A DNA stretch of 64,000 bases from Polyangiaceae bacterium. GTDB taxonomy: Bacteria > Myxococcota_A > Polyangia > Polyangiales > Polyangiaceae. Below, piece after piece: positions 1-64,000 of this stretch. Every line of letters begins with the position of its first letter. Position 1 is the stretch's first letter. The DNA lies in NCBI GenBank assembly GCA_015075635.1, contig JABTUA010000002.1, positions 1,302,001 to 1,366,000 on the forward strand. The letters run 5' to 3'. Under the pieces are notes generated by a model. The model saw nothing but the letters and a program-made list of their open reading frames with translations. It was not told the DNA's origin and ran no database searches. The translations under genes were made by a program, and so were the position numbers.

Positions 1-193
1 TGACGTTTCCACCGGCGCTGACGGTCGCCGCGCACTCGGTCTGACAGTCGTCGCCGTTACCGCCTTCCGCGACGACGCAAGCGCAGACGTTGTTGCAGCT
101 CGCGCTCGTCCCACCGCCATCGTCGTCGTTACCGCCACAAGCGGCGAGGGAGACAGTGAACGTCGCGAGGACCAGGGCCAGAAGCCGTTTCAT
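1..193 (-). CDS. Small secreted lipoprotein, 3' end outside window
   Basis: The N-terminal 64 codons of a minus-strand gene are visible; the rest lies before base 1. The ATG at 193-191 opens a classic lipoprotein signal peptide: Lys-Arg, a hydrophobic stretch and the lipobox LAAC, with the lipidated Cys at residue 19. An acidic/Gly stretch and several Cys residues follow (CNNVCAC, then DDCQTEC). A GGAGGT ribosome binding site lies just before the ATG, and a TAAGGT hexamer sits at 217-212. The gene diverges from the next gene. No named family can be assigned; outer-membrane or surface anchoring is inferred from the signal alone. Confidence 0.7.
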   Translation of the reverse strand, partial: MKRLLALVLATFTVSLAACGGNDDDGGGTSASCNNVCACVVAEGGNGDDCQTECAATVSAGGNV

Positions 194-237
194 CGAGCAC
201 CTCCGCCCGAGACCTTATCAGGATCTCGCGCATGCGA

Positions 238-243
238 TAACGT
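238..243 (+). promoter_or_regulatory. Putative -10 hexamer (TAACGT) for a leaderless start
   Basis: TAACGT lies exactly 6 bases before the ATG at 250, the spacing expected if transcription starts at the A of the start codon. It is one of many such hexamers in the window and supports 250 as the real start of the downstream gene. Confidence 0.45.
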
Positions 244-249
244 GCCGGC

Positions 250-713
250 ATGCTCGGTCGCTTGGTCACGTTGGCGCTTCTACCGCTCCTGGTTCAGGCA
301 GCGGCGGCGCGACGACCGGCGGCAGCGGCGGCGCTGCCACGGGCGGCAGCGGCGCGACCGGTGGCACCACCAGCTCGAGCTGCGCCAACGTGAAGTGCGG
401 CAGTTGCGGGCAGTGCAAGCTGGTGGGCGGCGTCGCGACCTGCGAGTGCCCGAAGGACTACCAGCTGGTCGGCGGCGAGTGCAAGCTGGCCATCGACCCT
501 TGCGCGAGCGCAGACTGTGCGGCCGACGAGGCCTGTGTTCCCGAAGCGCACTGCCAGGCTCTCGGCGCTTGCGTGAAGAAGTGCGACTGCAGCAACTGCG
601 GGAACTGCGACGGCGACAACAGCGACGGCAAGTGGAACGACTGGCAGGAGTACTGCGGCAACCCGAACCAGTCGCCGGCCACCAAGGCCTGCAACAGCTG
701 CTTGAGCCTGTGA
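250..713 (+). CDS. Cys-rich secreted protein with Gly-rich linker; apparent frameshift
   Basis: The ATG at 250 begins a signal-peptide-like sequence (MLGRLVTLALLPLL) in one frame, but the body of the protein is in another frame. That body is a Gly/Ser/Thr linker (GGSGG-type, from about 285) followed by about 19 Cys residues with CxxC spacings, ending at the TGA 711-713. No convincing start exists in the body frame, so one indel near 285-295 is likely. It may be a true mutation or a sequence error. Linker plus Cys-rich tail is a common design of myxobacterial surface lipoproteins. The stop codon directly abuts the stop of the convergent next gene. Function unknown. Confidence 0.5.
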
Positions 714-1310
714 CTAGCAGCCGCCTGCTGGTGCAAGCCCGCCGCTGCCACCGTTGACGCATGCCGGAGCCCGCGGCCCAGCCGCCGCCGCCGCCGCTCG
801 AGCTGCCGCCATTGCCGCTGCCGCTGGCTCCGCCGTTGCTCGCCCCACCGCCGCCGGTGCTCGAGCAACCGCCGGCACCGCCGCCACCGCTCGGAGGCGG
901 CGGCGCCGCGCCGCAGGTGTGCCGGCCGCCTGCATCTTGCCCGCTTGCGCGATCGGATCCCGACTCGGGCGGAAGAACTGGTAGACGCCGCGGATCACGC
1001 CGGCAGCCTTCGCCCCCTGCCAGTTCGCCTGGAACATACCGTCGGGGTAGTTGAGCCCGTCGCTGGCACGGATGAACGCGAAGTCGTAGCCGGCACCCTT
1101 CACCTTGGTCCAGTCGATGGTCGCCTGCCACTTCGAGACGTCCACGCCTTTGACCAGCGTGCCCGACTTGGGACACACGTTGACCAGCGCCTCCCCCGTG
1201 CTGTCCAGGCACGCGCTGTCCGTGCCTGCACAGCCGACGAACGAGAGGCTGGAGGCGAGCAGCCCAACCGAGAGGGCCGCCAGCACCGAGACGACCCGAG
1301 AGCTGCCCAT
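714..1310 (-). CDS. Lipoprotein with truncated GH25 lysozyme-like domain
   Basis: The 198-residue product has a signal peptide with a possible lipobox (SFVGC, Cys27). From about residue 54 it matches the start of glycoside hydrolase family 25: GVDVSKWQ with the conserved Asp57, then IDWTKVKGAGYDFAFIRASDG, the YPDGMFQANWQGAK block and GVIRGVYQFF. The match stops near residue 125 (DPIAQAGKMQ). In GH25 enzymes the catalytic D-x-E motif and the rest of the barrel come after this point; here only Ala/Arg-rich low-complexity sequence follows. Read in another frame, that stretch becomes a normal Gly/Ser linker, so a deletion or frameshift is likely. An active muramidase is not expected. Confidence 0.65.
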   Translation of the reverse strand: MGSSRVVSVLAALSVGLLASSLSFVGCAGTDSACLDSTGEALVNVCPKSGTLVKGVDVSKWQATIDWTKVKGAGYDFAFIRASDGLNYPDGMFQANWQGAKAAGVIRGVYQFFRPSRDPIAQAGKMQAAGTPAARRRRLRAVAAVPAVARAPAAVGRATAEPAAAAMAAARAAAAAAGPRAPACVNGGSGGLAPAGGC

Positions 1311-1316
1311 GGGCGG

Positions 1317-1322
1317 GTGATA
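1317..1322 (-). promoter_or_regulatory. Putative -10 hexamer (TATCAC) of the GH25-like gene
   Basis: On the minus strand TATCAC lies 6 bases before the ATG at 1310. The 56-bp divergent gap also holds TAGCCG (1355-1360), 6 bases before the ATG at 1367 on the plus strand. Confidence 0.3.
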
Positions 1323-1366
1323 CCAGCTCCGATGACACGCGGAGCCTCCCGAGTTAGCCGGACGCC

Positions 1367-3583
1367 ATGTCCAAGCGGTGGAGGATCGGGGTCGGGGTCG
1401 TGTGTGCCCTCGGGTGCCTGGGCGGGGCGTTTCACTTCGTGTACGGCGGCGGCGAGCTGGAGAGCGCGGGGACCGTGAACCCCAAGCGCCCGCCGCCGGA
1501 GAGCGTTCAGAGCCGGCGTGAGGCCGAGCGCGTGACCGGCGAGCGCTCGCAGATCTTGTTCGGCGATCTCCACGTCCACACCACGTTCTCCGCCGACGCT
1601 TTCATGCGCAGCTTGCCGCTGCTCGGCGGAGAGGGAGCACACCCGCCGGCGGACGCCTGCGACTTCGCCCGCTTCTGCTCGCAGCTCGACTTCTTCGCCA
1701 TCACGGACCACGCCGAGGGGCTGACGCCGCGGCAGTGGGCCGAGACGAAGGAGTCGGTCCGGCAATGCAACGCGGTGGCCGGGGATCCGGCGAACCCCGA
1801 CGTGGTCGCGTACACCGGCTGGGAGTGGTCGCAGGTCGGGACCACACCGAAGGAGCATTACGGCCACAAGAACGTGATCTTCCGCGAGACGGCCGAGGCC
1901 GCGCTGCCGGCGCGCCCCATCGGCGCTGGCGGCACCGTGGCGGCCGCGATGCGCAACGCCGCTCGCATGGGCGGCGGCTCCGAGCTGGATCGCCTGCTGG
2001 TTCCGGTGCGCGACTTCGCCCGGCGCCAGCGCTACCTCGACCTTCAGGAGTTTCAGCGCGAGTCGGCGCGCGTCGGGGACTGCCCAGCGGGAGTGAACAG
2101 CAAGGAGCTGCCCCGCGACTGTCGGGAGCTGGCGGCCACGCCCCGCGAGCTCTTCGACAAGCTCGATCACTGGGGCTTCGACGCGCTGGTCATCCCGCAC
2201 GGCACCACCTGGGGCTTCTACACGCCGCCTGGCTACACCTGGGACAAGCAGCTCGACCCGAGTCAGAACGACCCGAAGCGGCAGAACCTGTTCGAGATCT
2301 ACTCGGGCCACGGCAACTCCGAGGAGTACCGTTCGTGGCAGGAGGTGAACGGCGCCTTCGACGAGCCCGGCGCGACGTGTCCGGCGCCCACGCCCGATCA
2401 CGAGCCCTGCTGCTGGCGCGCCGGCGAGATCATCCGCGGGCGCTGCGCGGACGCGCCCGCCGCCGAGTGCGAGCGGCGCGTCGAGAAGGCGCGCCTGGAC
2501 TACGTGCGCGCGGGCGTGGCCGGTCACCTGACGGTGCCTGGCGCCGGCGTCGAGGACTGGAAGGACTGCGGACAGTGTCGCGACTGTTTCAACCCCGCGT
2601 TCAGCTATCGGCCCGGCGCCTCCGCGCAGTACGCGCTGGCGAAGGGCGCGAATTTCGGCTTCATCGCCTCCAGCGACAACCACAGCGCACGCCCGGGCAC
2701 CGGCTACAAGGAATTCGGCCGCCGCAAGATGGGTGAGGCCACCGGGCCCGAGAGCGAGTCCTGGCGCCAGCGCTTCTTCCCCAAGCAGAAGCCGCCGTTG
2801 CCGGAGAGCGAGTCACTTGGCGCGGAGGATCTGATGAAGCTGGCTCCGTTCCAGCTCGTGCACCTGGAGCGACAAGCCAGCTTCTTCATGACCGGCGGGT
2901 TGGTCGCGGTCCACAGCCAGGGACGCTCGCGGGAAGCCATCTGGGACGCGCTGCGACGCCGCGAGGTGTACGGCACCTCCGGCGAGCGCATCCTGCTCTG
3001 GTTCGATCTGGAGAACGGCCCGTCCGGACGCGTGGCGATGGGCTCCGAGGTGAAGCTCGGCACGGCGCCGAAGCTCCGCGTGCGCGCGGCCGGCGCGTTC
3101 GCGCAGAAGCCGGGTTGCCCCGACTGGGTCCACGAGCGCCTGGGCGCCCGCGACGTCGAGCGCCTCTGCCTGGGCGAGTGCTTCAACGCCGGCGACCAGC
3201 GCCGGCGCATCACCCGCGTCGAGGTGGTGCGCATCCGCCCGCTCCGGGGCGCGGACGCCGAGCTCGCGACGGCGATCGACGACCCCTGGAAGCGCGTGAG
3301 CTGCGACGCAGGGCGCGAGATCTGCGAGATCGAGCTCGAGGACCCGGAGTTCGTCGAAGGGAAGCGCGACGTCATCTACTACGTGCGCGCCATCCAGGAG
3401 CCCACGCCGGCGGTGAACGCCGGCGGCTTGCGCTGCGAGCGCGACGCGGCCGGCAACTGCGTCCAGGCCCGGCCCTGCTACGGCGACTACCGCACGAAGT
3501 TCGAGGACGACTGCCTCAGCGAGAACGAGGAGCGCGCCTGGTCGTCACCCATCTACGTGCGTTGGCAGGAGGTCACGCCATGA
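1367..3583 (+). CDS. DUF3604 family protein (PHP-like metallo-domain)
   Basis: This 738-residue protein has an N-terminal membrane segment or signal (about residues 7-27) and is probably exported. The body matches the DUF3604 family, related to PHP-type metal-dependent phosphoesterases: LHVHT at 68-72, AITDHAE with Asp114/His115, the GWEW motif, and SSDNHSARPG near residue 436 supply His/Asp residues suited to a metal site. The biochemical reaction of the family is not established. It has many Cys residues, consistent with a periplasmic location. The stop TGA overlaps the ATG of the following PpiC-like gene, so the two are translationally coupled and the next gene may help fold this product. 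Confidence 0.85.
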   Translation: MSKRWRIGVGVVCALGCLGGAFHFVYGGGELESAGTVNPKRPPPESVQSRREAERVTGERSQILFGDLHVHTTFSADAFMRSLPLLGGEGAHPPADACDFARFCSQLDFFAITDHAEGLTPRQWAETKESVRQCNAVAGDPANPDVVAYTGWEWSQVGTTPKEHYGHKNVIFRETAEAALPARPIGAGGTVAAAMRNAARMGGGSELDRLLVPVRDFARRQRYLDLQEFQRESARVGDCPAGVNSKELPRDCRELAATPRELFDKLDHWGFDALVIPHGTTWGFYTPPGYTWDKQLDPSQNDPKRQNLFEIYSGHGNSEEYRSWQEVNGAFDEPGATCPAPTPDHEPCCWRAGEIIRGRCADAPAAECERRVEKARLDYVRAGVAGHLTVPGAGVEDWKDCGQCRDCFNPAFSYRPGASAQYALAKGANFGFIASSDNHSARPGTGYKEFGRRKMGEATGPESESWRQRFFPKQKPPLPESESLGAEDLMKLAPFQLVHLERQASFFMTGGLVAVHSQGRSREAIWDALRRREVYGTSGERILLWFDLENGPSGRVAMGSEVKLGTAPKLRVRAAGAFAQKPGCPDWVHERLGARDVERLCLGECFNAGDQRRRITRVEVVRIRPLRGADAELATAIDDPWKRVSCDAGREICEIELEDPEFVEGKRDVIYYVRAIQEPTPAVNAGGLRCERDAAGNCVQARPCYGDYRTKFEDDCLSENEERAWSSPIYVRWQEVTP

Positions 3584-4413
3584 AGACACCGGGGAATTGG
3601 CTGCTTTTGTGCGGCGCGCTGGCGGGCGTCGCGCTGGCGACGGCGGGCATCGTGCGCGCGCCGAGCCCTCGGCTTCCAGACGACGCGGTGGCCGTGGTCA
3701 ACGGTCAGCCGATCCGACGCGCCGACTACGAGACCGCGCTGGCCGCCGCCGCCGCGGACGGGAAGCGCGGGACGGAGGATCCTGCGCTCCGACGCCACGT
3801 GCTCGAACGCCTGATCGACGAGGAGCTGCTGGTGCAGGCGGCGCTCGAGCTCGGGCTGGCTCAGCGCGACCGGCGGGTGCGAGCGGATCTGTCGTCGGCG
3901 ACCTTGAGCTTCGTCACGGAGGCGCCCGCGAAGGAGCCGAGCGAGGGCGAGCTGCGGGACTTCTTCCGCGAGAACACGGGTTACTTCACGAGCGACGCTC
4001 GCGTCGAGGTCGAGGAGCTGTACTTCGAGGGCCCGGCTGCGCGGAGCCGCGCACTCGCAGCGCGCGCGGACTGGCGAGAAGGGCGAACCGTGCCCGCGGA
4101 CCCACCGCCTCTGCCGCTGCCAGCGGGTCAGCTTCCGCTGACCAAGCTCGAGCAGTACCTCGGCCCGAAGCTGGCGCGCGCCCTGGGCGAGCTGCCCGTG
4201 GGTGAGATCAGCGAGCCGCTGGTGAGCGGCGACGGCTACCGGCTCCTCCGCGTGAAGTCCCGCGGCGGCGGGTCCCCGCCGCGCTTCGAGGACGTGCGCG
4301 AGCTGGTGGGCGCCGAATGGCGACGGCGAGCATCGGAGCGAGAGCTGCGTCGTTTCCTGGCCGAGCGTCGGGCGCGCGCGAAGCTCTCTCTACTGCCGGA
4401 GCTCGGCTCGTGA
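3580..4413 (+). CDS. PpiC/SurA-like peptidylprolyl isomerase, membrane-anchored
   Basis: The 277-residue product has an N-terminal membrane anchor or signal (about residues 6-25), then a SurA/PrsA-type N-domain (VAVVNGQPIRRADYE, followed by a helix with LIDEELLVQAALELGL), and a parvulin-like C-terminal region (GQLPLTKLEQYLG, LPVGEISEPLVSGDGYRLLRV). It is expected to assist folding of exported proteins. The rotamase region is short, so catalytic activity is uncertain. ATG overlaps the DUF3604 stop (ATGA), and its own stop overlaps the next start (GTGA). This places it in the middle of a three-gene coupled operon, and its neighbours are the probable clients. Confidence 0.8.
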   Translation: MKTPGNWLLLCGALAGVALATAGIVRAPSPRLPDDAVAVVNGQPIRRADYETALAAAAADGKRGTEDPALRRHVLERLIDEELLVQAALELGLAQRDRRVRADLSSATLSFVTEAPAKEPSEGELRDFFRENTGYFTSDARVEVEELYFEGPAARSRALAARADWREGRTVPADPPPLPLPAGQLPLTKLEQYLGPKLARALGELPVGEISEPLVSGDGYRLLRVKSRGGGSPPRFEDVRELVGAEWRRRASERELRRFLAERRARAKLSLLPELGS

Positions 4414-5570
4414 AGCGGCTCGCCCTCTTGCTGTTCGGCCTGTGTTTGCTGCTCTGGTGCAGCCGCTCCGAGGCGCACACGCGCAGCGTGTCGTACTCGA
4501 CCTGGCGCATCGACGGGCACGCCGCGACGGTGACGGCCCGCGTCAGCTTGCTCGACGCGAGCCTGATCGCTGGGGCGGGCCTGACGGCGCACGTCCGCGA
4601 GGGCCTGCTCCTCTCGACCCCGGCGGGCGCCTGTCGAGCGACCGAGCCGCGGCAGCGCCAGAGCGATCCGGAGTGGATCGAGCTGGTGTGGAGCGTGAGC
4701 TGTCCGGGCGAGGGAGCGCTGACGCTCGGGAGCTCGCTCTTCGTGGCGCAGAACCCGTCCCACCTGCACCTGGCGCGCGTGAGCTTCGGCGACGCGCCGC
4801 CCAGCGAGCACGTGCTCGACGCCCGCGGGCAGAGCGCCACGCTGGAGCGGAGCGCACCCGCGCCCGAGAGCTTCTCTCGCTTCGTTTGGTTGGGCGTGGA
4901 GCACATCGCCACGGGTTGGGACCACCTGCTCTTCGTGCTGATGCTGCTGTTCGCCGCGAGGAGCCTGCGCGGCGCGGCGCTGGTGGTCACCGGTTTCACG
5001 CTGGGGCACAGCGCCACCTTGACCCTCACGGTGCTCGGCGCATTGGCACCCCGCGAGGGACCGGTCGAGGCCCTGATCGCCGCGAGCATCGCGCTGCTCG
5101 CGGTGGAGAACGTCTGGATCGGCGAGGGCCGCGAGCGCGCGCTCTTGCCCGTCGCGGCGGTCCTGACGCTCGTGCTGTCGGCGCTCGCCGCCCTCGCGCT
5201 CTCGCGCTCGGTGGCGCCTGCGCTCTTCGGTGTGGCGCTGTTCGCGGCCTGCTACTTCACTCTAGTCGGCAGGAGCGAGCGGCCAGAGCTGGGTCGCGCA
5301 GCGGTGGCTGCGCTGTTCGGCCTGGTCCACGGCTTCGGCTTCGCGCGAGTGCTCACGAGCATGGAGCTCTCCCCCGTACGCCTCGCCCGCGCTCTCGTCG
5401 GCTTCAACCTCGGCGTGGAGCTCGGACAGCTCGCGGTGATCGCGCTTGCGTTCCCGTTGCTCCTCGCCGTCAGGCGGCGCGCGCCGGAGCGTCCACTCGG
5501 AAGGGTCGCCGCGAGCGCTGCGCTCGTTCTCGCCTGCTACTGGTTCGTGGTGCGGGCGTTCGACGCCTGA
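4410..5570 (+). CDS. HupE/UreJ family membrane protein
   Basis: The GTG at 4410 overlaps the previous stop and gives a clean signal peptide ending near the SEAH site, so it was preferred to an upstream in-frame ATG inside the PpiC gene. The 386-residue product has an exported N-terminal domain of about 140 residues, then a multi-pass C-terminal half with the family signature HIATGWDHLLFVL, plus GFTLGHSATL and FGLVHGFGFA, giving several membrane-embedded His residues. Some HupE/UreJ relatives are nickel permeases tied to hydrogenase or urease, but neither enzyme is encoded nearby. Metal uptake or metal delivery to the DUF3604 protein is an inference. Confidence 0.85.
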   Translation: MKRLALLLFGLCLLLWCSRSEAHTRSVSYSTWRIDGHAATVTARVSLLDASLIAGAGLTAHVREGLLLSTPAGACRATEPRQRQSDPEWIELVWSVSCPGEGALTLGSSLFVAQNPSHLHLARVSFGDAPPSEHVLDARGQSATLERSAPAPESFSRFVWLGVEHIATGWDHLLFVLMLLFAARSLRGAALVVTGFTLGHSATLTLTVLGALAPREGPVEALIAASIALLAVENVWIGEGRERALLPVAAVLTLVLSALAALALSRSVAPALFGVALFAACYFTLVGRSERPELGRAAVAALFGLVHGFGFARVLTSMELSPVRLARALVGFNLGVELGQLAVIALAFPLLLAVRRRAPERPLGRVAASAALVLACYWFVVRAFDA

Positions 5571-5590
5571 ATCCCGCAGCGCGTCAGCGC

Positions 5591-5604
5591 TTGACCACGG
5601 TCAA
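5591..5604. promoter_or_regulatory. Perfect inverted repeat TTGACC-AC-GGTCAA
   Basis: A 6-bp perfect dyad with a 2-bp centre lies in the 225-bp gap before the response-regulator gene. GCGCTTGACC recurs about 24 bases downstream (5611-5620), giving a half-site repeat. It could be an operator; no regulator can be named. Confidence 0.3.
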
Positions 5605-5795
5605 CAGCCGCGCTTGACCGCGCCTTTCCGCGGGGTCACGCTTCAGTCGCTTCGCACCGAGACTCGCACTCTCACCCCGAGTCGCTCACCTCCGACCACC
5701 TAGCTTCCGTATCAATGCGGATTCTCGCCTGGATTCCGGAGGTCTAACGACTGTACCGGGCGCGAAGATCGCGGTGGCTCCCCCGCCGCTCACTG

Positions 5796-6467
5796 ATGCA
5801 CGCAATACCAACACCCAAGACCCGAGACGACCGGCTGCGGGTCATGCTCATCGACGACCACCCGGTGGTGCTCGCTGGGCTGAAGAGCTTTCTGCGCGAC
5901 GCTCCCGGCGTCGAGATCTTCGCGACCGCCGTGGACACGAACGAGGCCGTGGGCCGCGCGGCTCACCTGCGCCCCGACGTCTTCCTGGTCACCCTCAGCG
6001 GCTCGACCCCGGGCCCGCTGGACGCCGTCCGCATGCTCCGTGCTCGTTTCCCGGAGGTCGCCGTGGTGGTCCTGGGGCTCGACTCCGGCTGCGCCTCGGC
6101 GAAGGAGCTGATGGTAGCGGGAGCCAGCGCGTTCCTGGACAAGACGGCCGGACGCGACGCCGTGCTGGCGGTGCTCGGGCAGCTTCGCACGGACGAGGAC
6201 ACGGGGTCCCGGCGCTTGCTCGCGCTCGGCGACTCGGTCCCGCCTCCGCCCAGCTCCGGCAGCGGCTCGCTGTCGCGGCGCGAGCTCCAGGTCCTGACCT
6301 TGATCGCCGACGGCTTCACCAACAAGCAGATCGCCGACGAGCTCGGCATCAGCGTGCGGACCGTCGAAACCCACCGCGAGCGCTTGATGCGCAAGCTCAA
6401 CGTCCAGGGAACGGCCGCGCTGACCAAAGCGGCCATCGCGCTCGGACTGGTCAGCGCCAGGTCCTGA
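5796..6467 (+). CDS. NarL/LuxR-type response regulator with altered phospho-site
   Basis: The 223-residue protein has a CheY-like receiver (about residues 14-130) and a C-terminal LuxR-type helix-turn-helix (about 158-223: LSRRELQVLTLIADGFTNKQIADELGISVRTVETH). The acidic pair Asp20-Asp21 and the conserved Lys116 are present, but the position of the phosphorylated Asp at the end of strand 3 is Thr66 (VFLVTLSG where VLMDLSMPG is usual). It is therefore probably an atypical receiver not controlled by ordinary Asp phosphorylation. No histidine kinase is adjacent. The DNA-binding domain looks intact, so a transcription factor role is likely; targets are unknown. Confidence 0.88.
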   Translation: MHAIPTPKTRDDRLRVMLIDDHPVVLAGLKSFLRDAPGVEIFATAVDTNEAVGRAAHLRPDVFLVTLSGSTPGPLDAVRMLRARFPEVAVVVLGLDSGCASAKELMVAGASAFLDKTAGRDAVLAVLGQLRTDEDTGSRRLLALGDSVPPPPSSGSGSLSRRELQVLTLIADGFTNKQIADELGISVRTVETHRERLMRKLNVQGTAALTKAAIALGLVSARS

Positions 6468-6556
6468 GAGCGGGGCGGCCGACTGCCGGCGAAAAAGCCG
6501 AGAGCTTCGGACGTCCCGGGGGCGCCGGCGCCTGGTAGAACGAGCGTCTTCGCTTT

Positions 6557-8389
6557 ATGCGATGGTCCTTCGCTCGCATGGCTAGCCCGAGCCCTCCTCC
6601 GTCCGAGATCCCCGTCACGCTCGGCGCACACTTCGCTCGGCAGCTGCCTCGCTACGGCGTCGGCCTGGTGCTGATCGCGGTCTACCAGCTGGCGCAGTAC
6701 TGGTTCGACACGCGGCTGATGCGAGCCATCGACCTGGCGGTCAGCGATCAGCGCTCCGCGGCGACGCTGCTCGGGCTCGCGCTGATCGGCGTGGCCATCG
6801 CCTCCTTCGCCATCCGCGTGCTCTCCCGCGTGGCCATCTTCAACGGCGGGCGCATCGCCGAGTACGAGCTGCGCCGGGCGATGCTCGATCGCCTGCAGAA
6901 GCTGGGCCCGGCCTTCTACCGCCGCATGAGCACCGGGGAGATCATGAGCCGCGTCACCAACGACCTGACCCAGGTCCGGCTGTTGCTCGGCTTCGGCGTG
7001 CTCAACGTGATCAACACGGTGCTCGCGCTGGCGAGCGCGCTGGCCGTGACGCTCGGCATGTCGTGGAAGCTGACCCTTGCCTCTCTGTCGTCGCTGCCGC
7101 TGCTCTTACTGGTGACGCGGCACTTTTCGCGGCAGATCTTCACGCGCCAGAAGGACTACCAGGACAGCCTCGGCATGATGAGCGAGATGGTGCAGTCCAG
7201 CATCGCCGGCATGCGCGTGGTCAAGTCGTTCTCGCTCGAAGACAGCGAGAAGGCCCGCTTCGAGAAGCAGAACCAGCACTACTACGAGAAGACGCTGTCT
7301 CTGGCCCGGCTGCGCGGCAGCATGGGCCCGATCATGAGCGCGATCACCACCGTGGGCATCCTGGTGGTGTTCTGGTACGGCGGGCACTTGATGCTGGCGG
7401 GCGAGCTCAGCGCCGGCGGCTTCTTGGCCTTCTACCGCGCGCTGGCTCGGCTCACCTGGCCGCTCATCGCGCTCGGCTTCCTGGTGGGCCTGGTGCAGCG
7501 CGGTCGCGCCTCTTGGGCGCGGCTGCGCGAGGTCTTCGAGGCCCAACCGGACATCGTGGACGGTGAGCTCGCGCCGCCTCCGGCGATCCAGGGCTCGCTC
7601 TCGGTGAAGCACCTCTCCTTCGCGTACGGCGACGAGCCGGTGCTGTCCGACGTGAGCTTCGAGCTGCCGGCGGGGAAGTCCTTGGCCATCCTCGGCCGCA
7701 CCGGCAGCGGCAAGAGCACGCTCGCAGTGCTGCTCCCGCGCCTTCAGCCCGCACCGCGCGGCAGCATCTTCCTGGACGGCACGGACGTGTGCGACCTGCC
7801 GCTCGAGAGCGTGCGCAGCGCCATCGGCTACGCTCAGCAGAACGCCTTCCTGTTCTCGACCACCATCGGTCGCAACATCGCCTTCGCGCTCGACGAGCCC
7901 GACGCCAAGCAGAGCCTGCTCACGGTGCGCGAGGCCGCGCGGGAGGCGCACATCTTGGACGAGGTCCTCGGTCTGCCGGACGGCTTCGACACGGTGGTCG
8001 GCGAGCGCGGCGTGCAGCTCTCCGGGGGTCAGAAGCAGCGCGTGGCGCTGGCCCGCGCCTTCGTGAGCGAGCCGAAGATCCTGGTCCTGGACGACCCGCT
8101 CTCCGCCGTGGACGCGCGCACGGAGAAGGGCATCCTGGAGGCCATCGAGCGCCAAAAGCGCGAGCGCGGCCTGATCCTGATCACGCACCGCGTCGCCGCC
8201 GCTTCGCGCTGCGATCAGATCGTGGTGCTGGAGCAGGGCAAGATCGTCGAGCGCGGCAGCCACGACGAGCTCGTGGCGAGCGGGGGCCTGTACTCGGTGT
8301 TCGCCGAGGAGCAGCGCATCGAGAGCGAGCTCGCGCGGCTCGGCGCCGAGGAGCTGCCGCCCTCGAGTCGGGAGGTCTCCGCGCCATGA
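6557..8389 (+). CDS. ABC exporter half-transporter, degenerate-site subunit (MdlA-like)
   Basis: The 610-residue protein has an N-terminal six-helix type I exporter domain (to about residue 330) and a C-terminal nucleotide-binding domain: Walker A GRTGSGKST near 378, Q-loop QQNAF, signature LSGGQKQR near 490, Walker B LVLDD near 511. The residue after Walker B is Asp rather than the catalytic Glu (LDDPLSAVD), the hallmark of the degenerate half in heterodimeric exporters. The next gene, overlapping by ATGA, supplies the catalytic Glu. A second in-frame ATG at 6578 is also possible as start. Substrate cannot be told; peptides, lipids or drugs are all possible. Confidence 0.9.
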   Translation: MRWSFARMASPSPPPSEIPVTLGAHFARQLPRYGVGLVLIAVYQLAQYWFDTRLMRAIDLAVSDQRSAATLLGLALIGVAIASFAIRVLSRVAIFNGGRIAEYELRRAMLDRLQKLGPAFYRRMSTGEIMSRVTNDLTQVRLLLGFGVLNVINTVLALASALAVTLGMSWKLTLASLSSLPLLLLVTRHFSRQIFTRQKDYQDSLGMMSEMVQSSIAGMRVVKSFSLEDSEKARFEKQNQHYYEKTLSLARLRGSMGPIMSAITTVGILVVFWYGGHLMLAGELSAGGFLAFYRALARLTWPLIALGFLVGLVQRGRASWARLREVFEAQPDIVDGELAPPPAIQGSLSVKHLSFAYGDEPVLSDVSFELPAGKSLAILGRTGSGKSTLAVLLPRLQPAPRGSIFLDGTDVCDLPLESVRSAIGYAQQNAFLFSTTIGRNIAFALDEPDAKQSLLTVREAAREAHILDEVLGLPDGFDTVVGERGVQLSGGQKQRVALARAFVSEPKILVLDDPLSAVDARTEKGILEAIERQKRERGLILITHRVAAASRCDQIVVLEQGKIVERGSHDELVASGGLYSVFAEEQRIESELARLGAEELPPSSREVSAP

Positions 8390-10233
8390 GCGTCGAGAGC
8401 GCGAAGAGCGCGGCCGACGACGAGGCGGCCGAGCAACGCACCGAAGATCTGCTCAAGGCCTTCCACGAGGAGAGCGCGCTCGGAAAGATCTACGACCGGC
8501 GGCTGATCGCCCGGCTCTGGCCGTATCTCCGGCCGCACAAGCGGCTGCTCGGCTTCGCCCTGGCCGGCGTGCTCGTCACGGCGGCGACCTCCCTGGTCCG
8601 GCCCCTGGTCATGCTGCACGCCATCGACAAAGGCGTGCTCGCCGGGGACCCCGCCGTGCTGATGCGCTCGGGGCTCGTCTTGCTCGGCGTGGTGGTCTTC
8701 GAGCAGGTGCTGAACTACGTGCAGGTCTACACGACGCAGGTGCTCGGCGCGCGCGCCACGTCCGACCTGCGCCGCGACATCTTCGCCTTCCTGCACCAGC
8801 TGCGCATCGGCTTCTTCGACCGCCAGCCGGTCGGGCGCCTGGTCACCCGTGTCACCAACGACGTGGACGCGATCCTGGAGCTGTTCGCGTCCGGGGCGCT
8901 GAGCGCCGCGGGGGACCTGCTGCGCCTGCTGGGCATCGTCGTCCTGATGGTGATGCTGGACTGGCAGCTCTCGCTCATCACCTTCGCTGCCACGCCGCTG
9001 GTGCTGCTCCTGATGGTGGCCGTGCGCGGGCGCATGCGCGAGGCCTTCCGAGAGATCCGCGCGAAGACCGCGCGGATGAACGCCACCATGAACGAGCAGG
9101 TGGCGGGCATGGGCGTGGTGCAGGCCTACCGGCGCGAGGATCGGGCGGCGGAGGAGTTCGACTCCATCAACCGCGCCTATCGTGACGCCAACATCGCCAG
9201 CATCAAATTCGAGTCGATGCAGGACGCGGCCATCGAGATGCTGACGGCGGTGTGCCTGGCATCCATCGTGGTCGCTTTCGGCTACCACCGCGTGAGCTTC
9301 GGCACCGTGGTCGCGTTCAACGCCTACGTGGTGCAGTTCTTCGAGCCCATCAGCATGCTGGCGATGCGCTTCACGCTGCTCCAGAGCGCGATGGCGGGCG
9401 CGGAGCGCATCTTCGGCCTGCTCGACGGCACCGACCCCGCGGAGCGCGACGCCCCGCCCAAGCCGGCCGAGCCGACCGGAGACCGGGAGCTCGCCCTGGA
9501 GCTCGACCGCGTCACCTTCGCGTACAAGCCCGGCGTTCCCGTGCTCAGGGACGTGAGCTTCGCGGCAAAGCGCGGCGAGAAGCTGGCCCTGGTCGGGCCG
9601 ACCGGCGCCGGCAAGAGCACGGTGACCCAGCTTCTGCTCCGGCTCTACGAGGTCGAGTCCGGAACGGTGCGGGTGAACGGCGACGACGTGGCGGGGCTCG
9701 CCCGCGCCGAGCTGCGGCGGCGCTTCGCCGTGGTTCCGCAGGACGTTTACCTGTTCCCGGGCACCGTGTGCAGCAACATCGCAGCCGGCGAGACACCCGA
9801 TCGCGAGCGTGTGCGCCAGGCGCTCGAACGCCTGGGCGCGCTCGATCTGTTCGAGCGGCGTCCGCAGGGCATCGACTGTCCGGTGAACGAGCACGGCGCC
9901 AACTTCAGCGCCGGGGAGCGCCAGCTCATCGCGTTCGCGCGGGCCTTGTACCGTGACGCGCCGATTCTGATCTTGGACGAGGCCACCGCCAACATCGACA
10001 GTGACACGGAGGCTCGCATCCAACGCGCGCTGGAGGAGCTGATGCGTGATCGCACGGCCGTGGTAATCGCCCACCGGCTCTCGACGATCCGCCGCGCCGA
10101 TCGCATCGTCGTATTCCACAAAGGGCGGGTGGTCGAGCAAGGGAACCACGCAGAGTTGCTCGAGCTCGGTGGCCTGTACGCGAAGCTCCACGAGCTTCAG
10201 TTCGCGCGTCGCGCGCCGAATGCAGCCGAGTGA
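8386..10233 (+). CDS. ABC exporter half-transporter, catalytic-site subunit (MdlB-like)
   Basis: This start overlaps the stop of the partner gene (ATGA). The 615-residue protein has a cytoplasmic N-terminal extension of about 45 residues, a six-helix membrane domain and a nucleotide-binding domain with Walker A GPTGAGKST (about 404), a degenerate signature FSAGERQ (about 507) and a complete Walker B with Glu (LILDEATANID, about 531). The pairing is complementary: the partner has a canonical signature but lacks Glu, while this subunit has Glu but a weak signature. One consensus and one degenerate ATP site are therefore predicted, as in TM287/288-type exporters. Inner membrane; cargo unknown. 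Confidence 0.9.
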   Translation: MSVESAKSAADDEAAEQRTEDLLKAFHEESALGKIYDRRLIARLWPYLRPHKRLLGFALAGVLVTAATSLVRPLVMLHAIDKGVLAGDPAVLMRSGLVLLGVVVFEQVLNYVQVYTTQVLGARATSDLRRDIFAFLHQLRIGFFDRQPVGRLVTRVTNDVDAILELFASGALSAAGDLLRLLGIVVLMVMLDWQLSLITFAATPLVLLLMVAVRGRMREAFREIRAKTARMNATMNEQVAGMGVVQAYRREDRAAEEFDSINRAYRDANIASIKFESMQDAAIEMLTAVCLASIVVAFGYHRVSFGTVVAFNAYVVQFFEPISMLAMRFTLLQSAMAGAERIFGLLDGTDPAERDAPPKPAEPTGDRELALELDRVTFAYKPGVPVLRDVSFAAKRGEKLALVGPTGAGKSTVTQLLLRLYEVESGTVRVNGDDVAGLARAELRRRFAVVPQDVYLFPGTVCSNIAAGETPDRERVRQALERLGALDLFERRPQGIDCPVNEHGANFSAGERQLIAFARALYRDAPILILDEATANIDSDTEARIQRALEELMRDRTAVVIAHRLSTIRRADRIVVFHKGRVVEQGNHAELLELGGLYAKLHELQFARRAPNAAE

Positions 10234-10311
10234 GCCCGACTGGCCCCGGGCGGGACACCCCGATTTTGCGCAAATTGTGCGACATTCGGCTGACTTCGTT
10301 CAGAGGACCAG

Positions 10312-10317
10312 TATATC
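10312..10317 (+). promoter_or_regulatory. Possible -10 box (TATATC) before the 10.4-kb gene
   Basis: TATATC lies in an unusually AT-rich patch of the 212-bp gap, with CTGACT about 16 bases upstream as a weak -35. It would give a leader of about 120 bases. The same gap holds an 8-bp palindrome TTGCGCAA at 10266-10273. Confidence 0.3.
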
Positions 10318-10344
10318 CACTGAGAGATTTGCGCGCGCGCTCCG

Positions 10345-10377
10345 GCGCGAGCTGAGCGATGTCATGCGAGCTCGCGC
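10345..10377 (+). promoter_or_regulatory. Stem-loop in the 5' leader of the outer-membrane-type protein
   Basis: GCGCGAGCT (10345-10353) and AGCTCGCGC (10369-10377) form a perfect 9-bp stem with a 15-base loop, about 70 bases before the start codon and after the putative promoter. It is not followed by a T-run, so it is not an obvious terminator. A leader structure affecting mRNA stability or translation is inferred. Confidence 0.35.
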
Positions 10378-10445
10378 GGGGCCTCCGAAGCACCGCGGAA
10401 GCGTGCGAAATGAAGGACAGCGACGTACAGGAGGTACTTCGAATC

Positions 10446-11474
10446 ATGAGGGCTGCATTCGCTTTCGCATTGCTGACGGGAGTCACCGCAACGTCCGTGG
10501 CCGGAGCCCAGGACGCCCCTGCCGAGGGCGCGCCCGCGACCGCAGAAGCAGCAGCTCCCGCGGAGCCCGCGCCTGCGGCGGCCGAAGCCGCTGCGCCTGC
10601 GGCGGAGGCCAAGCCGAAGAAGCCCCCCTACTCGCTGCCCTGGCAGCTCCGGCCGGTAGCGCCCGGGAACGTCGTGCGCTCGGACACGTCCCTCCTCATG
10701 GTCAAGCCGAAGGGAGCAGACTCGGGCAGCACGACCATCGCCACGTCGTTGCTGTTCTCGTACAAGGTCATGGACGATCTCGCGCCGCTGGTGCGGCTCG
10801 GTTACGTGAGCTACTCGCCGCCCGAGCCCAACGCGGCCGCCGGCGGCGGCTCGGCGTTCCTGAACCCGGTGCTCGGCGCCCTCTACGGCATGGCTCTCGG
10901 CCCCGAGCTGAAGCTGGGGCTGTTCCTGGGCCTGGCGCTACCGCTGGGCTCGAACGGCGGCGACGATCCGAAGCCGGAGAAGGCCGCGGCCCTCGGCGCC
11001 GGCATGGCCGCGCGCCGTTACATGGACAACGCCATGTTCGCCGTGAACTTCATGACGCCCTTCCCTGGCGTCGGCCTGGCGTACGTGTCCGGCGGGCTCA
11101 CCGTGCAGGCGGAGGCCACGGTGCTGTTCCTTCAGCGTGTGAAGGGCAAGGACGTCGAGAAGGACAGCTCCAAGACCAACCTGACGACGGGCCTCCACGC
11201 CGGCTACTTCTTCATCCCGATGCTGTCGCTGGGCGCGGAGCTGAACTACCAGCGCTGGCTCTCGACGCCCAAGGCTCCGCCGGTCGAGGCGAACAGCGCG
11301 CTGCGCGACAACCTCTCCTTCGCCATCGGCCCGCGCTTGCACATCAAGGCCGGCGAGAGCCTGTGGATCCGCCCGGGCATCGCCTACGCGACCTTCCTGG
11401 ACAAGCCCATGCGAGACTCGGACACCATCGACTCGAACCACATCATCCAGATCGACGTGCCGGTCGCGTTCTGA
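10446..11474 (+). CDS. Predicted outer-membrane beta-barrel protein, unknown function
   Basis: The ATG at 10446 was chosen because AGGAGGT lies 10 bases upstream and a signal peptide (MRAAFAFALLTG...SVAGA) begins there. The mature 342-residue precursor first has an Ala/Pro/Glu-rich linker (about residues 25-65), then about 270 residues of alternating, Gly/Tyr/Leu-rich sequence (for example LVRLGYVSY, LKLGLFLGLAL, GPRLHIKAGESLWIRPG) ending in a terminal pattern IQIDVPVAF with aromatic Phe last. This resembles a barrel assembled in the outer membrane. No specific family is recognised. It converges on a lipoprotein gene only 2 bp away. Confidence 0.7.
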   Translation: MRAAFAFALLTGVTATSVAGAQDAPAEGAPATAEAAAPAEPAPAAAEAAAPAAEAKPKKPPYSLPWQLRPVAPGNVVRSDTSLLMVKPKGADSGSTTIATSLLFSYKVMDDLAPLVRLGYVSYSPPEPNAAAGGGSAFLNPVLGALYGMALGPELKLGLFLGLALPLGSNGGDDPKPEKAAALGAGMAARRYMDNAMFAVNFMTPFPGVGLAYVSGGLTVQAEATVLFLQRVKGKDVEKDSSKTNLTTGLHAGYFFIPMLSLGAELNYQRWLSTPKAPPVEANSALRDNLSFAIGPRLHIKAGESLWIRPGIAYATFLDKPMRDSDTIDSNHIIQIDVPVAF

Positions 11475-11476
11475 CG

Positions 11477-12628
11477 TCAACCGGGCAAGCAGCAGATCGT
11501 GACCGCGTCCTGCTGGACCTCGCCGCCCGGTGTCGGCGTGCCGTAGGTGGTGCAGCTCGGGGCCGCGGAAGTGAACTTCGCCGACTGCACGTTCGAGCCA
11601 GCGAACGGGGCGGCGCAGTTCATCGGCACCGGTGCCGGGTTGCCGAGCGGGCTCGCGCAGTTCTGCGCGGAGTAGGGCTGCAGCGACCCGCAGCTCGGCG
11701 CCAGGCAGCCGCAGGTGTTCGAGCAGGTCCGCTGGTCCAGCGTCTCCCAGGTCGCGATCTTCTGGGAATACGCTCCCGAGCAGCTGTTGTCTCCGTCCTT
11801 GTAGATGCACACCCGCCCCGTGGTCGGGGAGCCGGGATGGGGGACGCAGGTCTCGGAGGAGCACGAGCTCGTCGAGGCCGGCGCGCAGCCGCGGATGGTC
11901 CTGGTCCAGTCGATGTTGTCCAGGTTGGTGAGCGTCGAAGGTGTGCAGCTCTTGTTCACGTCGGCCTTGATCTGAGCGTGGGTCACGCCGGAGCAGAGGG
12001 ACGCCCCAGCGGCGACGCACGCGCCACTGGCGAGGCTGACCGTGGTGCACGCCGTACCGCCGCAGCAGGCAGCGCCGCTACAGGTGCCGGCCACGTAAGC
12101 GTCGATGCGTATGTTCGAGCAGGCGACGCCCGAGGCGTCGCAGGAGCATCCGCACTGCGCGGCGGGCGGAGTGCCCGACAGCTGGTCGTGCGCGAAGAGG
12201 ACCTCCGACGGGTAAGCGCCGCTGCAGGTCGCCGCCGTCTTCGCCGCCGCGTCGATGATGGCGATGGGACCGCTCCAACCGCCCGGCACGGCTGGCGCGC
12301 ACACGCCCCCGCCGCACGCGGGCAGGCCGCCGGTTCCTCCGGTCGCGCCGCCGGTTCCTCCGGTCGCGCCGCCGGTTCCTCCGGTCGCGCCGCCGGTTCC
12401 TCCGGTCGCGCCGCCGGTTCCTCCAATCACGCCGCCGGCGCCCGCGGTCACGCCGCCGCTGCCGCCCGTGGCTCCGCCCGCGCCGCCGGTCGTGCCGCCC
12501 CCGCCGCTCTCGCCACCCGAGCCCGCCGCGCCCCCGGTCCCCGACTTGCTGGCGAATTCCTCGCCCCCGCAACCGGCTGCCACCCACAGCGCCACCGCCG
12601 ACACCACCGCCGCACTGCCGAGCCTCAT
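11477..12628 (-). CDS. Cys-rich lipoprotein with GGATGGT repeat linker
   Basis: The 383-residue precursor has a signal peptide with lipobox VAAGC, a Gly/Ala/Thr linker of about 80 residues containing heptad-length repeats GGATGGT, and a C-terminal region of about 270 residues rich in Cys (pairs such as CGCSC, CCGG, CGCL, ICC), suggesting many disulfides outside the cytoplasm. The ATG at 12628 has a TAGAAT hexamer 6 bases upstream. No enzyme signature is visible. The linker probably holds the Cys-rich domain away from the membrane; repeat number may vary between strains. Function unknown. Confidence 0.7.
   Translation of the reverse strand: MRLGSAAVVSAVALWVAAGCGGEEFASKSGTGGAAGSGGESGGGGTTGGAGGATGGSGGVTAGAGGVIGGTGGATGGTGGATGGTGGATGGTGGATGGTGGLPACGGGVCAPAVPGGWSGPIAIIDAAAKTAATCSGAYPSEVLFAHDQLSGTPPAAQCGCSCDASGVACSNIRIDAYVAGTCSGAACCGGTACTTVSLASGACVAAGASLCSGVTHAQIKADVNKSCTPSTLTNLDNIDWTRTIRGCAPASTSSCSSETCVPHPGSPTTGRVCIYKDGDNSCSGAYSQKIATWETLDQRTCSNTCGCLAPSCGSLQPYSAQNCASPLGNPAPVPMNCAAPFAGSNVQSAKFTSAAPSCTTYGTPTPGGEVQQDAVTICCLPG
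12330..12434. repeat. 21-bp tandem repeat inside lipoprotein gene (5 copies)
   Basis: Units starting CCGGTTCCTCC recur at 12330, 12351, 12372, 12393 and 12414; four are perfect and the fifth diverges at its end. Each encodes seven residues (GGATGGT on the minus strand), so copy-number change keeps the reading frame. Confidence 0.9.
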
Positions 12629-12634
12629 CCCACG

Positions 12635-12640
12635 ATTCTA
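12635..12640 (-). promoter_or_regulatory. Putative -10 hexamer (TAGAAT), leaderless spacing
   Basis: TAGAAT on the minus strand is 6 bases from the ATG at 12628. It is among the best matches to TANNNT in the window. Confidence 0.5.
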
Positions 12641-12660
12641 GCCCGGGGCTGTGGTAGCGT

Positions 12661-12677
12661 CCCGCGGCTTTCGCGGG
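12661..12677 (+). promoter_or_regulatory. Short hairpin upstream of the liv operon
   Basis: CCCGCG-GCTTT-CGCGGG is a perfect 6-bp inverted repeat just before the ribosome binding site of the substrate-binding protein gene, downstream of a TAGCGT hexamer (12655-12660). It could be part of the leader or an operator. There is no T-run. Confidence 0.3.
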
Positions 12678-12700
12678 CTCCGCCCGCCTGGAGGGAGCAC

Positions 12701-13870
12701 ATGCGTCTCGGTCGTCGCAGTCTGTTCATCGCCGCCACGGCACTGGCTCTATACGGGGTGTCCGCTTGCAAGGGCGGCTCGGCCGCCGGCGGCGGCAGCT
12801 CGAGCGGAGGGGGCAGCGAGCTCGTGGTCGGCCACTACGCCTCCATGACCGGCAGCACGGCCCACTTCGGCCAGGACACCGACAAGGCGGTGCGGCTCGC
12901 GATCGACGAGGCCAACGCAGCTGGCGGCGTCCTCGGCAAGAAGCTCAAGGTCGTGACGCTGGACACCCGCGGCGACTCGGCCGAAGCGGCGAACGCGGTG
13001 ACGCGGCTGATCGACGTCGAGAAGAGCGTGGCCATCCTGGGCGAGGTCGCGTCGAGCCTGTCGCTGTCGGGCGGACGCGTGGCGCAGCGGCGCAAGATCC
13101 CGATGGTCTCGCCCTCGTCCACGAATCCGAAGGTCACCGAGGTCGGCGACTTCATCTTCCGCGTCTGCTTCCTGGATCCCTTCCAGGGCAAGGTGATGGC
13201 GAAGTTCGCCAAGGAGACGCTCAAGGTCGAGAAGGTCGCGATCTTGAAGGACGTCAAGAACGACTACTCGATCGGCCTCTCGGACGCGTTCAAGGAGTCG
13301 TTCGAGAAGATGGGCGGCAAGATCGTCGCAGAGCAGTCTTACGGCCAGGGCGACACGGACTTCTCCGCGCAGCTCACGGCGATCAAGGGCACCGAGGCGC
13401 AGGCCATCTTCGTGCCCGGCTACTACGCCGAGGTCGGCTCCATCGCACGCACGGCAGAGCGCTTGGGAGTGAAGCTGCCGCTGCTCGGCGGCGACGGCTG
13501 GGACGCGCCGGACCTATTCAAGATCGGCGGCGACGCCATCAACGGCTCGTACTTCTCCAATCACTTCGCCCCCGACGCCGCCACGCCCAAGGCCCAGAAG
13601 TTCGTGGCCGATTTCAAGGCCAAATACAACGTCGAGCCGACCGGGCTCGGCGCGCTCGGCTACGACGCCGCGGCGGTGCTCGTGGACGCCATCAAGCGCG
13701 CTGGCAAGACCGACAGCGACGCGCTACGCGCCGCGCTTGCCGACACCAAGAACTTCGAAGGCGTCACCGGCGCGATCACCATCGACCCGCAGCGCAACGC
13801 GCAGAAGAGCGCCGTGGTGCTGAAGATCGAGGGCGGCAAGGCCAAGTTCGCCGCCACCGTCCAGCCGTGA
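12701..13870 (+). CDS. livK: Branched-chain amino acid ABC transporter substrate-binding lipoprotein
   Basis: The ATG at 12701 follows GGAGGGAG and opens a lipoprotein signal (lipobox VSAC, Cys about residue 23), then a Gly/Ser linker. The remainder of the 389-residue precursor is a periplasmic-binding type I fold of the Leu/Ile/Val family: VVGHYASMTGSTAHFGQDT, AIDEANAAGGVLGKKL, the VSPSSTNPKVTE block, GLGALGYDAAAVLVDAI. It would capture branched-chain amino acids or related amides outside the inner membrane. It is the first gene of five overlapping liv genes. The exact ligand cannot be read from sequence. Confidence 0.92.
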   Translation: MRLGRRSLFIAATALALYGVSACKGGSAAGGGSSSGGGSELVVGHYASMTGSTAHFGQDTDKAVRLAIDEANAAGGVLGKKLKVVTLDTRGDSAEAANAVTRLIDVEKSVAILGEVASSLSLSGGRVAQRRKIPMVSPSSTNPKVTEVGDFIFRVCFLDPFQGKVMAKFAKETLKVEKVAILKDVKNDYSIGLSDAFKESFEKMGGKIVAEQSYGQGDTDFSAQLTAIKGTEAQAIFVPGYYAEVGSIARTAERLGVKLPLLGGDGWDAPDLFKIGGDAINGSYFSNHFAPDAATPKAQKFVADFKAKYNVEPTGLGALGYDAAAVLVDAIKRAGKTDSDALRAALADTKNFEGVTGAITIDPQRNAQKSAVVLKIEGGKAKFAATVQP

Positions 13871-14784
13871 GCGAGTTTTTCCAGCAGATCATCAACGGGC
13901 TCTCGCTCGGGTCCATCTACGCCCTGATCGCTCTGGGCTACACGATGGTCTACGGCATCCTGAAGCTGATCAACTTCGCGCACAGCGAGGTCTTCATGGT
14001 CGGCGCTTATACCGGCTTCTACACCGCCGGCTCGCTGGGCATCGAGAAGCTCGAGCAGAGCGGCGCGGCATTCCCCATCTACCTGGCGCTGATCGTGCTC
14101 GTGGCGGCCATGGCTGCGTCGGCGCTCTTGGGCGTCACCATCGAACGGCTGGCTTACCGCCCGGTGCGCTCGGCGCCGCGCCTGACCCCGCTGATCACCG
14201 CCATCGGTGTCAGCCTCTTGCTGCAGAACCTCGGCATGCTGGTGTTCTCGCCGAACCCCCGCCGCTATCCGCCAATAATCAAGGAGGTTCGGTTCGAGGT
14301 CGGCGGGGTGATCCTGACCAACATCAAGCTGACCATCTTCTTGGTGACCATGGTGCTGATGCTCGGGCTCTGGTACCTGGTGCAGCGCACCTGGACGGGC
14401 CGCGCGATGCGAGCGGTCAGCGTCAACCTGGACGCTGCCAAGCTGATGGGCATCGACACCAACCGCACCATCAGCGCGACCTTCGCCATCGGCTCGGCCC
14501 TGGCCGCGGCCGGCGGCATCCTGTTCGGCCTCGATCAGATCACCATCAACCCGCTGATGGGCACGCTGACGGGCTTGAAGGCGTTCGTGGCCGCGGTGCT
14601 GGGCGGCATCGGCAACATCCCCGGAGCGGTGGTCGGAGGGCTCCTGATCGGGATGGCCGAGCAGCTGGTGGCCGGCTACGTCAGCCCCGACTACCGCGAC
14701 GCGATCACGTTCGTGATCCTGATCGTCATCCTGATCCTGCGCCCCGAGGGCATCCTGGGCGTGGTGCGGCAGGAGAAGGTGTGA
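13867..14784 (+). CDS. livH: Branched-chain amino acid ABC transporter permease LivH
   Basis: The GTG at 13867 overlaps the livK stop (GTGA). The 305-residue protein is highly hydrophobic, with about eight membrane segments and the LivH pattern: NGLSLGSIYALIALGYTMVYG at the N-terminus, INFAHSEVFM, and the late conserved block GLKAFVAAVLGGIGNIPGAVVGG that contacts the ATPase. It forms the inner-membrane channel together with LivM. Coupled translation and gene order are canonical for the family. Confidence 0.93.
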   Translation: MSEFFQQIINGLSLGSIYALIALGYTMVYGILKLINFAHSEVFMVGAYTGFYTAGSLGIEKLEQSGAAFPIYLALIVLVAAMAASALLGVTIERLAYRPVRSAPRLTPLITAIGVSLLLQNLGMLVFSPNPRRYPPIIKEVRFEVGGVILTNIKLTIFLVTMVLMLGLWYLVQRTWTGRAMRAVSVNLDAAKLMGIDTNRTISATFAIGSALAAAGGILFGLDQITINPLMGTLTGLKAFVAAVLGGIGNIPGAVVGGLLIGMAEQLVAGYVSPDYRDAITFVILIVILILRPEGILGVVRQEKV

Positions 14785-15791
14785 TGCAGGAGCTCGGTCC
14801 GCGACAGTGGCTGATCCGCGTCGCCGTCTCGACGGCGGTGGTCGGCGCCATCTACGGCATCGGGCTGGGCGTGCAGGCCGGTCTCATCGAATACGTGCAG
14901 CGCATCGTGCTCCTGTGCGGCATCAACATCATCCTGGCCGTCGGACTGAACTTGATCAACGGCACGACGGGGCAGTTCTCCATCGGCCACGCCGGCTTCA
15001 TGGCCGTCGGCGCGTACGCCACGGCCTTCGTCGGCGTGAAGCTCGCGCCCGGCGTCACCTCGGCGCTCGGCGCGGGCGCCCTGGCCGACGCCGTCGTGTT
15101 CAACCTGGCCCTGGTGGTCGGCGCGTTCTGCGCCGGCGTCGCGGGGCTCGCGGTGGGTGTGCCGAGCCTGCGCCTGAAGGGCGACTACCTGGCCATCGTC
15201 ACCCTGGGCTTCGGCGAGATCATCCGCTTGCTCTTCAACAACACCAAGGCCCTGGGCGCGGCAACCGGCTACTTCGGCGACGACCCCGCCGGGCTGCCGC
15301 CGTACACGAGCTTCTTCTGGGTCTTCCTCTGGGTGGTCGTCGTCATCCTGATCGTGCGCAACATCACCTTCAGTCAGACCGGTCGCTCGCTGATCGCCAT
15401 TCGCGAGGACGAGATCGCGGCGGAAGCCATGGCGACGCCGACCACCCGGCTCAAGGTGACGGCCTTCACCATCAGCGCCGCCACCGCGGGCATCGCCGGC
15501 GGCCTGTTCGCTCACATGCAGAGCGGCATCCGGCCGGAGGACTTCAAGTTCGAGAAGTCCATCGACATGATCGTGATGATCATCATCGGCGGCCTGGGCT
15601 CGATATCCGGCGCCGTCATCGGCGGCATCTTCCTGGCGGTGACGCTCGAGCTGATGCGCGACCTGCAAGAGTACCGGCTGGTGCTCTACGCGCTCTTGCT
15701 CATCGTGATCATGATCGTGCGCCCGCAGGGGCTCCTGGGTACGCGCGAGCTGTCGCTCTCGCTGCTGCGCAAGAAGGCGGGTGCCAAGTGA
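14784..15791 (+). CDS. livM: Branched-chain amino acid ABC transporter permease LivM
   Basis: The ATG at 14784 shares its A with the livH TGA (TGATG). The 335-residue product has about ten membrane segments and LivM hallmarks: GLNLINGTTGQFSIGHAGFM, GDYLAIVTLGFGEIIRLL, RSLIAIREDEIAAEAM and a late Gly-rich coupling block (IIGGLGSISGAVIGG). It pairs with LivH in the inner membrane. The stop overlaps the livG start. Confidence 0.93.
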   Translation: MQELGPRQWLIRVAVSTAVVGAIYGIGLGVQAGLIEYVQRIVLLCGINIILAVGLNLINGTTGQFSIGHAGFMAVGAYATAFVGVKLAPGVTSALGAGALADAVVFNLALVVGAFCAGVAGLAVGVPSLRLKGDYLAIVTLGFGEIIRLLFNNTKALGAATGYFGDDPAGLPPYTSFFWVFLWVVVVILIVRNITFSQTGRSLIAIREDEIAAEAMATPTTRLKVTAFTISAATAGIAGGLFAHMQSGIRPEDFKFEKSIDMIVMIIIGGLGSISGAVIGGIFLAVTLELMRDLQEYRLVLYALLLIVIMIVRPQGLLGTRELSLSLLRKKAGAK

Positions 15792-16654
15792 CGCGCCTCG
15801 TGGCACCCGGCGGGGTGAGCGTGCTCGCCCTCGACCGGGTCGAGAAGATCTTCGGCGGCCTGCGCGCCATCGCCGGCGTCAGCTTCGCGGTGGAAAAATC
15901 GCAGATCTTCGGGCTCATCGGCCCGAACGGCGCCGGCAAGACCACCATCTTCAACGTCGTGACGGGCGTCTACCGGCCGGACGGCGGGCGCGTCACGTTC
16001 GACGGCGAGGACATCAGCGGTTGGCCCCCTGCCAAGGTCGCCGCCCGCGGCATCGCGCGCACCTTCCAGAACATCCGGATCTTCCGCTCGATGACGGTGG
16101 AGCAGAACGTCATGGTGGCGGGCTTCCGCATCCACAAGGCGGGCCTCCTCTCCGCGGTGCTGCGCGGCAGGCGCTACATGGACGACGAGCGCGAGTTCCG
16201 GCGCCGCGCGGCGGAGCTGCTCCAGATCTTCAAGCTCGAGGACCTGGCGAGCGAGCCCGCGGACAGCCTGCCGTATGGCTCGCAGCGCCGGCTGGAGATC
16301 GCGCGAGCGCTGATGCTCTCGCCCAAGCTGCTCTTGCTCGACGAGCCCGCCGCCGGCATGAACAGCCAGGAGGCGCTGGAGCTCGAGAAGCAGATCCGCT
16401 TCCTGCGCGACGAGCTGGGGCTGACCGTGGTGCTGGTCGAGCACAACATGAGCGTGGTCATGGCGGTGTGTGAGCAGATCCACGTGGTGGACCACGGCGA
16501 GACCATCGCCGAGGGGCCGCCGGCGGAGATCAAGGAGCATCCGAAGGTGCTCGCGGCCTACCTGGGCGAGGAGAGCCCCGAGCAGGCGGTGCGCGATCTC
16601 GAGGCGGTGAGCAGCCCGCGCCACGCAAAGCCCGAGGAGCCTGCGGATGGCTGA
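15788..16654 (+). CDS. livG: Branched-chain amino acid ABC transporter ATPase LivG
   Basis: The GTG at 15788 overlaps the livM stop. The 288-residue ATPase shows Walker A GPNGAGKTT, Q-loop FQNIRIF, a signature region SLPYGSQRRLEIARAL (LPYG in place of LSGG, usual for LivG), Walker B LLLLDEPAAGM and H-loop VLVEHNM. The first nine residues before the ATPase fold are family-atypical and a later start is possible. A C-terminal tail of about 35 residues rich in Glu/Pro extends beyond the fold and overlaps livF by 8 bp. It works as a heterodimer with LivF. Confidence 0.93.
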   Translation: MTRLVAPGGVSVLALDRVEKIFGGLRAIAGVSFAVEKSQIFGLIGPNGAGKTTIFNVVTGVYRPDGGRVTFDGEDISGWPPAKVAARGIARTFQNIRIFRSMTVEQNVMVAGFRIHKAGLLSAVLRGRRYMDDEREFRRRAAELLQIFKLEDLASEPADSLPYGSQRRLEIARALMLSPKLLLLDEPAAGMNSQEALELEKQIRFLRDELGLTVVLVEHNMSVVMAVCEQIHVVDHGETIAEGPPAEIKEHPKVLAAYLGEESPEQAVRDLEAVSSPRHAKPEEPADG

Positions 16655-17378
16655 GACGCCCGCGCTCGAGCTCAGCGACGTTCGCGTGAGCTACGGCGGC
16701 ATCGCCGCGGTGAAGGGCGTGTCCCTCTCGGTCGCGCCGGGTGAGATCGTGACCTTGATCGGCGCCAACGGCGCCGGCAAGACCAGCACGCTCAAGAGCA
16801 TCGTGGGGCTCGTGCCGCTGAAGACCGGCAGCGTGAAGCTCTTCGGCCGCGACACCCGTGGCAGGAAGACCCACCAGATCGTCGCGGAGGGCGTGGCGCT
16901 GGTGCCGGAGGGGCGGGCCATCTTCGGGAACCTCACGGTGCGGGAGAACCTCCAGCTCGGCGGCTTCCTGCGCCGCGACCCGGCGCTTCAGAAGCGCGGG
17001 CTCGAGCGTTCCATCCAGCTCTTCCCGCGCCTGGGCGAACGCCTGGGTCAGGAGGGCGGCACGCTCAGCGGCGGCGAGCAGCAGATGCTGGCCATCGCCC
17101 GGGCCATCATGGCCGAGCCGAAGCTCTTGCTCCTGGACGAGCCGAGCCTGGGGCTCGCGCCGAAGATCGTGCAGGAGGTGTTCGCGGCCATCCGCGAGAT
17201 CGCCAAGAGCGGCATCACCATCCTGCTCGTGGAGCAGAACACGCGCCTTGCGCTACAGACGGCGAACCGCGCCTACGTGTTGGTCACGGGCGAGGTCGTG
17301 CTCTCCGGCACTTGCCAGGAGCTGCGCGAGGACGAGCGCATCCGCGCCGCGTACCTGGGCGAGGACGTCCACGCGTGA
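16647..17378 (+). CDS. livF: Branched-chain amino acid ABC transporter ATPase LivF
   Basis: The 243-residue protein has Walker A GANGAGKTS, the LivF-specific VPEGRAIFGNLTVRENL segment, signature LSGGEQQML, Walker B LLLLDEPSLGL, and H-loop-region residues LLVEQNT (Gln in place of His, as is normal for LivF). It overlaps livG by 8 bp and is followed by the DUF99 gene with a GTGA overlap. It completes a full LivKHMGF importer, all five genes being intact. Confidence 0.93.
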   Translation: MAETPALELSDVRVSYGGIAAVKGVSLSVAPGEIVTLIGANGAGKTSTLKSIVGLVPLKTGSVKLFGRDTRGRKTHQIVAEGVALVPEGRAIFGNLTVRENLQLGGFLRRDPALQKRGLERSIQLFPRLGERLGQEGGTLSGGEQQMLAIARAIMAEPKLLLLDEPSLGLAPKIVQEVFAAIREIAKSGITILLVEQNTRLALQTANRAYVLVTGEVVLSGTCQELREDERIRAAYLGEDVHA

Positions 17379-17926
17379 ACGTCGTCGCCTTCGACGACGC
17401 GCCTTTTCCGCCGCGGTTCCGCGGCAACGTTCCGCTGGTGGGCGTGTTGTGCGCCGGCACGCGGGTGGACGGCGTGCTGCTCGGGCGCGTGCGCGCCGAC
17501 GGGGCCGACGCCACGCGCCGCGTGCTGGAGATGATCCGGGGCTCGCAGTTCGCGGGGCTGATCCAGGCCGTGCTGCTCCAGGGCATCGCGGTGGCGGGCT
17601 TCAACGTGCTGGACGTGCACGCCCTGCACGAAGCCCTCGGCGTGCCGGTGATGGTGGTGGCGCGACGCCGGCCGAACCTGGAGAAGGTGCGGCGCGCGCT
17701 CACGCAGAACGTGCCGGCGGGCGCGCGCAAGTGGAAGCTGATCGAGCGCGCCGGCCCTGGCGAGATGCTCGAGGGGCTATTCGTGCAGCGCGTGGGCCTC
17801 GACGCCCGAGCGGCAGCGCGGTTGATCCGTGCGACCAGGCTGCACGGGAAGCTGCCGGAGCCGGTGCGGGTGGCGCACTTGATCGCCGGGGCCGTCGGCA
17901 CGGGCAAGAGTCGGGGCAGAGCGTAG
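17375..17926 (+). CDS. DUF99 family protein (endonuclease dU-like)
   Basis: The GTG at 17375 overlaps the livF stop. The 183-residue product matches the DUF99 family over its length: VVAFDDAPF at the N-terminus, VGVLCAGTRVDGVLLGRV, DGADATRRVLEMI, GIAVAGFNVLDVHAL, VPVMVVARRRPN and the C-terminal LPEPVRVAHLIAGAV...SRGRA. The family has an RNase H/endonuclease V-like fold, and an archaeal member has been described as acting on deoxyuridine in DNA. A link with amino acid transport is not obvious; it may simply be carried at the operon end. Repeats begin right after the stop. Confidence 0.85.
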   Translation: MNVVAFDDAPFPPRFRGNVPLVGVLCAGTRVDGVLLGRVRADGADATRRVLEMIRGSQFAGLIQAVLLQGIAVAGFNVLDVHALHEALGVPVMVVARRRPNLEKVRRALTQNVPAGARKWKLIERAGPGEMLEGLFVQRVGLDARAAARLIRATRLHGKLPEPVRVAHLIAGAVGTGKSRGRA

Positions 17927-17941
17927 GCAGTCAAGTAGCGC

Positions 17942-17993
17942 GACGACGCCACGACGCCACGACGCCACGATTTGTCTTCTCGGAGTCCTTGCC
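17942..17993 (+). repeat. Intergenic repeat A, copy 1 (truncated)
   Basis: An ACGACGCC-type array (GACGCCAC iterated three times) runs into TTTGTCTTCTCGGAGTCCTTG. The second half is nearly identical to copy 2 at 18139-18160. Confidence 0.8.
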
Positions 17994-17997
17994 GGCG

Positions 17998-18044
17998 GCC
18001 TACAGCCGACCTGTTCACGCATGCGTGACCGCAACGCGGTCACC
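17998..18044 (+). repeat. Intergenic repeat B, copy 1
   Basis: CCTACAGCCGACCTGTTCAC is followed by a small dyad (TCACGC-AT-GCGTGA) and by a second dyad around GTGACCGCAACGCGGTCAC. About 47 bp; recurs at 18050, 18188 (shortened) and 18901. Confidence 0.85.
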
Positions 18045-18049
18045 CGACG

Positions 18050-18096
18050 ACCTACAGCCGACCTGTTCACGCCCGCGTGACCAGAAGGCGGTCGCC
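18050..18096 (+). repeat. Intergenic repeat B, copy 2
   Basis: Same unit as copy 1, with TCACGC-CC-GCGTGA at the dyad and AGAAGGCGGTCGCC at the end. It lies head-to-tail behind copy 1. Confidence 0.85.
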
Positions 18097-18161
18097 AGAA
18101 TTGCGCCACGGCGCCACGGCGAGAGAAGAAGAAGGAGAATTTGTCTTCTCGGAGTCCTTGC
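18096..18161 (+). repeat. Intergenic repeat A, copy 2
   Basis: AGAATTGCGCCACGGCGCC leads into a purine-rich stretch and then TTTGTCTTCTCGGAGTCCTTG. It is in the same orientation as copy 1; an inverted copy lies beyond the lipoprotein gene at 18971-19037. Confidence 0.8.
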
Positions 18162-18187
18162 TGAAGCGATCTCGCGGCCACCCGACG

Positions 18188-18229
18188 GCCTACAGCGTTC
18201 ACGCCCGCGTGACTAGAAGGGCGGTCGCC
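18188..18229 (+). repeat. Intergenic repeat B, copy 3 (internal 6-bp loss)
   Basis: CCTACAGC joins directly to GTTCACGCCCGCGTGAC, missing CGACCT relative to the other copies, and ends AGGGCGGTCGCC. The dyad is kept. Confidence 0.8.
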
Positions 18230-18289
18230 GGGCGGGCGCGCTTGGGCCTCCCCCTGCGAGGATGAATGTCCGGCGCCGGGCTGTTGAGC

Positions 18290-18295
18290 TACGCT
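18290..18295 (+). promoter_or_regulatory. Putative -10 hexamer (TACGCT), leaderless spacing
   Basis: TACGCT is 6 bases before the ATG at 18302 and favours that start over an upstream in-frame ATG at 18266. Confidence 0.45.
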
Positions 18296-18301
18296 GTATT
18301 G

Positions 18302-18898
18302 ATGCGGTGGGTGGTCATGAGCTTGCTGGTGGTGTCTTGCGGTAGCTCCGAGGACGGCGGGACCAGCGGCGCAGGTGGCGCCGCAGCGTCCGGTGGAACT
18401 GCGGGCACTGGCGCCGTCGGGGGAAATCCCGGTTGTGTTCCCAATCAGCAGATCGCCTGCGCGTGTGGTGGTGGCGAGGAGGGCTACCAGACTTGCCTGC
18501 CTGACGGATCGGGCTTCCAGCCCTGTTTCTGCGCCGATGCGGGCGCTGGCGGCGGTGCAGGCACCGGCGGTGCGGGCACCGGCGGTGCGGCTGGCGCTTC
18601 CACGACCGGGGGAGCAGGCGGGGCTGGGGGCGGCGCAGCCTGCAATCCGGCGCTTTGCCCGCAGAAGCCCTTGCCAGCGAAGGCGTGCTGCGTGACCGCA
18701 CAGGGTCCGTGTGGGGTCGATTGGGCACAGGGTGACGGGTGTCAGGCGACTGCCGCAACGGGTGGAGCCGGCGGCACTGGCGGCACTCCCTGTCCGCCGG
18801 CAAAGCCGGCCACCGGCACGCCATGTTCGCAGGTGCAACAAGTCTGCAAGTACGGCGCGAGCACGTGCGTCTGTGCCGGGAGTTGGTTCTGCAACTGA
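18302..18898 (+). CDS. Cys-rich lipoprotein between intergenic repeats
   Basis: Starting at 18302, the product has a short signal (MRWVVMSLLVVSC) with lipobox VVSC, Cys13, then Gly/Ala/Thr linkers and two Cys-containing blocks (CVPNQQIACACGGGEEGYQTC and CNPALCPQKPLPAKACC), ending CVCAGSWFCN. It is about 198 residues. A start at 18266 would add 12 residues before the signal and is less likely. The gene sits between repeat families A and B on both sides, with the A copy inverted on the right, so the cassette may have moved as a unit. Function unknown. Confidence 0.65.
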   Translation: MRWVVMSLLVVSCGSSEDGGTSGAGGAAASGGTAGTGAVGGNPGCVPNQQIACACGGGEEGYQTCLPDGSGFQPCFCADAGAGGGAGTGGAGTGGAAGASTTGGAGGAGGGAACNPALCPQKPLPAKACCVTAQGPCGVDWAQGDGCQATAATGGAGGTGGTPCPPAKPATGTPCSQVQQVCKYGASTCVCAGSWFCN

Positions 18899-18900
18899 CG

Positions 18901-18943
18901 ACCTACAGCCGACCTGTTCACGCCCGCGTGACCGCAAGGCCGT
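18901..18943 (+). repeat. Intergenic repeat B, copy 4
   Basis: ACCTACAGCCGACCTGTTCA and the dyad TCACGC-CC-GCGTGA begin 2 bases after the lipoprotein stop codon; same orientation as copies 1-3. Confidence 0.85.
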
Positions 18944-18970
18944 TTCGGGCGACGCGCGCGCCGTCAGACC

Positions 18971-19037
18971 CAGAGACAAAAACAGATTCTCTCGTGGCGT
19001 CGTGGCGTCGTGGCGTCGTGGCGCAATTCTCTGCGCC
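18971..19037 (-). repeat. Intergenic repeat A, copy 3 (inverted)
   Basis: Read on the minus strand this gives AGAGAATTGCGCCACG, four CGACGCCA-type units, AGAGAATC and TTTTTGTCTCTGG, matching copy 2 in order. It is opposite in orientation to copies 1 and 2, so repeat A flanks the lipoprotein gene as an imperfect inverted repeat. Confidence 0.75.
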
Positions 19038-19093
19038 GGGCCCGCGTACGGCGTGCGATTGTGGCTGCCACGGCGCCGCGATAGAACTGCTGC

Positions 19094-20668
19094 ATGCTCG
19101 GGCGACGACACGCTCCTTTTGCGCTCTTGACGCTCCTCGTTCCGTTCCGCGCGCTGGCGGCTGACTGCGGGTGCGACCACTCCATCCCCACGAGTCAGAC
19201 CAGCGTCAGCGGCACCGCGCTGGGTGTGAAGCCGGGTGACGTGGTGTGCATCGAGGCTGGGAAACGCCCGTTCCTGATCTTGGAGGACCTGGTCGGGACC
19301 GAGGCGGCGCCCGTGACCATAAAGAACTGCGGCGGGCGCGTCGAGATCGCGAACGCGGACAAGGGCTACGGACTGCTCGTCAATCGCTGCAAGTACTTCC
19401 GCCTGACCGGCACCGGGGACGCGGGGCACGAATACGGGTTCGACGTGAGTGCCACGCGCACTGGCCCCGACTACTCGGCCTCCGGCGTGCCCGTGGGCGA
19501 CCTCTCCAGCGACTACGAGATCGATCACCTGGAGGTCCATCACACGGGCTTCGCCGGGTTCATCCTCAAGACCGAGTCGCGCTGCGACGGCAGCGCCAAC
19601 CTCGGCAAGTTCGTGCAGAAGAACACGCGTGTGCACCACACCTGGGTCCACGACACCGGAGGCGAAGGGTTCTACGTCGGCAGCACGGGCTACGGCGGGC
19701 GCAAGTTCGACTGCAGCGGCGTCGAGACCGTCCTCTACCCCCACGAGCACGACGGCGTGTACCTGCACGACAATCGCATCGAGGACACGGGCTGGGACGG
19801 CCTACAGGTGGGGGTCACTCCCAAGAACTGCGAGGTCTACGCCAACCTGATCCGCCGCGTGGGGAAGACCGCGACGGACTCCGTGCAGACCCGTGGCATC
19901 CAGATCGGCGGCGCATCCGCGTGCAAGATCTACGACAACACGCTGATCGGCGGGCCGACCATCGGCATCTTCGTGCTGGGCGCGGCCGCGACCTGGGTGG
20001 CGAACAACCTGGTCGTGGACTTCGCCGAGGACGGCATCTACGGCAACGACCAGAAGCTCGCGGCGATCGGCGGGTCGAGCTACGCGTTCGTGCACAACAC
20101 CATCGTGCGCTCGGGGGGCGCGGGCCTCCGACTCTTCGGCAACCTCACTCAGGGGAACGCGGTGGTGAACAACCTGTTCGTCGAATCCGGGGCCAAATAC
20201 GGCATCGGTGGGGACGTCGACGCGACGGACGCCGGCAACCTCGAGCTCGGCAGCGTGGCCGAAGCGCTGTTCGAGGATCCGGCGAGCGACCTGTACCGCC
20301 TGCAGGCGAGCTCTCCGGCTCGCGACGTGGGGGTCGTCCTGCCGAGCTTCGGCGTCAGCGACGATCACGACGGCGTCGCGCGCGACGGCAAGCCCGACGT
20401 CGGCGCGTTCGAGTACACGGATGCTCCTCCTCCCAGCGGAGGAGCGCCAGGCAGCGGCGGAGGCGGCGGAGCGGGTGGCGCCGGCGCCTTCGGGGGAGCG
20501 GCCGGCTCGAGTGCCGCTCCGGGTAAGGCCGGCGGAAGCGACGACGATGGCGGCTGCGGGTGCCGGGTCCCGGGACCCGGCGCCCCAGGGGGCCCGACAT
20601 CGGCGTTGCTGCTCGCGCTGCTCGCGCTCGTCGTCCGCTCGCGGCCCGGCCGCTCGAGGTCGAGGTAG
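19094..20668 (+). CDS. Secreted parallel beta-helix protein with MYXO-CTERM-like tail
   Basis: The 524-residue precursor has a signal peptide (to about residue 23) and then right-handed beta-helix type repeats rich in Asn/Gly/Val (for example IDHLEVHHTGFAGF, VHDTGGEGFYVG, VYLHDNRIEDTGWDGLQVG, NNLVVDFAEDGIYGND), as in pectate-lyase-like and surface carbohydrate-acting proteins. A Gly-rich linker and an end of the MYXO-CTERM type follow: GCGCRV, a hydrophobic stretch (SALLLALLALVV) and a basic tail. Such tails direct anchoring and surface sorting in Myxococcota. TAGAAC lies 6 bases before the ATG. No catalytic residues can be assigned. Confidence 0.82.
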   Translation: MLGRRHAPFALLTLLVPFRALAADCGCDHSIPTSQTSVSGTALGVKPGDVVCIEAGKRPFLILEDLVGTEAAPVTIKNCGGRVEIANADKGYGLLVNRCKYFRLTGTGDAGHEYGFDVSATRTGPDYSASGVPVGDLSSDYEIDHLEVHHTGFAGFILKTESRCDGSANLGKFVQKNTRVHHTWVHDTGGEGFYVGSTGYGGRKFDCSGVETVLYPHEHDGVYLHDNRIEDTGWDGLQVGVTPKNCEVYANLIRRVGKTATDSVQTRGIQIGGASACKIYDNTLIGGPTIGIFVLGAAATWVANNLVVDFAEDGIYGNDQKLAAIGGSSYAFVHNTIVRSGGAGLRLFGNLTQGNAVVNNLFVESGAKYGIGGDVDATDAGNLELGSVAEALFEDPASDLYRLQASSPARDVGVVLPSFGVSDDHDGVARDGKPDVGAFEYTDAPPPSGGAPGSGGGGGAGGAGAFGGAAGSSAAPGKAGGSDDDGGCGCRVPGPGAPGGPTSALLLALLALVVRSRPGRSRSR

Positions 20669-20682
20669 ATTCACCCAGCTCG

Positions 20683-22044
20683 ATGGCGACGTTCTTCCAG
20701 TTCGACCTCAGGGTCTTGCCCTGCGAGACCTGCGGGGCACCCCTCGAAGGCAGCTCGGGCGGCGGGAAGGTGATCTGCAAGTACTGCCGGGACGAGCAGA
20801 CTCTGGCGAGGCGCGAGGACCTGCCGCTGGTCGTCGGAGCGCGGATGCCCGAGCCCGAGCGCCTCGCGTTGCTTCGTCGGCAAGACGCCCACCCGCCTCC
20901 GGTGCCGAGCTCGCTCGCGCAGATCTGCGTGGGCGACCGGCTGATCCCGTGGGACGTCCCCGAGGCGCTCGCGCGCTGGCGGCTCGCACGACGCCGGCTC
21001 GCCCACGCCACCGACCCCGGAGCCGCCGAGGAGCTGTTTGCACTGACGCGCGTCCTGTCCGTCCACTACGAGGCGTCGGGGGCCATGCTGGAGCTCCGAG
21101 CGTTGATCGAGGGGGCGCTCGACGAGCTGTTGGAGCCCCGGCACCGGCAGATCCTCCGGGCCGCCTTGGCGCGCACGGCCGCGCTCACCGGTGACCTCAC
21201 CGCCGCGCAGGCCTGGCTCGACGGCTGCGACGCGTACGCCGCCGACCTGGACGCCGACGGGGCCCATCGGCTGGCTCGCGCCTGCATCGACACCGCGCGC
21301 GGCGACTTCGCCGCCGTGCTCGCGGCGCTCGGCCAGAGCCCCACCGACGTCCCGCTGCCCAATGACCTGGATCCGGCCGCGGCGCTCTTGCGCGCCAACG
21401 CCTGGGAACGCTCGGGAAACCTCGCTCGAGGCTGCGAGCTCCTGGTGCACCTCGCCCAGCACGGGGGGCCGCTCTTCGAGCTCAGGGCCCACGAGTTCCG
21501 CGAGCGCCACCCCGAGCTCGGATTGTGTCGCCAGAGCTGGCCGGCCTCGCGGGAACCGATCCAGCGGATCTACGCCGAACGCGCCGCCCAGACCGGAGCG
21601 CCGCCGGTGCTCGTCCTCGCCGTGGTCGGCGCGCTCATCGTGCTCGCTTGTGCCGCGGTCCTGCTCTTCTCCCTCGTGGGCGACGTGCTGGACCTCGGTT
21701 TCGGCCTGCACCCGATCACCATCCTGATCGTGATGTTCGTCTCGATGCTCGGGCCGCCCTTCATCCTGCTCAGCCTCGCCGACCGGCGCGAAACGCGGCG
21801 TGCGCTCGAGCTCCGCGCGACGGGTCGGCCAGCGCTCGGCGTGATCGCGCACCGCGTGGAGACGGGAAACGCCACCATGGGTGTCGCGGAGATCTCCCTG
21901 CGCGTGCTGGTGCTCGACGCCGACTCCGGCTACCTCGCGACCACCGAGCTCTACCACCGAGACCCGGGCAGCCTGACGCGGGGCGCCGCCGTGGCGCTTC
22001 GCATCGACCCTTCGGACCCGCACACGTTCGCGCTGGTGCTGTGA
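20683..22044 (+). CDS. Zinc-ribbon, helical-repeat, two-TM protein (paralogue 1)
   Basis: The 453-residue protein starts with a zinc ribbon (Cys14-x2-Cys17, Cys32-x2-Cys35), continues with about 250 residues of Ala/Leu/Arg-rich helices resembling TPR-type repeats (includes ALLRANAWERSGN), then two membrane segments (about 307-327 and 336-358) and an exposed C-terminal domain of about 90 residues beginning with RATGRPALGVIAH. The next gene, with a TGATG overlap, encodes the same architecture. No known family is recognised. Location is predicted as inner membrane with the ribbon in the cytoplasm. ATG 20683 was chosen because upstream in-frame sequence belongs to the previous gene. Confidence 0.8.
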   Translation: MATFFQFDLRVLPCETCGAPLEGSSGGGKVICKYCRDEQTLARREDLPLVVGARMPEPERLALLRRQDAHPPPVPSSLAQICVGDRLIPWDVPEALARWRLARRRLAHATDPGAAEELFALTRVLSVHYEASGAMLELRALIEGALDELLEPRHRQILRAALARTAALTGDLTAAQAWLDGCDAYAADLDADGAHRLARACIDTARGDFAAVLAALGQSPTDVPLPNDLDPAAALLRANAWERSGNLARGCELLVHLAQHGGPLFELRAHEFRERHPELGLCRQSWPASREPIQRIYAERAAQTGAPPVLVLAVVGALIVLACAAVLLFSLVGDVLDLGFGLHPITILIVMFVSMLGPPFILLSLADRRETRRALELRATGRPALGVIAHRVETGNATMGVAEISLRVLVLDADSGYLATTELYHRDPGSLTRGAAVALRIDPSDPHTFALVL

Positions 22045-23393
22045 TGAAGACCGGCTTCTTCGACCGCGTCACGTTGTGCTCGAGCTGCGGCGCGCCCCTC
22101 GACATCGGGACGGGGGACGAGCCGGTCCGCTGCGGCAAGTGCGGCGCACGGAACCAGGTCGTGGCGCGCATCGACGACGCGGTCGCCGAGGGGTGGTCCG
22201 CGGACGAGCTCGCGCGGCTCGACCACCTGCGCGCGCAGAGCCCCGCCTATGCGCCGGATCCGGCGCTGCTGCCGTTCCTGGCGGGCATGCGCCTGGCCCA
22301 ACACGCCAGGGCCGAGGCCTTTGCTCACTGGCAGGCGCTCCGCGCTCGGTCGTCGCCGGGCGACGTCGCCGCCGAGCGACGCCTGGTCGAGCTCGCCTGG
22401 CTCTTGGCCCTGCGCTCCGCGGAGGACGGCGACCCGCATCGCGAGCGCGGCTTGCTCGAGAGCTCGCTTTGCTTGGTGCGGACGCCGCGCGCGACTCAGA
22501 TTGCGCGCGCCGGCCTGGCAGCGCTGGCGGCTCGGATGGGTGATCCGGCTGGGGGTGAAGCATGGCTCCGGCTCTGCGAGCCACGCTCGGCCGACCTGCG
22601 AACCGATTCGTACTACCGCTTCGCGCGCGCGATGGTGGACACCGCGAAGGGCGAGCTCGGGGCCGTGCTCACCGTGCTCGGCGGAAACGACGTCGAGGTG
22701 CCCATCGTGGAAGAGCTCAGCGGAGCCTGCGCGCTCCTGCGCGCCAACGCCTGGGAACGCCTGGGGCGCCTCGGAGCCGCCGTCGATCTGCTGTCGCACT
22801 ACAAGTTCGAGTCCGATGCGTTCGGCCAGCAGCTGGCTCGGAGCTTCCAGAGCGCGAACGCGCGCCTCGACCTGTGCCCCAAGTCCGAGCTCGAGTCCGA
22901 GCGCCGGCGGCAGCGCGCGCTGGGTCGCCGCGGCATTCCGTGGACCAAGGGCATGCTGGTGATCCTGGGTTTGTCCGTTCACTTCGCCCTGGGCGGCCTG
23001 TTGCTCATCGCCGAAGGCCTTTGGTCGCTGTACTCGTCCGACGGCACGAGCTTCGGGCTGTCGATCATGTGCTCGTTCATCATGTTCTTCACTGCGGCCA
23101 TCTTCGTGCCGTTGTTCTGGGGCGCGTTTCGTCGCACTCAGCGCCAGCGCGCCATGCTGACCCGGGGAGAGATCGCCCCCGGACGGGTGCTCAGCGCGAG
23201 CGTGGTGACCGAGTCGCCCGGCAGCGTGGCCTTCGCCGCCCGGCTGTGGATTTGCCCCGATCGCGCGCCGCCGTTCGAGGTCGAGACGACCATCGGCTCG
23301 AGCCCCGAGCGCTTCGCCGAGCTTCGGGCGGGGAAGCCTTTCACGGTGCGCTACCTGGACCGCGACGTCTTGTTCGAGCCGGTGTTGCGCTGA
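22044..23393 (+). CDS. Zinc-ribbon, helical-repeat, two-TM protein (paralogue 2)
   Basis: The 449-residue product repeats the layout of its upstream neighbour: zinc ribbon Cys12-x2-Cys15 and Cys30-x2-Cys33, a helical repeat region with the shared block ALLRANAWERLG, two membrane segments (about 300-322 and 333-356), and a C-terminal domain starting LTRGEIAPGRVLSA. The pair therefore arose by tandem duplication and has diverged. The start overlaps the previous stop, implying balanced production and perhaps a heteromer. The C-terminal domain ends FTVRYLDRDVLFEPVLR, a small beta-rich pattern. Function unknown. Confidence 0.8.
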   Translation: MKTGFFDRVTLCSSCGAPLDIGTGDEPVRCGKCGARNQVVARIDDAVAEGWSADELARLDHLRAQSPAYAPDPALLPFLAGMRLAQHARAEAFAHWQALRARSSPGDVAAERRLVELAWLLALRSAEDGDPHRERGLLESSLCLVRTPRATQIARAGLAALAARMGDPAGGEAWLRLCEPRSADLRTDSYYRFARAMVDTAKGELGAVLTVLGGNDVEVPIVEELSGACALLRANAWERLGRLGAAVDLLSHYKFESDAFGQQLARSFQSANARLDLCPKSELESERRRQRALGRRGIPWTKGMLVILGLSVHFALGGLLLIAEGLWSLYSSDGTSFGLSIMCSFIMFFTAAIFVPLFWGAFRRTQRQRAMLTRGEIAPGRVLSASVVTESPGSVAFAARLWICPDRAPPFEVETTIGSSPERFAELRAGKPFTVRYLDRDVLFEPVLR

Positions 23394-23406
23394 GGAACCA
23401 ACCTGC

Positions 23407-24675
23407 TCACGGCCCCAGGCGCTGCACCGCCAGGGTGGCGAAGCCTCGCGACGTGACCAGCATCCACTCGTTGCGTAGCGGGTTCGCCGCGACGCGGGGG
23501 TTGAAGTTGCCGATGCTGGACGGGCTCTCCGTCGCCTGGATCACCGCGCTCTGCTCTCCGCTCGAGGCGAAGGCCGCCGCGAAGTCCTCGTCCGACGAGC
23601 CGTGCAACACGACGGCGAAGGTGCCCAGGCTGGGGTGCCGCGCCATCGCGAAGCCGTCGTAGGAGCCATAGCCGGGCGCGACGTCGAACCCGTCGCCTTC
23701 CGGCGTTCCACTCGCGTCGAGGCGACGCGCGCGGACCTTGCCGTCCCACCAGGCGGCCAGGAAGCGGTTGTCGCCCGGCTCGTGCTCCACCGCCGGGATG
23801 TGCGTGCCGCTCCCGAGATCGAGCTCCTGGCCCAGGAGCGCGCCATCGGCGGCGGCGACGCGACGCGCCCGCGTGGCGCCGCTGGCGTCGGCGTGAGCCC
23901 ACACCACCAGGAACTCGTCGCTCGTGGGGTTCCACGCCACGGCCGGATCGCTCTGCCAGTCGGGATCGCTGGTGAGCACGATCTCGGAGCCGACCAGCGC
24001 GCCGCTCGCGTCCACGCGTCTCGCGCGCAGGTCGGCGGACGGGACCGCCTGCCACACCACCAGGAAGAACTTCGACGTGTCCGACCACGCGATCCCGGGC
24101 GGTGCCTCCGCGCGCGTCGGCGGCGGCCCAATGGCGAAGTCGCTCGCGCCGAGCTCCGGCTGGTCGCCGTTCAGGCTCACGATGCGGCCGCGGAGCTCCG
24201 GTTGGTTCGGATCCGAGCGGTTGTCGTGCCAGGCCACCAGGAACTTCCCGCCGCCCCGAGCGACGCGCGGCCCCTGAGCCCACGCCGTGGTCTGCGCCAG
24301 CGACAGCGGCGCCGCGAGGGACTTGCCCTCTCCGTCGATCAGCGTCGCGCTGATCGACGAGCTGCCAGTCACCACCAGGTAAGCGTCTTTGCTGCCGTGG
24401 TGCGCGATGTCGGCGAAGCGCTTGGGCGCGGACTCGGCGAGGCTCGGCACGTCGAGGGTGTCACCGATGCGCTTCAGGCTGGGCGGACCGGCGACCGTAC
24501 CGCCACTACCGGCTGCGCCGCCGCCGCCGCTCCCCCCAACCGCGCCTCCACCGCCGCCGCTCGCGCCACCGCCGGAGGCGGCGTTGCCGCCCGCGCCGCC
24601 GCCCGCCGTGCCGAGCTCGTCGTCGGAGCAGCTTGCGAGAAGCGCTGAGAGCGCGACGACGCCGAGGCGCAGCAT
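23407..24675 (-). CDS. Lipoprotein with beta-propeller-like repeats
   Basis: The ATG at 24675 (MLRLGVV) was chosen because it starts a lipoprotein signal (lipobox LASC) and has TACCCT 7 bases upstream. The 422-residue precursor has a Gly/Ala/Ser linker (about residues 25-65), followed by repeats about 45-50 residues long with a recurring motif: KFLVAWHDNRSD, KFFLVVWQAVPSA, EFLVVWAHADASG, RFLAAWWDGK, and matching A-R-R-V/L-D-A-S-G turns. This spacing fits a beta-propeller. The Trp at the same place in each blade is notable. No catalytic motif is seen; binding of a surface ligand is possible. Confidence 0.75.
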   Translation of the reverse strand: MLRLGVVALSALLASCSDDELGTAGGGAGGNAASGGGASGGGGGAVGGSGGGGAAGSGGTVAGPPSLKRIGDTLDVPSLAESAPKRFADIAHHGSKDAYLVVTGSSSISATLIDGEGKSLAAPLSLAQTTAWAQGPRVARGGGKFLVAWHDNRSDPNQPELRGRIVSLNGDQPELGASDFAIGPPPTRAEAPPGIAWSDTSKFFLVVWQAVPSADLRARRVDASGALVGSEIVLTSDPDWQSDPAVAWNPTSDEFLVVWAHADASGATRARRVAAADGALLGQELDLGSGTHIPAVEHEPGDNRFLAAWWDGKVRARRLDASGTPEGDGFDVAPGYGSYDGFAMARHPSLGTFAVVLHGSSDEDFAAAFASSGEQSAVIQATESPSSIGNFNPRVAANPLRNEWMLVTSRGFATLAVQRLGP

Positions 24676-24682
24676 GACGGCG

Positions 24683-24688
24683 AGGGTA
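24683..24688 (-). promoter_or_regulatory. Putative -10 hexamer (TACCCT)
   Basis: TACCCT on the minus strand, 7 bases from the ATG at 24675. The rest of the gap to 24838 shows no gene. Confidence 0.4.
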
Positions 24689-24838
24689 GCACGCGGCTCC
24701 AAACGGGCAGACCGCGGTCGACTGCGTTTCTGACGCTCGTGGTTCGCTCAAGTGCCTGCCGGGGCAAGGCGCCCGCGACCGTCACGCTCACCGCCCCAGC
24801 TTGGTGGTCAGCAGCGGAGAGCGGAGGGAGGCCGCGGG

Positions 24839-24985
24839 TCACCCGGGGGAGAACTCGAAGGGGAATACCACCGTCGACTGCGTCGCCGCGGGAACGAAGC
24901 GTGCGCTGTGCAGCACTTCCCGGAAGCACTGAATGAATGACGCATCCGTGTTGCCCTTCACTACGAGATCGAGCTTGGAAATCAC
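24839..24985 (-). pseudogene. Orphan C-terminal fragment resembling AgmX/TonB-like C-domain
   Basis: A 48-codon open frame begins with a GTG overlapping the helicase stop (GTGA) and ends at a TGA (24841-24839). Its residues (ISKLDLVVKG, FIQCFREVLHSARF, TVVFPFEFSPG) resemble the last part of myxobacterial AgmX/PglI or energy-transducer C-terminal domains, where a Cys is followed by a helix and then an F-P-x-P-type strand ending in PF.F. No N-terminal part exists upstream because the helicase gene occupies that space. It is best seen as a remnant; a coupled micro-protein is the alternative. Confidence 0.35.
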
Positions 24986-27246
24986 CCCGGCTCCAGCCAC
25001 TCCGCCCGCACACGCCGCGAGCCGTAGCCCGGAAAGCGCGCGACCACCGTCACGCTGCCGTCGTGCTCCACCCGCTCGACCACGCCGCGCCCGAACTGCT
25101 TGTGGCGCACGCGATCGCCGGGGCGGATGCGGGGGGAGTCCGCGTCGGCGATGTCGTCGAAGGCCTCGCGATCGATCACGCGCTCGCCCGGCGCCGCCGT
25201 GCCCATCCGCGCGCGCGCCTTGTCCACCGCGGCCTGCCAGGCGGGCGCGCGCGGCCGCGGCGCCGAGTATTCGTCGTCGAAGTCGCGTCGCGTTGGCGAA
25301 ATGTAGGGCGCCGGTCGGGGCGGACCCTCCCTCGAGACCGCCTCGTCGGGTAGATCCCGAAGGAACCGGCTGGGGGACTTGTAGCTGGTGCGTCCGAACA
25401 GGGTACGCGCCTCCGCGTGGGTCACGTACAGGCGCTCGCGGGCCCGGGTGACGGCCACGTAGGCCAGGCGGCGCTCCTCCTCGAGATCGTCGATGCCGTC
25501 GGAGTCCATGCCGCGGTACGGGAAGGTCTCCTCCTCCAGGCCCGTGAGCAGCACGGTCGTGAACTCCAGCCCCTTGGCGGCGTGTACCGTCATCAGCGAG
25601 ACGCTGGGCACGTCCTTCGCGGCGTCCACCGCGCTGACCAGCGAGACGCGCTCGAGCCAGGCGGAGAGGCTCGGGGCCTCGCCCTTCTGGTCGGCCTCCT
25701 CTTCGTACTCGCGGATCGAGCCGATCAGCTCTTGCAGGTTCTCCTGCCTCGCGTCGCTCTCCGCGGAGTCCTCGTCGCGCAGGCGCTTGCGGTAGCCCGT
25801 CTCCTCGAGCACGTGACCGGCGAGCTCGCTGGGCGTGAGCTCGGCGGCGGCAGCGCGCAGGCGGTCCATGAGCTCGACGAAGCCCGCGAGCTTGCTCTTG
25901 GCCGCGCCCGAGAGGGCCCCCTCGCGCACCAACGCCGAGAGCGCCTCGAGGGCGGAGACGGAGCGCTCCGCCGCGGCGTCGAGCACCAGCTCCACGGTCT
26001 TGTCCCCGATGCCGCGCGCCGGCACGTTGATGATCCGGAGCAGATCCGCGTCGCTCTTGGGGTTGTCGAGCAAGCGCAGGTAGGCGACCAGATCCTTGAC
26101 CTCGGCGCGCTCGAAGAAGCGCATGCCTCCGATGATCTGGTAGGGCACGTTCTCGGCGCGGAGGGCCTCCTCCAGCACGCGAGACTGGGCGTGAACGCGG
26201 TAGAAGACGGCGATCTTCCTGGCGTCCACGCCGCGCCCGAGCTCGCTCCGCACGGTGCGCACGACGAACGCCGCTTCCTCGCGCTCGTTCGGCACGCTGC
26301 GGACGCGCACCGGATCGCCGAGCGGCGCGTCGGTCCAGAGCTGCTTGGGCTCGCGCTCGAGCGCCGGCGCGATGACCCCGAGGGCCGCCTTCACGATGTT
26401 GGCGCTGGAGCGGTAGTTCTGCTCGAGCTTCACCACCGTGGCGTCGGGGAAATCGCGACGGAAGCCGCGGATGATGCGCACGTCCGCGCCGCGCCAGCGG
26501 TAGATGCTCTGGTCGTCGTCGCCGACGACGCACAGGTTTCGCGTGCTGGCGGAGAGAGCGCGCACCAGCCGGTACTGGGTCAGGTTGGTGTCCTGGAACT
26601 CGTCCACCAGCACGTAGCGGAAGCGCTCGCGCAGGTCGCGCCCGGCGGCGCTCTCCGGGTCCTCCGCGACGCGCATGGCGAGCACGATCAGGTCCTCGAA
26701 ATCCACGGCGTTCGAGCTCCGAAGCGAGCGCTCGTAGCCTTCGAACAGGTCGATGAGCTCCGCGTCGAACCCGCTCTGCCGGTCCAGGTCGCCCGGGCCG
26801 CGTCCTTCGCGTTTCTGGGCGTGGATCTTGGAGAGCACCCAGCGCGGAGGCATGCGTCGGTCGTCGAGCCCGCGCTCCTTGAGCAGGCGCGTGACGACGG
26901 CCTTCTGATCCGACTCGTCGTAGATGACGAACTTGGGGCCGAGGCCCGCCTCCGCGTGGTAGCGGCGCAGGAGCCTCGCGCACACGGAGTGGAAGGTGCC
27001 GGCCCAGAGGTCTCGAGTGACGTCGGCGCCGGCCAGCTGCTCGAGCCGGGCCTTGAGCTCGCCCGCCGCCTTGTTGGTGAAGGTGACGGCCAGGATGCGG
27101 TAGGGGGGCACCCGGTGCTGCGACAGCAAGTTCGCGATGCGAAAGGTGATCACCCGAGTCTTGCCGCTGCCCGCCCCCGCGAACACCAGCAGCGGCCCCT
27201 CGGTGTGGGCGGCGGCTTCGGTCTGCGGGGCGTTGAGCTCGGGCAT
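24982..27246 (-). CDS. pcrA: UvrD/PcrA/Rep-type DNA helicase
   Basis: The 754-residue protein carries all superfamily 1A helicase motifs in order: AGAGSGKT (I, near residue 24), AVTFTNKAA (Ia), VDEFQDT (II), GDDDQSIYRWRGA (III), LEQNYRSS (IV), LMTVHAAKGLEF (V) and VAVTRARERLYV (VI). A C-terminal small domain (PGDRVRHKQFGRGVV) matches the Tudor-like domain by which PcrA/UvrD contacts RNA polymerase. It should unwind DNA 3' to 5' in repair and in removal of stalled complexes. Length is normal. TAGACC 10 bases before the ATG may be its -10 box. Confidence 0.93.
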   Translation of the reverse strand: MPELNAPQTEAAAHTEGPLLVFAGAGSGKTRVITFRIANLLSQHRVPPYRILAVTFTNKAAGELKARLEQLAGADVTRDLWAGTFHSVCARLLRRYHAEAGLGPKFVIYDESDQKAVVTRLLKERGLDDRRMPPRWVLSKIHAQKREGRGPGDLDRQSGFDAELIDLFEGYERSLRSSNAVDFEDLIVLAMRVAEDPESAAGRDLRERFRYVLVDEFQDTNLTQYRLVRALSASTRNLCVVGDDDQSIYRWRGADVRIIRGFRRDFPDATVVKLEQNYRSSANIVKAALGVIAPALEREPKQLWTDAPLGDPVRVRSVPNEREEAAFVVRTVRSELGRGVDARKIAVFYRVHAQSRVLEEALRAENVPYQIIGGMRFFERAEVKDLVAYLRLLDNPKSDADLLRIINVPARGIGDKTVELVLDAAAERSVSALEALSALVREGALSGAAKSKLAGFVELMDRLRAAAAELTPSELAGHVLEETGYRKRLRDEDSAESDARQENLQELIGSIREYEEEADQKGEAPSLSAWLERVSLVSAVDAAKDVPSVSLMTVHAAKGLEFTTVLLTGLEEETFPYRGMDSDGIDDLEEERRLAYVAVTRARERLYVTHAEARTLFGRTSYKSPSRFLRDLPDEAVSREGPPRPAPYISPTRRDFDDEYSAPRPRAPAWQAAVDKARARMGTAAPGERVIDREAFDDIADADSPRIRPGDRVRHKQFGRGVVERVEHDGSVTVVARFPGYGSRRVRAEWLEPG

Positions 27247-27289
27247 CGCTCCGCGGGGTCTACCCCGGGTGGACGCCCGGGACCAGCGC

Positions 27290-28909
27290 TCAGCTGGCGA
27301 CCACGTCGAGGATGATCTGCGGAGCGTACGCGACGTCGCCGCGCACGATGGTGGTGCGCGCGCGAGCGCCCGCCGCCGCCAGCGCGCCCTCGATGACCCC
27401 GACCAGCCAGAGCCGAGCCGGCGCGCCGAGCCGCTCCATGTCGCCGATGCGCAAGGTCGAGATGCGGGACGCGTCGTCGAGGTCCCAGCTACCGAACGAG
27501 AAGATGCGCGACAGTGTCGGCGTCAGCCTGCGCAGCAGCACGGGCACTTCGGCGGGCTTGAGCGCGTTTCTCAAGACCGCGCCGAGCTCCCCACCCACCG
27601 CGTACGCGCCCGCAGCCCGCGCCCAACCCACATTTCCCATGGCAGCCTCGCGCGTGACGCCGTCGGCGTAGCGGTTGAGCACCTCCAGGTCGTAGAGCAC
27701 GATGGCCTGCATCGACTCGTACTCGAGCTCCGCGGCCACGTCCTTGGGCAACACGTCGAGGATGCGCTCCCGCGTCGCATCGCCGAACACCTGCCGCGCG
27801 TATTGATCGATCGAGCGCAGGACGATGCCTCGGACCTGCCTCTCTGCGTTCGTGGCCGGCGCGGCGGCCGAGCGAGGCGCACTGCTCGTCGGGAGGGCCG
27901 ACGGCGGGGTCCAGCCGCTGGCGCGGGACGGCGAGGGCGAGAGCTCCTCGACGGCGCGCGGAGTCGCCGGACGTTCGCCGCTCCCCGCGCGTTCCGCCGG
28001 CCAGAACCGCTCGGGTCGCACCAGCTCGCGGAGCGCGGCGTCCTGCTCCGCCGGGTTTCCGCACAGGGAGCCGAGCTCCCGCCCGAGCTCACGTGCGCTG
28101 GCGTAGCGCTCGTCGGGGCGCTTGGCCAGCGCGCGCTCGATGATGGCCTGAAGCGTCGGGTCGTTGGGACCGCCGCGCTCGCGCAAGAGCGGCGTGCGGC
28201 CGTGGGTGACCTTGAACGCCGTGGCCACTGCCGTGGGCGCGTGAAATGGGCGCGTCGCGGTGAGCATCTCGAACAGGACCACACCGGCGGCGAAGACGTC
28301 GCTCCGCCCATCGAGCGCGACCTCGCCGCTGGCCTGCTCCGGCGAGAGGTAGTCCGGGGTGCCCATCACGATCCCGGTGTTGGTGCGCGGAGCGGCTCCG
28401 CTGGGCCAGAGCACCTTGGCCACCCCGAAGTCGAGCAGCTTGACCGAGACTCGCTCGGGCCCTTCGACGGAATAGAAGATGTTCCCGGGCTTGATGTCCC
28501 GGTGCACGACCCCGGCGTCGTGAGCCGCCTGCAACGCTTCGAGCACGGGCAGCATCGTCGCCAGCGCGGCCCGAGTCGGGAAGCGACCATGCTCGAAGAG
28601 CCTGCGCCCGACGCTCTCACCCAGGAGGTAGTCCATCACCAAGAAGGGCCCGAGCTCCGACTGACCCGTGTCGTAGACCTGCACCAGGCCGGAGTGCCGA
28701 ATGCGGAAGCCGGAGTGTGCCTCTTGAAACAGGCGCGCGACGAAGTTGGGATCCTCGAGCTTGTGCGGCAGGAGCAGCTTGACCGCCACGACGCGACCGG
28801 TCGCCAGCGCCTCGGCGCGGTACACCTCGCTCATCCCGCCCGTCCCGATCCGCTCGAGCAGCCGGTACTTGTCGGCGATTAGTCTTCCGGGTACGGGGAG
28901 AGCGCTCAT
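27290..28909 (-). CDS. Ser/Thr protein kinase fused to DUF2378-like domain
   Basis: ATG 28909 is preferred; a TTG three codons upstream (28918) is possible. Residues about 12-275 form a complete Hanks kinase: GTGGMSEVY loop, VAVKLLLPH Lys, HRDIKPGN catalytic loop, LLDFGVAK, GTPDYLSPEQ. A Pro/Ser/Ala-rich linker (about 300-355) follows, then about 180 residues (VRGIVLRSIDQYARQ, MGNVGWARAAGAYAVGG, ISTLRIGDMERL) resembling the myxobacterial DUF2378/TIGR02265 family also present at 60886. There is no membrane segment, so the kinase is soluble. The DUF2378-like part may be a sensor or docking module. It diverges from the next plus-strand gene. Confidence 0.88.
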   Translation of the reverse strand: MSALPVPGRLIADKYRLLERIGTGGMSEVYRAEALATGRVVAVKLLLPHKLEDPNFVARLFQEAHSGFRIRHSGLVQVYDTGQSELGPFLVMDYLLGESVGRRLFEHGRFPTRAALATMLPVLEALQAAHDAGVVHRDIKPGNIFYSVEGPERVSVKLLDFGVAKVLWPSGAAPRTNTGIVMGTPDYLSPEQASGEVALDGRSDVFAAGVVLFEMLTATRPFHAPTAVATAFKVTHGRTPLLRERGGPNDPTLQAIIERALAKRPDERYASARELGRELGSLCGNPAEQDAALRELVRPERFWPAERAGSGERPATPRAVEELSPSPSRASGWTPPSALPTSSAPRSAAAPATNAERQVRGIVLRSIDQYARQVFGDATRERILDVLPKDVAAELEYESMQAIVLYDLEVLNRYADGVTREAAMGNVGWARAAGAYAVGGELGAVLRNALKPAEVPVLLRRLTPTLSRIFSFGSWDLDDASRISTLRIGDMERLGAPARLWLVGVIEGALAAAGARARTTIVRGDVAYAPQIILDVVAS

Positions 28910-28957
28910 CTGGCACAACGGCGGGGCGGACCCTGGAGTCTACCAGGAACGCGCTGG

Positions 28958-29980
28958 ATGATGCTGAGCACGCGAAGACCCATGACCCAACCGTCGATGC
29001 GCGCGCTGCGGCTCGACCCCGCGAGCCTGGTAACCCCGGACTTCTGCGCTTGCTGCGGCGCGCCGCCCGCCAGCTCCGAGCGGGTGGGCGAGCTGATCGT
29101 GCCTTACTGCGTCCGCTGTCTCCGGCACGCCAGCGCCGCGACCACGCGGAGCCTGGCGGCGGGGCTCAGCTCCTGCCTGGTCGCTTTCTGCCTGGCCTTG
29201 GCGCTGCCGCTGGCGTGGCCCTCGGCTTCCCTGGGGGCCCACTGCGCGGTGGTGCTCGCCGGATCTCTCTTGCCGCTCTCGCTGCGCGCCTGGCCGCGAC
29301 GCCCGGAGCCGGGGCATGCCGCCGCGGAACGGGCGGTCTGGCGGCTGGCGGATGGACGCCTAGCCTGTGCGGAGCCGCGCTTTGCGACCGCGCTTGCGAC
29401 GCAAGCTGTCGCAGAGGTGGAGTCCCTGCCGCGCGCGGAGCCGCGTTTCCCGAGCTGGCTACTGGTCGGACCGCTGGTCGCCGCCATCGGGGCACCGGCG
29501 GGCTGGCTCTTCCACCACCCCTTGGTGCGGGTGCTCAACCTGACCGAGGAGCGCTTGAACATCGACGTGGACGGCCGACCGGTGCTCTCGCTCGAGCCGA
29601 GCAGCGCCGAGAGCCCCACCGCGGGAGCCGAGATCCGCATGCCCAGCGGCAGCCACGAGCTGGGCAGCACGACGGCGGACGGCAGGCGGGTCACCACCCG
29701 AGCGGCGCTCCAGAGCGGTGCCATCCACCTGTTCGCCCCGGGAAGCCCGAAGCACTGCTTCTGGCTGGAGGAGACGCGCTACGGCCGGGAACAGGGTGAA
29801 GGCGAGGGACTGGTCCCCCTGACCGGGGAGGCGCGCTTTTGGGTCCTGCCCCGCCAGGTCGATACTTGGTTCGCGCCAAACCCGCGGCCGGCAACGCCGG
29901 ACGCCCGCTCCTCGGGCGGCCTGCTCGTGGCGCTGCGGCAGGCGCCCTGCGCCCTGGCCCCGCCCGAGGCACGTCCGTGA
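28958..29980 (+). CDS. Membrane protein with Cys-rich N-terminus, unknown
   Basis: The 340-residue product starts with a possible metal-binding cluster (CACC at 30-33 and CVRC at about 51-54), followed by two adjacent hydrophobic segments (about 68-88 and 92-110), a cytoplasmic-type basic stretch, another hydrophobic segment (about 166-187) and a C-terminal domain of about 150 residues that begins VRVLNLTEERLNIDVDGRPV, reminiscent of PEGA-like beta-sandwich repeats that display a carbohydrate or peptidoglycan-facing strand. An alternative ATG lies at 28982. No family is recognised with certainty. It precedes grpE by 39 bp. Confidence 0.7.
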   Translation: MMLSTRRPMTQPSMRALRLDPASLVTPDFCACCGAPPASSERVGELIVPYCVRCLRHASAATTRSLAAGLSSCLVAFCLALALPLAWPSASLGAHCAVVLAGSLLPLSLRAWPRRPEPGHAAAERAVWRLADGRLACAEPRFATALATQAVAEVESLPRAEPRFPSWLLVGPLVAAIGAPAGWLFHHPLVRVLNLTEERLNIDVDGRPVLSLEPSSAESPTAGAEIRMPSGSHELGSTTADGRRVTTRAALQSGAIHLFAPGSPKHCFWLEETRYGREQGEGEGLVPLTGEARFWVLPRQVDTWFAPNPRPATPDARSSGGLLVALRQAPCALAPPEARP

Positions 29981-30019
29981 GATTGCGGGCAACCGCCGTT
30001 TGGCGATAGAAGGTTCGTC

Positions 30020-30604
30020 GTGACCGACGAGAACCAGCCGGAAGGACAGGACAACGGCGGCGCTCCCCCGGAGGCGGCCGAGACTCCGCCACCGGAGCAG
30101 CCGGCGCCCGATCCCTTGGCGGAAGCCAAGGCCGAGGCCGCGAAGTTTCGCGAGCAGCTGCTCCGGACCGCGGCCGATTTCGACAACTTCCGCAAGCGCA
30201 CGCGCAAGGAGCTGACCGACGCCGAGATCCGCGGGCGGGAGGACCTGCTCAAGGACCTGTTGCCGGTGTTCGACAACCTCGAGCGCGCAATGAGCCACGC
30301 CGATGCGGCAACCGATGTTCAGGCTTTGGCGGACGGCCTGCGCATGGTCTCGCGCCAGTTCCTCGACACTCTCGGCAAGCTCGGCATCGAGCGGGTGCAG
30401 TCCGTGGGCCAGCCCTTCGACCCGGCAGTGCACGAGGCGATCCAGCATCTGGAGTCGGCCGATCACCCCGCGGGCGTGGTGTTGACAGAGGTCCAGGCCG
30501 GCTACCGGCAGGCCGAACGCCTGCTGCGCCCGGCGCTGGTCGTGGTGTCCAAGGGCGCACCCAAGCCCTCGGAATCACCCGCGCCGGCCGAGGAACCGAG
30601 CTGA
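30020..30604 (+). CDS. grpE: GrpE nucleotide exchange factor
   Basis: The GTG at 30020 (TAGAAG 7 bases upstream) starts a 194-residue GrpE. An acidic/Pro-rich N-terminal tail is followed by the long coiled-coil helix ([28 protein letters not shown]) and the compact beta domain with [13 protein letters not shown] and [24 protein letters not shown], which matches the GrpE signature. It releases ADP from DnaK. It lies 47 bp upstream of dnaK and probably shares its mRNA. In Myxococcus the DnaK-like SglK is paired with the GrpE-like GrpS, so this could be a specialised second pair rather than the housekeeping set. Confidence 0.93.
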
Positions 30605-30651
30605 AAGCCGGCTAGTCCCCGCGGCGGCACGCGGGGTAAGCTCGGGCACCC

Positions 30652-32490
30652 ATGGGGAAGATCATCGGCATCGACCTGGGCACGACGAACTCCTGCGTCG
30701 CCGTGCTCGAGGGCACCAACGCCGCGGGCATGCCGGAGGTCAAGGTCATTCCCAACGCCGAGGGTGCACGGACCACGCCGTCCGTGGTGGCTCTGACCGC
30801 CAGCGGGGAGCGCCTGGTCGGGCAAGTGGCCAAGCGCCAGTCGACCACCAACCCGGAGAACACCGTCTACGCCATCAAACGCCTGATGGGCCGAAAGTTC
30901 GACGACGACGAGGTCAAGCGGCACGCCGAGAGCGTCCCCTACCGCGTCGTGAAGAGCCCGAACGGCGACGCCTGGGCGGAGATTCAGGGCAAACCCATGT
31001 CCCCGCCGGAGATCTCCGCGGTCGTCCTCACGACCATCAAGCAGATCGCCGAGGCGCACCTCGGTGAGCCGATCACGGAGGCCGTGATCACCGTCCCGGC
31101 CTACTTCGACGACGCACAGCGCCAAGCCACCAAGGACGCGGGGCGCATCGCCGGGCTCGAGGTCAGGCGCATCATCAACGAGCCGACCGCCGCCTCACTC
31201 GCCTACGGGCTCGACACGAAGAAGGCGGAGCGGATCGTCGTGTACGACCTGGGGGGCGGCACGTTCGACGTGTCGATCCTGGAGATCTCCGGCGGCGTCT
31301 TCAACGTGAAGGCTACCGGTGGCGACACCCACCTGGGCGGCGAGGACTTCGACGGCCTGGTCATCGACATGTTGGCGCAGGAGTTCCAACAGGCCAACGG
31401 CATCGACCTGAAGAAGGACCGCATGGCGCTCCAGCGGCTCAAGGAGGCCGCGGAGCGCGCCAAGCACGAGCTCTCGTCGTCGCTCGAAACCGACATCAAC
31501 GTCCCGTTCATCGCGACCGGCAAGACCGGCCCGCTCCACTTGGAACGGAAGTTGAAGCGCAACGAGCTCGAGCAGCTGACGCGGCCGCTCATCGACCGCA
31601 CGGTGGCCTCGTGCAAAGCAGTGCTCGCCGACGCCAAGCTCAGCGCCGACAAGATCGACGAGATCGTGCTGGTCGGCGGCATGACCCGGATGCCCGCCGT
31701 GCAGAAGGCGGTCAAGGACCTGTTCGGGAAGGACCCCAACAAGGGCGTCAACCCGGACGAGGTAGTGGCGGTGGGCGCCGCGCTGCAAGGCGCTGCCCTC
31801 GGCGGCGCCATCGACGAGGTGCTGCTGCTCGACGTGACGCCGCTGTCCATCGGCGTGGAGACCGGCGGCGGCGTGTTCACCCGACTGATCGGCCGCAACA
31901 CCACGGTCCCCACGGAGAAGAGCGAGATCTTCACCACGAGCGTGGACAACCAGAGCTTCGTGCCGATTCACGTGCTGCAAGGCGAGCGCGAGATGGCGGC
32001 GAACAACCGCAGCCTCGCCCGCTTCGAGCTCTCCGGTATCCCCCCGGCCCCGCGCGGCGTGCCGAAGATTCAGGTCACCTTCCGCATCGATGCCAACGGC
32101 ATCCTGGCGGTCGAGGCGAAGGACCTCGGCACCGGGCGCGCGCAGAGCATCAGCGTGACGCCGACCAGCGGTCTTCAGAAGGACGAGATCGACTCGCTGG
32201 TGCAAGAGGGCGAGAAGTTCAAGGAGACGGACCAGCTACGCCGCGACATGGCGGAGATGAAGAACCAGTGCGACACGCTGATCTACACCACCGAACAAGC
32301 GCTGGAGGGTTACGCTGACCTGCTCGGACCCGAGAAGTCGGCAGGCGTGCGCGAGAAGCTCGACGCGCTCCGGTCCGCGCTGAACGGCGGCGCCGAGCTG
32401 GCGGCGCTCAAGGACCTGTACTCGGCCCTCGAGAACGCGACCTTCGAGATCGCCGAGGCCATGTACGGCGACACCGAACCCGAAGCCTGA
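30652..32490 (+). CDS. dnaK: DnaK/Hsp70 chaperone
   Basis: The 612-residue protein has the three Hsp70 signatures: [11 protein letters not shown] at the N-terminus, [15 protein letters not shown], and [17 protein letters not shown], the interdomain linker [16 protein letters not shown], and a substrate-binding domain (ILQGERE region as [24 protein letters not shown]). The C-terminal lid is present but the usual Gly-rich tail and acidic EEV-type end are missing; it ends YGDTEPEA. This shortness suits a specialised paralogue. TAAGCT lies 9 bases before the ATG. The 6-bp gap to the following kinase-like gene implies co-transcription. Confidence 0.95.
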
Positions 32491-32496
32491 GTCGCG

Positions 32497-35400
32497 ATGG
32501 CCCGGGCCGACCCTCAGCGGACCATCGGCAGGTACGAGCTCGAAGAGAAGATCGGCGAGGGCTCTCTCGCGGAGGTGTGGCGCGCGAAGAGCTTCGGTGT
32601 CGAGGGCTTCGAGAAGACCCTCGTGATCAAGCGCTTGCTCCCCGAGCTCGGGCGCGACGCTCGGTTCGTCGAGCGTTTCGTGCGTGAGGCTCAGCTCGCA
32701 GTGCGCTTGAGCCACGCGAACGTCGTGCAGGTCTTCGACCTGGGCCGAGTGGAAGAACCCGATCACTCCAGCCTGTATTTGGCCATGGAGCACGTTGCCG
32801 GACGCGACCTCGGCAGTGTGGCGCTGCCCTGGCTCTCCGCCGGCACGGGCGCCCCGCTCGGCTTCGCCCTGTTCGTGGCCGCAGAGATCGCCAAGGCGCT
32901 GGACCACGCACACCGGCGCCGCGACGAGCGCCTGGAGCTGCTCGGAGTCGTGCACGGCGACCTCGGCCCGAACAACGTGCTCCTGTCCTGGGACGGCGAG
33001 GTCAAGGTCTCTGACTTCTGCGTGATGCGCGCGCTCTGGGCGGAGGTGCCCGACCCCCTCGCCGACCCACGCCTCGTGCCCAAGCTCGGCAGCGCGAGCC
33101 CGGAGCTGCTCTCGGGAAGACCGCCGACCACGGCCAGCGACGTGTTCGCGCTGGGCGTGCTCCTGTACCAGCTCTTGTCCGCGAGGCATCCCTTCCTGGG
33201 CGCCACTCCCCACGAGACCCGGGCCCGACTGCTGAGCGGCTCCTGGAGCAGCCTGAGCGAGCTCCGGCCCGAGCTTCCGGGAGGTGTGATCGCGCTCGTC
33301 GAGCGCGCCTTGTCGCTGGACCCGAGCGCGCGGCACGGCTCGAGCGGCGAGCTGTACGAAGAGCTGGTGGCTCAGCGCTACGTGGCAGGGGCGCGCTACG
33401 CGGCCGAGGATCTCGCCGAGCTGCTCGAAGCGCGTCGGGCTCAGCCCGCGACTTTGCCGGAGTCGGTCGAGGATCTGCTGGAAACCACGCGCTCCGAGTC
33501 GCTACGGCCGCCCGCTCCCAAGGTCAGCATCCCCGTGCCGCCCAGCGTCGAGCCCGAGAGGGAGCCGAGCGTTCTGGGTGCGCTCTCCGAGCTCAAGAAC
33601 GAGCGCGAGCTGTCCTTTCTAGTGGCGCGCTTGGGTGTCCGCGGCGACAAGGGCGAGGTGCGCGAGCACCTGCGCCAGCTGTTCACCCGCTACGGCGGGC
33701 GCCTCTTGGAGGAGGGCGAGCGCGAGGTGGCGGCCGTGTTCGGGCTCGGGGCCGTGGACAGCCTGGACACCGAGCACGCCGTGCGTGCCGGGCTGGTGGC
33801 GGTGCGCGCCTACGCGAGCTCCGAGGACCTGACCGTGGCGGTGGATCTCGCCCGCCTAGAGCTGGACGCGAGCGGCGCCCTGGTCGAGGACGAGCGCGCG
33901 AAGACGGCGCTCGCCGCCGCGCGCCGCATCGCCTCGGCGGCCGTGCGGCGCGTGGTGGTCTCGACGGCCGCGGCGCGCAACCTGCGCGGCCAGTTCGAGC
34001 TCACGCCGGCCATCGCCGGCTCGAAGGGCGCTCGGCTGCCCTACCTGGTCGGCGAGGCGCGGCCGCTGGACAGCACGCTGGTGCGCTTCGTCGGGCGCAA
34101 GGCCGAGCTCCGGCGGCTGGGCGAGGCGCTCAAAGTGGCCGGACGCCGCCAGCTCCAGGTGATGGGGCTCACGGGGCCCCACGGCATCGGCAAGACGCGG
34201 CTCCTGCACGAGGCGATCGAGCGCATTTCCCGCGGCTCTTTCAACATCGGAAGCCACATCGCGGACTGTCTGCCGCGCGGCCGGGAGGAGCCGTACAGCG
34301 CGCTGGTCGCCATGCTGCGCGCGATGTGCGGCGTGCGCGAGGGCGACCCGGCGCAGGTGATCCTGGCGGTGGAGCCGCGGCTGCGCGCGCTGGGCTTGGT
34401 GAACGTGGAGGTGACGGCGGTGCTCGGCGCGCTGGGTGTAGTGCGCGGCGAGTCAGCCGGGGGCGGCGCGCTCGGTGCGGCCGTCTCGCGCATGTTCCAG
34501 AGCCTGGCCGAAGATCGCCTGCACATCTTCGCTTGGGACAACGCCCACGAGCTGGACGACGAGTCCGGTGCCGCGCTCTCCAGCGTGGCGAGCCGCCTGG
34601 CGAACAGCCGCGTGCTGCTGCTCTTCGCGGGACGCCCGCGGAGCGACGCTCCGTACCAGCTGATCCCGGGGTACACCGAGCTCGGCCTCGACGACCTGGA
34701 CGAGAACGACGTCCGGCGCCTGGTCGCGCTGCGCGTCGGCGTCGAGAAGGTCCCCGACGAGCTCTTCGCCTTCGTGCTCGAGCGCGCCGGCGGGCACCCG
34801 ATGTTCGTGGAGGAGCTGGTGCGAGAGGCCCTCGAGTCGGGAGCCATCGTCGTCGAGAATGGGGAGGTGTCCCGCATGGCCCTGGATGGCGTGCTGGCGG
34901 TGCCGCGCCCGCTGCGCGCGCTCATCGTCGATCGCGTGCGGCGCTTGCCCGAGCGCGAGCGCGACCTGCTGGTGGCGTCGGCCATCCTGGGCGCCCCGGT
35001 GGATCTGTCGGTGCTCGGCGCGATGCTCGACCTGCCGCTCGGCACGGTGAGCACGCTCTCCGACTCCTTGATCGAGAAGCAGCTCTTGATCCGCGAGGAT
35101 CCGGTCTCGCTGGGCTTCGCGACCACGCTCCTGCCGGAGGTGCTGCTTGGCGAGCTCGACCCCGACGCTAGGGCCGAGCTGCACCTCGCCGCGGCAAACG
35201 CCTACCCCATGGTGCTGGCGGAGCGAACCGAGCAAGAGGCGTCACGCATCGCGCGGCACTTCGCCGAGGCAGGCGAGCGCACGCGCGCGTCGGGCTTCTA
35301 CGCAACGAGCGCGTATTTCCACCTGAGCGCGCGGCGGCTGGAGCGCGCAGCGGCTGACTTCACCCGCTCCCTCGAGCTGTCCGATTGGCGCACGCAGTCC

Positions 35401-36417
35401 CCAGCCGAGCTCGCTGAGTGGGTGGCTGCGCTGGGCCAGGCCGTGCGTCACGTGCGCGCCGGCGCGAAGTTGCCGGACCTGGTGCAGCGGCTGTGGCTCC
35501 ACCTGCAGTCGGACACCTCGTTCGACCCCGCCCTCTGCGTGCGCATCAGCATCGACCTGGCGCTGATCCTCGGCGCGCTCAGCCGCTACAAGGACGCACT
35601 CCGGCTATTGGCCAGCGCGGTCACGCAGGCAGAGAAGTGGCCGGAGCTGAGCCAAGCGGCGCTGATGGCCGAGGGGGAGCTCGCCGCCCGACAGGGTGAG
35701 TTCAAGGTCGCGCTGGCGGCGCTGGAGCGCGCGAGAGGATTGGCGCTCTCGAGCGCACAGGAAGAGCACCGGCGCCTGCTCTCGACCGCGCAGGCGGCCG
35801 GAGCGGCCGGCGAGCACGACACGGCGCTCGAGGCCCTCTCCCGCGCCCAGGCGCTCTTCCCGGATGGCGAGGAGCCGGTGCTCGCGCTGGAGCGCGCGAA
35901 GGTGCGCGGCCTCATCCACGGCTTCCGTGGGGACTGGGCACGCTGCGCAGAGGAGAGCGCCCAGGCGGCCGACCAGGCGCGCGCCCTCGGGTTGCCTCAC
36001 GAGGTCGCGATCCACCTGCACAACCAAGGCGACGGCCTGATGCGCACGGGAGATCTGCCGCGCGCCTACGCCATCCTCACGCGCTCTCTGTCCGTGGCGG
36101 AGCGCATCGGCGCCGATCGCCTGGTCAACCTCGATCAGATGATGCTCGCCTACCTGGACGCGCTGAACGGCTCGGAGCCGGCCCAGAAGCTCTTGGGGCA
36201 GAAGCTCGCGCACGCCGAGGCGCAGAAGTGGACCTGGGACGCCCTCAGCGGCCGCACGCTGCTCGGCAAGCTCCTGGCTCGGCGCGGCGACGTCATCGGA
36301 GCGCGCCGGGAGCTCTCGCTGGCGAAGCGGCTGGCCGAGGCCACGTCCAACAAGCTGGTGCTCGACGACTGCGAGCGCGCGCTCGGGGAGCTGGCTCAGA
36401 AGCGCAGCGGCACGTAG
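32497..36417 (+). CDS. Giant degenerate kinase / AAA-type ATPase / TPR protein
   Basis: This 1306-residue protein has an N-terminal Hanks-kinase fold (about 8-275) with altered motifs: VHGDLGPNN replaces HRDLKPxN (near 152) and SDFC replaces DFG (near 172), so kinase activity is doubtful. Residues about 365-500 resemble a decayed nucleotide-cyclase-like domain. An ATPase of the AAA_16 type follows, with Walker A GPHGIGKT near 559 and Walker B-like HIFAWDNAHELDD near 685. The last 400 residues are TPR-like helices. The layout is that of myxobacterial STPK-ATPase-TPR regulators. It lies 6 bp after dnaK, suggesting a functional link. It overlaps the convergent PEGA gene by 22 bp. Confidence 0.85.
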   Translation: MARADPQRTIGRYELEEKIGEGSLAEVWRAKSFGVEGFEKTLVIKRLLPELGRDARFVERFVREAQLAVRLSHANVVQVFDLGRVEEPDHSSLYLAMEHVAGRDLGSVALPWLSAGTGAPLGFALFVAAEIAKALDHAHRRRDERLELLGVVHGDLGPNNVLLSWDGEVKVSDFCVMRALWAEVPDPLADPRLVPKLGSASPELLSGRPPTTASDVFALGVLLYQLLSARHPFLGATPHETRARLLSGSWSSLSELRPELPGGVIALVERALSLDPSARHGSSGELYEELVAQRYVAGARYAAEDLAELLEARRAQPATLPESVEDLLETTRSESLRPPAPKVSIPVPPSVEPEREPSVLGALSELKNERELSFLVARLGVRGDKGEVREHLRQLFTRYGGRLLEEGEREVAAVFGLGAVDSLDTEHAVRAGLVAVRAYASSEDLTVAVDLARLELDASGALVEDERAKTALAAARRIASAAVRRVVVSTAAARNLRGQFELTPAIAGSKGARLPYLVGEARPLDSTLVRFVGRKAELRRLGEALKVAGRRQLQVMGLTGPHGIGKTRLLHEAIERISRGSFNIGSHIADCLPRGREEPYSALVAMLRAMCGVREGDPAQVILAVEPRLRALGLVNVEVTAVLGALGVVRGESAGGGALGAAVSRMFQSLAEDRLHIFAWDNAHELDDESGAALSSVASRLANSRVLLLFAGRPRSDAPYQLIPGYTELGLDDLDENDVRRLVALRVGVEKVPDELFAFVLERAGGHPMFVEELVREALESGAIVVENGEVSRMALDGVLAVPRPLRALIVDRVRRLPERERDLLVASAILGAPVDLSVLGAMLDLPLGTVSTLSDSLIEKQLLIREDPVSLGFATTLLPEVLLGELDPDARAELHLAAANAYPMVLAERTEQEASRIARHFAEAGERTRASGFYATSAYFHLSARRLERAAADFTRSLELSDWRTQSPAELAEWVAALGQAVRHVRAGAKLPDLVQRLWLHLQSDTSFDPALCVRISIDLALILGALSRYKDALRLLASAVTQAEKWPELSQAALMAEGELAARQGEFKVALAALERARGLALSSAQEEHRRLLSTAQAAGAAGEHDTALEALSRAQALFPDGEEPVLALERAKVRGLIHGFRGDWARCAEESAQAADQARALGLPHEVAIHLHNQGDGLMRTGDLPRAYAILTRSLSVAERIGADRLVNLDQMMLAYLDALNGSEPAQKLLGQKLAHAEAQKWTWDALSGRTLLGKLLARRGDVIGARRELSLAKRLAEATSNKLVLDDCERALGELAQKRSGT

Positions 36418-37463
36418 TTCGGCGGAATGGTGCCGGATGCGCGCTCGGTCCGCGTCTCGCCCTCGGGGCGGAAGAGGAAGTAGGCCGCGATGCCGATGCC
36501 CACGGCCAGCGCTGCGCCACCGCTCACGAACATCCAGGTGCCCGAGGAGTCGTCGCGGTCTCTCTCCGGCGGGCCTGCCTTCGGCACGGCCTCCAGCGTG
36601 ACGCGCTCGCTCCGGAGCTGATCGTCTTCGATCACGATCTCCGTCTGGTGGTCGCGCTTGCCCTTGCCGCTGACGGACAGGGTGTGCGTGCCGCTCGCCA
36701 GCTTGCCCTCCCACTGGCCCTTGCCGACGACCTTGCCATCGATGCGGATGGTGTCGCCCACGCCAGCCACGACCCGCAGGCGTCCCTCGCGGAGCTGCGG
36801 CTCCAACACGACCTCGAGCGCGAGCTTGGTCCCGCCCTGGAGGTTCTGCGTCTTGGCGAAGGGCCGGAAGCCGGGCTTCGTCACCTTGAAGGTCCGCTCG
36901 CCCTGGGTGAGGGTGAGCGGCGCCGCCAGCGGCGACTCGCCGATCTTCTCGCCATCCACGCTGACCTCGGCGCCGGGCTCGTTGACGCTCACCGTCACCT
37001 CGCTGACCAGCGCGCGCACCATGTCGACCAGGCTCTTGGCCTCCTGCCGATCCGCGTCGGTCAGCTTGTCGCCGCCTTCCGCCAGGTAGCGCTCCACGAG
37101 CGCGAGCACGCGATCATAGCGCCGCTGCTGCTTCTCCGCGGCGGCCATGTTCCAGAGCAAGCGCGGATCCTGCGCGAGCTCGTGGGCCCGTTCGAACTTG
37201 AGCTTGGCCCCCGCGTAGTCGCCGTCCGCGTACAGGAGCTTGCCCGACTCGTAGGCCTCTTTGGCTTCGCCGGTCAGCGCCTCCGCGAGCGGGACGACGG
37301 CCGGCTCTGCCGCGACCTTCTCGTCCTTCTTGTCCGCCTTCTTCTGGTCCTTCTTCGCCGCGGCGGGCGGCTTCTTCGGCGCGGCGGGCTGGGCGACGGC
37401 CTGCGGCGCCACGAGCGCGACGCACAGGAAGGCAGCGGTGAGCGATCGGAGAATGGTCTTCAC
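36396..37463 (-). CDS. Secreted PEGA-domain protein with TPR-like N-terminus
   Basis: The 355-residue precursor has a signal peptide (cleavage near QAVAQ), a Lys/Ala-rich spacer, a TPR-like helical region (EAKEAYESGKLLYADGDYAGAKLKFERA) and PEGA repeats with the diagnostic pattern V-x-V-D-G-E-x-I-G-x-S-P (about 178-190) and a second copy (TIRIDGKVVGKGQWEGKL). A membrane segment near the C-terminus (about 310-330) is followed by a basic tail, implying anchoring. The ATG overlaps the stop of the upstream kinase gene (ATGA), so the two are co-translated. It may be an envelope partner or target of that kinase. Confidence 0.85.
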   Translation of the reverse strand: MKTILRSLTAAFLCVALVAPQAVAQPAAPKKPPAAAKKDQKKADKKDEKVAAEPAVVPLAEALTGEAKEAYESGKLLYADGDYAGAKLKFERAHELAQDPRLLWNMAAAEKQQRRYDRVLALVERYLAEGGDKLTDADRQEAKSLVDMVRALVSEVTVSVNEPGAEVSVDGEKIGESPLAAPLTLTQGERTFKVTKPGFRPFAKTQNLQGGTKLALEVVLEPQLREGRLRVVAGVGDTIRIDGKVVGKGQWEGKLASGTHTLSVSGKGKRDHQTEIVIEDDQLRSERVTLEAVPKAGPPERDRDDSSGTWMFVSGGAALAVGIGIAAYFLFRPEGETRTERASGTIPPNYVPLRF

Positions 37464-38902
37464 TTGAGTCCGATGTCCAAGGGGTTCTTCGGTTTGGGCT
37501 GGGGCTTCGGCTCGGGCTTGGCCTCGGGCTCCGGCTTGGGCTCCGGTTTCGGCTCCGGCTTCTTCTCGGCGGGCCGAGCTTCGCGCGGCTTCACCGGAGC
37601 GGGCGCGCTCGCGCTGGGCACGGGCTCCGCTGCCGGAACCGCCGCGGAGGGCTCGACCACGGGCTCAGGCGCACGGGCGGTCACCGCAGGAGCCTCGACG
37701 GGCGTCGCCGCGCGGGTGGGCAAGGTCTCTGGTCCCGGAGCGGGCGGGCGCGTCAGCGCCCAGGCCGCCGCGCCGAGCACGGCGACGCCAGCGGCGCCGG
37801 CCGCAACCGCGAACAGCGGCGACTTCTTCTTGGTGTCGGGCTGGTGCGTCTCGGTCCAAGCGGCGTTGGTGCGGGCGCCCTCGACGAAGGGGACCGTCAC
37901 GTGGGCCGCGCCCGTCGTGACCTCCGCGGGTCGCGGGGCTGCGATGGAAATCGGGATCTCCGGCTCCTCCGCCATGCCTGCGCGTGACAACACCTTGCCG
38001 ATGCGCTCGATCAACGGGCGCGAGCGCCGCGGCGCGAACTGCCCGAGCGCGCTCGCGAGCTCCGCGACGTTCTGGTAGCGCCTCGCCGGATCGCGCTCCA
38101 GACACTTGAGCACCACCTTCTCCAGCTCCTCGCTCACCTCGGGCCGGAGCTCTCGGAGATTGCGCGGCGAGTCGGCCAGGATGGCAGCACACAGCTCGGG
38201 CAACGACGTCCCGGTGAAGGGTGTGGTCTTCGCCAGGAGCTCGAACAGGATGACGCCCAAGGACCAGATGTCGGTGCGGTGGTCCACGGTCTTCGCGGAG
38301 CGCATCTGCTCGGGGGACATGTAGAGCGGTGAGCCCATTGCGGTCGCCGTCTTGGTCAAGGACAGGCTCGCGGGGTCCGGCTGGGTCATCTTGGAGATGC
38401 CGAAGTCCAGAACCTTGACCAGGCCCATGCCGTCCGCGCGCTCGGTCAGGAACAGGTTCGCGGGCTTGAGGTCGCGGTGCACGATGCCGGCAGCGTGCGC
38501 CTCCGCCATGGCGTCGCAGGCCTGGATCACGTAGTCGATCGCGTCCTCGATGCCGAGCTCGGCGGCGTGCTTCTCCTCGGACAGGTCGTGTCCGGCGAGG
38601 TACTCCATCACCATGTAAGGGGAGCCGTTGTCCATCCGACCGACGTCGATGATGCGGGCGACGTGTTCGCTCTTGATCTTCACCGCCGCGCGCGCCTCGC
38701 GCACGAAGCGTTGAGCCACCTCTTCGTTTTCGACCGCGTCGGGGTGGAGGAACTTCACCGCAACGCGCTCGCCGAGCTCCAAGTGCGTGGCGGCGACCAC
38801 GACGCCCATCCCACCCTCGCCGAGCACGCGCTCCACCGAGTACTTTCCGGCCAGCACGGTGCCGGGCGTCAGCGTCAGTCGCTCGAGCTGGTCTTCGCCC
38901 AT
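37460..38902 (-). CDS. Membrane-anchored Ser/Thr protein kinase
   Basis: The 480-residue protein has a full Hanks kinase domain (about 16-280): GEGGMGVVVAA loop, VAVKFLHP Lys, VHRDLKPANLFL, VLDFGISKM, GSPLYMSPEQ. A transmembrane helix (about 365-385) separates it from a Pro/Ala/Glu/Lys-rich extracytoplasmic tail with KPEP/PEPK repeats near the end. All catalytic residues are present. It sits 10 bp downstream of a large lipoprotein gene and overlaps the PEGA gene downstream. The three form an operon. The ATG is preceded by GAGGAGC, a normal ribosome binding site for an internal gene. Confidence 0.92.
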   Translation of the reverse strand: MGEDQLERLTLTPGTVLAGKYSVERVLGEGGMGVVVAATHLELGERVAVKFLHPDAVENEEVAQRFVREARAAVKIKSEHVARIIDVGRMDNGSPYMVMEYLAGHDLSEEKHAAELGIEDAIDYVIQACDAMAEAHAAGIVHRDLKPANLFLTERADGMGLVKVLDFGISKMTQPDPASLSLTKTATAMGSPLYMSPEQMRSAKTVDHRTDIWSLGVILFELLAKTTPFTGTSLPELCAAILADSPRNLRELRPEVSEELEKVVLKCLERDPARRYQNVAELASALGQFAPRRSRPLIERIGKVLSRAGMAEEPEIPISIAAPRPAEVTTGAAHVTVPFVEGARTNAAWTETHQPDTKKKSPLFAVAAGAAGVAVLGAAAWALTRPPAPGPETLPTRAATPVEAPAVTARAPEPVVEPSAAVPAAEPVPSASAPAPVKPREARPAEKKPEPKPEPKPEPEAKPEPKPQPKPKNPLDIGLK

Positions 38903-38912
38903 CGTCAGCTCC

Positions 38913-40862
38913 TCAACACCCCAGGCCCGGGACCGGGCCGCCGTCGGCGGAGACGCCGAAGGTGCAGTAACCGTCCATGCCCCACTTCTGGGCCAGGTCG
39001 AAGTCGGGGTTCGGCGTGCAGACCATGTTCGGGTCGTCGCAGAACACCTGGCAGTCGCAGAGCTGGACGCAGGTGCCGAGATCGCCGAGGTCCGCCGCGT
39101 TCGGCACGAAGCCCTTCATGCAGGCGGCCTGGGCCGGCCCGGTGCCGCTCCAGCCGCAGGAGGCGTCCGGGTTGACCACGCAGCCGCCGCTGCACACGAA
39201 GGTGCCGGGCAATCCGCCCTGCGAAGGATCGGGCACCGGGGTACACATGCCCGCGCAGCTCGGCGGCAGGCTGCCGTCCGCGGATGCGTCGAGGCCACCG
39301 GCGTCCGGCGGGCCGAACGTACAGCTGGTGCCGTACGGCGCGCCTTGCGAAGCGACCTTGGTGCACAGGCCCGTGGCCAAATTGCACTGCGGGTTGGAGC
39401 TCGTTCCGGTGTCGCAGTGCTGCGTGCCGGCGCAGGTGGGGAGGCAGGCGGGGGCGGGACCGCCGGCGGAGAAGAGCACGGTGCACCCCATGTCGGGGCG
39501 GCCGTGGCACTTGTTGGGGTCGAAGCCACCGTCCAAGCTCACCGGTCCCGGAGCGCAGCCTTTCAGGCAGTACTCGGCGCCCGGCCCGAACGGGTGGCAG
39601 ATGGCGCCGGGGTCGATCAGGCTGCAGTAGTTGGGCGGGAAGCCGCCGCAGGGCAGCGTACACATTCCACCGGGCGGACCCTCGCCGCCGAGCGCCGTCG
39701 AGCTGACGTCGATGCACTCGAGCTGGCCGCACATGGTCTTGTTCTGGCACTTCGCGCCCAGGTTCGGGTCCGACGGCGGCGGCTCGAAGGTCGCGTCCGC
39801 AGCGTCGGTCGCCGAGTCGAGGGAGGCGTCCGGGCCGCCGTCACCCGGCGGAGCGTCGATGCTCACGTCGCCATCGATCGAGGCGTCGAGCTCCGGGCCA
39901 CCGGAGTCGAACGTCCCGGAGTTGCTGGTCACGCTCGACCAGGGGCCGCAGGTAGGAAGGGCCGAGGTCTTCGTGGTGCACTTGCTCGAGGTGGCCACCG
40001 CCAGCACGGTGGTGCCGAGCTTCTGGCACACGGCGGGCGGTAGCTTCAGGCGATCTCCCTCGATCCGCCAGCCGTCGGTGTCGTCGCGTTCGAGCGGGAC
40101 CAGGCACGAGCTCGCGCCGCAGATCCCGGCGTTGTCTCCTGGCGGAAGCACCAGCGCGACGTTGTAGTCCGCGTCTTGTCCGGGTCCCGGCGCGGCCAAA
40201 GTGCAGCTCGTGTCCGGCGTCTCGGTCTGACTGCCGTCGAAGCACGAGACGGTGTCGAAACACTGGCCCTTGGAGCCTGCGGCCTTGGCGCCACCGAAGA
40301 TCTGGGTCGGGTCGTAGGGCGCGAGGGTGGCGGAGTCGATGGCCTTGTCGGCGCAGCCGCCCGCGATGCAGGTCTCCTGCTCGCTGCAGCTCTTGTTCTG
40401 GAACTTCGGATCGTTCTTGTCGGCAGCGTCCTCGGTCACGCTGTCCCAGCACAGCCACTGGATACCGATGGGCAGCATCACCAGCCGGTCGTCCGGGACG
40501 GTGGTGGTGACCTCGCGCATGATGACCGCCTTGCCGCTCACGGTCCGCGCCACGACGCGGATGAGGACCGGCAGCTTCGAATCGCTGGGTGGGAGCAGGG
40601 CGAGGGTGCCCGGGAGCGACGTCTTCTCGGGAGAAGGCCCGAGGAAGTACTCGTTTTCGAGCTTGGGGACGCCGTTGGTCAGCACCTCGATGCGCATCGA
40701 ATCCACGCCCTCGGGGATCGACATGTCGGTCCGGATCGCGAGCATCAGGCCCTTGGCAGGGACGACCTCGTCTTCGCTCGAGCACCCTTGAGCGCCCAGG
40801 GCTGGGACACCCAGCCCTAGAGTCACGACCAAACCTGTACGAATCCAGCCCATTCGACGCAT
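38913..40862 (-). CDS. Large Cys-rich lipoprotein, first gene of kinase operon
   Basis: ATG 40862 was chosen over 40874 because the latter lies inside the TATGCG hexamer that sits 7 bases upstream of 40862; an ATG at 40853 is also possible. The product is about 649 residues. It has a lipoprotein signal (lipobox AQGC), an N-terminal beta-rich domain of about 130 residues (LMLAIRTDMSIPEGVDSMRI, VRVVARTVSGKAVI), then a long Cys-rich region with Asp/Ala/Gly linkers (DASIDGDVSIDAPPGDGG-type), ending in pairs such as CDCQVFCDD. The first domain resembles those in other myxobacterial surface proteins of unknown role. It might be the external input of the operon's kinase; this is inference. Confidence 0.75.
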   Translation of the reverse strand: MRRMGWIRTGLVVTLGLGVPALGAQGCSSEDEVVPAKGLMLAIRTDMSIPEGVDSMRIEVLTNGVPKLENEYFLGPSPEKTSLPGTLALLPPSDSKLPVLIRVVARTVSGKAVIMREVTTTVPDDRLVMLPIGIQWLCWDSVTEDAADKNDPKFQNKSCSEQETCIAGGCADKAIDSATLAPYDPTQIFGGAKAAGSKGQCFDTVSCFDGSQTETPDTSCTLAAPGPGQDADYNVALVLPPGDNAGICGASSCLVPLERDDTDGWRIEGDRLKLPPAVCQKLGTTVLAVATSSKCTTKTSALPTCGPWSSVTSNSGTFDSGGPELDASIDGDVSIDAPPGDGGPDASLDSATDAADATFEPPPSDPNLGAKCQNKTMCGQLECIDVSSTALGGEGPPGGMCTLPCGGFPPNYCSLIDPGAICHPFGPGAEYCLKGCAPGPVSLDGGFDPNKCHGRPDMGCTVLFSAGGPAPACLPTCAGTQHCDTGTSSNPQCNLATGLCTKVASQGAPYGTSCTFGPPDAGGLDASADGSLPPSCAGMCTPVPDPSQGGLPGTFVCSGGCVVNPDASCGWSGTGPAQAACMKGFVPNAADLGDLGTCVQLCDCQVFCDDPNMVCTPNPDFDLAQKWGMDGYCTFGVSADGGPVPGLGC

Positions 40863-40869
40863 GTGGGGA

Positions 40870-40875
40870 CGCATA
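40870..40875 (-). promoter_or_regulatory. Putative -10 hexamer (TATGCG) of the kinase operon
   Basis: TATGCG on the minus strand contains the upstream ATG candidate (40874) and ends 7 bases before the ATG at 40862, which decides the start. Confidence 0.4.
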
Positions 40876-40965
40876 GGCTAACACGGGAGCGGAAGCCGCG
40901 GCGGCGCCGGCTCGAACGCGCCATTTTTGCCTGGTCCAGCGGGCGATCGAGCCCACCGGCTGAGG

Positions 40966-40971
40966 TATGCT
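40966..40971 (+). promoter_or_regulatory. Putative -10 hexamer (TATGCT) of the FHA gene
   Basis: TATGCT would place the transcript start near 40978, downstream of the first in-frame ATG (40967, inside the hexamer) and just upstream of the ATG at 40985. Confidence 0.4.
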
Positions 40972-40984
40972 CGTGAGTCTTCGG

Positions 40985-41779
40985 ATGACCCGCGCCCGCG
41001 TCCACCTGGACACCCCGACCGGCAAGCGACCGTTCCCGAAGGGCTCATACCTGATCGGGCGCTCCGAGGAGTGCGACGTCGTGCTCGCCAGCGGACGCTG
41101 CTCCAGACAGCACGCGCGCCTGGTCGTCACCGACGAGGGCGCGACGCTCGAAGACCTCGGGAGCGCCAACGGCACCTTCGTGAACGGGCATCGGATCAGC
41201 GGCCCGCACTCGCTGGCCGACGGCGACTTCGTGGTCGTAGGGGGGGAGCTCGGGCTGGACGTGTCGTTCGAGCTCGAGGAGCCGGACGCCCCGCCTCGAG
41301 CGGGCCCGTCCCCGAGCAGCCCCGCCCTGGAAGAGGGCCCGTACCTCCCACCGACCACGAAGGTGTCTGCCGACGCGGTGCTCGAGAGCGTCGCCGATCA
41401 CCTGATCGCGAAGGGCCAACCGGAGCAGGCCGAGCGCGCGCTCTCTCGCTGGCTGGAGACCGCGCTCGCCGCCGCGGAGAACGGCAAGTGGCGAGAAGAC
41501 TCGCTGGTGGACATGTCGGTGCGCTGCGCCGCCAAGCTCGCTCAGGCGCTGCCTTCGCGCCGCTGGGTGGACTACGCGCTCGAGCTCTCAGCGACGCTCT
41601 CCCTGCCGCTCTCGGCGGAGAACGCCAACCTGCTCAACGACGCCATCACCAGCGCCGGCGTCTCGAGCGCGCCGCTGTCGCGCTACACCAACATGCTGCG
41701 CGCGCTCTCGGCCACGACCGACATCGCCCGCGCCCTGGACGAGGCAGAAGCCTGGCAAGCCAGCGCGTTTTCGAGGTGA
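40985..41779 (+). CDS. FHA-domain protein
   Basis: From ATG 40985 the product is about 264 residues. The N-terminal FHA domain (about 1-85) has the key phosphothreonine-binding motifs: GSYLIGRSEECDVVL, CSRQHARL (Ser-x-x-His) and LGSANGTFVNG (Asn). The C-terminal half is helical (LIAKGQPEQAERALSRWLETAL, LSATLSLPLSAENANLL) and resembles other FHA-linked helical domains of myxobacteria. It would bind phosphorylated partners, plausibly targets of the many nearby kinases. Starts at 40967 or 40973 would add six or four residues. The stop overlaps the prmA-like start (GTGA). Confidence 0.88.
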   Translation: MTRARVHLDTPTGKRPFPKGSYLIGRSEECDVVLASGRCSRQHARLVVTDEGATLEDLGSANGTFVNGHRISGPHSLADGDFVVVGGELGLDVSFELEEPDAPPRAGPSPSSPALEEGPYLPPTTKVSADAVLESVADHLIAKGQPEQAERALSRWLETALAAAENGKWREDSLVDMSVRCAAKLAQALPSRRWVDYALELSATLSLPLSAENANLLNDAITSAGVSSAPLSRYTNMLRALSATTDIARALDEAEAWQASAFSR

Positions 41780-42588
41780 CGTTCGCCGTCACGCGTCGCG
41801 ACGCCGAACGCGTGGCCCGGCGCCTGTTCGACGCCGGCGCTGGCGCGGTCGAGGAGCGGGACGGTCCCACGCTGGTCGTGTACGTGACCAGCCGAGCCGA
41901 GGCTCGGCGTCTGTCCGGCGCCGCCGCGGTGGCTGCGGTGTCGGTGCGCGAGCTCGATCCGAGCTGGCAGCGCGAGTGGATGCGCTACCTCGAGCCGGTG
42001 GCGATCACCGATCGATTCGTACTCCAGCCGACCAGCAGCGCGGAGAAGGTCCCGCGCGGCAAGCGCCGCCTGTGGTTCGAGCCGGACCAGGCGTTCGGCG
42101 TCGGAAGCCACCCCACGACCCGGCTCGCCGCCAGAGCCACGGAGGAGCTGTGTCGCGCGCGGCACCCCGCGCGAGCGCTCGACGTCGGCACCGGCACCGG
42201 CGTGCTCGCGATGGTGGCCGCCAGCTCGGGCGCGAAGCGCGTGCTCGGCATCGACGTCGATCCCACCTCCGTGCGCGCCGCTCGAAAGAACGCCCGGCTC
42301 AATCACCTGACCGAACGCTGCTCGTTCTCCACGCGTCCACTGGCCAAGGTGCGCTCGCGCTTCGACCTGGTGCTGGCCAACATCGAGGCCTGGGTGCTCC
42401 TCGAGCTCGCCGAGGACCTGGCCAGGGTCACCGCGCCCGCCGGACGCCTGGTGCTGTCCGGGCTCTTGTCGGAACGCGGCGCCGAGGTGCTCGGCCGTTG
42501 CTCGGAGCACGCTCTTCGGGAGCTCGCCCGGGCCGAGGAGGACGGCTGGCTCTTGCTCGTGCTCGGACGTCCAGTGGTAGAGACGTAG
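41776..42588 (+). CDS. prmA: Ribosomal protein L11 methyltransferase (PrmA-like)
   Basis: The GTG at 41776 overlaps the FHA stop. The 270-residue protein has the PrmA layout: a ferredoxin-like N-terminal substrate domain (about 1-95) and a Rossmann methyltransferase domain with the family pattern FGVGSHPTTRLA, S-adenosylmethionine motif ALDVGTGTGVLA, acidic residue in GIDVD, and the LANIEA motif where other amino-methyltransferases have (N/D)PP(Y/F). It should trimethylate L11, although it is slightly short. Coupling to an FHA gene is unusual for prmA. Confidence 0.87.
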   Translation: MTFAVTRRDAERVARRLFDAGAGAVEERDGPTLVVYVTSRAEARRLSGAAAVAAVSVRELDPSWQREWMRYLEPVAITDRFVLQPTSSAEKVPRGKRRLWFEPDQAFGVGSHPTTRLAARATEELCRARHPARALDVGTGTGVLAMVAASSGAKRVLGIDVDPTSVRAARKNARLNHLTERCSFSTRPLAKVRSRFDLVLANIEAWVLLELAEDLARVTAPAGRLVLSGLLSERGAEVLGRCSEHALRELARAEEDGWLLLVLGRPVVET

Positions 42589-42627
42589 GCAAACGGGGCC
42601 AGAATTGCTACGAGAGCCCGTCCGAGC

Positions 42628-45600
42628 ATGACCGACGACGACGGGAAACCCGAACAGGCGACCGAGCCTGCCCCGGAGGACGCGCAAGAGCCCGCGACGG
42701 AGGCGGCGGCCGAACCCGCGACGGAGGCGGCGGCCGAGCCGGCGCCCGCGCCCAAGCCGGTGCCCGAGCCGGGCCCGCCCCCCGGCGAGCCCGACGAGAC
42801 CGCCGCCCCACCGGGCAACAAGCCGAACTGGGTGCGCGGCGCGATCATCGCGGTCATCGGCGCCGCCGGACCCTTCGCGCTGATGGCGAGCACCAAGCGC
42901 TGGTCGTTCAGCGTGCCGGTCGCCGTGATCGGCGGCCTGATCGCGTTCTTCGGCATCGCCGACATGCTCGGGACCTTCGGCGATCCGGAGAAGAAGGTCA
43001 GCGTCCGGCCCGACGGCGCGAAGCTGCGCCCGGCGGTGCTCGAGCTGGTCACCAGCGTGGCCGCGTGGTTCGTGTCGCTGCGCCTCGCCGTCGCCGGCGG
43101 CCTGCCGCTGCCGATCCTGAGCGCCGCAGTGCTCGTCACCGGCACCTTCCTCTGGATGGTCGCCGCGACCTTCCGCGCCGCGCAGGCCATGGGCGCGGTC
43201 ACGACCGACGAGACCGGCGCGGAGCGCCCGCTCCTTCGGCGCCACGGCTTCTGGCTCGTGGTGCTGACCACGCTGCTCTACCTGCCGCTGCTGGGCAGCT
43301 ATTCGCTGTCCGATCCCTGGGAGACGCACTACGGCGAGGTCGCCCGCGAGATGCTCGTGCGCGACGACTGGATCAGCCTGTGGTGGGCGCAGGACGGCTG
43401 GTTCTGGTCGAAGCCGATCCTCGATTTCTGGATGCAGGGCGTCTTCTTCTCCGCCCTCGGGGTCCGCTACATGCCCGACCAAATGTTGGCGGGCGTGGCT
43501 CAGGGCCGCCTCCCGCAGCCCGAGTGGGCGGCGCGCATCGGCGTGTTCCTCCTGACCGTGCTGGCGGTCTACTTCCTGTACAAAGGCGTGGCCAAGGCCT
43601 GCGGGCGCCGCGCGGGCTTCATCGGCGGGGTGATCCTGACCAGCATGCCGTACTGGTTCCTGATCGCGCACCAGTCGATGACGGACATGCTGTACGTCGC
43701 GCCGCTGACCGCCGCGATGGGCCTCGCGCTGCTGGCGTTCCACACCGATCCCGAGGAAGAAGCGCGGGTCTACGAGCTCGCGCTCGGCTCGCGCAAGCTG
43801 CGGTTTTCGCTCTGGCACCTGGTGTTCGGCGCGGTCGTGCTCCTGGTCTTGCCGCAGGTGCTCTACCTCCTGACGCGCAACCTCACGCTGCACTTGGAGG
43901 GCTCGCGAGGCTTCCGCTGGCACCTCGATCAGTTCTTCTCCGGCTCGGGCGGCGGGAACTGTGGGCTGCCGGGCAACGAGCCCTGCAAGAACCAGCTGCC
44001 CGTCAACAAGGCGTTCCAGCCCTGGCACGGCGCGCTGCTCTGGTCGGCGGTCGCCGCCGTCGTGCTCTGGCTGAACCGCGGGGAGCGGCGGCTCTCGCGC
44101 CTGTACTTCTTGGCTGCTTGGGTGTTCGTGGCACTGGCCGCGATGGGCAAGGGCGCGCCGGGCTTGGTGCTCCCGATCTTCATCATCGGCGCCTACGTCG
44201 CCGCGACTCGGCGCTGGCGCGATCTGACCCGGGTCGAGGCGCTCAGCCTGGTGCTCTTGGTCGCGTGCATCGCGCTCCCTTGGTACGTGCAGATGTACAT
44301 GCGGCACGGCCAGCCGTTCACCGATCGGCTGCTGTTCCACGACATGTACAAGCGCGCGTTCGTGCACGTCCACGACACCAACATCGGCGACGACACCAGC
44401 TTCCGCTACTACATCTGGCAGCTCGGCTACGGGCTCTTCCCGTGGACGGGCCTGGCGGTGGCGGGCCTGGGCTGGTGGCTGCGCCGCCCGAACGACCGCG
44501 AGGACCCCCGCGGCGACGCCGGCGCCTTCCTGGCGCTGTGGTTCATCAGCGCGTTCGGCATGTTCACCATCACGCTGACCAAGTTCCACCACTACGTGTT
44601 TCCGGTGGTTCCCCCCACGGCGATGCTGGTGGGCCTGCTGGTCGATCGGGCGCTCGCCGGGGCCGAGCTGCCCCGCGGGCGCGCGCTCGCGACCTACCTG
44701 GCAGGGATCACCGCCAGCGTGACGCTCGCCGTGTACGGCGCGATGCGCTTCTTCCCGGGAGCCATCTCGGGACGCCTGGCCGGGGACAAGCCGCCGGCAC
44801 CGGTGAAGTGGCTGGGGTGGCTCTGCCTCGCGCTCTCGCTGGGCATTGCGTATTGGGTGATTCGGCGCGTCCGGGCCGAGAAGGTTGTGACAGCTGCCAG
44901 CGGCGGCGAGCACGCCCCGGGCGAGGTCTTCGCGCTCTCCGCGGGCGCGGAGCCCGCTGCCGGCAGCGCCGCCACCGCGACCGCCGGCGCCATCGACGCG
45001 AAGAGCTACGACGGGATCGTGATCGCCGCCATGGCCGTGGCGTCGGCCTTCGTGCTGGTGATCGCCGGGCGCGACATGTTCTACACGCTCCCGGGGGACA
45101 TCGAGGGCCAGGCGCGGCTCATGCACCTGTTCACCTACAACTACCGCCGCCCGTGGCCGACCTCCCTCGACTTCAAGGCCATCCTCGCCGCGTTCACCTT
45201 CGTGCCGGCGGTGCTTTGCCTGCTCTTCGCCGTGCCGCGCCTGCGCGCTCACGCCGCGGTCGGTATGGTGACGCTGAGCGTGCTCTGGGCCGCCTGGGGG
45301 GTGAACGTCTACCTGTACAAGGCTGCGCCCCACTGGGGTCAGCGAGAGACGATCCTGGCGTACTACAAGGACAGGAAGAGCCCCGACGAGCTCCTGATCT
45401 CCTACCAGATGAACTGGAAGGGCGAGAACTTCTACACCGGTAACAAGACGCCGGCTTTCGTCGCCTCCGGGCAGAAGTTCAAGGACTTCATCGAGGAGCA
45501 GAAGAAGAAGGGCGTCACCACGCTCTACTTCACTACCGAGCACGGCCGCGCGCAGTCGCTGAAGAGCGAGATCGGCCAGCACGTGAGCTTCGACGGCATC

Positions 45601-45651
45601 ACCGACGAGAGGCTCAACAACAAGTTCTTCATCGCGCGCGTGCGCTTCTGA
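42628..45651 (+). CDS. GT39/ArnT-like integral membrane glycosyltransferase
   Basis: The 1007-residue protein starts with a Pro/Glu/Ala-rich cytoplasmic tail of about 65 residues, then more than ten membrane helices. Between the first long loops is DPWETHYGEVAREMLVRDDW, close to the conserved acidic loop motif of the PMT/ArnT superfamily (D/E-x-x-Y-x-x-x-A-x-E-M), where the acidic residue acts in catalysis. Such enzymes move a sugar from a polyprenyl-phosphate donor onto lipid or protein on the outer face of the inner membrane. A Gly/Ala-rich insertion near residues 760-790 and a soluble C-terminal domain of about 110 residues make it longer than usual family members. Confidence 0.87.
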   Translation: MTDDDGKPEQATEPAPEDAQEPATEAAAEPATEAAAEPAPAPKPVPEPGPPPGEPDETAAPPGNKPNWVRGAIIAVIGAAGPFALMASTKRWSFSVPVAVIGGLIAFFGIADMLGTFGDPEKKVSVRPDGAKLRPAVLELVTSVAAWFVSLRLAVAGGLPLPILSAAVLVTGTFLWMVAATFRAAQAMGAVTTDETGAERPLLRRHGFWLVVLTTLLYLPLLGSYSLSDPWETHYGEVAREMLVRDDWISLWWAQDGWFWSKPILDFWMQGVFFSALGVRYMPDQMLAGVAQGRLPQPEWAARIGVFLLTVLAVYFLYKGVAKACGRRAGFIGGVILTSMPYWFLIAHQSMTDMLYVAPLTAAMGLALLAFHTDPEEEARVYELALGSRKLRFSLWHLVFGAVVLLVLPQVLYLLTRNLTLHLEGSRGFRWHLDQFFSGSGGGNCGLPGNEPCKNQLPVNKAFQPWHGALLWSAVAAVVLWLNRGERRLSRLYFLAAWVFVALAAMGKGAPGLVLPIFIIGAYVAATRRWRDLTRVEALSLVLLVACIALPWYVQMYMRHGQPFTDRLLFHDMYKRAFVHVHDTNIGDDTSFRYYIWQLGYGLFPWTGLAVAGLGWWLRRPNDREDPRGDAGAFLALWFISAFGMFTITLTKFHHYVFPVVPPTAMLVGLLVDRALAGAELPRGRALATYLAGITASVTLAVYGAMRFFPGAISGRLAGDKPPAPVKWLGWLCLALSLGIAYWVIRRVRAEKVVTAASGGEHAPGEVFALSAGAEPAAGSAATATAGAIDAKSYDGIVIAAMAVASAFVLVIAGRDMFYTLPGDIEGQARLMHLFTYNYRRPWPTSLDFKAILAAFTFVPAVLCLLFAVPRLRAHAAVGMVTLSVLWAAWGVNVYLYKAAPHWGQRETILAYYKDRKSPDELLISYQMNWKGENFYTGNKTPAFVASGQKFKDFIEEQKKKGVTTLYFTTEHGRAQSLKSEIGQHVSFDGITDERLNNKFFIARVRF

Positions 45652-45689
45652 GCGCCGTGATATGCTCGCCCTTTGGCACGGGGCGGTCG

Positions 45690-46163
45690 ATGCACGACTA
45701 CTACCAGCTGCTCGGGGTCTCCCCTCTCGCCTCCAAGAAGGAGATCGCCCGGGCCTACCGGCGGCGCGCGGTGTCGCGCCACCGGAGCGAGCTGCTCCAG
45801 CTGAAGGACGAGCTCGAGCTGATGCAGGAGGCCTTCGAGACGCTCTCGGATCCCGACAGGCGGCGTGACTACGACCTCCAGCGCGAGCTCGCGCTCTCGC
45901 CGGCGGACCGCGAGGAGGAGGCCAGGATCCGCCGCGAGGGGCGGCTGCGGGCGAAGTACGCTCGAGAGATCGGTCGCACTGCGCAGAAGCTCGGGGAGCA
46001 GTCGGTGGCCGCTCACGCCGGCATGATGCAGGCCATCGGCGACGAGCACGACCGGCGCGAGGCGCGCGAGACACGACTGCGGCGCATGCGAGACGTCCTA
46101 CGCATGGCGCTTCTGGTGCTGGTCTTGCTCGCCACAGCCGCCTGGTTCCTGCTGTCGCGCTGA
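45690..46163 (+). CDS. J-domain-like protein lacking HPD, tail-anchored
   Basis: From ATG 45690 (MHDYYQLLGVSP) the first 65 residues follow the DnaJ fold: DYYQLLGV, KEIARAYRRRAV (helix II), and FETLSDPDRRRDYD (helix III and after). The obligatory HPD tripeptide between helices II and III is His31-Arg32-Ser33, so stimulation of a DnaK ATPase is unlikely by the usual route. A charged helical region follows and residues about 138-155 form a C-terminal membrane anchor ending just before the stop. Length is 157 residues. TATGCT lies 24 bases before the ATG. Role unknown; it may act as a scaffold. Confidence 0.8.
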   Translation: MHDYYQLLGVSPLASKKEIARAYRRRAVSRHRSELLQLKDELELMQEAFETLSDPDRRRDYDLQRELALSPADREEEARIRREGRLRAKYAREIGRTAQKLGEQSVAAHAGMMQAIGDEHDRREARETRLRRMRDVLRMALLVLVLLATAAWFLLSR

Positions 46164-46165
46164 CC

Positions 46166-46171
46166 TATGCT
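46166..46171 (+). promoter_or_regulatory. Putative -10 hexamer (TATGCT), leaderless spacing
   Basis: TATGCT, starting 3 bases after the previous stop codon, lies 6 bases before the GTG at 46178. Confidence 0.4.
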
Positions 46172-46177
46172 GCCGCG

Positions 46178-47146
46178 GTGCGCGTCCGCATCACCAAGTG
46201 CCACGCCTGCGGAGGCATGAAGCAGCTGCCGTCGCCGACGGCCTACGTGTACTGCGATTTCTGCGGGGCGCTCGCCGACTGGGACTTCGCCTGCGCGTGC
46301 AGCGCCGGCAACGCGCTCCCGGGGCCTGCCTACGAGGCGCTGGCGCGCCAGATGGCCCCGGCGATGAACCAGGCAAAGCTGTATCGCGACACCGCTTCGT
46401 TGAAGGGCCTCTACACCCAGCTCTTCGCCCGGCACATCGAGCTCTGCCCGTCGTCGTATTCGCCGCGCATCCGGAGCCCCGACTACCGCGCGCGTTACCT
46501 CGACTACTACTCGGACATGATGATCGTGCGCGATCTCGACCCGCGCGTCGCCGAGCTCTCTCAGCTCTTGAACCTGCGCATCGCCGAGCTGCGCCATGCC
46601 CACTTCCTCGGCTCCGGCGGGATGGCGTTCAGCTTCTTCGGCATGGTCATCGCGTCGCAGCCGATGAGCACGCAGTTCCCTGACGCGCAGTTCTGGGCGG
46701 TGTACCAGACCTTTCGCGAGCAGTACCGCGCCCACATGTCGGGCATGTGGCAGGCCGGCGTGATCGCGAAATACCCCGACCCGGCGACGCCGGAGCTGCT
46801 CGAGCGCATCGGTGTCTCGGCCTTCGTGCAGGGCTGGCTGTCGTGGATCTCCCCGGCGATGCAGCAGCACCTGATCGACGACGCCAAGCTGCGGGACTCG
46901 TACATGGAGATCTCGCCACCGGCGCTGCTGCTCCGGCGCTGCGGGCGCTGCGGCACGCGGGTGGACGCGGTCACCGGCGCCTGGTGCGTGGTCTGCTTCA
47001 GCTGCGGCGAGAAGCTGGACGTGAAGCAGGCGGAGATCACCTGCCCGGGCTGCGGGGCGCCGTCGTCCCTGGTCGAAGGGGCCCAGAGCCACGTCTGCCC
47101 GTATTGCGGCGTGCGCGCGGAGCGAGTGCGTGGGGCGCTCGGCTGA
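46178..47146 (+). CDS. Multi-zinc-ribbon protein, unknown
   Basis: The 322-residue protein has an N-terminal zinc ribbon (Cys8-x2-Cys11, Cys26-x2-Cys29), a central helical domain of about 200 residues (RYLDYYSDMMIVRDLDPRV, AFSFFGMVIASQPMSTQFPD) with no membrane segment, and a C-terminal cluster of CxxC pairs (CGRC, CVVCFSC, CPGC, CPYC) typical of double zinc ribbons. The design resembles the zinc-ribbon paralogues at 20.7-23.4 kb in having ribbons joined to helices. It follows the J-like gene closely. Binding to nucleic acid or protein is possible. No named family was recognised. Confidence 0.75.
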   Translation: MRVRITKCHACGGMKQLPSPTAYVYCDFCGALADWDFACACSAGNALPGPAYEALARQMAPAMNQAKLYRDTASLKGLYTQLFARHIELCPSSYSPRIRSPDYRARYLDYYSDMMIVRDLDPRVAELSQLLNLRIAELRHAHFLGSGGMAFSFFGMVIASQPMSTQFPDAQFWAVYQTFREQYRAHMSGMWQAGVIAKYPDPATPELLERIGVSAFVQGWLSWISPAMQQHLIDDAKLRDSYMEISPPALLLRRCGRCGTRVDAVTGAWCVVCFSCGEKLDVKQAEITCPGCGAPSSLVEGAQSHVCPYCGVRAERVRGALG

Positions 47147-47203
47147 GCCGGGCCGCGCAAACCTTTCGGGGCCGCGAGTCTCGTCCGCGAGCGCGCCCGG
47201 CGG

Positions 47204-47209
47204 TAAGCT
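47204..47209 (+). promoter_or_regulatory. Putative -10 hexamer (TAAGCT), leaderless spacing
   Basis: TAAGCT is 6 bases before the ATG at 47216. The same hexamer is found before dnaK (30637-30642). Confidence 0.45.
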
Positions 47210-47215
47210 CGGGCG

Positions 47216-47785
47216 ATGCCCGAACGTTTTCCGATGGAGGCTGCCCTTCGCGACGGCTCGCGCGTCCTGCTCCGCCCTCTGCAGCGTGAGGACACGAGCT
47301 CGCTCTACGAGTTCTTCCAGCACATCCCCTACGAGTCCCGGCGCTTCGCCTGGGACGACGTCGGCGATCGCGACCTGATCCAGAGCTGGGGCGAGAACAT
47401 CGACTACGACAAGGTGTTCCCGCTGCTGGCGCTGGACGGGAAACGCATCGCGGCAGAGGCGACGCTGCACCGGCGAAAGGGCGGCCCGCTGCGCTTGGTC
47501 GGGCGAGTGAAGTGGATGGTCGATCCAGAGTATCGCGGTCGCGGACTCGGGCGGGTGCTGGTGCAGGAGTTCGTGCGCATCGCCGCCAACCGCGGTCTCA
47601 GGCACCTGGTCTGCATGTTGATCGCCGATCTGGAGCGCGACGCAGTGCAGACGCTCGAGGAGCTCGGGTTCACCGGCCACGTGATCCCGGGCTACGGCAC
47701 GGACCCGGACGGCGGCCAGCACGACATGGTGATGATGGTGCTGAAGGTCCCTGACGCGCCGGTCTCGTCGCGCCGCCCGCAGTAG
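47216..47785 (+). CDS. GNAT family N-acetyltransferase
   Basis: The 189-residue protein has the GNAT fold: N-terminal RDGSRVLLRPLQREDTSSLYEFF, and the acetyl-CoA-binding motif A, VDPEYRGRGLGRVLVQEFVRIA (R-x-x-G-x-G/A with the preceding beta-bulge). The C-terminal part ends VMMVLKV with a short polar tail. It resembles members that act on small amines or protein N-termini, but the substrate cannot be told. It converges on the next gene 8 bp away. Confidence 0.87.
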   Translation: MPERFPMEAALRDGSRVLLRPLQREDTSSLYEFFQHIPYESRRFAWDDVGDRDLIQSWGENIDYDKVFPLLALDGKRIAAEATLHRRKGGPLRLVGRVKWMVDPEYRGRGLGRVLVQEFVRIAANRGLRHLVCMLIADLERDAVQTLEELGFTGHVIPGYGTDPDGGQHDMVMMVLKVPDAPVSSRRPQ

Positions 47786-47793
47786 CGCCGGGC

Positions 47794-48414
47794 TCAGTCC
47801 GTGGTGAGCTGGATCTCGCCGCCGAAGCGCAAGCTCCCGCGATCGTCCGCGCCCAGCTGCCAGTGATATCCGGCGCGGGCGTTGGCCAGGAAGCGCACGC
47901 CCTCCAGGTCGAAGCCGAGCTTCAGATCCGCTTCGGGCGCGAAGAACCCGTACCCCGTCGTTTGATCGACGCGATCGACCAGCACCACGTCGAAGCCTCC
48001 CCCCAGCGTGCTGAAGAAGGCGTCCGACTGGATGCCCAGGAACAGGATCAAGGGGAGGCTGGCGCCCCAGGCTTCGCCGTTCGCGCGCCAGCCCTCGAGC
48101 CCGGTCAACATGCCGCCGATGAAGCCGCGCCGGCGGTGCTGGATGTCGTACGCCCCCGCGTCGATGCGGGCCCAGTAGCCTTGCTCCACACCCTCGACGA
48201 AGGCTGCGCCGAAGCCCACGCCTAGCGCGACGCCCTGGTGCCAGCGCCTCCGCTCGGGGCGGGGCCAGCTCGGCGGCGGCGGTGGCGGCTGGCCGTCCGT
48301 CGCGATGACCAGGGGGGCGGCCCTCCCGAGCTCGGGCTCGCGGTCGATCACCGGCGGGGTGGCCGCGGCGTTCGACGCCACGAGCAGTCCGAACGCGGTG
48401 AGTCGTGAACGCAT
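47794..48414 (-). CDS. Small exported beta-rich protein, unknown
   Basis: The 206-residue precursor has a signal peptide (MRSRLTAFGLLVASNAAA), a Pro-rich segment (PPPPPPSWPRPERRR), then Gly/aromatic-rich sequence with alternating residues (GVALGVGFGAAFVEGVEQGYWARI, FFSTLGGGFDVVLVDRVDQTTGYGFF, FLANARAGYHWQLGADDRGSLRFGGEIQL) that could form an outer-membrane barrel of about eight strands. No family is recognised. It lies 7 bp downstream of the sigma-54 activator stop and may be co-transcribed with it. Confidence 0.6.
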   Translation of the reverse strand: MRSRLTAFGLLVASNAAATPPVIDREPELGRAAPLVIATDGQPPPPPPSWPRPERRRWHQGVALGVGFGAAFVEGVEQGYWARIDAGAYDIQHRRRGFIGGMLTGLEGWRANGEAWGASLPLILFLGIQSDAFFSTLGGGFDVVLVDRVDQTTGYGFFAPEADLKLGFDLEGVRFLANARAGYHWQLGADDRGSLRFGGEIQLTTD

Positions 48415-48421
48415 CTGGCAG

Positions 48422-49965
48422 CTACTTCTTGAGCGCGCGCCCGACCGTGTTGCGCCCCACCGCCAGGCGCTTGGCGGCTTCGGTCTTGTTGCCCCCGCAG
48501 GTGTCCACCGTCGCCTGGATGTAGCGCTGCATCGCAGCGTCCAGCGTGAGGCCCGCCGGAATGCTCACGCCGCCGTCGCGCGCACCAAGGGCCGCCGCCG
48601 CGACCTCTGCGCCGCGCCGCGACTGCGGCCAGAGCTCGTCCGCGATGCGCCCGTCCGGCGACAGCACCACCGCGCTCTCCACCCAGTGCTCCAGCTCGCG
48701 CACGTTGCCGGCCCAGCGGTGGCCGCGCAGCACGGCCAGCGCGTCGGGCTCCAGCACCGGCACCGGCCGGCCGTAGCGGTCGGCGTACATCTCCGCGAAG
48801 TGCCGCGCCAGGATCTCGATCTCGTCGGGGCCGCGCTCGCGCAGCGGCGGCACGTCGATCACCACCACGCGCATGCGGAAGTAGAGATCCTCGCGGAACT
48901 TGCCCTCGGCGACCAGCTTCTCCAGATCGCGGTGCGTCGCGCACACCACGCGCACGTCCGCGCGCAACGTCTCGCGGCCACCCACGCGCTCGTAGCTGCG
49001 CTCCTGCAAGAAGCGCAGGAGCTTGCCCTGCATCTCCGGGGGCAGCTCGCCGATCTCGTCCAGGAAGAGCGTGCCCTCGTGGGCCATCTCGACCTTGCCG
49101 CGCACGCGCCGCTCGGCTCCGGTGAAGGCGCCTCGCTCGTGGCCGAAGAGCTCGCTCTCCACCAGCTGCGCCGGCAGCGTGGTGCAGTCCACGGTCACGA
49201 ACGGCCCGCCCTGGCGCGGCGAGTTCACGTGGATGGCGCGAGCGAATAGGCCCTTGCCGGTGCCCGTCTCGCCACGCAGGAGCACGGTGGCGTCGGTCTG
49301 CGCCGCCAGGCCCACGCGCTGGTAGACCTTCCGCATCGCGGCGCTCCGGCCCACGATGCGGTTGAAGGGGCCGCGGAGCATCAGGCCGGGCCCCGACTCG
49401 TCCGGCGCCCGCAGTGTCGTGAGCGAGAGCGCTCGCGCCAGCTGCTGCGCCAGCGCCTCCAGGTAGCGCTCGTCCTCCGCATCGAACGGACCGTCCTGGC
49501 GGTTCAACAGCTGGATCACCCCGCGCACCGGCGCGCGGCCGTGCTCGCGGATGGCGGCCACCAGCATGCTCTGGGTGTGGTAGCCAGTCGCGCGATCGGC
49601 GCTCGGGTCGAAGCGCGGATCGCTCGCGGCCTCGTCCACGCGCACCGTCTCACCCGTGCGGGCGACGTAGCCGGCCAGCCCCTGCCCCATCGGCTGCCGG
49701 AGCTCGGGCACCTCCGGCAGGAGCGCCACTCGGGTGACCAGATCTCCGCGTTCGGCGTCCACCAGCCAGATGCTGGCGCGATCGGCGCGCAGCGACTCGG
49801 CCATGCGCTCGCAGGCGGTCGCGAGCAGGGTGTCGAGATCCACCTCGCGGCCGAGCAGCGAAGCCAGGTCGATGAGCAGGGAGAGCCGGGACATGGACAG
49901 CGGGGTAGCCGCCAGCATAGCCGAGGCTGGGCGGCTCCCCGCGAAGCCGGTCAGCGGGTGCCCGA

Positions 49966-49969
<4 letters not shown>
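48422..49969 (-). CDS. GAF-domain sigma-54-dependent transcriptional activator
   Basis: The start at 49969 is supported by an ATGA overlap with the upstream MBL gene; ATGs at 49918 and 49894 are alternatives. The 515-residue protein has an N-terminal GAF domain (about 40-190), an AAA+ sigma-54 interaction domain (about 210-440) with Walker A GETGTGKG, the GAFTGA loop intact, Walker [12 protein letters not shown] and the [15 protein letters not shown] region, and a C-terminal Fis-type helix-turn-helix ([22 protein letters not shown]). The GAF domain would sense a small molecule. Coupling to the hydrolase suggests that molecule is its substrate or product. Confidence 0.92.
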
Positions 49970-50814
<845 letters not shown>

Positions 50815-50934
50815 CTCTTGCCTCCTGCCCGCCCCCCTTTGCGAAGGGCGTGCCGAGGAGAAACCCCGGAGAAACGCGGGGAGGTGCGCGGGGCCGCACC
50901 GGTTTGGTGCGCCAGCTCGGGGCGGTGCACCCGG

Positions 50935-51783
50935 CTAGTGCTTGGGCCCGTCGAGACCCACCCGTGCTTCGAGCGCCGCGAGCCGCGCCGCCAGCTCGGC
51001 GCGTTCCTGCTCGGCCCGCAACCGCTCCGCGCGTTCGCGTTCCTTCTCCGCGCGTTCGCGTTCCTTCTCCGCGCGTTCGCGTTCCTTCTCCGCGCGTTCG
51101 CGTTCCTTCTCCGCGCGTTCGCGCTCGGCGCTCTCCACCGCGGGGAGCCACTCCCGCTCGCCGCGGGCGTCGTCGCTGACGATCAAGTGCCGCTCGCGAG
51201 CGGTGAGGAAGGCGTCGAGCCCTTCGCAGTAGACCGGCCCGGGACCGGCGTACACCCGCTCGAACGCGCCCGTCTCGTCGAGCCGCCAGAGCTGAATCGG
51301 CACCGGCCCGCCCAGCGAGGCCGGACCTGCCAGGAGCGGATCGAAGACCACCAGCTCCGGCGTGCCGAGGGCCGCGTAGCGCTCGTGGACGTCTCGGTAG
51401 TCCTTGTGCGGGTGATTGGCGCTCACGATCTCGAAGCAGACGCTCGGCGCCTGGTGACCGGGCCGCCAAAGGCACAAGCTGCTGGCCTCGTCGATGCCCG
51501 GCGGCGGCGGATCGAGCACGCACACGTCGGGGTCGATGCCGACCCGAGGCGTCTCCTCCAGCCAGCGGACCGCCAGGTTGCGCGCGACTGCCACAGGGCG
51601 GTCGAGCCCGCGCGCCCACTCGGAGAGCACGGACTTGAGGCGCTCGGCGGCGCGATCGTGGGGGACGGACTCCGGCACTTTGCCCTCGGGGAGCACCCAC
51701 GCCTCCGACTGAGGTCGGACCGCGTACCGAAGCGCGACGAAGCTCGAGCTCACGCGACGGATCTTAGCCGGTGCGGGGTGCAT
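50935..51783 (-). CDS. Uma2 family (DUF820) endonuclease-like protein with coiled-coil tail
   Basis: The 282-residue product (ATG 51783; a GTG at 51753 is possible) has the Uma2 PD-(D/E)XK-type core: SVPHDRAAERLKSVL, GIDPDVCVLDPPP, SVCFEIVSANHPHKDY and RYAALGTPELVVFDPLL, with the expected Asp, Glu and Lys-like acidic/basic positions. The C-terminal 70 residues are charged helix with four exact copies of the heptad-like EKERERA and relatives, expected to form a long single helix or coiled coil. Uma2 proteins are abundant in cyanobacteria and myxobacteria, with no settled function. A 120-bp gap (50815-50934) before the MBL gene shows nothing else. Confidence 0.82.
   Translation of the reverse strand: MHPAPAKIRRVSSSFVALRYAVRPQSEAWVLPEGKVPESVPHDRAAERLKSVLSEWARGLDRPVAVARNLAVRWLEETPRVGIDPDVCVLDPPPPGIDEASSLCLWRPGHQAPSVCFEIVSANHPHKDYRDVHERYAALGTPELVVFDPLLAGPASLGGPVPIQLWRLDETGAFERVYAGPGPVYCEGLDAFLTARERHLIVSDDARGEREWLPAVESAERERAEKERERAEKERERAEKERERAEKERERAERLRAEQERAELAARLAALEARVGLDGPKH
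51030..51113. repeat. 21-bp tandem repeat in Uma2 gene (4 perfect copies)
   Basis: Unit CGCGTTCGCGTTCCTTCTCCG starts at 51030, 51051, 51072 and 51093, and a partial fifth begins at 51114. It encodes seven residues (EKERERA on the minus strand). Confidence 0.92.
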
Positions 51784-52036
51784 GCGCGAGGCATTGCACT
51801 CGCCATGCCGGCGCGGAGGGCCCGCACTTCTCGGGGAATCCCCCCGGGGGCGGCTGGCGAAACTCGCCTTCGCCGCTGGCGATCGCCAGCTGTCGCGAAG
51901 TCAGGAGATGCTCACGTCGGTGCGCTGACCGGGGCCGAGCACCGCGAATGAGCTCCCCGCCAGCGTAGACGTACCCGGCGAGCGCGACGCTGAGCGCTAC
52001 CCCTACCGCCGTGACTCCGACGTAGATGGCTCGCAA
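51764..52036 (-). CDS. Possible small one-TM protein
   Basis: This 90-residue frame from a TTG at 52036 has one hydrophobic segment (YVGVTAVGVALSVALAGYVYA) near its start and an Arg/His-rich tail. It fills most of the 309-bp gap between the Uma2 gene and the next gene and overlaps the Uma2 start by 20 bp. No ribosome binding site or promoter-like hexamer was found and no family is known, so it may not be a gene. Confidence 0.25.
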   Translation of the reverse strand: MRAIYVGVTAVGVALSVALAGYVYAGGELIRGARPRSAHRREHLLTSRQLAIASGEGEFRQPPPGGFPEKCGPSAPAWRVQCLAHAPRTG

Positions 52037-52092
52037 CCGGCGCAGGTTGTCGCTGGAGCGGAGACTACATCAATCCAGGTCGACCGTCGGCC

Positions 52093-52680
52093 TCAGCCCT
52101 TGCTCGTCGAGATCTCCGCCAACTCCTGCAACGTGGCGCGCAGTCGGCGCTCGCGGGCGCGAGCGATGCGGGAATACGCGACACGGATGGCTGCCACGCC
52201 GCTCAGCGCGAGGAGCGCCCAGACGGCGGGCCAGGTCACGCGGCTCGATCGCAGCAAAGCGGGGATCGCCATCGCGAGGGGAAAGCCCAGAATGTACACC
52301 CACGCGAAGCACATGCCGAGCAAGTGCTTGAACCGTTCGCTGACGCGGACGGTCGTGGTCCCCCCTCGCACGACCAGCGAGACGTTGACGTCGCGCTGAC
52401 TCGAAGAGGTCAAGAGCGACCAGTGACACGAGCGGCCCACCGCTAGAAACTGTCCCTGAGCGTCGAAGCGTCGTTGGAGAGCCTCGACGACCAGGTCGTG
52501 CTTCTCGGGCTCGAGCTCGAGTGGCAGCGTGCGCTCGAGCTGCACTCGCAGCGGAGCGCCGAGCAATACTGCCAGGGCTCCGCCGCCGGCTCTGTCCCGG
52601 TCGCCGAGGACCTCCTTCAGCTGCAGCTCCAGCTGAGCGATTCGCGCCAAGAGCCCTGCCGTCGGCTCGCGATAGGCCAT
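52093..52680 (-). CDS. Small membrane protein with N-terminal coiled coil
   Basis: The 195-residue product has an N-terminal helix (LLARIAQLELQLKEVLGDRD), a beta-rich middle section of about 85 residues, two adjacent membrane helices (about 122-142 and 149-166), and an Arg-rich cytoplasmic tail. TACCAC lies 6 bases before the ATG on the minus strand. No family is recognised. Nothing links it to the hydrolase remnant upstream except proximity. Confidence 0.6.
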   Translation of the reverse strand: MAYREPTAGLLARIAQLELQLKEVLGDRDRAGGGALAVLLGAPLRVQLERTLPLELEPEKHDLVVEALQRRFDAQGQFLAVGRSCHWSLLTSSSQRDVNVSLVVRGGTTTVRVSERFKHLLGMCFAWVYILGFPLAMAIPALLRSSRVTWPAVWALLALSGVAAIRVAYSRIARARERRLRATLQELAEISTSKG

Positions 52681-52689
52681 CTACCCGTG

Positions 52690-53030
52690 GTACGCGGCGC
52701 GGCGCCCATGGATGCCCCGCCGGACCTGCACGGTGGAAAGTACCCGACGAAGGCCCCGGCGATCGCCTCGTTCCGAACGGCGTAACCGGCGCTGGTGTGG
52801 TGGATGCCATCGGCGAACGGCGTGCTGTCGGTCGCGGCGATCGCGGCCCAGTCGAAGACCTTCAGGTTGGGCCAGCGGGCCTTGGCGTCCGTGAGCGCCT
52901 CGTTCCAGAGCTGCATGTTGGCGTTGGACCAGTACCGCTGGTCCTGGTGGTGAAGGCGTTCACCCACATCACCGGCGCGGCGGCGCTCGGATCGATGTCG
53001 CCGCAGGTCGAGCAGGCTCGACGCTACGGG
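52690..53030 (-). pseudogene. SGNH/GDSL hydrolase remnant, 5'-truncated and frameshifted
   Basis: Two frames on the minus strand together give a partial SGNH hydrolase. One (about 53025-52945) reads CGDIDPSAAAPVMWVNAF, and the next (about 52945-52720) reads YWSNANMQLWNEALTDAKA, LKVFDWAAIAA and FADGIHHTSAGYAVRNEA, which contains the family block with the catalytic Asp and His (DGIH). A single-base shift near 52940 joins them. An in-frame stop closes the upstream end, and the N-terminal half with the catalytic Ser is absent. It is therefore a decayed gene. Confidence 0.7.
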
Positions 53031-53034
53031 CGGC

Positions 53035-53850
53035 TCAGAGCTGCCCTTGCAGGAACGCGACGGCCAACAGGTGTACACCGAGCTCGAGCTCTCGCTCGTT
53101 GGAAGTGGTCACGCTGCTGGAAGAGCTGGTGCGCGAGAGCCGTAGCGAGCTCCCCGCCCGCGGCTTGAGCAGGCGGTCGTCGAAGCGGGCCTGCGGCAAC
53201 GCGCTCCGCAGTACACCCACGAGCGTGGTGAAGCTCTCCGTGGCGCTCTTGCCCATGCGCGAGCCGAGGCCGGTGTAGTGCAGGCGCGTCTCGCGCAAGA
53301 GCACGTGTCCGCGGCCGGCTCGGTGGAGCACGAACAGGACGCGCTCGGTCTCCCGCGTCGCGCTGCGCGCGGTGACCGTGGTCGTCTTCGAGCGCACGAG
53401 CCCGCCGGTCAGCGCGGCGCGTCCGAGGCTCAGCTTCTTCTCGCGAAGCTCCTGCGTGCTCTCCTGGTCGACGACGTGCGTGGCCAGGATCAGCGCCAAC
53501 ACGTCGGCGTGGCTCGTGCGGGTCGTCGCCTGACCCGGAGCGGCGAAGACCAGCGCGTCCGGCTCCAGCCCGAAGGTCTTCGGCTGGAGCATGTCCGACG
53601 ACGAAGCGACGTGGCCGGCGTCGCAAGCCACCGCGCCGTGCCCTCGCGCGCGGAGCGCAGCCAGGAGCGAGCGCGCGCGCTCGGGGTCCTGGGTCTCGAG
53701 GAGCACCACGGGCAGCGGCGCCGAGAGGCCGAGGCGAAGCTCGTAGGCGCCCACGCCGAGCAGCGGCGCGAGAGCGCTCACCTCGAGAGCCAGCGCCTCG
53801 GGGCTGGGCGGGCGTGCCCAGCGCGTGAGGGCGACCAAATAGTCGGTCAC
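53035..53850 (-). CDS. Conserved hypothetical protein, myxobacterial type
   Basis: The GTG at 53850 overlaps the stop of the upstream 3D-domain gene. The 271-residue product starts VTDYLVALTRWARPP, then ELRLGLSAPLPVVLLETQD and RARSLLAALRARGHGAVACDA, a two-part alpha/beta pattern, and ends with a Ser/Arg-rich then Glu/Leu-rich region (TSSSSSVTTSNERELELGVHLLAVAFL). I have no function for it. Pairing with a secreted 3D-domain lipoprotein may be meaningful because of the coupling. Confidence 0.65.
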   Translation of the reverse strand: MTDYLVALTRWARPPSPEALALEVSALAPLLGVGAYELRLGLSAPLPVVLLETQDPERARSLLAALRARGHGAVACDAGHVASSSDMLQPKTFGLEPDALVFAAPGQATTRTSHADVLALILATHVVDQESTQELREKKLSLGRAALTGGLVRSKTTTVTARSATRETERVLFVLHRAGRGHVLLRETRLHYTGLGSRMGKSATESFTTLVGVLRSALPQARFDDRLLKPRAGSSLRLSRTSSSSSVTTSNERELELGVHLLAVAFLQGQL

Positions 53851-54668
53851 GGGCAGCGCGTTCCGCCCTCGTAGACCAGCACGCTGGTGAGCGTGATCTG
53901 CGCGTCGAGGCTCTGGTAGTAGGGCTTGAGCGCTACGAACCAGCTCAGGTCTTTTCCGGCGAGCGTGCCGCCAGCGTCGTCCGCGCTCACGCACCCGTCG
54001 TGGACGAACCCGCCCCAGGGTGGAGACCCGGGGACCGTGATGCCGTCGAAGCCCGGCACGTAGAGGCGCTTGCCGTAGGCTATCTCGTTCTTGTCCACGG
54101 CGATCGTCCTGAAAGGCACCAGGGCCTTGTTCTGTACGCCGTACCCCCAGGGATGTTGCGCGTCCGCGACGATGTAACACGGCGAGGTCGGACACGCGCA
54201 GGGGCCCGCGTACGAGAGCACGGTGCCGTTCGAGAGCTTGCCCGTGCCGAGCTGCGCGAGCGAGGTCGCGAAGGACGCGCTCACGCTCGTGATCAAGACG
54301 CAGCTCGCGTCGTAGAGGTTGGTGCTCTTCGTGCCGCTGAAATCGTCTTCGCTGGTGATGTAGTAGAAGCCCAGGGCGAAATCGCCCACCAACGGGCCCT
54401 CCTGGGGCGGGCCGCCGCCGCTGCCGCCGAGCGAGGCGTCACCGCCGGTCGCGCCCACGCCGCCGGCGCCGCCTCCCGCCTGCGCGCCACCGCCCGGCGC
54501 CCCACCGCCCGCGACGCCGCCGACGTTGACCCCGCCGCTGCCCGCGCCGCCGCCGAAGCCGCCGCCCGCAGCCCCGCCCAGCGACGGGTCGTCCGTCACG
54601 AGCGGAGCCAGCTCGAACGTACAGGCCGATACCAGGACCGCCAGCAGAGGGAAGCGCCAGGCTCTCAC
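53847..54668 (-). CDS. Lipoprotein with 3D (Asp-box) domain
   Basis: The GTG at 54668 starts a short lipoprotein signal (MRAWRFPLLAVLVSAC; lipobox VSAC). A Gly/Ala-rich linker of about 70 residues precedes a 3D domain, which shows DFALGFYYITSEDDFSG, VPFRTIAVDKNEIAYG, KRLYVPGFDGI, and the Asp motif GCVSADDAGGTLAGKDL, the three aspartates found in MltA and related peptidoglycan-lytic enzymes. Activity on peptidoglycan is possible but the domain is not proof of catalysis. It diverges from the FHA/sigma-54 gene with a shared 67-bp promoter region. Confidence 0.8.
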   Translation of the reverse strand: MRAWRFPLLAVLVSACTFELAPLVTDDPSLGGAAGGGFGGGAGSGGVNVGGVAGGGAPGGGAQAGGGAGGVGATGGDASLGGSGGGPPQEGPLVGDFALGFYYITSEDDFSGTKSTNLYDASCVLITSVSASFATSLAQLGTGKLSNGTVLSYAGPCACPTSPCYIVADAQHPWGYGVQNKALVPFRTIAVDKNEIAYGKRLYVPGFDGITVPGSPPWGGFVHDGCVSADDAGGTLAGKDLSWFVALKPYYQSLDAQITLTSVLVYEGGTRCP

Positions 54669-54735
54669 GCTGTCCGACGTCACGATAGCATGCCGCGCTC
54701 GCGGCGCGCGCCAGCGCCGGCTAGCATCGGGGTGA

Positions 54736-56025
54736 TTGGCCGACACCATCACCGAGAGCACGACGCACCCGCAGCGCGCCGCGTTGGGACAGCCCGAAAT
54801 CGGCGTCGTCGTGCTGTACTCGCGGGGGCCGATCGTGCCCTTCGCCCGCTCCGTCCCGGCCTCGGCCAGCGTCGGGCGCGAAGGCGACGTCCAGATCGAC
54901 GACGCCGGAGCATCGCGCGTCCACGCGCGCTTCGACAACCGCGGCGCCGCGCTGTGGGTCTCGGATCTGGGCAGCCGGAACGGCACCTTTCTGAACGGCG
55001 CCGCGATCGCGACGAGCGGCCAGCTCGCTCCCCCTGGCTCCGTCGTCCGCGTCGGCAGGACCTTGCTGCTCGTGCTCGCCGACGTGACGCCCTGGTTCGC
55101 GCCGCCGGTGGACGCCGCGGGCCTGGTCGGAGGTCCAGCCCTGGACGATGCGCGGCACTCGATCGCGACCATCGCGCCCACGCCGGCTCCGGTGCTGATC
55201 CTGGGCGAGACCGGCACCGGCAAGGAACTGGTGGCCAACGCCATCCACCGCGTCAGCGGACGGTCCGGGAACTTCGTCGCGCTCAACTGCGCCGCCGTGC
55301 CTTCGGAGCTGGTGGACGCCGAGCTCTTCGGCCACACGCGCGGCGCGTTCTCGGGCGCGACTGCGGCGCGCGGGGGCCTGATCCGAGCCGCCGACGGCGG
55401 CACGTTGTTCCTGGACGAGGTCGGCGAGATGACCCCGCCCATCCAGGCCAAGCTGCTCCGCACCCTCGAGACCAGAGAGGTGCGCTCGGTGGGCGAAGAC
55501 AGGGTGTCCGTGGTGGACGTGCGTTTCGTCGCGGCGACCAACCGCGATCTCGTCGAGCAGGTCGACTCCGGGGGCTTTCGCGGCGATCTGCTGCACCGGC
55601 TCTCCGGGTTCGGCATCTCGCTGCCGCCGCTGCGGTCCCGCATCGAGGACGTGGGCGCTCTCGCTGAGGCCTTCCTGGCGGGCTCCGGCCTCGCGCTGTC
55701 GGTCCTCGCGCTGGAGCAGCTCTTGCTCCACGGCTGGCCCGGCAACGTGCGGGAGCTCAAGAACGTGATTGCGGCGGCGAGCGCGGTGGCCCAGCGGCGA
55801 GGCCACGCGGAAATCGAGCTGGAGGACCTGCCGCGGCTCACCGTGCCGGAGCCGCGCTCCCGCCCGCCGGCCGCCGAGGATCCCGGCGAACGCATCCGCA
55901 GGGCGCTCGCGCAGTCGGGCGGCGACGTGGCGCAGGCGGCGCGCGAGCTCTCGACCAGCCGCACCTCCCTGTACGAAACGCTGCGCCGCTTGGGGATCGA
56001 CGCGAAGAGCTTCCGCCGCCGCTGA
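54736..56025 (+). CDS. FHA-domain sigma-54-dependent activator
   Basis: The TTG at 54736 (TAGCAT 8 bases upstream) is the first clear start. The 429-residue protein has an N-terminal FHA domain (about 45-110; [30 protein letters not shown]) and a sigma-54 activator AAA+ domain with Walker A GETGTGKE, loop GAFSGA where GAFTGA is usual, Walker [12 protein letters not shown] and [11 protein letters not shown], and a C-terminal Fis-type HTH ([23 protein letters not shown]). It should respond to phosphoproteins through the FHA and activate RpoN promoters, subject to the altered loop. Confidence 0.88.
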
Positions 56026-56045
56026 GATCGCGGATAATGCCCGGG

Positions 56046-56939
56046 ATGTCTCTCCGAGCGCTGGGCGCCAGCGCCGCCGTCGTGCTCGCGCTCTTGGCCC
56101 CGTCTGCCGCCGCGAGCGAGCCGACCGAGGCCGCCGCCGCCTTCGACGAGGGCATGGGACACTATCGACGCAAGGCGTACACCGAGGCCGCGCAAGCCTT
56201 CTTTCGCGCGTATCGCCTGGAGCCGAGCGCGGACGCGGCCTACAACGCGGGCCTCGCCTGGGAGCTGTCGGGAAAAACCGCCTTGGCGGCGACCGCGTAC
56301 CTGGTGGCCCTCGCCCGCGAGCTCGAGCCGGGCGCCGCCGCGGATGCGCGTGCGCGCGTCGAGCGGCTCGCGCCGGAGCTCGGGCGCATCGAGGTCTCGG
56401 CGCCCGAGGGCGCCCGGGTCGGCGTGCCGCCCTTCGAGCTCGAGGCGAACCACGCGGTGTTCTACCTGGAGCCCGGGCGTCACGAGGTCGGCGTCCGGCT
56501 GCGCGACGGCACCGCGCGCGTGCGCCGGGTGGACGCCGCCGCCGGACGCACGACGGTGCTCCTGATCGAGGAGGCCCGGCGCGAGGCAGCCGAACCGAGC
56601 GCGCCGCAACCCGATCCGGCGCGCTCGGAGCGCTCGTCGAGAAACGACTACGCCACCGCGGGTTGGATCTCCGTCGGCGTCGGAGCAGCAGCCGCGGGGG
56701 TCGCGGTGGTACTCGGCGTGCAGGCGCTGGGCGCGCGAGACGACTTCAACGCTTCGGGGCACCGAGACGCGGACGCGCGCGACCGCGCCGAGCGGCTGCG
56801 CACCTTCACCAACGTCGCCTGGGGGGTGGCAGGCCTGGCCGCCGCCGGCGGCGTCGGGCTCTTGCTCTTCGCACCCTCGGAGAGCACGGACGTCGCTCGC
56901 CTCCGGCCGAGCGGGGTCGCGCTGCGCGGGCGGTTCTAG
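56046..56939 (+). CDS. TPR/PEGA-like envelope protein with two C-terminal TM segments
   Basis: The ATG at 56046 was chosen over 56037 because GATAAT (56033-56038) overlaps the latter. The 297-residue precursor has a signal peptide (to about SAAAS), a TPR-like region ([43 protein letters not shown]), a PEGA-like beta domain ([39 protein letters not shown]) and two membrane segments (about 207-227 and 260-280). The layout parallels the protein at 36396. It ends 1 bp from the convergent kinase gene. Possible envelope partner of kinases; no function known. Confidence 0.75.
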
Positions 56940-56940
56940 C

Positions 56941-58533
56941 CTAGCGCTTGTACGGGTTCGCGCGGGGCTCCGGCGGCGCGTACACCGACGGCGCGAGGGC
57001 GGGCGCGCGCGGGAAGCGGCGGCCCGCGGCGGCGGCGCCGGGCTCGAGCCCGAGATCGTCGGGGCTGATCGCGGTGGCGTCCGCCGGGTCGTCCTTCACT
57101 GCCTCGACGGGGAGCTCGGCTGGGGTCACGACGGGCAGGCTCGCGCTGCTCGCTGCGGGGGCAGGCCTGGGCGCCGGCGACGCGTTGCTCTCCGCCGAGG
57201 GGCTGCCCGAGCTCCTCGTCATGCTCACGGCCACTCCCACGACCGAGACCACGATCAGCGCGAGCCCCGCGAGCCAAGCTCGGGAGCGCGCCTTGGGCGC
57301 AACCTCCACCACGGTGGCCGCGAGCTGAGTCAGCGCCTCGCTCGGCGGCGCGGACGGACCGATGGCGTCGGTGACGGTGGCCGCCGACGCCAAGGGCGAC
57401 GAGCGCGGCGCGCTGGGCAGCGGGATCTCCACGCGCGGCACGCTCGCGTAAGGCTCCGAGCCCGGCGAGCGCGCCTCGATGCGCGGCGCGCTCGGACGGC
57501 TGTGGCGCTCGACGTCCCCGATGCTCCCGCCCAGGCGCTGGCGGCGGATGCGCGCAGCGGACTCGCGACGTGCCTCCAGCCCGGGCAAGAGCAGCGGTGC
57601 CAGGAAGGCCTTCACAGCGCGCGCGTCGGCCGGGAAGACGCCCGCCTGTCGCGCGGCGCTGGCGAGCGCCTCGGCGAACGCCTCGGCGGTCGGGTAGCGA
57701 TCGGAAGGACGCATCGAAAGCGCACCGGCCAGAGCTTCGTCGAAGGCGCGGGGCAACTCGGGGCGGACGTGACGGAGCCGCGGCGGAGGCTCCTTCGAGA
57801 CCTTCAAGAGCAGGGCGTAGTCGTTCAGCCCCTCGTGCATGCGCTGCCCGCTGAACAGCTCCCACGCCATCACGCCCACGCCCCACACGTCGCAGGTGCG
57901 ATCGACCGGGCCCGTGCGCGCCTGCTCCGGCGCCATGTAGGCGATCTTGCCCTTCACCACCCCGGTCATGGTCTTGGTCAGGCGACTCGCCGCCTTGGCC
58001 ACGCCGAAATCGGTGATGCGCGAGACGCCGTCGATGCCGATCAGCACGTTGTGTGGGGTGACGTCGCGGTGGACGACCGAGAGGGGAACGCCGTCTGCGT
58101 CGGTGAGCTCGTGGGCGGCGTGGAGACCGGAGAGCACGTCGTCCAGCACGCGCAACGCGATCTCGAACGGCAGACTCTGGCCGCGAGCGGTCAATAGGCG
58201 GCTCAGGCCCGCCAGCGACTCGCCTTCGACGTAGTCCATCACCACGAACACACCGTCCGGTGCCTCGCCGACGTCCAGCACGCTGACCACGTTCGGGTGT
58301 CGGATGCGGCCGGCCAGGCGAGCCTCGTCGATCAGCGCGGTGAAGAACTGCAAGTTGTCACGCAGGTGCTCGTGCGTGATCTTGATGGCGACCTCGCGCT
58401 CGAAGCCCCCCATGGCGGTGGAGCACGCCAGAAAGACGCGTCCCATGCCCCCGCTCGCGATGGGCAGGAGCACCTCGTATCGACCCAACCGCTCCGGGAA
58501 GGCCGATTCGGGGTCCAAGCCGGGAATCGTCAT
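56941..58533 (-). CDS. Membrane-anchored Ser/Thr protein kinase
   Basis: The 530-residue protein has a complete Hanks kinase domain (about 18-290): ASGGMGRVFLA loop, VAIKITHE Lys, VVHRDVTPHNVL catalytic loop (Val-Thr in place of Leu-Lys, common in this clade), RITDFGVAKA, GKIAYMAPEQ. A Ser/Pro-rich region with low complexity (to about 415) leads to one membrane helix (about 425-445) and an Ala/Pro-rich extracytoplasmic tail. TAGAAT lies 7 bases before the ATG. It is convergent with the TPR/PEGA-like gene, so the two are not co-transcribed. Confidence 0.9.
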   Translation of the reverse strand: MTIPGLDPESAFPERLGRYEVLLPIASGGMGRVFLACSTAMGGFEREVAIKITHEHLRDNLQFFTALIDEARLAGRIRHPNVVSVLDVGEAPDGVFVVMDYVEGESLAGLSRLLTARGQSLPFEIALRVLDDVLSGLHAAHELTDADGVPLSVVHRDVTPHNVLIGIDGVSRITDFGVAKAASRLTKTMTGVVKGKIAYMAPEQARTGPVDRTCDVWGVGVMAWELFSGQRMHEGLNDYALLLKVSKEPPPRLRHVRPELPRAFDEALAGALSMRPSDRYPTAEAFAEALASAARQAGVFPADARAVKAFLAPLLLPGLEARRESAARIRRQRLGGSIGDVERHSRPSAPRIEARSPGSEPYASVPRVEIPLPSAPRSSPLASAATVTDAIGPSAPPSEALTQLAATVVEVAPKARSRAWLAGLALIVVSVVGVAVSMTRSSGSPSAESNASPAPRPAPAASSASLPVVTPAELPVEAVKDDPADATAISPDDLGLEPGAAAAGRRFPRAPALAPSVYAPPEPRANPYKR

Positions 58534-58572
58534 CGAGGCAATTCTACTCCGCGGAGCGGCCGCCGGCGCTCG

Positions 58573-59571
58573 TCACCACAGCGCATCGTGGTTTTCCACG
58601 ACGCCGAACACGCCATCCACACTCACAGGCTCCGCGCCCGCCGGGGCAAGTCGGCCGTGAAAGCTGCCGTAGGGTTGGATGAAGTCGCTCCGGACGAGCC
58701 CCAGGTTCAGCGACTGCTTGCGCGCTCCGAGCGGCCGAAACTCGAGCTTGACCTCGTCACCTTGCCGGCTCGCGATGTGCCACGGGTCGCGCTCCGGATC
58801 GGCCGGCAGCTCGAACACTACGCCGCCGAGCGAGTGAGTCACCCCCTCGACGAACGCGGCGTTCTCGTGGGAGCTGCCCTCCGGCTGATCGTAGACGTCC
58901 GCCGACAAGTTGAGCCCCACGACCCGGCCGTCGCTCCCGCGGCCGGCGAAGGAGGCCCACTTCCAGCGCGTGTGCCGCCGCGCCAAGGAGCGCGTCCAGT
59001 CCAAGGTCGCCAGCGCGCCGCAGAGGTCGATGTCCCGCGCGCCCAACCGAAGCGCGCCCCGCGCAGGCAGCCCGCCGGCCTTGTGGGTGTAGGCGGGGCG
59101 ATCCGGCGCGAGCGGAAACGCTACCGCCAGCGACTCTCGAGGCTCGATCTGGATCTCCCCGGAGAGGCGCTCGCCGTCGAGCCGAAGGTCGAGCTCGAGG
59201 CTCCAGCCCTCGCGATAGCGCATCGCGATGCGCTCCCGCCCGCGCTGCCAGAGCGTCTCACCCCGCACGGAGCTGGGCGCGAAGGAGAGCGCGCGGCCGA
59301 GCGGGGAGAGCGCCTCGTGCTCGCGGCGGTTGGCAGGCGCGGCGCGCTCGACCAGGTAGAGGAACGCGTTGGCCACGTAGCCGAGCTGAACCAGCGCGAC
59401 ACCGAGGAACCACTCGTCGCTGACCACGGAGTGGTAATGCCACTCCTTGGTTCGCCAGCGGTTCGTCTTGCCCAGCGAGGGATCGGCGATGGGGTGCCGG
59501 TAGCGCCCGAAGGCCCAGCCGCTGGGCTGAACCAGCGTCGCGGGAGGAGTGTTCTCGAGCGGGGGCAGCAT
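58573..59571 (-). CDS. DUF2804 family protein
   Basis: The 332-residue product matches DUF2804 over its length: RTKEWHYHSVVSDEWFLGVALVQLGYVANAFLYLV early on, RHTRWKWASFAGRGSDGRVVGLNLSADVYD in the middle, and GLVRSDFIQPYGSFHG near the end. These proteins are thought to adopt a lipocalin-like/beta-barrel fold and are found in bacteria and fungi; no reaction is established. There is no signal peptide. It diverges from the alpha/beta hydrolase gene, and overlapping hexamers at 59590-59599 (AAGCTAGCAG region) could serve both. Confidence 0.87.
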   Translation of the reverse strand: MLPPLENTPPATLVQPSGWAFGRYRHPIADPSLGKTNRWRTKEWHYHSVVSDEWFLGVALVQLGYVANAFLYLVERAAPANRREHEALSPLGRALSFAPSSVRGETLWQRGRERIAMRYREGWSLELDLRLDGERLSGEIQIEPRESLAVAFPLAPDRPAYTHKAGGLPARGALRLGARDIDLCGALATLDWTRSLARRHTRWKWASFAGRGSDGRVVGLNLSADVYDQPEGSSHENAAFVEGVTHSLGGVVFELPADPERDPWHIASRQGDEVKLEFRPLGARKQSLNLGLVRSDFIQPYGSFHGRLAPAGAEPVSVDGVFGVVENHDALW

Positions 59572-59605
59572 TGTCGGCGCGCTCGTGCAAAGCTAGCAGA
59601 GCTTC

Positions 59606-60310
59606 ATGCCGCGTCGCTCGCTTTCCCTGGCCGTGCTCGCGCTCGCGACCGCGCTGAGCGCGCCGGTGTCGAGCGGGGACGCCACGCCGGGGTTCCGCAC
59701 CCTCGAGGTCGGCGGCAAGCGGCCGGCCTGGTATCACGCGCCGAAGGCCGAGGAACGCCGGCCGCTCGCCGTGTTCCTGCACGGCATGTGCGCGCTGCCG
59801 GAGTGGGAGTGCCCGGTCTTCCAGCCCGCGACGGGCTCCTCCTGGCTGCTGTGCCCGCCCGGTCCGGCGTCCTGCGAGGGCGGCGGCGCGATGTGGGTCG
59901 GCACTGGCTCGCAGCTGGAGAAGCGCGTGGACAAGAGCGTGAGCCTGCTCGCGGAGCGGGAGTCGGTCGATCTCGGGCGCCGCGTGCTGATCGGGTACTC
60001 GCTCGGGGCGCCCGCCGCGCTGCGCATCGCGCTCGGCCAACCGGGGCGCTGGCAGCGTCTGATGATCGTGAACGCCGGCACGCAGCCGAGCGCCGCTCAG
60101 CTCGGCAAGGCCGGCATTCGACGCATCGCGCTGGTCGCCGGCGAGCAGGACGCGACGGCCGCCAAGCTCAAGAAGAGCGCGAAGCGGCTGGGAGCGAGCG
60201 GCGTGGACGCGCGCTACTTCAGCATGGGCAACGTCGGGCACTACTTCGACCAAGGGAGCGCAGAGCGCCTCCGCGAAGCGCTGGCTTGGATCGGCGCCGA
60301 CTGGCCCTGA
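59606..60310 (+). CDS. Exported alpha/beta hydrolase-like protein
   Basis: The 234-residue precursor has a signal peptide (MPRRSLSLAVLALATALSAPVSS). The mature part has the alpha/beta hydrolase pattern: LAVFLHGM (oxyanion region), nucleophile elbow GYSLGAP, an Asp in VAGEQDATAA and His in NVGHYF, completing a plausible Ser-Asp-His triad. A Cys-rich patch (CALPEWECPVF, CPPGPASCEGG) fits a periplasmic location. TAGCAG is 6 bases before the ATG. Substrate unknown. Confidence 0.85.
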   Translation: MPRRSLSLAVLALATALSAPVSSGDATPGFRTLEVGGKRPAWYHAPKAEERRPLAVFLHGMCALPEWECPVFQPATGSSWLLCPPGPASCEGGGAMWVGTGSQLEKRVDKSVSLLAERESVDLGRRVLIGYSLGAPAALRIALGQPGRWQRLMIVNAGTQPSAAQLGKAGIRRIALVAGEQDATAAKLKKSAKRLGASGVDARYFSMGNVGHYFDQGSAERLREALAWIGADWP

Positions 60311-60318
60311 GCGAAGAC

Positions 60319-60861
60319 ATGGCTCTGACCGCGACGATGTACCGCTGGCAGATGAACCTCTCCGACGTGGACCGCGGCGTGTACACCACCCTGGATCTGC
60401 GCCTGGCGCAGCACCCGTCCGAGAGCCTGCGCTACCTGGTGACGCGAGCGCTGGCCTACTGCCTCTCCTACGAGGACGGTATCGCCTTCAGCAAAGGCGG
60501 CATCTCGTCCACAGACGAGCCGCCGGTCTCGGTGCATGACCCGACTGGACTTCTGACGGCCTGGATCGACGTCGGGGCGCCCACGGCGGAGCGGCTGCAC
60601 AAGGCCGCGAAGGCCGCGCCGAAGGTCGTGCTCTTCACCAGCTCCGACCTCGTGGCGCTGCGCCGCGAGGCGACGGGCATCCACCGAGTGGAGACCATCG
60701 AGGTGTTTCGCATCGAGCAACGTCTGATCGACGAAATCGCCGAGCGGGTCGAGCGAAACCTGAGCCTTGAGCTGACGCGGAGCGACGGTCACCTGTACGT
60801 CACGGTGGCGGGGCAGACGCTGAGCGGAAGCATCGAGCCCCAGAGCCTGGTGGAGCGCTGA
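60319..60861 (+). CDS. yaeQ: YaeQ family protein
   Basis: The ATG at 60319 lies 8 bp after the hydrolase stop. The 180-residue product is a full-length YaeQ: MALTATMYRWQMNLSDVDRGVY, LRLAQHPSESLRYLVTRALAYCL, DEPPVSVHDPTGLLTAWIDVG and a late VYVTVAGQ-like segment. The family has a PD-(D/E)XK nuclease-like fold, with the Asp/Glu/Lys residues in these blocks, but its physiological role is not settled; an early link to RfaH suppression was reported and later questioned. No partner gene is evident. Confidence 0.92.
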   Translation: MALTATMYRWQMNLSDVDRGVYTTLDLRLAQHPSESLRYLVTRALAYCLSYEDGIAFSKGGISSTDEPPVSVHDPTGLLTAWIDVGAPTAERLHKAAKAAPKVVLFTSSDLVALRREATGIHRVETIEVFRIEQRLIDEIAERVERNLSLELTRSDGHLYVTVAGQTLSGSIEPQSLVER

Positions 60862-60885
60862 AAACCTGGATAGGATGGGGCGCTC

Positions 60886-61449
60886 GTGACCAAGACCGGC
60901 TCCATTCGGGGGAGCGTCGTGCTTTCGCGCCTGGCCTTCGTGCGGCAGGCGAAGGGCGAAGAGGCGGTGAAGCGCGTGCTCGCCTCGCTCCCGCTGGAGG
61001 ACCGCAAGCACTTCGCCGGCACGGTGCAGCCCAACGTCTGGTACCCGTTCGAGGCGGGGGAGCACCTGGACGCGGCCATCGCCGCGGAGCTGGGCGGCGG
61101 CGACGAGATCTTCGAGCAGATGGGCGCGCAATCGGCGGAGTTCAACCTGGGCGACACGCAGAAGCTCTTCGTGCAGGGCCGCGATCCGCAGGGGCTCTTG
61201 CGCAGCGCCTCGGCGATCTACCGCCTGTACTACGACACCGGCTCGCGCACCTACCACGCCTCCGGCGCTCGCAAGGCAGTGCTCCGCACGCTTCAGAGCA
61301 AGACCTACTCCAAGTACGACTGCCTGACCGTCGTCGGCTGGCACGAGAAGGCCATCGAGATGTGCGGCGGACGCAATCCGCGCGTCACGCACACCAAGTG
61401 CCGGGCGCGCGGCGACGACTTCTGCGAGTACATCTGCGAGTGGGGCTGA
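60886..61449 (+). CDS. DUF2378-like protein with V4R-like Cys tail
   Basis: From the GTG at 60886 (TAGGAT 9 bases upstream) the 187-residue product begins IRGSVVLSRLAFVRQAKG, then AVKRVLASLPLEDRKHF and WYPFEAGEHLDAAIAAELG, the pattern of the myxobacterial DUF2378/TIGR02265 family. Residues 150-187 (GWHEKAIEMCGG, then C-RARGDDFCEYICEWG) match the C-G-D-x-C arrangement of V4R domains, which bind small hydrophobic ligands. A relative is fused to the kinase at 27290. Function unknown; a sensory role is inferred. Confidence 0.75.
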   Translation: MTKTGSIRGSVVLSRLAFVRQAKGEEAVKRVLASLPLEDRKHFAGTVQPNVWYPFEAGEHLDAAIAAELGGGDEIFEQMGAQSAEFNLGDTQKLFVQGRDPQGLLRSASAIYRLYYDTGSRTYHASGARKAVLRTLQSKTYSKYDCLTVVGWHEKAIEMCGGRNPRVTHTKCRARGDDFCEYICEWG

Positions 61450-61555
61450 CGCCACTCGCGCATTGTCTGCGCGCCGTGCGCTTCGGGTGACGCCTGGCAG
61501 TTGCGGGCGCCCGAGGGCCGCGCTACGAGCACGCCACCGACCAGGAGGCGTCCCC

Positions 61556-62488
61556 GTGTCCAAGCATGTCGTCCTCGCCACCGAGAAACCGTTCGCGGCG
61601 TCAGCCCGGGATCAGATCCTCGGCATTTTGAAAGAAGCGAAGTACGAGGCCATCGCCCTCGAGAAGTACACCGGCAAGGGCCCGCTGATCGAAGCGGTGA
61701 AGAACGCCGATGCGCTGATCATCCGCAGCGACATCTTGGACGCCGAGGTGCTCGCCGCCGCGACCAAGCTGGCGCTGGTCGTGCGCGCCGGCGCCGGCTA
61801 CGACAACGTGGACGTCAAGACCGCGAAGGAGCGCGGTGTCGCCGTGATGAACACGCCGGGCCAGAACGCCAACGCCGTGGCGGAGCTGGTGGCGGGCATG
61901 ATGGTCATGTGCGCGCGCAACCTGTTCGACGGCACCACCGGCACGGAGCTCAAGGGCAAGACCTTGGGCCTCCACGCCTTCGGCGCCGTGGGCCGGGCCG
62001 TGGCGGGCATCGCCAAGGGCTTCGGCATGGAGGTCTTGGCGTTCGATCCCTTCGTGGGTGCCGACGCGATGACGGCCCTGGGGGTCGAGCACGTCGCTGC
62101 GGTCGAGGCGCTGTACGAGCGCTCGCGCTACGTCTCGCTGCACATCCCCGCGACCGCCGAGACCAAGGGCTCCATCGGCAAGGACCGCCTGATGCGCATG
62201 CCCAAGGGCGCCACGCTGATCAACACCGCTCGCAAAGAGGTGATCAACGAGGCCGAGCTGTTGGCAGTGCTGGCGGAGCGCGAGGACTTCCGCTACGCGA
62301 GCGACATCGCGCCCTCGGCCGAGACGCTGGCGACCATCAAGCAGAAGTACTCGAACCGCGTCTACGTCACGCCGGTCAAGCTCGGCGCGCAGACCGGCGA
62401 GGCCAACGTGAACGCCGGCCTGGCCGCAGCCAGGCAGATCGTCGCGTTCTTCGAGAACGGCGAGCGCCGGTTCGTCGTCAATCCCTGA
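61556..62488 (+). CDS. D-3-phosphoglycerate dehydrogenase-like 2-hydroxyacid dehydrogenase
   Basis: The GTG at 61556 follows AGGAGG and gives 310 residues. NAD-binding and dehydrogenase landmarks are present: VVRAGAGYDNVD, NTPGQNANAVAELV, the Rossmann loop HAFGAVGRAVAGIAKGFGM, LHIPATAETKGSI, and INTARKEVINEAELL with the substrate-binding Arg. The usual catalytic His motif (TPH-x-G) is replaced by TPVKLGAQTGEANVNAG, and the Glu-bearing DVxxxEP segment by SDIAPSAET. It may act on an unusual substrate or by another mechanism. It is shorter than classical SerA and lacks an ACT domain. No serC or serB lies nearby. Confidence 0.85.
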   Translation: MSKHVVLATEKPFAASARDQILGILKEAKYEAIALEKYTGKGPLIEAVKNADALIIRSDILDAEVLAAATKLALVVRAGAGYDNVDVKTAKERGVAVMNTPGQNANAVAELVAGMMVMCARNLFDGTTGTELKGKTLGLHAFGAVGRAVAGIAKGFGMEVLAFDPFVGADAMTALGVEHVAAVEALYERSRYVSLHIPATAETKGSIGKDRLMRMPKGATLINTARKEVINEAELLAVLAEREDFRYASDIAPSAETLATIKQKYSNRVYVTPVKLGAQTGEANVNAGLAAARQIVAFFENGERRFVVNP

Positions 62489-62521
62489 GCCACCACGACC
62501 GCCGGGTCGGATCGCGTGTGC

Positions 62522-62527
62522 TAGGAT
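62522..62527 (+). promoter_or_regulatory. Putative -10 hexamer (TAGGAT), leaderless spacing
   Basis: TAGGAT is 7 bases before the ATG at 62535. The same hexamer occurs before 60886 with 9 bases between. Confidence 0.45.
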
Positions 62528-62534
62528 CGCGACC

Positions 62535-63179
62535 ATGCGCGCGCGCCTCACGGTCGTATTCGGCGTCGGGCTCCTGTCGTGTCTCGAGCTCGCCAGCTGC
62601 ACCTCCACGACCGAGAACGAGCCCAAACAGACGGGCGGCAGCAGCGGGACCGGCGCGCTCGACGGGGGTTCTGGTGCCGGCGGCGGCGGCGCGCCCAGCG
62701 GCGGCGGCGCTCCGAGCGGCGGTGGAGGCCCGAGCGGCGGTGGTGCGCCCAACGGCGGTGGCGGTGGGCCGACCGGCGGTGGTGGTGGCCCGAGCGGCGG
62801 TGGGGGTGCTCCCAGCGGCGGTGGTGGCGCGCCCAGCGGCGGTGGTGGCGCGCCCAGCGGCGGCGGTGGCGCGCCCAGCGGCGGCGGCAGCCCGGCGGTC
62901 GACTGTAGCTGCACCGGCTCACCGCCGGTGGACGCAGGCGGCAGCGGGTGCGTGCGCTGCATCGACGCGATCTACGTCAACCTTCCGGTCACCGATCCGA
63001 AGCTCTGTCAGAACGAGGTGGACATGTACAAGGCGCTTCGCGACTGCGTCTGTCAGAAATGCGGGGGCCCCGGGAAGGATTGTGCCCAGCAGCTCTGCCC
63101 GCCGGCCACCTTCGACGGCACCTGCGAAGGCTGCATGGTCACGAGCTGCAACGCCGCGTTTAGCGCGTGCAACAAGTAG
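62535..63179 (+). CDS. Lipoprotein with GGGGAPS repeat linker and Cys-rich end
   Basis: The 214-residue precursor has a lipoprotein signal (lipobox LASC, Cys about 22), a long Gly/Pro/Ser linker (about 35-120) built from GGGAPS- and GGGGPS-type units, and a Cys-rich C-terminal domain of about 90 residues: DCSCTGSPP, SGCVRCIDAIYVN, CVCQKCGGPGKDC, CEGCMVTSC. The linker probably spans envelope or capsule. Its Cys domain resembles those of other small lipoproteins in the window but without an assigned family. Confidence 0.72.
   Translation: MRARLTVVFGVGLLSCLELASCTSTTENEPKQTGGSSGTGALDGGSGAGGGGAPSGGGAPSGGGGPSGGGAPNGGGGGPTGGGGGPSGGGGAPSGGGGAPSGGGGAPSGGGGAPSGGGSPAVDCSCTGSPPVDAGGSGCVRCIDAIYVNLPVTDPKLCQNEVDMYKALRDCVCQKCGGPGKDCAQQLCPPATFDGTCEGCMVTSCNAAFSACNK
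62796..62879. repeat. 21-bp tandem repeat in lipoprotein gene (4 copies)
   Basis: Units of the type GGCGGTGGTGGCGCGCCCAG-C start at 62796, 62817, 62838 and 62859; the second and third are identical and the others differ by a few bases. Each encodes seven residues. Confidence 0.88.
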
Positions 63180-63437
63180 CGCGGCCGAGGGGGTCGTGTT
63201 GCGTCGCCAGTGCTCGAAGTCGTCGGGATGAGGGCGACTCGGCGCCCACCGCTGGGTGAGGTGGACGTCCGCGCACACGCTGGGATCTGACGCGGCACGC
63301 TGGTGGGGTGCGACGCTCGTGGCCGAAGAGCAGTCCGAAGCGGCGAGCCTTCCGTTCGCGCCTACGGTGGCCGTCTAGAAGAGCTGACGAGCCGCGCCGC
63401 CTTGACGCGCTCTCCGTTCGGCGTTGGAAAGGAGCTC

Positions 63438-64000
63438 ATGCCCCGTCGATACTGCCTGCCGTTCCTGGCTGTCGTAGCGCTCGCGTGCTCCAAGAGCCAA
63501 GCCCCGGAGCAGCAGGCGAAGGCCGAGAGCCCACCGGCACCCCCCGTTGCTCCCGTGGCCACACTAAGCGTGAGCGCCAGCGCGGCGGTCGCGTCGGCGG
63601 CGCCCTCCGCATCCGCTGCTCCCTCGCCTCCCGCATACCCTGTCGAGTTCTGCGGCAAGAAGCTCGGGAAAGACACGACGGTGATCAACTGCCAGACGGA
63701 GGGGGTCGTCGACGCGCCTCGGGATCTCGCGCCGCTCGCCGCGTTCCCGAAGCTACGCTCCCTCCAGATCGTGAGCGGCCCGGCGGGGATGCCCGCCAAC
63801 GACTTGTCGCCTCTGGCCGGCCTGACGGAGCTCCGCGAGATCGTGATTCTCGAGATCAGGACCAAGAGCTTGGAGCCTTTGGCTGGCCTCACCAAGCTCG
63901 AGAAGCTCGTCCTCATCCACACCCATGTGAGCGACCTCGGTCCGCTGGCGAAGCTCACGCGCCTGCGAGAGCTCAACCTGTCGTGGGCGCGGAACGTCAG
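63438..64000 (+). CDS. Leucine-rich repeat lipoprotein, 3' end outside window
   Basis: The frame from ATG 63438 (AAAGGAGC upstream) runs to the last base without a stop, so the gene is cut. It encodes a signal with a lipobox-like ALAC near residue 17, a Pro/Ala/Ser linker with many Ala residues (about 25-65), then a Cys-containing segment (FCGKKLG, VINCQTEG). At least four leucine-rich repeats of about 22 residues follow: DLAPLAAFPKLRSLQIV, DLSPLAGLTELREIVIL, SLEPLAGLTKLEKLVLI, DLGPLAKLTRLRELNLS. The repeat form resembles internalin/SDS22-like LRRs. The gap 63180-63437 before it shows nothing else. Confidence 0.72.
   Translation, partial: MPRRYCLPFLAVVALACSKSQAPEQQAKAESPPAPPVAPVATLSVSASAAVASAAPSASAAPSPPAYPVEFCGKKLGKDTTVINCQTEGVVDAPRDLAPLAAFPKLRSLQIVSGPAGMPANDLSPLAGLTELREIVILEIRTKSLEPLAGLTKLEKLVLIHTHVSDLGPLAKLTRLRELNLSWARNV

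Follow-up and report, generated by a model that had tools for sequence, protein, structure and literature searches.

Co-occurrence of DUF3604 proteins with a SurA/PpiC-like protein and a HupE/UreJ_2 permease across bacterial phyla

Near the start of the window, a 64,000-nucleotide stretch of a Polyangiaceae genome, three overlapping genes encode a DUF3604 protein, a SurA/PpiC-like PPIase, and a HupE/UreJ_2 permease. The question raised by this locus is whether the three products belong together, and if so, what the PPIase and the permease do for the DUF3604 protein.

The locus and its three products

The three-gene arrangement and the 4-bp overlaps proposed in the initial annotation matched the window coordinates exactly (Table 1), with ATGA forming the DUF3604/PPIase overlap and GTGA the PPIase/HupE overlap. 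Each of the three translations carried one hydrophobic segment at its N-terminus. A separate LuxR-type regulator gene was located downstream of the trio at 5796. The match of the upstream GH25 gene covered only positions 1-70 of the 180 in the profile and was followed by low-complexity sequence, the gene being truncated or frameshifted.

Table 1. Coordinates of the trio, its upstream neighbor, and predicted metal-site residues in the window
Feature	Position	Strand	Remark
Partial GH25 gene, upstream of trio	714..1310	-	Pfam
DUF3604 gene	1367..3583	+	738 aa
HxH metal motif His69-Val-His71, PHP-like site	1571..1579	+	alignment of 20 DUF3604 proteins
Asp437-Asn-His439, putative metal site	2675..2683	+	alignment of 20 DUF3604 proteins
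PPIase gene (SurA/PpiC-like, P0002)	3580..4413	+	277 aa
HupE/UreJ_2 permease gene (P0003)	4410..5570	+	386 aa, GTG start
His23, predicted mature N-terminus, candidate mono-histidine brace	4476..4478	+	...SRSEA/HTRS (slash, cleavage site)
Membrane metal motif His165-x5-Asp171-His172	4902..4925	+	invariant in alignments A2, A5, A8
His200 of GHS motif	5007..5009	+	at least 90% conserved
His307 of HGFGFA motif	5328..5330	+	at least 90% conserved
Asn333 and Glu337, after His307	5406-5420	+	

The first product belonged to the DUF3604 family (PF12228; 98.8 bits against a Pfam gathering cut-off of 20.4). It fell in a divergent subfamily whose identity to canonical members was about 25-29%, with 24 Cys residues and an N-terminal hydrophobic segment assigned as export signal or anchor. 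When 20 DUF3604 proteins from both subfamilies were aligned, His71 was invariant and His69 almost so, and Asp114, His115, Glu153, His167, and His278 were also invariant. The PHP-type ligand pattern HxH...DH...E...H...H...DxH was kept, its residues being invariant or nearly so, and this conservation of the ligand residues across both subfamilies agrees with the predicted PHP-type metal site that had been claimed for this protein. The AF2 model (pLDDT 83.4, pTM 0.89) had the PHP-like structure 3e38 as its top PDB fold match, with a probability of 1.00, an E value of 1.2e-3, and a low TM-score. A sequence search of the PDB returned no relative of DUF3604 or HupE, and matches came from the fold search only. 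The PHP-type motifs, and possibly the fold, are common to DUF3604, BVU_3505 (PDB 3e38, two-domain PHP-like), and the CehA/McbA metallohydrolases. Compared to these, however, DUF3604 is larger, the window subfamily is Cys-rich, and the cut-off of the CehA/McbA family (NCBIfam NF038032) was missed (35.1 versus 80 bits).

The third product scored 144.3 bits against HupE_UreJ_2 (PF13795; cut-off 24.5), and no match of P0003 to PF04955, the classical nickel HupE_UreJ family, was found at E<=0.1. In its AF2 model (pLDDT 88.5), the hydrophobic segment was followed by a beta-sandwich (about 120 aa) and then by about 8 membrane helices. The exported domain matched the folds of ZrgA (8f1b) and PA4063 (7amx), both at E about 1e-4, and, more weakly, the Ig-like beta-sandwich of Cu-loaded Ang-1 (9gce; E 3.4e-4, probability 1.00). 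With the signal cleavage site placed by eye, His23 is the predicted mature N-terminus; an N-terminal His after Ala/Gly, the position it takes after the signal peptide of anglerases, was conserved in most module HupE proteins. Glu337 was at least 90% conserved in the alignments. The initial description of HupE as His-rich was overstated (10 His in 386 aa), although several of these residues are nearly invariant. The argument for nickel drawn from HupE proved weak, in that the domain is PF13795 and not PF04955, and the exported domain matches Zn- and Cu-binding proteins. We infer that Zn or Cu is a more likely metal for HupE than Ni.

The second product, a membrane-anchored protein with SurA_N and Rotamase_2 domains, scored 57.4 bits against Rotamase_2 (cut-off 27) and 38.1 bits against SurA_N_3 (cut-off 27.2). 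The rotamase domain agrees with its label as an isomerase, but the label is doubtful, in that both parvulin catalytic His are absent in P0002, with Glu and Arg at these positions. Among 30 module PPIases, the two positions were occupied by His in 12 and 23 proteins respectively. Because both catalytic histidines are missing, the window PPIase is probably a chaperone rather than an isomerase.

Resemblance to known metal and folding systems

The anglerases Ang-1 and Ang-2 (Franco Cairo et al. 2025, PMC12537917) have the PF13795 membrane domain, an exported beta-sandwich, and a post-signal His in common with the window HupE. The reported Kd values of Ang-1 are 74 nM for Cu and 220 nM for Ni, and it has been proposed to act as an importer; its reported gene neighbors are DUF4198, indigoidine synthase, and PfkB, with neither DUF3604 nor an isomerase mentioned (PMC12537917). 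In contrast to the anglerases, the module HupE proteins formed a separate high-scoring group, the PPIase partner was always present outside Myxococcota, and a few members, six in all (L144, L154, L155, L174, L188, and L197), carried Asp in place of the His that reportedly follows the signal peptide in 100% of published anglerases (PMC12537917). Classical PF04955 HupE/UreJ permeases of hydrogenase and urease operons have a related membrane domain and an accessory role beside a metalloenzyme, whereas P0003 has an exported domain and a DUF3604 partner. Homologues at L137 (36.0 bits) and L206 (20.9 bits) matched PF04955, for which the cut-off is 23. ZrgA, a zinc-acquisition protein (PMC9820375), and PA4063 are periplasmic zinc-binding proteins with the fold of the HupE exported domain; both are soluble, whereas the HupE domain forms one chain with a permease and has His at its start. 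Other PF13795 groups (L240-L259 and L266-L270) occurred without PPIase or DUF3604.

NifM is described as a PpiC-domain protein dedicated to NifH (PMC12691677). Like NifM and the SurA-PpiC maturation factors, the module PPIase, with SurA_N and rotamase domains, would be a PpiC-domain protein that serves a single family of metalloproteins; it differs in being envelope-anchored, in its non-conserved catalytic His, and in its presumed client. No description of a DUF3604-PPIase-HupE module was found in the open-access literature searched, where the single paper naming DUF3604 concerned an unrelated topic.

Co-occurrence and gene order across genomes

A lack of repeated co-occurrence in other genomes had been set beforehand as a refutation of the grouping, and such co-occurrence was found in several phyla. 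The set of one to four DUF3604 genes, PPIase, and HupE recurred in Myxococcota, Pseudomonadota, Bacteroidota, Nitrospirota, and on rhizobial plasmids. In Pseudomonadota (n=200), a full-length module-type HupE (at least 311 bits, the next best score being 240) was present in 10 of the 11 DUF3604 genomes versus 0 of the 189 others (Fisher p about 5e-16). The corresponding numbers in Bacteroidota (n=148) were 3/3 and 0/145, with the remaining HupE/UreJ matches at 185 bits or lower. The HupE profile was made from module members; among the genomes of these two surveys, its known sources of sequence are limited to the two center genomes. In Myxococcota (n=237), window-type DUF3604 relatives were detected in 57 genomes and strong HupE relatives in 54, with 53 in common; HupE was thus present in 53/57 genomes with and 1/180 without this DUF3604 type (Fisher p about 7e-47, uncorrected for phylogeny). 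P0003 as sole query had overlooked a canonical-type HupE in the four HupE-negative genomes, where it was recovered with profile A5. Pfam DUF3604 matches alone were misleading in Myxococcota, with many unlinked paralogues and the best 30 loci mostly outside the module; in four families of this phylum (f19, f23, f34, and f35), tens of candidate DUF3604 stretches per genome were seen.

The PPIase adjoined all 25 module HupE loci examined in the Pseudomonadota and Bacteroidota surveys, whereas neither PPIase nor DUF3604 was near any of 26 lower-scoring PF13795 loci. Among the best 30 Myxococcota HupE loci, five were in DUF3604-negative genomes and had no adjacent PPIase, and most of those in DUF3604-positive genomes had one. 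A contig scan with canonical DUF3604 yielded 79 loci, over 30 of which showed the trio, an adjacency rate that is biased since the loci were picked by DUF3604. The hosts included Marinobacter, Marinobacterium, Microbulbifer, Pseudoteredinibacter, Kordiimonas, Rhodobacteraceae, Burkholderiales, Lutimonas, and a Nitrospirota MAG. DUF3604 was the next gene in 47 of the 60 PPIase-HupE pairs seen, and frequently 2-4 tandem DUF3604 genes were followed by one such pair. The order DUF3604-PPIase-HupE in many Myxococcota was identical to that of the window, canonical DUF3604 included, and the two DUF3604 subfamilies, at an identity of about 27%, had the same PPIase and HupE partners.

The genes were also retained when dispersed. 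In DUF3604-rich Myxococcota, the PPIase-HupE pair was located away from DUF3604 (L094, L095, L098, and L112) or the PPIase and HupE genes were themselves unlinked, and in G062 the three genes were on three different contigs. Genomes with tens of DUF3604 paralogues carried one or few module HupE only. In G124, a single open frame encoded HupE_UreJ_2 (145 bits) followed by a full DUF3604 (535 bits; L341:6147-8780), a fusion seen in one draft genome that one small indel could produce. According to NCBI annotation, the trio was present on plasmids of S. meliloti, R. indicum, Sinorhizobium sp. K101, R. leguminosarum (two), N. petrolearium, Ruegeria, and Pseudoalteromonas, and was not together on a Salipiger plasmid. 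On the conjugative S. meliloti plasmid accessoryA (L350), the module was flanked by genes for type IV secretion and for a relaxase. An additional, short HupE/UreJ gene adjoined the module in R. leguminosarum WSM1325 (L355:9114-9713) and Pseudoalteromonas donghaensis (L360:3863-4558).

The module was undetected in some DUF3604 genomes (Christiangramia and G373) and in several Myxococcota with a single canonical DUF3604 (e.g., G009, G074, G129, G143, and G200), and is therefore not an absolute need of every DUF3604. A 597-aa exported-looking protein, P0004, was encoded beside the PPIase-HupE pair of G067 (L345:8973-10763) and had no Pfam or NCBIfam match, so that module clients may include non-DUF3604 proteins. 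A 611-aa gene upstream of the PPIase-HupE pair in G228 was considered as a DUF3604 and rejected as an AMP-binding enzyme. We conclude that the trio is very probably an undescribed module present in at least four bacterial phyla.

Proposed function and alternative explanations

The initial annotation had read the locus as an envelope system in which the permease supplies metal and the foldase matures the DUF3604 enzyme. Its grouping of the three genes was strongly supported by the multi-phylum co-occurrence, while the nickel and isomerase parts were weakened as described above. Maturation or metal loading of DUF3604 by PPIase and HupE is our best inference, held with slightly more belief than doubt. 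The clients would be one or more exported DUF3604 enzymes resembling PHP-type metallohydrolases. A dedicated membrane-anchored SurA-like chaperone would bind the DUF3604 polypeptide, which is exported and often rich in Cys, the anglerase-type HupE/UreJ_2 permease would capture a transition metal via its N-terminal histidine domain, and the two would jointly bring about folding and metal loading of DUF3604 within the envelope, with one PPIase-HupE pair serving every DUF3604 paralogue of a cell. In other genomes, the neighbors of DUF3604 are mostly catabolic genes (sulfatases, amidase, DUF1302, and a PQQ/cytochrome protein), which weakly suggests that DUF3604 proteins are catabolic hydrolases with varied substrates; these substrates probably differ between paralogues. 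The many-to-one pairing, the retention of scattered genes, and the fusion fit a dependence of DUF3604 on the pair and favor a shared maturation pair over a substrate-specific transporter.

The direction of transport bears on this reading. If the window HupE is an importer, metal would be moved into the cytoplasm, away from the exported DUF3604, and a supply of metal by the permease would then require export, periplasmic hand-over, or an indirect route. A more specific version, in which PF13795 proteins of the module type are periplasm-facing donors whose N-terminal histidine domain and permease pass metal directly to an entire family of exported PHP hydrolases while a dedicated chaperone holds them, is put forward tentatively, as an idea that may well be wrong. 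Import would instead suit an uptake module, in which DUF3604 hydrolyzes a metal-containing, metal-chelating, or other substrate, HupE imports the freed metal, and the chaperone folds both exported parts. Such a module agrees with the known HupE direction, with the published proposal that HupE/UreJ_2 captures and imports metal (PMC12537917), and with the resemblance of the exported domain to zinc-acquisition ZrgA (PMC9820375). However, tens of DUF3604 paralogues would share one or few module HupE, and the DUF3604 neighbors are mainly catabolic rather than metal-uptake genes, leaving uptake unlikely, though the strongest of the alternatives considered.

Another possibility is that the chaperone serves HupE, PPIase and HupE forming a stable pair to which DUF3604 is linked merely through metal need. 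The PPIase does adjoin HupE where DUF3604 is distant (the four Myxococcota loci above, and L219, L220, and L223), and other PF13795 proteins lack this PPIase. Against this, PF13795 HupE proteins in DUF3604-free settings manage without this PPIase, and several Myxococcota have PPIase and HupE unlinked while DUF3604 copies are abundant; we regard this explanation as improbable. Chance association was rejected by the co-occurrence surveys. A fortuitous gene order, or a cassette spread by horizontal transfer with no functional dependence, could draw on the conjugative rhizobial plasmids, where transfer could preserve linkage, but the genes are retained when dispersed, are conserved in several phyla and with both DUF3604 subfamilies, and match nearly exactly in presence and absence, which makes this explanation very hard to believe.

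DUF3604 and HupE/UreJ_2 are large and scarcely studied families, and their near-exact cross-phylum co-occurrence ties them together and suggests a purpose for one HupE/UreJ_2 group. Metal delivery to exported enzymes in the envelope is poorly understood, and a dedicated chaperone-permease pair would make a useful model, which the rhizobial plasmid copies open to direct genetics.
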